Shown: one piece after another, positions 1-22,285 of the stretch
How positions within the stretch are numbered: the stretch's first letter is position 1
How the letters are laid out: the number at the start of each line of letters is the position of its first letter
Assembly: GCF_000003605.2 (NCBI RefSeq)
Contig: NW_003156245.1
Span: 226,101-248,385 of the forward strand
Length of the DNA: 22,285 bases
DNA from: Saccoglossus kowalevskii
Lineage: Eukaryota > Hemichordata > Enteropneusta > Harrimaniidae
Direction of reading: 5' to 3'
Notes under the pieces: model-generated
What the model was told of the DNA's origin: nothing
The model's database searches: none
What the model saw: the letters and a program-made list of their open reading frames with translations, nothing else
Program-made: the position numbers and the translations under genes

Positions 1-588
1 TAGTCAATACATGTATGTTTCATACCAGATAAGTGGTTAAGGTGCACACTCAATATTTTTACTGTAATTTGTGACTTAATTAGTGTCTGCTAGCAAATAG
101 ATAGGGCAGTTCTACCATAATTATGATTTCCATATTTTAAAATTTTCTGCTAATTATTAAATGTCACCTATCACAAATGGTAGTCAATACATGTATGTTT
201 CATATAACATAAGTGGTTAAGGTGCACACTCAATATTTTTACTGTAATTAGTGACTTAATTAGTGTCTGCTAGCAGAAAGAGCAGTTCCACCACAATTAT
301 GATTTCCATATTTTAAAATTGTCTGCTAATTATTAAATGTCACATATCACAAATTGTAGTCCATACATGTATGTTTCATACCACATAGGTGGTTAAGGTG
401 CACACTCAATATTTTAACTGTAATTTGTGATTTAATTTATTGTCTGCTAGCAAAAAGAGCAGTTCTACCATAATTATGATTTCCATATTTTAAAATTGTC
501 TGCTAATTATTAAATGTCACCTATCACAAATTGTAGTCAATACATGTATGTTTCATACCATATAAGTCGATAAGGTGCACACTCAATA
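1..588. repeat. 177-bp tandem repeat, about 3.3 copies
   Basis: A unit beginning tagtcaatacatgtatgttt recurs at positions 1, 181, 357 and 534, giving periods of 180, 176 and 177 bp. Each full copy carries the same landmarks in order: ataagtggttaaggtgcac, actcaatattt, tgtctgctagc and a run near taaatgtcac. Copies differ by scattered substitutions and small indels. The fourth copy breaks off near 588, so the array runs out of the window to the left and stops here. It looks like satellite or the internal array of a larger element; no coding potential was seen. Confidence 0.93.
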
Positions 589-589
589 T

Positions 590-609
590 TTCCCAAAAAA
601 TATTGGGAA
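590..609. other. Short perfect hairpin
   Basis: ttcccaa (590-596) is followed after six bases by ttgggaa (603-609), a 7-bp perfect stem at the point where the 177-bp repeat array ends. It may mark a repeat boundary or be chance in AT-rich DNA. Confidence 0.4.
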
Positions 610-611
610 TC

Positions 612-1119
612 GTGTTTATATACACTCACATAGAGATACACTTTCAGGGGGAGTGAGTACATTTGTTAGAATTTCTCTGTTTAAATGAATATTAGCCATT
701 TACATTAATATATTGATGTCAAACTGTGATTACGTGATGCAAAAAGATGTGATAAACCTTGATTCAAAGCATTAGTATGCCTGATAGACTGTGGCTGCTA
801 GTGTGTCTGCTAGCTTCCACTGTCTGCTAGCTTCAGCCGAGTCTTCTCGTTGGCTACAATGTGTATGCTATTCCAAAATATTTGAGAACCTTCACTAAAA
901 ATCTGTGACAAAATCATGCATAAATATTAATTTTAGTGATAATCATTAATGTTTTGTAACATGTACATAATAAGCTTGACGATTCAAATTTCAAGTTTAC
1001 TCAAGTTACACTGTGGAGTTTGAAGTATTAACATCTATGTGCTTTCATTACAACGAACTGGTGCTACGTTCATAATAACGACGATTCTGTTATTTGAAAG
1101 AAACTACTATGATGCTCTT
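612..1119. other. Non-coding stretch, no gene seen
   Basis: AT-rich sequence without a supported exon. The motif tgtctgctagc, which is part of the 177-bp unit, reappears twice around 800-835, so this may hold decayed repeat material. Confidence 0.5.
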
Positions 1120-1391
1120 AACCTTATTATTATACATCTTTTTTCCAAGGATATATCATGGGAATGCCGAAATCCCAAATGTTTTAAACAGAATTAGCGA
1201 ACTTCTCTGTGTGGAGTGTGGCTAAACCCTGGTGGAAGCCACGTTTGTTTGTTTTATTATTAGAGGAAGCTTACGGGCGTAATCACTCATATTTGGAATT
1301 TGAATTTGAAAAAAACTCGTAAAACACTGCAAAATTACAATACGCTGTAACTTATGGCGTTACGGTGACAAATGTATAATAATATAAGGTT
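1120..1391. mobile_element. MITE-like element, copy A
   Basis: The ends are near-perfect inverted repeats: aaccttattattatacat (1120-1137) and atgtataataatataaggtt (1372-1391), with two extra bases in the right arm. The interior is non-coding and matches copy B in direct orientation, including the block around catgggaatgccgaaatcc and the block around taacttatggcgttacggtgac near the right end. Size, terminal inverted repeats and lack of an ORF fit a miniature inverted-repeat element; the superfamily cannot be named from this. Confidence 0.75.
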
Positions 1392-1392
1392 A

Positions 1393-1510
1393 TTACGAAG
1401 ATACCTCAAAGTATGCACGAAGACAGTACAGCAGCAGTATCGACGGACGCGCAGTGGAGGTCGATGCGACATCGTACTGTCTGAGTGTATACTTTGAGGT
1501 ATCTTCGTAA
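1393..1510. repeat. Foldback (inverted repeat) between the MITE copies
   Basis: Positions 1393-1414 and 1489-1510 are a perfect 22-bp inverted repeat (core gaagatacctcaaagtat). The pairing continues inward with few mismatches to agacagtac near 1421 and gtactgtct near 1474. The arms surround a GC-richer centre. Pairing also extends weakly outward into the inner ends of the flanking element copies. It could be a second, nested foldback element, or the junction of two element copies. Confidence 0.8.
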
Positions 1511-1514
1511 TGAC

Positions 1515-1791
1515 TTATTATTATACATCTTTTCCTACCAAGGATACATCATGGGAATGCCGAAATCCAAAACGTATAGAACAGAATCAGCGAACTTCCT
1601 TGTATGGAGTCCGGTCAAACCCTGGTGGCAGCCATGTTTGTTTTTATTATTATAGGACGCTTACGCGCGTAATTATTCCATATTTGGAATTCGCATTTCC
1701 TAATATGGTAGTATAAAAATACCCCGTAAAATACCGCAAAATTACGGCACGCTGTAACTTATGGCGTTACGGTGACATATGTATAATAATA
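1515..1791. mobile_element. MITE-like element, copy B
   Basis: Second copy, direct orientation relative to copy A, bounded by ttattattatacat (1515-1528) and atgtataataata (1779-1791). Internal homology to copy A is clear but diverged by substitutions and indels. A short open frame inside it is not shared with copy A and is not treated as a gene. Confidence 0.75.
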
Positions 1792-1800
1792 GATAATAAT

Positions 1801-1817
1801 GACCAAATCATTTGGTC
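1801..1817. other. Perfect 8-bp palindrome near the 3' end of gene B
   Basis: gaccaaat and atttggtc flank a single c. It lies just beyond the proposed gene B poly(A) signal in transcript direction and beside the right end of element copy B. Its meaning is unknown. Confidence 0.5.
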
Positions 1818-1839
1818 TTTCCTCAACTGTTTCACTGTT

Positions 1840-1845
1840 TTTATT
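1840..1845 (-). promoter_or_regulatory. Candidate poly(A) signal of gene B
   Basis: AATAAA on the minus strand, about 250 nt after the proposed stop at 2096-2098. It is the first canonical hexamer I found downstream of that stop, and it implies a short 3' untranslated region. Confidence 0.4.
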
Positions 1846-2095
1846 CCTCTTTCGTTATTATGACCTTCTCAGTTCAAACAAATCCACTACTATAAACAAT
1901 CATCACAATATTGTACGCGACCTGCTTATCCTCAAAATAATTATTCTACACCATTCACTTTAGGAGTAACAGTATGTAAAATGTCAGTCACCAAGTCATT
2001 TGAATGTATCTAGTCGTCAATATTCCATATTACAAAACACACATAAATGTTTTTCATTCAGTTCATGCTTTTAGAATATGAAACCGGTGGTCAAT

Positions 2096-2361
2096 TTATA
2101 TACCACAGCTTTCTAATGGGTAACCAACATGACATATTTCCCAACGTATAGCAGGATTTGCCGTATAGCACCATGTTTGTATTTCGGCATCTGGGTTTCG
2201 ACAATAGTTGTGGTTGCCCAAACCAGTGTCTGGAAAGTTTGACGGAGTCCTTGTATGAGGATGTGGAGTTTGGACTGTCCATTTTTGACAAGTTTCACCG
2301 CTGATGGTAGTGTTCACTATTCCACGGTAGTCACTTGCATCTAGTTCTGTATAGCACTCAA
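2096..2361 (-). CDS. Gene B exon 6: second kringle domain and stop
   Basis: An acceptor after a run of 16 T (minus strand) opens in phase 1. The exon encodes a full kringle: all six cysteines (ECY, ETC, NYC, TWC, EIC, ESC), the DYRG motif and the HNYCRNPD core. At the second acidic position of the usual lysine-binding DxD motif it has Glu (PDAE). The frame ends at TAA three codons past the last cysteine (C, G, I, stop). A G|GTATAT donor at that point would make a symmetric 258-nt exon, the same length as the other gene B kringle exon, so a further downstream exon cannot be excluded. Confidence 0.92.
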
Positions 2362-5300
2362 CTAAAAAAAAAAAAAAAACTATGTCAATGAGAAAGAAAG
2401 AACACAAGAAAAAACACGTGCAACATATACCGTACTAATTGATTTATACTCCATGATAAAAGATGTTTCTTTAATTATTGAATATTTTGGATGTTCAACA
2501 ATATAACGATATTGACGACATTTGAACATTATAATGTCAATACTGAATGTTGTTTGATTCAATAAACAATGACACAATAAATAAAATATCAACTTTACAT
2601 TGTGTATGATGTTGAGTAGACGCATAATACAATACTATGCAGGATTACTATTAATAAATTGTTATGTGTTTGAATGTGACGCAATTTGAAGCAGTCCCAT
2701 TTTTTTACAAACAAATTTGCGACAAAAATAGTGCACTTACCCGGATCGGCTCCAGGCAAATTAGTAAATACATCCGATGTGATCATTGTTGTAGCTGTTG
2801 TCTCTGATATTGTGTCAATATATGTTTCCGTTGTTTGAATTGTGACAGTGGTAGCTTCCGTTGTTCCCATAGTGGCACTACTTACTTCCGTTGTTACCAT
2901 ACTGTGAGTAGTTTCTTCCACTGTTTTTATAGTATGAGTAGATGGTCCTGCTGTTTTTATAGTAGTAGTGGCTGTTTCCGTTGTTCCCATAGTGATAAAA
3001 GTTGCTTCCGTTGTTCCCATAGTGATATAAGTTGCTTCTGCTGTTTCCTTAGTGTCAGTAGTTGCTTCCAATTTTTCCATAGTATGAGGAGATGCTTCCG
3101 TTGTTCCCATAGTAGCAGTTGTTGCTTCTGTTGTTCCCATATTGACAGTAGTTGCTTCCACCGCGTCCAAAAAGATAACAGGTGTTTCCGTTGTTCCCAT
3201 AGTGATAGTAGTTGCTTCCATGGTTCCAACAATTGCAGACGTTACTTCCGATGTTTCTAGAGTGGGAACAGTTGCGTCTGTGACATTTGTTGCTTCCACT
3301 GTTTCCATTGTGGTTAATCGTCCCGTTGTTTCCGTTGTGGTAAATAATGCTTTTGCCGTTTTAATTGTGGTAAAAATTGCTTCCGTACTGATTTCCGTGG
3401 TGCATGTTGATTCAGTTGGACTCTGCGTTGACATTTCTGGCATTCACACAAAAGAAGTGTGGTTAACTTAAATTGTCAAAATTTGTTTATACATTACTAT
3501 TCATACAATATATTGGCTGGCAATACGTGATTTCATTGAACATAATTTCACAAATTAAAATAGAAATGCAGTTTAAATGGCAGTAATGTTGTCATAAACC
3601 TCCGAATTCCAGTACTGATTTAGGTGAAGAAGAGCCAAAAAGCATAATTATCATTAACGATGAAACATTCTGACTAATATCATCATGATTCTATCAATGA
3701 TTTTTTTCCTTGTGGTGTGGTAGTTCTACTGATGTTACACGCATGAATTGCATAATAAACAAATAAATAAACTCTGTTTTATTATGTCATTATGTCATCA
3801 ACTTACCGAATATTCCCGGTGAAGTGGTACTTTTCGCACCTATACATGAAAATACGAACAATTATTTCTGTCGATTAGCTGTTATAATTAGTGTATTAAT
3901 ATATTTTCCTTATCCATTAAAAAAAGTTATATCACAAGCCAATGTTTTCAACAGTAATTAATATCTGTGACCATGTAATAGTATATTCAAAATGTTGTTT
4001 TGAATCAACAACTATTTATATAACCACCCAATCTATATCTTACCCTGCGCGGTCGCCGTACAATTTTATTGCAAAATTATCAAATCAACAAAGACCATAT
4101 CCATTGACTAATGCTGAGAAATACCGACATCCCGTTTTGTTTATTTAATCATTTGAAACAAAGATAATGATAAAACGAAAATTTATATTGGAAAAATGGT
4201 GTAATCCAATTTTCATTATGTAACGTCGCGCAATCAACAAATCTTGTAACATTCTAAAACAATTGCGCTATAAATTAGCTTTTTCCTTTCTTTTGTTGAT
4301 CGTTGATTTAGCTTATATAGTATAAGGTATTTATAAATATACACCTCCGTTGAACTATATGTTGAAACAAGGATTCACCCGAATATGAAGTAAATGAATA
4401 TGAGTTTATAAGTGCAATACTTATTACAGTTTTCACTAGGTTCTCCTATATCACAGTAATTCCAGCCATCAGAATGATTTATAAAGCACCAAGCTGTTTT
4501 ATCTCCGTCAGGATTTCTGCAATAGTTGTGGTCTCCGATGCCTCTGTGTGATTTGTTTTCTGACATTTGCCAGTCATATTGTTGCTCTTTATCGGTCCAT
4601 ACAGCACACACTTCGCCACTCACTGTCACTTTCACGAAACCACGGTAATCTCTTCCATCGGCCTTCTCATAACACTCTGTTATTGCTGAAATATATACAA
4701 TTTATATATAATCTCAAATGTATGTGCAGAGATATTATTGAAGGTTATTAACTGTTAATATATATTTACCTAATTTATTTTTCCGGGATACTAGCACTAT
4801 GATCATGCCCAATATAGCAATGGATAAGGCGACAGCAACTACACAAATTGATATTGATGTGAAATGAAACCACTTTTCCTATTGGTAAAACCAGAAAACA
4901 TGATAAGAATACTTAGGAATAATTGGATTTGTAAGGTATTTTTTTCATTACTCGCTCTAATATCAATGGCTATGATTTTCTGCTATCTTTAAAATTTTGT
5001 ATGTGTAAAACATAAATATAAAGACCATTCAGGGCCTATATATATGATAATATTACGATGAAAAGTGATTTTATTTCGATCAAAGATGGAGACGGGAAAT
5101 TAAAGCCAAAGGAATTATCAACATGTCTGTCTGCTTATCTACAGGCTTATCTTTTCTTATACTCATTTAATATATGATGTCATTTATGCTATGTCCTATA
5201 TTATGAATTGCTCTGATACACATATGTTATAAGAGGTCATTTGTTACATTATTATGGCCCTTATTTATACAGGGCCATTTGTATTATGCTCTTCTATTAT

Positions 5301-5436
5301 ACAGAGTCATATGTGTTTTTCTTTGTTGTACAAGGTAATTTATGCTATGCTTTTATATTATAAATGTTCATTTCTGTCGTGATATGTACTTCGCTATATG
5401 AACGCGTACAAGTAGCTTGCTCACCTTTACTGTCAT
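2096..5436 (-). CDS. Gene B: predicted type II membrane protein, kringle-mucin-kringle (six exons)
   Basis: Joined exons 5436-5425, 4878-4770, 4685-4428, 3839-3807, 3436-2741 and 2361-2096 give one continuous frame of 457 codons plus stop; after the phase-0 first junction, every junction is phase 1. Residue layout: tail 1-12, membrane segment about 13-34, kringle from 45 to Cys127, a short Ser/Thr linker to about 137, a Thr-rich repeat region about 138-369, and a second kringle to the C-terminus. Kringles are extracellular binding modules, so the C-terminal part should face outside. The flanks of the membrane segment are both basic (K4, K6 and R36, K37, K39), so charge alone does not decide topology. 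The product is probably a surface protein with a glycosylated stalk. It differs from plasminogen-type proteins in having no protease domain. The start exon is the weakest part of the model. The last exon could splice onward at a possible donor after 2104 instead of ending at 2096. Confidence 0.72.
2741..3436 (-). CDS. Gene B exon 5: Thr-rich repeat (mucin-like stalk)
   Basis: A 696-nt phase 1-1 exon between an acceptor ending GCCAG and a strong donor CCGG|GTAAGT. By hand count about 80 of roughly 232 residues are Thr. Much of it is a 10-residue repeat of the type EATTxTMGTT, encoded by a 30-bp minisatellite, with about 14 clear and a few decayed units. Glu at unit starts makes it acidic. There is a single Cys near its start. 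Repeats of this kind are typical O-glycosylation scaffolds. Long open frames on the opposite strand here are by-products of the 30-bp period. Confidence 0.88.
2835..3260. repeat. 30-bp coding minisatellite
   Basis: On the plus strand the unit resembles gttgcttccgttgttcccat followed by agtgatata-like bases, repeating every 30 bp with no frame-shifting indels. Copies near 2970-3040 and 3090-3210 are closest to each other, while the outer copies are more diverged. Confidence 0.9.
3807..3839 (-). CDS. Gene B exon 4: 33-nt Ser/Thr mini-exon
   Basis: The bases GTGCG...ATATTCG lie between an acceptor (TATAG) and a strong donor (GTAAGT). In phase 1 they read AKSTTSPGIF after the first two bases, matching the Ser/Thr character of the next exon. 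Its first two bases, GT, rebuild the last kringle cysteine (codon 127) with the T that ends exon 3. Confidence 0.75.
3840..4427 (-). other. Gene B intron 3, no exon seen
   Basis: AT-rich intron. A donor-like site near 4043-4048 on the minus strand was tested, but every frame upstream of it is closed. Confidence 0.6.
4428..4685 (-). CDS. Gene B exon 3: first kringle domain
   Basis: A 258-nt phase 1-1 exon. It carries DYRG, the core GDHNYCRNPDGD, and five complete cysteines plus a sixth completed across the intron (T|GT). The PDGD pair keeps both acidic positions of the lysine-binding site known from plasminogen kringles, and AWC supplies the aromatic residue beside them. The donor chosen, AACT|GTAATAAG, is the only nearby one in phase 1. 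A later GTATTG is phase 2 and does not fit the next exon. Confidence 0.93.
4770..4878 (-). CDS. Gene B exon 2: membrane segment
   Basis: A 109-nt exon, phase 0 in and phase 1 out. The translation begins EKWFHFTS and runs through a roughly 22-residue hydrophobic stretch (from ISICVVAVALS to IIVLV) followed by SRKNKL. A stop lies in frame immediately upstream, so a splice acceptor (AATAG) is needed. Its last G joins CA of exon 3 to make the Ala before ITECY. The stretch is long enough for a transmembrane helix and could serve as a signal anchor. Confidence 0.85.
4879..5424 (-). other. Gene B intron 1
   Basis: No exon is visible. The stretch at about 5170-5375 is a degenerate repeat, listed separately. 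Confidence 0.5.
5172..5375. repeat. Degenerate short tandem repeat, about 31-60 bp spacing
   Basis: Successive copies start with forms of gtcattt: gatgtcatttatgc (5172), ggtcatttgttac (about 5233), ggccatttgtattatgc (5271), gtcatatgtg (about 5305), gtaatttatgctatgc (about 5334) and gttcatttctg (about 5365). Copies are AT-rich and diverged. Confidence 0.5.
5425..5436 (-). CDS. Gene B exon 1 coding part (start codon)
   Basis: ATG ACA GTA AAG is followed directly by a near-ideal donor, GTGAGCAAG. It ends in phase 0, exactly the phase that exon 2 needs, giving MTVK-EKWFHF. The base at -3 is G. A short cytosolic tail before a signal anchor is common in type II membrane proteins. The 5' untranslated part continues upstream but its start is not defined, and no clear TATA box was seen. 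Confidence 0.6.
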
Positions 5437-8400
5437 TTCGTTGAACTTGTGTTTCGAAAAACCTGTCAAAAATACACAATATTTGTTTTAAAAATGCCAG
5501 CTATTGTTGTTTCACGCCAGATGGGACAATATTCGCTAATATCCTCGGCCACGGCAAATTTGGTGTTTGACATACTGTGTAAAATGTCTTCTGTTAGCAT
5601 ATTCTCTATGCAGCCGTGTTATATTCGTGTGAGCGTTATGCAGAATGATGTAAAAAATACAACATGTAGAAAAATTTTGTAATCTATGAGATTATGTACT
5701 TTTTACGTTATTGCTTGCGCTGTGTGTATTTTCGGAAGCATCTCCTGCAATATTCGATTCATTTTATTTAGAAATGATTTGTATTTGGTCATCATGTATT
5801 ATATTTGAATACATTGCAGTTGACGTATTTATTACCGTTGAAAACAAATATGTTATATGAAAAACATTCCAGATCCGGTATAATACACACACTAAATAAT
5901 CTACTGTTTGTTTGATAATATTGTTGGCTTGATTTGAACACTTTCGATCTTAGATACTATTGAACTAATTGTCGAGTATAAGCAAATTGATTTCCAAAAA
6001 AAAAAAAAAGATTTACAGACAGTGTTTTATTCATTGTATTGACACACAACAGTGTATGCTAAATATAGGAAAATATTCGCCGCCATTTTTCTAGCTGCAA
6101 ATATATTTGCAACGATGCCCAAACATGTGAAAGTGCAACAACGAAATGTGTCATCAATATGGTATCGTGTAGTTCCTTTTACATGCTACATTGCTAAATA
6201 CATGACTCAACATATACTTACTCACTCGTATTTTGATCACTCTTAGTTAGGGTCGCTGAAATCCGACGTCGGCTGTACGAATGTGTTTATCTCAACCTGA
6301 ATACTAGATGTATTGAAGATATTGAGGATGTATTGAGCGATGAATATATACGACCATGCAGGATGTATATATGTGTTGTTCATTGTCACATGTGAATCAA
6401 ACTATCATCCTTGCAAGATAAATTTCTGCTTATATTTTGAGAGAAGTTGCATACAAACAGCCATGCAATATACAGTAGTTGTTTGTTTTTCCGCTCGAGT
6501 TGTCCGGTTTCACCAACACGCCGCCCAGTTATTCAAAAGTATCGGATTATGTCTATATTTATGACTTGTCATATTGCCAGCAAACACGAATATTATAATT
6601 CGTTGTTTTTTAAGGTGAAAATTAAGCAATCAAGTAATATTCACAAAAATAAAATATCACGAGTTCAGTAAGCCGAAGTTGTACTCCAATATATGGCTTG
6701 TATTATGTTTATTACGACGTTTAAGGTGGACATACATGATTCCAATAGCTCGAAATTGTGAGGTTTAAAGGTCAAGCTTTTTTTTCAAGGCTAAATATGT
6801 ATTACCAAATACGACGACGAATTGTACAATGTACATATGATACACCGGAAAATAGAGGAATTTTATTTACCAATCTCTGAACTCTGAACAGTTTGACCCT
6901 ATTGTAACCTACTAAAATAATGCGAACATCAAATTACAAATGAATCATTGAGATTAAGTCGCATGAATATTTCTTCAGGGTGGACAAGAATCAATCTTGT
7001 CGATATGATTACTGTCATCATAATGAAAATATGTTGCTTTGTCACTGATCGGCGTATGTATTAGAAATGTATTCACATACATTTATGTGAAAGTGTAATA
7101 TAAATATACATGGTATTTTAAATTTGTATGTTAAGGACTAGTACATTCAAAAACACAATGATAGTTTACCTTGTTTATTTATTGTGAAAAAACATTTATA
7201 GTATTTGAATATTCAATTAAATGTGTCTCAGTTCCTCTCTGCATATATCTGTCCATTTATCGAAGCAACAGGGCAGGCATTTTGACATGCGCCCTCTATT
7301 GGCAGTTTGTGGTAAGTCGAACATGATAGTTGTTGCTTCAAATAAGGGGTGTTTTGTAAAGTATCTGTATTCGTATTTGTATTTGTATTTTTTGTTTGTG
7401 GATTTTAGTTGTGATAGTTTTTTTCCATTATGATTTTAATAATTTGATAGTGTATTTACGAAAATGTGAATTGTTTTGAAAAGCAATCAAGTGATAGTTT
7501 CTAACCCCCTAAGATCAAAATAGTTTTATTACATTAACACAAAATAACAACTCCATAACGGCTGAGACTGTTTGATTTGGTTAGACCTAATAAATATAAT
7601 CTCGCTGCATTTTGGCATTTTTTTTTTTTTTTATTAATTGCATTCTATAACTGATGCTAAATGTTAGGGGTCGAGAATAAATTTGCTCATGACCTGATAC
7701 ACATGACAAATTGCGTTGTAATTTCCCTTGATGGACAAGCCATCTCCGGTTCTACGTTATATTGTTTAATATCGCTTATCAACAGGTGGTAGCTTATGGT
7801 ATATACCACATACTTATGATAAAAATGACTGATATATAAGTACCTTTTCCCCGGACAAACGTTGTTTTATTACATACATTTATATATATACATCATATGC
7901 GATTTTGATAAATATGCACAATTAGGTTGCATGCTGCCATCTATGTTTCAACAGAGTCTATGCTGTGTAAATTTGATTCGTCATACGGGTAACGCCCTCA
8001 AAAATGAGCCCGACACTACATATTAAATAGACTAAATCAATTTCAAATTTATTTACTAAACCAGAAGTATAACAATAACGTAGCATGTAAAAGCTCTTAC
8101 TGAAATCCCAGACATACTGATATTACTATGCATCTCGTCAGGTACGTAGTGAAACTACTATCGTTGCTATCCAAAAAATATTAAAGTTCGACCTCAATTG
8201 ATCTCTAAGATAATTACTTTTCATAGCATAGATAATTTTGTTATGATAACTTAGTTTAGGTTATATTCTAATGTATTATTATATATAAACTTATGCAAGG
8301 TAATATGTGTAAGCCTTTTGGTATAAGATTTCCCAATCACCAACTTTTTAAATGATTCAGTATTCCTAATGTAAGTACATACTTTTTTATACTTTTTTAC

Positions 8401-9005
8401 ATACACTATATACACTGTACTTGCTGGAATATTACCATTGTGTCTTTATATGTGACGTGTAATTCGCTACGACTATTACGACGTTTGTAAAAAAAAGTCG
8501 TTTATATTGTATGGGAAACGTTCTACACAATGACGAGTTGTCATCAACATCGAGTCATCATCTATAAACTTAAATGGAAATTAAGGAAATTACATCATTT
8601 ACTGACTGATTGATGCAAACCTGCCAAACCAATTGTAATTTTTTAAATTTAATTTTCAATTATAATTTCAAGTGAGAAATGTTGGGTTTATAATTATTTA
8701 TAAGTGTAGTTGATTTGTTTTGTGGACTCCGGTGTGTCAGAAGAAGAGTATGTGTATAATTCTGAATTAATGACTAAGAATATCAAGGAGAAATGTAAAC
8801 TACAGGATATTTGTAGCGATTTTTAATGAATGGCAATCAAATCACGATGTATGTCAATAGCTTTATATCTACTTCCTACTAATCTTAATGGCGAAAATTA
8901 ACAGACAAGTAGCTATATAGTTACCTCATATGAGTGTGCCCATTAGTGTATACTAGTCTACTAATATTATTACTTCTGGTAGCATGCCACATTCATAAGT
9001 GTGGG
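5437..9005. other. Intergenic region between gene A and gene B
   Basis: About 3.5 kb of AT-rich DNA. I found no exon with matching splice sites and no recognisable protein on either strand; the short open frames here have no domain or motif. Poly-A/T runs occur near 5996-6009 and 7619-7632. The gene B promoter and 5' untranslated sequence should lie at the low-coordinate end. Confidence 0.5.
7361..7392. repeat. Hexamer microsatellite (gtattt)n, imperfect
   Basis: gtatctgtattcgtatttgt continues as atttgtatttt: about five imperfect six-base units. Confidence 0.7.
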
Positions 9006-9011
9006 TTTAAT
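9006..9011 (-). promoter_or_regulatory. Candidate poly(A) signal of gene A
   Basis: ATTAAA on the minus strand, 144 nt beyond the gene A stop. The next AATAAA I found in that direction is about 1.1 kb away, near 8047. Confidence 0.35.
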
Positions 9012-9154
9012 AATTAAGACTATATAACTACTTAATAAATACATAAAGTAAATAAGACAGTTATAATACAATGTTCTTCTAATACACATCTGCATGTTGA
9101 TTTTAAAAAGTAATATATGTTACTACGTCGTTACCAATGACTGATTCATAATAA

Positions 9155-9225
9155 TTAGGTTGCTGTCAAAGTTACAGGCACAGGAGTTGATGCTGCTAGT
9201 GGTGGTGGTGGCGTTGTACAGCCCG
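9155..9225 (-). CDS. Gene A last exon: CTLD 2 tail and stop
   Basis: An acceptor TTACAG opens in phase 1 to read PGCTTPPPPLAASTPV and ends at TAA (9157-9155). It parallels the tail exon after CTLD 1 (PGCTTPSPS), including the extra Cys just beyond the domain. It stops where the first tail exon splices onward. Confidence 0.82.
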
Positions 9226-12200
9226 CTGTAACGAAATGTTCACCACTTGTTAAAAAATATTTGTGAAAGCAGGTATCGACAGGGCTTCATCAAACTAGAA
9301 ATCATTAGTGTGATGTGCTCAAATTACTAATAAATGTACCATGTATTGATACCTCCCATCAATATAACTGAGAGCACTTACGGGTAGGTGTTTGGCATAA
9401 ATAACCACTTTTTCTATGGCAGTAATCATCGTCCCACTGGTAATTTTTATTCTTCCTAAAACAAAAATCATAATTTGATTAGTATTATTGATAATCTTTA
9501 CCTGCTAATGTCGCAATTATTATACTTCATGATTATGTCACCCAAGTTTCCGCTGTACAGGTAGACATATACAAATATTTTCTTGGGGGTTTCGTACGTA
9601 GCAGAGCAGCCGTACGACTCGGAAAATTTAACCCACAAGTGCTTTACGAGGAAACTAAAACTGTTTATCTTTAGCCAGTTACGCGAGACATGTGGTCTGC
9701 GCTTTCGAAATCTGTCAGCGAAACGTCAGCGACGCCTAACGAAATCAAAGAGTATTTCACGTAATTCAAAATATAATGAAGGTGTCCAGGTTAGCCAAGA
9801 TTCAAGCAGTGACATACGAAGCGTCACTGACAGCGCCCAAGTGGCGCTGGATGGTATTTCTAAAAAGAAGACATTCATCAAGCTGAACCTGCTAAAAAAT
9901 ATAAGTACAATATTGAATACAATATTATAGGTACAATAAAGTCTATCCTATCCCCACGAAGACGCCCTTGGAGTGTACAATACGCAGTATAGCGCCACAG
10001 TTCATGCTATATTTGGTTTAATACAAATGTACACCAGAACTAATGTGCAATGATTGTAAGAAATATTGTATGAAGTCGTATTCGCAATATTTAGGCTTTT
10101 AAGGCATTTTTCTTCTGAAGTAGTATGTAAAGAACATTTATTGTGCGTGTTAGTATCAAGCTTACATAATCTACTATATTAAAAAATCTGGATCATAATT
10201 TCAATTAGAATTTAAAATGAATGCACAGTGTAAAATATTTGGTAGTGTTTTTTTGTATTGTTAAGTTAAGGCGAAAGATTTTTAAAAGCAATATGACTTG
10301 TCTATTCGAGTATATTATATATGAGATTATTACATTTTATAAGATAATTTTCAAATCCGAATATAGTATTTATTGAACGTGCATACAATGCTGTTTATGT
10401 GACTTCATTGATAAAATGGGACTGTGCACAACTACTGGGCGATATGTGGCTGTGGTGTTCGTCAGGTATATTTAATTTAAGTAAAATTCCCGAAAAGTCA
10501 GAATTGTAAAGATATATGTTATGAATCAAACGTTTTGTTTACGCTTCTAGGTCACTGTATTGTTGTTATGAGCATAATTATTTTGAGCAAACGACATATA
10601 GTCAACAATGTATCGTAACATTTTGTTTAGATGACAAAATAGTCGATGGTATTTTTTTTTTCTTCATATCAGGTACATTTATCTCAATTTGTTCCCAGTG
10701 ATAAAATATTATGATAACTAGATTCAATTAATATGTTTATTAATTACACTTCTCACAACTATTTAAATTACACATAGGTGATAGAAAAAGTGTACATATA
10801 TTTTACCACATTTTCACGCAATCTTGACCATCGGGACTTTTCTTCGTAGCGTTACTCGGTTGATTTTTAGCCCAGTTTGTCCAAACAAAGTCTTCTCCAT
10901 TCAACCATTCATAGTTTCCTTCCACGTTTCGGTCATGTAGTCCAATCCAATATCCTTTCACATGACCATCAAAATTACCATTATTTAAAAAGTCGCGAAT
11001 TGCTCTTGACAGCGACCCTTTATTCACTATCGCTAATTCCATATTAAGGCTGATACAATGATCCATAGCGGTTTGCCACGTGACCTTCGCTGAAAATGCG
11101 TAATATGTTTGACATCCTACAGTTATAGACGGGGTACCTAAAATTGAATCATTTTGAATATAAATATAAATATTTACATAATCATGGAGTAAATCAATCA
11201 TAATCAATTTGTGTTCAACTCAATAAATTTTCCCAATTAATTCTCGATTTGTCAGCGTTGAGGTGTATTTCATTGCACTTACCAGCACATTTTGTGTGTT
11301 AAAATAAATGTTTCTTATTAGCAATTATAACTTTCTCGTCATGTGAAAATGCTCATTGGTGCAACATCTATATGTTTTTACCTGGCTCATGTGTCATGTG
11401 TTCTGCATCTGTTGTCGGCATTTGAGAAGTCATTGGATGCTCAGTTGTAGCTAGGGATTTGGAAAAAAAGGGTGTATTTAAGAATATCGTAAAGTAATAA
11501 CAAAGGCAATACGGCAATGGTATGAACGGACATACGGCACGCGATAAGATACTATAATTTCCGAGGGCATAACATTGCAATCTCATTTTTATAAACGGAA
11601 TAATATACATTTGTACATAGCACATAACTAGTTAGAAATAACAGTGCGAACTCTCAGGAAAAGAATTTACTGAGTGTGTGATTGATTGTTTGATATGATT
11701 GTTTTCTCCCGTATAAGTGATGTAATATTGTGTCATCAAATGGAGTTCTTTTGGTTGCTGATTAAACTAAGTTTTTTTTTTTCAAATTCTTCTTTTTTAA
11801 TGTGTCATGGAAGCTAACATGTAAATGGTGTGCAGTATTTTTATACTTGACTCGTGTGTTGCAAGCATGGGATAGTTAGGATAGTAAGTCATCTATTTAT
11901 ATTTAACTGATTTGCATTTGAATACGGCAGCTGTCTTCATGCATATTTGTGTCCATTCTACTCGATAATGGCAATTTAAAAAAATACACTTTATCTCATT
12001 TATTGTTCATACCTTGCCAAGTTGTAGCAGATTCAGTCGGCATATGCACTGTTTCCGTTGACTGTATTGTTGGTTGCGTCCTGAAAGCTGAAATAACAAC
12101 ATTTTATGAGTCTACTCAAATTTCATGTAGAATTAAGATTTGTGTTGCACACTAGAAGTGATTTGATTTAATTTAATTTGATGTTCTTGCGTCCGGCGAA

Positions 12201-15200
12201 TTATTGTAGATTAATTATGCAGTGTCGTATGTATGTCATTTTGTTCAATATTCATCCAATAAACTTATGCATGTATGTTGCTGGACATTAGTAACATAAC
12301 CTACATGATATTAATTTTATTGTCTGTTGATTGTCAAATCACTTCAGGGAGAATTTCAAGGAAACGTGTATGTAAATTTTGGATGTTGTATAAAAGTAAC
12401 ACATAATAGAATCGTAATTGTTTTTGTATTGTGCCATCATCTGCGACATCGCGTCATCTGCGTAGAGTCCACTGACAATAACCATATTGTTATGTGCAAG
12501 AATTTTATCTTTGCGTACTTCGAACATCCATTCATACATCAAAAAGAAACTTGCTAGTAGAGGCTTGAATGACTATGAGATGCTGTCAATTTCGGAATTT
12601 ATCAGATTTATAATTGGAAATTATGATCAGTATGCGAAACAGTGACTACAAATATGCACAAATAGATGCCACAAATTAAATTTATTTAAACAGAGTAGAA
12701 CAATGCCGATTCGTCTATTAGTCGAGACACAGAATAAATAGCTATATCAAGCTGCAGTCAGCGGTGACGCTGCAGATATCTTGTACTCAAAACGACAAGA
12801 AAGGTCAACTATCCCCAGATGAAATACGCATAGTTTGTTCAAGATGATGACAAAGCAGCTGATTCTGATTATAATGATTCTCGATAGTAGTGCTCGTTAA
12901 TGGTGATAATTAGGAAGACGTTGTCATACATTATGTAAGGCATAGTGATTGTATGTGTATATGATAGTAAAAAGTGAACGCAAGATTAATTTTTTCCATC
13001 AACAAGAAATTTACAGTACAAATAACGTTTTAATATACTACAGTAAACATAAAACAAATATTCAAATACAGGCGGCGCGTAATTCACCACAATAATTTTC
13101 TATGCCGTATCGTCTCAGACCATGTCTGCGGTCGTTTGTTCTATTATGTATGGTCTCTTACCTGTTGAAGTAGCTTTTCTTGTTGTTAGAATTGGTTCGG
13201 CGGATTGAAATTCGCTAGTAGCGGAATGCGTAGTAGTAGCTTTAGATCAAATTAATGTAGTATTATTGAAATAATGTATATAAAATAAATAAAAAAAATG
13301 TATTGAATGTGTTGACAGATTATTACGAATTACAGGTCTCACACATCAGAGCCATACTTTTTCACATGCATTTTTTTCATATATTACAATCTCGTTATTG
13401 TCGAGTTGTATAAGTGTCAGTTGTCGTAAAATATTATGGCAAGTGGCCATGTACTTATATCTGAAATATTGGTTATTAATTGAGATATTTATTAGCAAAC
13501 ATAAATAATATTAGTTTATAGCTTTTATCAATTTGAAATTATATATATTACATATGTCAATGATTCAATTCCCCCAAAAATTGCAGCAGTTTTTCTTGAT
13601 TTGAAATTCGGATCATATATTACGAAACGTACTTTAAAGTGAGGAATAGATACACCATTTTTTATGAATATAATATGAATCAATATAATATGCAATTAAT
13701 GTACTGTACTGTATAACGCTCCATGCAAGCAGAAATGAAATATTTCAACTGTGTCGCAAAAATTACCTTGTTTAGTAGTGATCTCTGCGGAAGTGGTTAG
13801 TATTTCCTCGGTGGTCGAGTCGGCTAATGTCGTCATTGGCTGTGTGGTTTCAACTAGATAGAGATAGAATAACACATTATTGGCTCTTTTATGTCTATAA
13901 CGCTTCCTCGTTGTATTTGTTTCTAGCACATTTCAACTGTTTCGCAAAAAATACCTTGTTCAGTAGAAATGATCTCAGCGGAAGTGGATAGTATTTCCTC
14001 GGTGGTCGAGTCGGCTAATGTCGTCACTGGCTGTGTGGTTTCAACTAGATAGAGTGAGAGTAAAACATATTATTCGCCTTTTTATGTCTAGAACACTTTT
14101 CCTTAGTATTTGTTTCTGGCATACTTCAACTGTTTCGCAAATATTACCTTGTTTAGTAGAAATGATCTCAGCGGAAGTGGCCAGTTTTTCTTCAGTAGTC
14201 GAGTCGGCTAATGTCGTCATTGGCTGTGTGGTTTCAACTAAATATAGATAGAATGACATATTATTCGCTCCTTTAAGTCTAGAACAATTATTCTTAGTAT
14301 TTGTTTCTAGCATATTTCAACTGTTTCGCAAATATTACCTTGTTTAGTAGAAATGATCTCAGCGGAAGTGGCCAGTTTTTCTTCAGTAGTCGAGTCGGCT
14401 AATGTCGTCACTGGCTGTGTGGTTTCAACTAAATATAGATAGAATGACATATTATTCGCTCCTTTATGTCTAGAACAATTATTCTTAGTATTTGTTTCTA
14501 GCATATTTCAACTGCTTCGCAAATATTACCTTGTTTAGTAGAAGTGAACTCAGCGGAAGTGGCCAGTATTTCCTCAGTGGTGGAGTCGGGTAATGTTGTC
14601 ACTAGCTGTGTGGTTTCAACTAAATAGAGATAAAATGACACATTAGCTCCTTTATGTCTAGAACACTTTTTCATAGTATTTGTTTCTAGAATATGTCAAC
14701 TGTTTTGCAAATATTACCTTGTTTAGCAGAAGTGGATTGTATTTCCTCGGTGGTCGGGTTGGCTAATGTAGTCACTGGCTGTGTGGTTTCAACTAAATAG
14801 AGATAGAATAACGTATTATGTGCTCTAGCACACTTTTTCCTAGTATTTGAGCTTTTCCTTGAATACGTTGTCGTAGTATTGTATAAACTTCACATTAAAT
14901 ATTATATCATTTGGTTCAAGTTAAAAATATGTTTTTGTACATGTGACAATACACTTTGTGCACAACCATAGTGTGTTTGCCATATTGTAAAACACTTCGT
15001 GCACACATGTTTCTAAACAATTTTAAAATCAATGTAGTTAGTGATTGGGGAATGACATTATGAGCATTTTATATTCTCTTGGGGATTTATTTTGAATGTC
15101 TCAACGTAGATGTTTCATAGATCATTTTGTATAAATTGGCAAAGAACTTCTATGAGAAGATGTTTTTTTTTAAATCTTCGAAAAATTTGCGTTCATTGAA

Positions 15201-18200
15201 CCCTTATATTATTCGGTAAAATTACAATTACTTGATTATATTTATAAGAAATTCTGGTATCAGATACTGAAAAATACATTTCTACCATTATTTACATTAC
15301 AGCACTTGTCAGTTTTCCTACCTGACCACTCTGTCGTGACGTGGAACGATGACGGTGATGGTGTTGTGCATCCCGCTTTAAAGAAACGGACAATCATGAT
15401 TGAGATACGGGCATTATGGAGTATATCACAATAAAATGCACGCTAATAGCTGTTTCTCACATCGTTGTTCTATATTAATATGTATGTATCTTAAGTAGGT
15501 TTAGGCATACTGTGCTCAATACTAGCATGGTTGATGTTGGACGTTTCATAATCAGCCCATTGAACAAAAATGCGACAAACCATGAATTATCGAAAAATAT
15601 AATAAGTGATAGTAATTTAAAATGTTTTAATTTGAAATATGTGATTGAATTGATAACATATGTAAAACATAGCGACATGGAATAACTAATTCAACTTACG
15701 GGTAGGTGTTTGGCATAGATAGCCTTTCTTTTTATGGCAGTAATCATCGTCCCACTGGTAATTTCTTCCTTTCCTAAAATAATAAATCACCTCACAACAA
15801 TATGTGTTTACTATCTTAATGCAACTTTAATGTGAATACGAGTGGCCATAGCCGTCTTGGAGTAGCATTAAAGCTTATTATTACACACAGGATTAGGTAT
15901 TTAAATATAAAGTAGGCAAACAATTGGCAGTGGAGTATGTTGATTTCGATTTGAAATGATTATAGCTATGGCTAGTACATAACAAATAATTTTTATCAAA
16001 TGTCATTTGTCAAAATTTAAAAAAATGTGTAGGCAACTTTTTCAAAAGTTATTGTAAAATACGCAATTATTTTACTTGTTTTCGTAACTTATATATTACA
16101 CATTTTCTATAAGAATAAACGTGTGACCTGACAAGGAAATAAGACAATAAATGTAGTATTCACCATATGTGGATACAATCTTGACCTTCTGGATCTTTCT
16201 TTTTAGAGTTGCTTGGTTGATTTTTAGCCCAGTTTGTCCAAATAAAGTCTTCGCCATTCAACCATTCATAGTTTCCTTCCACGTTTCGGTCATGTAGACC
16301 AATCCAATATCCTTTCACATGACCATCAAAATTACCATTATTTAAAAAGTCGCGAATTTCTCTCGAAACCGTCTGGGTTTGCAATGTTGCCATCGTCATA
16401 CCAAGTGCATCGCATCGATTAAAACCTGTTTGCCAGTCGACCTTATTTGAAAAGGCGTAGTACGTTTGACATCCTACTGTTATAGTTGGGGGACCTAACA
16501 TTAATAAGTAGAATAATGTGAATAATATGTGTATTTGTTTAGATGCTTACCTTTCAATGTATACAATGTATGTTGATAACGACGAGCGTCAATTACTGTT
16601 TTATTGCAGTATATTAGATTTGTTTTGAAAAGTTACTCTGTGCATGTAACGAATGCAATGTATTTTATATTAGAAAAACGTATGAAACAATTAGAGGGTT
16701 TCTTCATAATATTAGTTCAAATCATACGTCATCATTAATACAAAATGTTATAGCAATAAACATGATAATTTACTAAACGGCTTGAATTGCGAACATTGTT
16801 TATTTTTCATTTTTATGGTTTCATATTTAGGAGGGCGTTTTGTTACATGTGAGTTCGATGGTTTGAGGCTCGCTAGTTGTGGATTGTTCTTGGAAGGTGA
16901 CATGTACGTTAAATACGCTCGTGCATATTATTTTAATCATTAAATAGAAAATATGATACAAATATTTGAAGAATTTACATAAAGTGATGATAACAAATAC
17001 CAGAAATATTGTGACAAAATGCTTTAGGTAATTAATTGAAAATGTGTTACTTCTGCGTATACATTAACCACATTTCAAATATTTTATTGATATCATTAGA
17101 CTGTTTCCCAATCTGTTCGTTAATTTTTAGTTTCATGTTCTCTACATAATAGGGAAACATAGTAAATTAGTTTTATATAACCTGAATGATTTAGATGGAC
17201 AAATTCATTTATAAAAAACATTGTGAACTATTCAAACACGGAAACACAAATTACCTTGCTCGATGGTAGTTCTTATAATAACAGTGGATGGTATTGCTTC
17301 GGTACTTGAGTCGAACGGTGTGGTCACTGTTAGTGCAGTCCTATCTAAATACACGTAATAATAAGATGTATTAATTATTGACGTATAATATGGACGTTAT
17401 ATTATTTAATTTTCAATTGATTAAAATATAAAATATATGTCTATTTAATAACTATTCCACACTCAACAGATACTCACGTTTTTTTTCAATTTTTTTAAAG
17501 AAGCTACACTATCATAAAACTATTTAGTGTACTAAATCGTATCAATGGTGGTTCTTGTTTCTGATTGAACACCGTTTTTTAGTATGTGCGCTGTAATAAT
17601 GCTTACCTGGTATAGTGGTGTCGATGGTTGTTAGAACTGGTTTGCTTGTTTGCGATTTGCTAGTTGTGGGTTGTGTAGTAAAAGCTGATATTCAAATAAA
17701 ATTAACATATTATTAAGATATATGACAGAATATAACAATTTAGTTCATGAAAGTTTTACGAGATACGACTATAGACAGTTGTGTGTGACTATTGAAAAAC
17801 AAAAGGGAATAATATCTAAATTGACATAAATTTGACTGTTCCTTTACACGTACATGTTTGTCTACTTCTCAATAGTGCCATTGAAATGTCTTAAAACAAA
17901 GTCATAAACTAACTTTTGTTGTCAATAACTGAATTTGATAACATATTTCGCAATTAAATTTGCGATTAATCATATGATGGTAAAATAAAATCTTTGATTA
18001 ATTGATTGAATTAGAATAATTACAATCGTATATAAAGAAATAATTGATATGATTAATTTCGTAAATGACGTAATTCGTTATGTTTTAAGAATATATTGAA
18101 ATTGTGTTATTGCTGCATATACAGTAATCACATTTAACTATTTTATTTATATCATTATGCAGATTTCTAAGCTGCTTGTTAATATCTCGTTTTAATTCCC

Positions 18201-21200
18201 ATGTTTTGTATTTAATAGGGAAACAGTAAATTATTTAGTTAACTACAGACTGCAGTATTGGAGTGATTTAGATGGACACATTCATTTAATAATATCTTTG
18301 TAAATTATTCAAACACTGGCACACACATTACCTTGCTCGATAGTAGTTCTCTCAATCACAGTGGATGGTACTGCTTCGGTATTTGAGTTGAACGGTGTAG
18401 TCAATGTTAGCGTAGTCTTTTCTGAATACAAGATGTATTACTTATTGACGTATAATATGGACGTTATATTATTTAATTTTGTATTGGTTAAAATACAAAA
18501 CATATGTATCTTTGATTAGACTATTCCACACCCAAATACAGTACAAATAATCACGTTTTGTTTTGTTTTTTCGTTTTCAAAGACGCAAAATTATCATAAT
18601 ACTAATTAATGTACTACATCGTATTAATGGCGATACTTGTTTCTGATTGAACACTATTTTAGTATGTGCGCTGTAATAATTGATTACCTGGCATAGTGGT
18701 GTCGATGATTGTTAGATCTGGCTCGCTCGTTTGCGATTTGGTAGTTGCAGGTTGTGTAGTGAAAGCTGATATTAAGTAAAATTAACATATTATTACGATA
18801 TATGACAGAAAATAACAATTTAGTTTATGGAAGTGTTGCCAAATTGTGGTTGTACGAGATACGACTATATACACTTATGTACGATTATTTAAAACAAGTG
18901 AATAATGTCTACACTGACACTAATGTAACAGTTCTTTTACACGTATATGTTTGTCTACTTCTCAATACTTTCATTGAATAATGTCTTAAAATAAAGTCAT
19001 AAACTTTTGTTGTCAATAACTGAATTTATTAACGTATTATATTTGCGATTGATCATATTAATGGAAAAATAAAACGTTTGATTGATTGATTGATTGAATT
19101 AGAATAATTTATAATCGCATTGAAAGAAATGATTAATATGACTAATTTCGTAGATGACGTCATTCGTCATGTTTTAAGAAATTAATTGAATATGTGTTAT
19201 TTTTGCATATACATTAATCACATTTTAAATATTTTATTTATATCATTATGCAAGTTTCCTAAGCTGCTTGTTAATATCTCGTTTTAGTTTCAATGTTTTT
19301 GTATATAATCTGGAAACAGTAAATCATTTTGTTAACCACAGTATGCAGTATAAGAGTGATTTAGATCGACACTTTTATTTATTAATATCTTTGTTAATTA
19401 TTCAAACACTGGCACATAAATTACCTTGCTCGATAGTAGTGCTCTCAATCACAGTGGATGGTACTGCTTCGGTATTTGAGTCGAACGGTGTGGTCACTGT
19501 TAGTGTAGGTTTATCTAAATACATAAAATAATAATATGTATTACTTATTGACTTGTAATATGGACGTTATATTATTTAATTTTGTATCGATTAGACTATT
19601 CCACACTCAACAAATACTCACGTTTTTTTAAAGAAGCTAAATTATCATAGAACTAATTAGTGTACTAAATCGTATCAATGATGGTACTTGTTGCTGATTG
19701 AACACCATTTTTTATGATGTGCGCTGTAATAATTGCTTACCTGGTATAGTGGTGTCGGTGGTTGTTAGAAGTGGTTCGATCGTTTGCGATTTGCTAGCTG
19801 TAGGTTGTGTTGTAAAAGCTGATATTCAAATAAAATGTACATATTATTAAGATAAATGACAGAAAATAACAATTTAGTTTATGAAAGTTTTGTCAAATTG
19901 TGGTTGTACGAGTTACAACTATATAGATATTTATGTATGATTTTTTTTAAAAAAAGTGAATAATATCTAAATTGACACAAATGTAACAGTTCTTTTACAC
20001 ATATATGTTTGTATACTTCTAAATACTGTCATTTATAAATATCATTGTGAATTATTCAAACACTGGCACATAAATTACCTTGCTCGATAGTAGTTCTTTC
20101 AATCACAGTGGATGGTACTGCTTCGGTGTTTGAGTCGAACGGTGTGGTCACTGTTAGTGTAGTCTTATCTGAATACATGAGATAATAAGATGTATTACTT
20201 ATTGACATAAATATTATGGACGTTATATTTTTTATTTTTGTCTTGTTATACATATACATGTACAAATATCGTATTTGAAGAAATGATTGATATGATTAAT
20301 TTCCTAGATGACGTAATTTGCAATGAAAAGTACAAATAACAAACAAACCGTATTACGTTGAATAAAAATCACATATCAGGAATCGAATATGTAATATATT
20401 TACCTAGTTCCATATGAGTGGTCCCCGACACAGTTGTTTGTACTGATTCGGTACTAAAGTCGAGTGATGTTGTCACTGATTGTGTAGTTCGAACTAAATA
20501 TAAATTGTATAAATATAAAGTAATCATAACATTGCACGTCACACTGAGGCATACTATGGAATGTACTGGAAGCTTGCAGTATGAAAATTAGTTCTTGTAA
20601 ATTGTATAAGGCTATATTACCTGGGAAAGTTGTTCTTTTATAACTTGTTGGCAAATCCGTTTTAGTAGGAACAGTCGTGTGTGGTTTATTACTAGTAGTT
20701 GTTGTGTACTGCGTAGTTGAACCTGAGTCAATGTAATTAGAAAAAAATTATATTGCCATATACGAATGTATATATATATACAATTATTACAGAAATATAA
20801 ATACTCAATTTAAATATTACAGTGGTAAAACTAAAAAATAATAATAAGTAACAAATAAGGTTGTAAATGTTCATGCAGGGATATTAAGTATTTTTAAATG
20901 TGTGATTGAAGCTGGAACGGTTGACACCACATATGATTTCGATTAAAATTGAATTTCACAATTTGTACCACAATATGACTAACCGCTGACCTAAAAAATA
21001 TTAATGAATAATAATTTTACAGACTCTTTTAATATTTTATGTTTTTGAAAATTGGCCATTAATGAGATCCACCCAACTTAAATTTTCAATGTTTCGAATA
21101 CATGACATTTCAATCCATCAGTCACGTGACACGTTGATATTGAATATCATAATTTCATAAGACAATAAGCTCTCAACTGAAGTGCATATAATATATAAAG

Positions 21201-21806
21201 CCTAACGCAATCGTGTTCGGGATATCGAAAAATATATATTTATGGTGATGTAATGCAATAAAAAGTACACGTACCGCAGTTGCTATAAGGCAGCCCAACG
21301 TGACAGTACACCCACCCGATATGATGGAATGTGGTGTAGCACCAAGGCCTCATTTTACCATCTGGATTTCTACAATAGTTGTGGTCTCCAAGACCAGCAT
21401 GTGGGTAGTTTGAGGGTGTGAATGGGTGTTGATGGGGTGATTGCTCTGTCCATTTCTGACATGATACACCGTGATGCACCGTGTTTTTGATTCCCCTATA
21501 GTCGGCACCATTCGGCAGTCTATAGCATTCCGATGTAACTGTAATGATATTTACCAATTTGAAAACAAGTTAGTTTTAAAGGCAAACTGTAAAATAGCGT
21601 CGTTAATTATATAAATTGTGTTTGTATTACCCAACTAATAACAGCCAATTACTTAATGTTGTATTGTATATAATATATATATTTATGTTGCTGACTTTGA
21701 TTTGCAGTAGTTAACTCGTTGACATTTGTCGTTGCTTTTGGTCTTTCGGATGTTGTTTCTTGAGGACCTATATATGTATTTTCCACCGTGTACATGTATG
21801 TACTGT
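9155..21806 (-). CDS. Gene A: mosaic kringle / mucin-like / C-type lectin protein (about 26 exons, 5' end missing)
   Basis: The exons read into one continuous frame of about 945 codons. Order: Thr-rich leader exon, kringle, two Ser/Thr linkers, alternating alpha and beta linkers (seven exons), CTLD 1 with a PGCTTPSPS tail, six gamma linkers, three further linkers, CTLD 2 with a PGCTTPPPP tail, stop. All junctions are phase 1 except the phase 2 junction inside each CTLD. No initiator Met, signal peptide or membrane segment is visible, so the true start lies beyond 22285 or in an unrecognised exon. Kringles and CTLDs act outside the cell, and the Ser/Thr/Pro linkers are probably O-glycosylated stalks. 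As modelled the C-terminus is soluble, so the protein is either secreted or anchored at its unseen N-terminus, as proposed for gene B. I do not recognise a named orthologue. Which linkers are used in a given transcript is unknown. Confidence 0.75.
9382..9455 (-). CDS. Gene A: CTLD 2, C-terminal exon
   Basis: A 74-nt exon, phase 2 in and phase 1 out. It reads KNKNYQWDDDYCHRKSGYLC and then QTPT. It supplies the WDD triad at the place of the usual WND calcium-site motif and the last two domain cysteines. It is the same length as the matching exon of CTLD 1. Confidence 0.93.
9456..10806 (-). other. Intron inside CTLD 2 (1.35 kb)
   Basis: Much longer than the matching 390-nt intron in CTLD 1. It contains the plus-strand open frame listed next, which may mark an insertion. 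Confidence 0.6.
9565..9930 (+). other. Unidentified open frame inside a gene A intron
   Basis: The frame is open from just after a TAG at 9562 to TAG at 9928-9930. It has no ATG near its start (the first usable start-like codon is TTG at 9583), so at most it is an exon or fragment of something longer. The product is basic and Ser-rich, with short runs such as KRQRRLTKSKS and SQDSSSDIRS. Base composition is less AT-rich than the surrounding intron, and codon third positions vary as in coding DNA. I do not recognise a domain. It could be a retroposed gene fragment, a transposon remnant or chance. Confidence 0.3.
10807..11137 (-). CDS. Gene A: CTLD 2, main exon
   Basis: A 331-nt exon (phase 1 in, phase 2 out), bounded by TTTTAG and TG|GTAAAATA. 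It begins GTPSITVGCQTYYAF, has the helix Cys in DHC, and carries the hallmark WIGL followed by NYEWLNGEDFVWTNW, then NQPSN and GQDC. QPS sits where calcium- and sugar-binding lectins usually have EPN or QPD, so sugar binding is possible but not assured. The N-terminal half is clearly different from CTLD 1 (MELAIVNKGSLSRA against MTMATLQTQTVSRE), while the C-terminal half is almost the same. Confidence 0.95.
11382..11450 (-). CDS. Gene A: Ser/Thr linker exon before CTLD 2
   Basis: A 69-nt phase 1-1 exon between CCCTAG and G|GTAAAA. It reads TTEHPMTSQMPTTDAEHM and onward. It resembles the preceding linker exon in its MPT motif. Confidence 0.75.
11451..12012 (-). other. Gene A intron, nothing further seen
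   Basis: 562 nt, AT-rich, with a T run near 11772. No additional exon in the expected phase. Confidence 0.5.
12013..12087 (-). CDS. Gene A: Ser/Thr linker exon
   Basis: A 75-nt phase 1-1 exon between TTTCAG and G|GTATG. It reads RTQPTIQSTETVHMPTES and onward. The start resembles the beta-type exons (F-T-T-Q-P), and the remainder has diverged. Confidence 0.78.
12088..13161 (-). other. Gene A intron (1.07 kb), nothing supported
   Basis: Opposite-strand short open frames at 12.3-12.56 kb lack splice or domain support. An imperfect palindrome with two ctgcag boxes lies near 12752-12776. Confidence 0.5.
13162..13239 (-). CDS. Gene A: beta-type linker exon after the gamma array
   Basis: 78 nt, phase 1-1, donor CAACAG|GTAAGAG. 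It reads ATTTHSATSEFQSAEPILTT and onward. Its length equals the beta exons of the upstream array, and it shares their TTxxxTSxxQS...P.LTT pattern, so it is a dispersed member of the same exon family. Confidence 0.8.
13240..13766 (-). other. Gene A intron, nothing further seen
   Basis: AT-rich 527-nt intron between the gamma array and the isolated beta exon. Confidence 0.5.
13767..13853 (-). CDS. Gene A: gamma linker exon 6
   Basis: 87 nt, phase 1-1, one codon shorter than its neighbours (ITTKQG in place of IISTKQG). Otherwise it has the VETTQPMTTLADSTTEE pattern. Confidence 0.85.
13955..14044 (-). CDS. Gene A: gamma linker exon 5
   Basis: 90 nt, phase 1-1, VETTQPVTTLADSTTEE then ILSTSAEIIST. 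The donor is GTATTT instead of the GTAATA of its neighbours, so it may be spliced less efficiently. It ends STEQG where most copies have STKQG. Confidence 0.85.
14148..14237 (-). CDS. Gene A: gamma linker exon 4
   Basis: 90 nt, phase 1-1, VETTQPMTTLADSTTEEK then LATSAEIISTKQG. It differs from exon 3 of the array at one base, which changes Val to Met. About a third of the residues are Ser or Thr. Confidence 0.87.
14339..14428 (-). CDS. Gene A: gamma linker exon 3
   Basis: 90 nt, phase 1-1, VETTQPVTTLADSTTEEK then LATSAEIISTKQG. Flanking introns are nearly identical to those of gamma exon 4, pointing to a very recent duplication. Confidence 0.87.
14530..14619 (-). CDS. Gene A: gamma linker exon 2
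   Basis: 90 nt, phase 1-1, VETTQLVTTLPDSTTEE then ILATSAEFTSTKQG. Moderately diverged from exons 3 and 4. Confidence 0.86.
14718..14792 (-). CDS. Gene A: gamma linker exon 1
   Basis: 75 nt, phase 1-1, VETTQPVTTLANPTTEE then IQSTSAKQG. It is five codons shorter than the standard unit but still in frame; the most upstream and most diverged copy. Confidence 0.84.
14793..15321 (-). other. Gene A intron, nothing further seen
   Basis: 529 nt, AT-rich, between the CTLD 1 tail and the gamma array. The first bases resemble the gamma intron and then the similarity stops, marking the upstream edge of the array. Confidence 0.5.
15322..15375 (-). CDS. Gene A: CTLD 1 tail exon
   Basis: 54 nt, phase 1-1, between TTTAAAG and TCAG|GTAGG. 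It reads GCTTPSPSSFHVTTEWS. It contributes a Cys just after the CTLD and then a Ser/Thr/Pro linker into the gamma array. Confidence 0.82.
15376..15699 (-). other. Gene A intron, nothing further seen
   Basis: 324 nt. The open frame over 15475-15678 has no splice or domain support. Confidence 0.5.
15700..15773 (-). CDS. Gene A: CTLD 1, C-terminal exon
   Basis: 74 nt, phase 2 in and phase 1 out. It reads KGRNYQWDDDYCHKKKGYLC and then QTPT. The first G completes the Trp codon begun by TG at the end of the main CTLD exon. Confidence 0.94.
15774..16163 (-). other. Intron inside CTLD 1
   Basis: 390 nt at the same codon position and phase as the intron in CTLD 2, so both domains came from one two-exon ancestor. 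No other feature seen. Confidence 0.6.
16164..16494 (-). CDS. Gene A: CTLD 1, main exon
   Basis: 331 nt, phase 1 in and phase 2 out, bounded by GTTAG and TG|GTGAAT. It begins GPPTITVGCQTYYAF, has NRC in the first helix, then YWIGLHDRNVEGNYEWLNGE, NWAKNQPSN, and GQDC. The length is identical to the main exon of CTLD 2. QPS occupies the EPN/QPD position. Confidence 0.95.
16495..17254 (-). other. Gene A intron before CTLD 1
   Basis: 760 nt. Apart from the decayed beta-like segment listed next, it resembles the other long introns of the alpha/beta array in places, such as the tract around attttattgatatcatta near 17080. Confidence 0.5.
16846..16882 (-). pseudogene. Decayed beta-type exon remnant
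   Basis: The minus strand reads QSTTSEPQTIELT, close to the beta exons (TTQPTASKSQTIEPLLTT), and lies at the position where the alternating array predicts a beta exon. The usual TATCAG acceptor is gone and the 3' part is missing. A weak acceptor (CCAAG) and a donor-like GTAACA could still give a short phase 1-1 exon, so it may be dying rather than dead. Confidence 0.5.
17255..17344 (-). CDS. Gene A: alpha linker exon 4
   Basis: 90 nt, phase 1-1, acceptor ATTTAG, donor CAAG|GTAATT. It reads RTALTVTTPFDSSTEAIPST and then VIIRTTIEQG. Confidence 0.85.
17607..17684 (-). CDS. Gene A: beta linker exon 3
   Basis: 78 nt, phase 1-1, acceptor TATCAG, donor CCAG|GTAAGC. It reads FTTQPTTSKSQTSKPVLTTI and then DTTIPG. 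Confidence 0.85.
18332..18421 (-). CDS. Gene A: alpha linker exon 3
   Basis: 90 nt, phase 1-1, acceptor ATTCAG. It reads KTTLTLTTPFNSNTEAVPST and then VIERTTIEQG. The Asn for Asp change in TPFN sets it apart from the other copies. Confidence 0.85.
18688..18765 (-). CDS. Gene A: beta linker exon 2
   Basis: 78 nt, phase 1-1, donor CCAG|GTAATC. It reads FTTQPATTKSQTSEPDLTII and then DTTMPG. Confidence 0.85.
19076..19098. repeat. (GATT)n microsatellite
   Basis: About five tandem copies of gatt in the intron between alpha exon 2 and beta exon 2. The equivalent intron near 18000 has fewer copies, so the tract expanded after unit duplication. Confidence 0.75.
19425..19514 (-). CDS. Gene A: alpha linker exon 2
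   Basis: 90 nt, phase 1-1, acceptor ATTTAG. It reads KPTLTVTTPFDSNTEAVPST and then VIESTTIEQG. Confidence 0.85.
19741..19818 (-). CDS. Gene A: beta linker exon 1
   Basis: 78 nt, phase 1-1, acceptor TATCAG, donor CCAG|GTAAGC. It reads FTTQPTASKSQTIEPLLTTT and then DTTIPG. Its QTIEP motif is the closest match to the decayed remnant near 16.86 kb. Confidence 0.85.
20079..20168 (-). CDS. Gene A: alpha linker exon 1
   Basis: 90 nt, phase 1-1, acceptor ATTCAG. It reads KTTLTVTTPFDSNTEAVPST and then VIERTTIEQG. Confidence 0.85.
20404..20493 (-). CDS. Gene A: alpha/gamma-like linker exon
   Basis: 90 nt, phase 1-1, acceptor ATTTAG, donor CTAG|GTAAATA. It reads RTTQSVTTSLDFSTESVQTT and onward. It has the start of the gamma exons (TTQxVTT) and the centre of the alpha exons (STExxxxTV), and so links the two families. 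Confidence 0.83.
20621..20722 (-). CDS. Gene A: Thr-rich linker exon after the kringle
   Basis: 102 nt, phase 1-1, acceptor ACTCAG, donor CCAG|GTAATA. It reads STTQYTTTTSNKPHTTVPTK and onward to RTTFPG. Its TTxP and FPG ends are beta-like but it is eight codons longer. Confidence 0.82.
20723..21274 (-). other. Gene A intron, nothing further seen
   Basis: 552 nt, AT-rich, with a short (TA)n tract near 20768-20781. Confidence 0.5.
21275..21538 (-). CDS. Gene A: kringle exon
   Basis: 264 nt, phase 1-1, acceptor ATTACAG and donor TGCG|GTACGTG. It is a complete kringle with six cysteines (ECY, VSC, NYC, PWC, VYC, SNC), DYRG, and GDHNYCRNPDG. The residue after PDG is Lys (PDGK), so the second acidic residue of the classical lysine-binding motif is missing. 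The sequence SCQKWT with SPHQHPFTPSNYP is much closer to the second kringle of gene B than to its first. Confidence 0.95.
21696..21806 (-). CDS. Gene A: Thr-rich exon upstream of the kringle (tentative)
   Basis: A strong acceptor (CTATTTCAG) opens a phase 1 frame reading STYMYTVENTYIGPQETTSE and on through ERPKATTNVNELTTANQ. The only phase 1 donor that fits well by position is A|GTCAGC, which is weak, so the 3' edge is uncertain. It joins to the kringle as ...ANQ-I-TSECY. The acceptor shows that more exons lie upstream. Confidence 0.5.
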
Positions 21807-22285
21807 CTGAAATAGATGTCAAAATGCATTTTGATGAAGGTATAATGAAAGTAAATTTAAAATATGACTAATAAGTTCGCTCCTGGTACATGTACAACAT
21901 CCTTTCCATTTGATCACCACATGCATATTTGTAGAGTATCTAACGTCATATAAATTACATCTGAACTGTTTTTCAAATTTGGTGAAAATTAAGATTCGTT
22001 TGATTAATTACCAGGTTTAAAAAAATGGAACCAAATGTTGTCAGTTTAAAGGACGTTGGTCGTCGCTCTTCGCATATGTGACATTCGTGTTAATAAACAT
22101 TGATTATCCCATAGTCCAATGCGCTTTTCTAATGGCAATCACAAGTATGAGGGTTGACCTGGGCGCTACTTGCACTAACTACCACTGGTGACTCATGTGA
22201 TACCTTCCAATCACCTACAAAAGTACCTAATTAAAGCTTGGTATCGTCTCAGTTTGCACTCGTTGATCTGCGCAACATTCAAAGT
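21807..22285. other. Upstream stretch, no supported exon
   Basis: No signal-peptide or membrane exon of gene A was found here. A block at about 22140-22250 (around ctacttgcactaactaccac) is less AT-rich than its surroundings and may be an interspersed repeat, but there is no second copy in the window to compare. Confidence 0.4.

Follow-up and report, generated by a model that had tools for sequence, protein, structure and literature searches.

A Saccoglossus kowalevskii locus in which kringle, serine/threonine-rich linker and C-type lectin-like exons are joined in symmetric phase 1

Introduction

Do a kringle, a long series of short Ser/Thr-rich exons and two C-type lectin-like domains (CTLDs), all read from the minus strand of one stretch of Saccoglossus kowalevskii DNA, belong to a single gene, and how would the Ser/Thr-rich stalks between the domains have grown? 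We addressed this question in a window of 22,285 nt, by which we mean the whole stretch of DNA that was analysed, where a first-pass annotation had outlined a mosaic gene between positions 9155 and 21806. Shuffling of phase 1-1 exons, kringles included, is textbook knowledge: in the sections of the sources that treat class 1-1 modules, these are flanked by phase-1 introns, have lengths divisible by three and show domain borders that coincide with exon borders, and the kringle is named among them (PMC8001218, PMC3927616). The combination of a kringle with a CTLD is uncommon but on record. What is new at this locus is the presence of linker families in both stalks, a decayed linker exon, a near-identical core in the two CTLDs and an anchored neighbour with two kringles.

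Results

Exon chain, frame and phases

The gene model that we obtained consists of 26 exons with GT-AG borders on the minus strand, running from 21806 to 9155 and joining into one frame of 946 codons that ends with TAA, contains no internal stop and is kept at every join. A lead-in exon is followed by the kringle K1, nine linkers, CTLD 1 with its tail, nine further linkers, CTLD 2 and a last exon with the stop codon. The first-pass annotation had read a kringle, at least 15 Ser/Thr linkers and two CTLDs in one frame, and the 18 linkers of the model bear this out; its two borders also hold, 9155 being the end of the last exon's stop codon and 21806 the first base of the first exon. The first of the 946 codons is split with an exon outside the window, and the 5' end of the gene likewise lies outside it. 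The lead-in (21696..21806, 111 nt, phase 1-1) is Ser/Thr-rich and has a weak donor, GTCAGC following AAA. The kringle exon K1 (21275..21538, 264 nt, phase 1-1) encodes six Cys and matches PF00051 with 85.3 bits against a cut-off of 34.3 (E 3.6e-24), which identifies it as a kringle; its best PDB sequence matches are plasminogen and HGF.

All introns are in phase 1, the exception being a phase 2 intron within each CTLD. K1 and all 20 linker-like exons (the 18 linkers, the lead-in and the CTLD 1 tail) are flanked by phase-1 introns and have lengths divisible by three, as class 1-1 modules do, and the picture of a mosaic of symmetric phase-1 exons is thus confirmed by exon phases and lengths. The 18 linkers that lie between domains measure 69-102 nt each; the range of 69 to 111 nt once given for such exons is too narrow, since the CTLD 1 tail has 54 nt. 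The proposal that each CTLD is one phase 1-1 exon had to be given up: each consists of a 331-nt phase 1-2 exon, a 74-nt phase 2-1 exon and a tail exon, and is 1-1 as a two-exon set (331 + 74 = 405 nt). The exons had also been called interchangeable. For the reading frame they are, as none of the 276 phase-1 exon joins creates a stop, but this follows from the fact that no exon end is T (20 G, 2 C and 1 A among 23).

We scanned for short Ser/Thr exons with an open frame, scoring their acceptors and donors, with thresholds that were set after a first list had been inspected. The minus strand of the gene region gave 17 such merged exons in phase 1, compared with 0 in one of the remaining phases and 1 in the other, and the plus strand of the region gave 0 in every phase. 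Over the whole window, phase 1 gave 18 matches on the minus strand and 1 on the plus strand, the one extra minus-strand match falling in the Ser/Thr exon of a neighbouring gene. Among 200 dinucleotide shuffles of the gene region, the phase 1 count averaged 0.105 and never exceeded 2. The opposite-strand and shuffle counts rule out the linkers as chance open frames. The 17 matches correspond, with exact borders, to 17 of the 20 linker-like exons of the model; the lead-in, the CTLD 1 tail and linker E1 fall below the thresholds and are missed. A search against Rfam gave no match at gathering scores.

Linker families and growth of the stalks

From 5' to 3', the first stalk is made of Lx (20621..20722, 102 nt), Ly (20404..20493, 90 nt), A1 (20079..20168, 90 nt), B1 (19741..19818, 78 nt), A2 (19425..19514, 90 nt), B2 (18688..18765, 78 nt), A3 (18332..18421, 90 nt), B3 (17607..17684, 78 nt) and A4 (17255..17344, 90 nt). 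The second is made of D1 (14718..14792, 75 nt), D2 (14530..14619, 90 nt), D3 (14339..14428, 90 nt), D4 (14148..14237, 90 nt), D5 (13955..14044, 90 nt), D6 (13767..13853, 87 nt), E1 (13162..13239, 78 nt), E2 (12013..12087, 75 nt) and E3 (11382..11450, 69 nt). The first stalk (17255-20722) has 262 residues and the second (11382-14792) 248 (266 with the tail exon), which makes them nearly equal in length although each is built of nine linkers from different copies. Ser and Thr together make up 0.41 and 0.38 of the two stalks, which have repeated exons and no Cys, and Pro makes up only 0.08 and 0.05; mucin-like proteins have a long, repeated, Cys-poor region that is rich in Ser, Thr and Pro and carries O-glycans, and the stalks may be of this type, although their proline is low for a mucin and O-glycosylation is a prediction.

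DNA profiles sorted most linkers into two families. A profile of the A exons (nhmmer) recovered Ly (E 9.9e-14) and all six D exons, with E values from 2.7e-6 to 9.9e-14, and a profile of the D exons recovered Ly and all four A exons (E 1.6e-8 to 3.5e-13). The B exons were recovered by neither, though they share composition and splice borders with the A and D exons; their own profile recovered E1 (E 1.3e-7) and a decayed copy at 16902-16840 whose score is weak when taken alone (E 0.0052). Lx, E2 and E3 were matched by none of the A, B and D profiles and stand outside both families. Thus 15 of the 18 linkers were placed, 11 in the A/D family and four in the B family, and both families occur in both stalks. 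Identities follow the same division (A-D 0.60 and B-E1 0.64, as against A-B 0.46 and D-B 0.51). Within a stalk the identity is about 0.90 (A-A and D-D), and the contrast with 0.60 between A and D indicates that the stalks share ancestors and expanded separately. The two families on both sides and the order of the linkers suggest that linkers and a CTLD were probably copied as one cassette and that each stalk was expanded afterwards.

Growth is in part recent: a single nucleotide of 90 separates D3 from D4, and similarity reaches 98% between the introns D2-D3 and D3-D4, compared with 81-90% for other intron pairs. Loss has left its trace as well. The decayed B-type linker (16840..16902, minus strand) has neither AG nor GT at its expected borders and sits between A4 and CTLD 1, where the alternation of A and B predicts a B exon; the intron that holds it measures 760 nt and over its initial 236 nt can be aligned with the A2-B2 intron (74%, E 2e-40). 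Judged by these features, it is the mark of a past exon loss, a fossil of stalk shortening. The earlier proposal was that stalk length may change freely by exon skipping or unequal crossover; of this, a history of whole-exon gain and loss is supported by the near-identical tandem units and this decayed exon.

The two CTLDs and their near-identical core

CTLD 1 consists of a main exon (16164..16494, 331 nt, phase 1-2), a second exon (15700..15773, 74 nt, phase 2-1) and a tail exon (15322..15375, 54 nt); CTLD 2 has a main exon (10807..11137, 331 nt, phase 1-2), a second exon (9382..9455, 74 nt, phase 2-1) and, as its tail, the last exon of the gene (9155..9225), which reads PGCTTPPPP... and ends with the stop codon. 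The main exons alone match PF00059 with 32.5 bits (CTLD 1) and 41.1 bits (CTLD 2), the matches ending at positions 84 and 85 of 107. Joined over the phase 2 intron, the domains reach 50.2 and 58.9 bits against a cut-off of 22.6 and span positions 3-107 and 2-107, which identifies both as CTLDs; that the profile is completed to 107/107 is independent support for the splice to the 74-nt exon. Among PDB sequences, CTLD 1 is matched best by the macrophage mannose receptor, a yolk sac IgY receptor and Ly75. A Cys close to the start of each domain may pair with one encoded by its separate tail exon, both tails opening alike with PGCTTP. The introns inside the two CTLDs show no alignment beyond about 20 nt beside the second exon (blastn, E up to 1e-3). 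The intron of CTLD 2 (10806-9456) contains, on the plus strand, an open frame of 121 codons (9565-9930) that has no Pfam match.

Calcium-dependent sugar binding by CTLDs goes with the motif EPN or QPD, a Glu before the third Cys, and WND. At these positions both domains read QPS, QDC and WDD in a translation inspected by eye, so that, set against mannose-binding protein, both presumably lack most calcium-site residues, and classical calcium-dependent sugar binding by either is doubtful.

The two main exons (10807-11137 and 16164-16494) differ at 66 of 331 nt, and only three of the mismatches fall in a core of 144 nt, a clustering reached by none of 20000 permutations. Clustering over all sites could reflect protein constraint, and silent sites therefore matter. 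Strong constraint on the protein, in place of gene conversion, would fit the position of the core, which takes in WIGL and the long loop, where CTLDs are usually conserved. Nor are runs of silent codons more than moderately unusual when scanned alone with limits not fixed: runs with 0, 1, 2 and 3 differences were reached by 1996, 173, 27 and 156 of 20000 permutations. Against constraint, silent sites in the core are nearly unchanged. Where both exons encode the same residue, silent differences affect 2 of 41 core codons and 13 of the 33 others (Fisher p 3e-4, the limits of the core having been taken from the data tested). NG86 puts dS at 0.08 for the core (codons 46-92), at 0.67 and 0.91 for the two segments upstream of it and at 0.74 for the one downstream. 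With YN00, dS is lower for two flanks, at 0.53 in the first upstream segment and 0.37 in the downstream one, and there is no value for the core or the alpha segment. The segment directly upstream of the core keeps 11 of 30 residues. On balance we regard constraint as an unlikely explanation, and gene conversion limited to the exon core as a probable one.

Kringle K1

Lysine-binding kringles carry an Asp-x-Asp pair after NP. K1 reads NPDGK there, and the kringles K2 and K3 of the neighbouring gene read NPDGD and NPDAE. Compared with plasminogen, K1 presumably keeps only one of the two acidic lysine-site residues, which makes classical lysine binding by K1 doubtful. Relatives of K1 and CTLD 1 were also sought in contig collections that consist of prokaryotes and viruses and are therefore uninformative on animals. 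For CTLD 1 there were none among 36 stretches of the prokaryotic genome contigs nor among 6 of viral contigs; for K1, the viral contigs gave one match of 17 residues (L001). We dismissed this match as chance, as it lies in a frame of 286 codons, rests on the common string DGKMRPWC and by eye shows no other kringle feature.

The neighbouring gene

A second gene lies on the minus strand at 2104..5462 and encodes an anchor, two kringles and a one-exon Ser/Thr stalk. It begins with start and membrane anchor exons (5425-5462 and 4770-4878) and continues with kringle K2 (4428-4685), a 33-nt exon (3807-3839), a single Ser/Thr exon of 696 nt (2741-3436) and kringle K3 (2104-2361). The phases of the anchor exon, 0 on entry and 1 on exit, are those expected of an N-terminal exon, and we therefore treat the neighbour as a separate gene. 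K1 shares 56% identity with K3 over 85 residues and 43% with K2 over 86 residues. After K3, the frame may either reach a nearby stop or continue by splicing from a GTATAT donor.

One gene or two, and its state

Whether the kringle and the CTLDs belong together depends on what lies between them. On the minus strand, no ATG exon combined a hydrophobic start with a phase-1 donor (five did so on the plus strand, which served as a control), and hydrophobic stretches of 18 residues with a phase-1 donor were confined, on the minus strand of the whole window, to the neighbour's anchor at 4842-4770 (three on the plus strand). The ATG-based scan also misses the neighbour's own split start, and an unusual internal start can escape both scans. 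As the scans of the minus strand turned up neither a start exon nor a membrane exon with a phase-1 donor from 21275 to 9155, we favour a single gene that holds the kringle, the linkers and both CTLDs. Alternatively, the kringle and its linkers could form a gene of their own beside a separate CTLD gene, and the many AATAAA/ATTAAA words on the minus strand would make early polyadenylation possible. Against such a division stand the negative start and membrane scans and the occurrence of the same two linker families on both sides of CTLD 1; we consider it rather improbable.

The locus might also be a gene copy that is in decay or seldom expressed and has kept its open frames through recent duplication, and the coding behaviour of the linkers bears on this. 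The six D exons are more alike (0.896) than their intron flanks (0.828 and 0.783), their exon length changes are of 15 and 3 nt, and dS exceeds dN in five of six pairs of equal length, the sixth, D3-D4, being a single nonsynonymous change. The four A exons stand at 0.898 against flanks of 0.880 and 0.776, with dS above dN in all six pairs. The three B exons show no excess over introns (0.872 against 0.913 and 0.893), and dS exceeds dN in two of three pairs, with dN slightly above dS in B1-B2. From exon and flank identities and these pairs, constraint at the protein level seems to act on the D stalk, probably acts on the A exons and acts weakly or not at all on the B exons. That B exons evolve like their own introns and that one linker exon has decayed would suit a copy in decay. 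Against this stand an uninterrupted frame of 946 codons across 26 GT-AG exons and the excess of dS over dN in most D, A and B pairs and in all four CTLD segments (NG86), and we hold decay to be very unlikely.

Discussion

With exons, phases, frame and domain identities read directly from the DNA, and with most linkers homologous to one another, we think it probable that one gene encodes an extracellular mosaic of a kringle, a stalk of about 262 residues, CTLD 1 with its tail, a stalk of about 248 residues and a C-terminal CTLD 2, and that it grew by nested duplication. Linker exons and a CTLD would first have been copied together as a cassette; each stalk would then have gained exons by unequal exchange between phase-1 introns, at least one linker would have been lost by decay of its splice sites, and the CTLD cores would have been kept alike by gene conversion. 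As no membrane segment was found after the kringle, the protein would be secreted or held by an N-terminal anchor, as in the neighbour. The stalks would be O-glycosylated and stiff and would keep the heads off the surface, and the two similar heads could bind in tandem, gaining avidity, in adhesion or recognition. The likeliest role of the product is in adhesion or recognition outside the cell, with two heads in tandem on stalks that would be glycosylated. Much of the modular history of such a protein can be followed at one locus, from a probable duplicated cassette and exon-by-exon growth to the fossil of a lost exon and patchy homogenisation of the heads.

A bolder proposal is that of a two-headed receptor whose reach is tuned by a copy number of stalk exons that varies between individuals, with conversion keeping the binding cores alike. 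We put it forward tentatively, as a doubtful but consequential idea: if stalk-exon copy number does vary between individuals, the reach of an extracellular binding protein would be a measurable genetic trait, and a polymorphism in stalk length by whole exons would contrast with repeats inside one exon.

Among known systems, class 1-1 animal extracellular proteins, as the sections cited above describe them, resemble the present gene in having modules flanked by phase-1 introns and lengths divisible by three; the modules here differ in being mostly short Ser/Thr linkers repeated exon by exon and not folded domains. The mannose receptor family provides the best PDB sequence matches of CTLD 1 and, as here, has several CTLDs per chain. 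Its vertebrate members have a head of cysteine-rich and FN2 domains and are not known to have a kringle, and the CTLDs of the present gene are, unlike theirs, spaced by long stalks. Type II receptors of the DC-SIGN type also carry a C-terminal CTLD on an extended, repeated stalk. Their necks are helical repeats coded in one exon, whereas the present gene has Ser/Thr stalks of many exons, two CTLDs and a kringle, and an N-terminal anchor is only a predicted possibility.

In a limited look at the literature, we found no report of a kringle, a Ser/Thr stalk and a CTLD in one protein. Two records nevertheless soften the earlier remark that the combination is unusual. A protein of limpet adhesive mucus, P-vulgata_14, is predicted to hold a kringle and a C-type lectin-like domain together, along with an astacin peptidase domain, ApeC, CUB, two sushi domains and ShKT, and no Ser/Thr stalk is reported in the text on this protein (PMC7333891). 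In Manila clam, all 13 members of the 'mannose receptor' family RpMR1-13 have CTLDs, 1 to 14 each, in genes of 2 to 60 exons, and a kringle is listed among the domains of the family (PMC12321717). By this text at least one member should hold both domains, and no Ser/Thr stalk is named in the section on the family. Other sources are less direct as far as their relevant passages go: kringle and Lectin_C occur in different genes in one (PMC11788884); in another both are among the domains of the astacin family, with co-occurrence in one protein unstated there (PMC9848320); and a description of bivalve-specific CTLD architectures does not contain the word 'kringle' in its available text (PMC10140915).

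The neighbour, with related kringles, builds its Ser/Thr stalk in another way, by repeats of about 10 residues (30-bp period) inside a single exon. It may be compared with Tmed-krg1, a protein of flatworm anchor cells that is membrane-held and has six kringles, no CTLD being named for it in the text concerned (PMC9229212). A tandem array (1-591) of a 177-bp unit, in 3.3 copies with 92% matches, begins at the edge of the window. Several repeat segments at 1123-1806 occur in two direct copies about 390-407 nt apart and may belong to a mobile element; between the direct copies lies an inverted pair of 51 nt (1379-1429 and 1474-1524).
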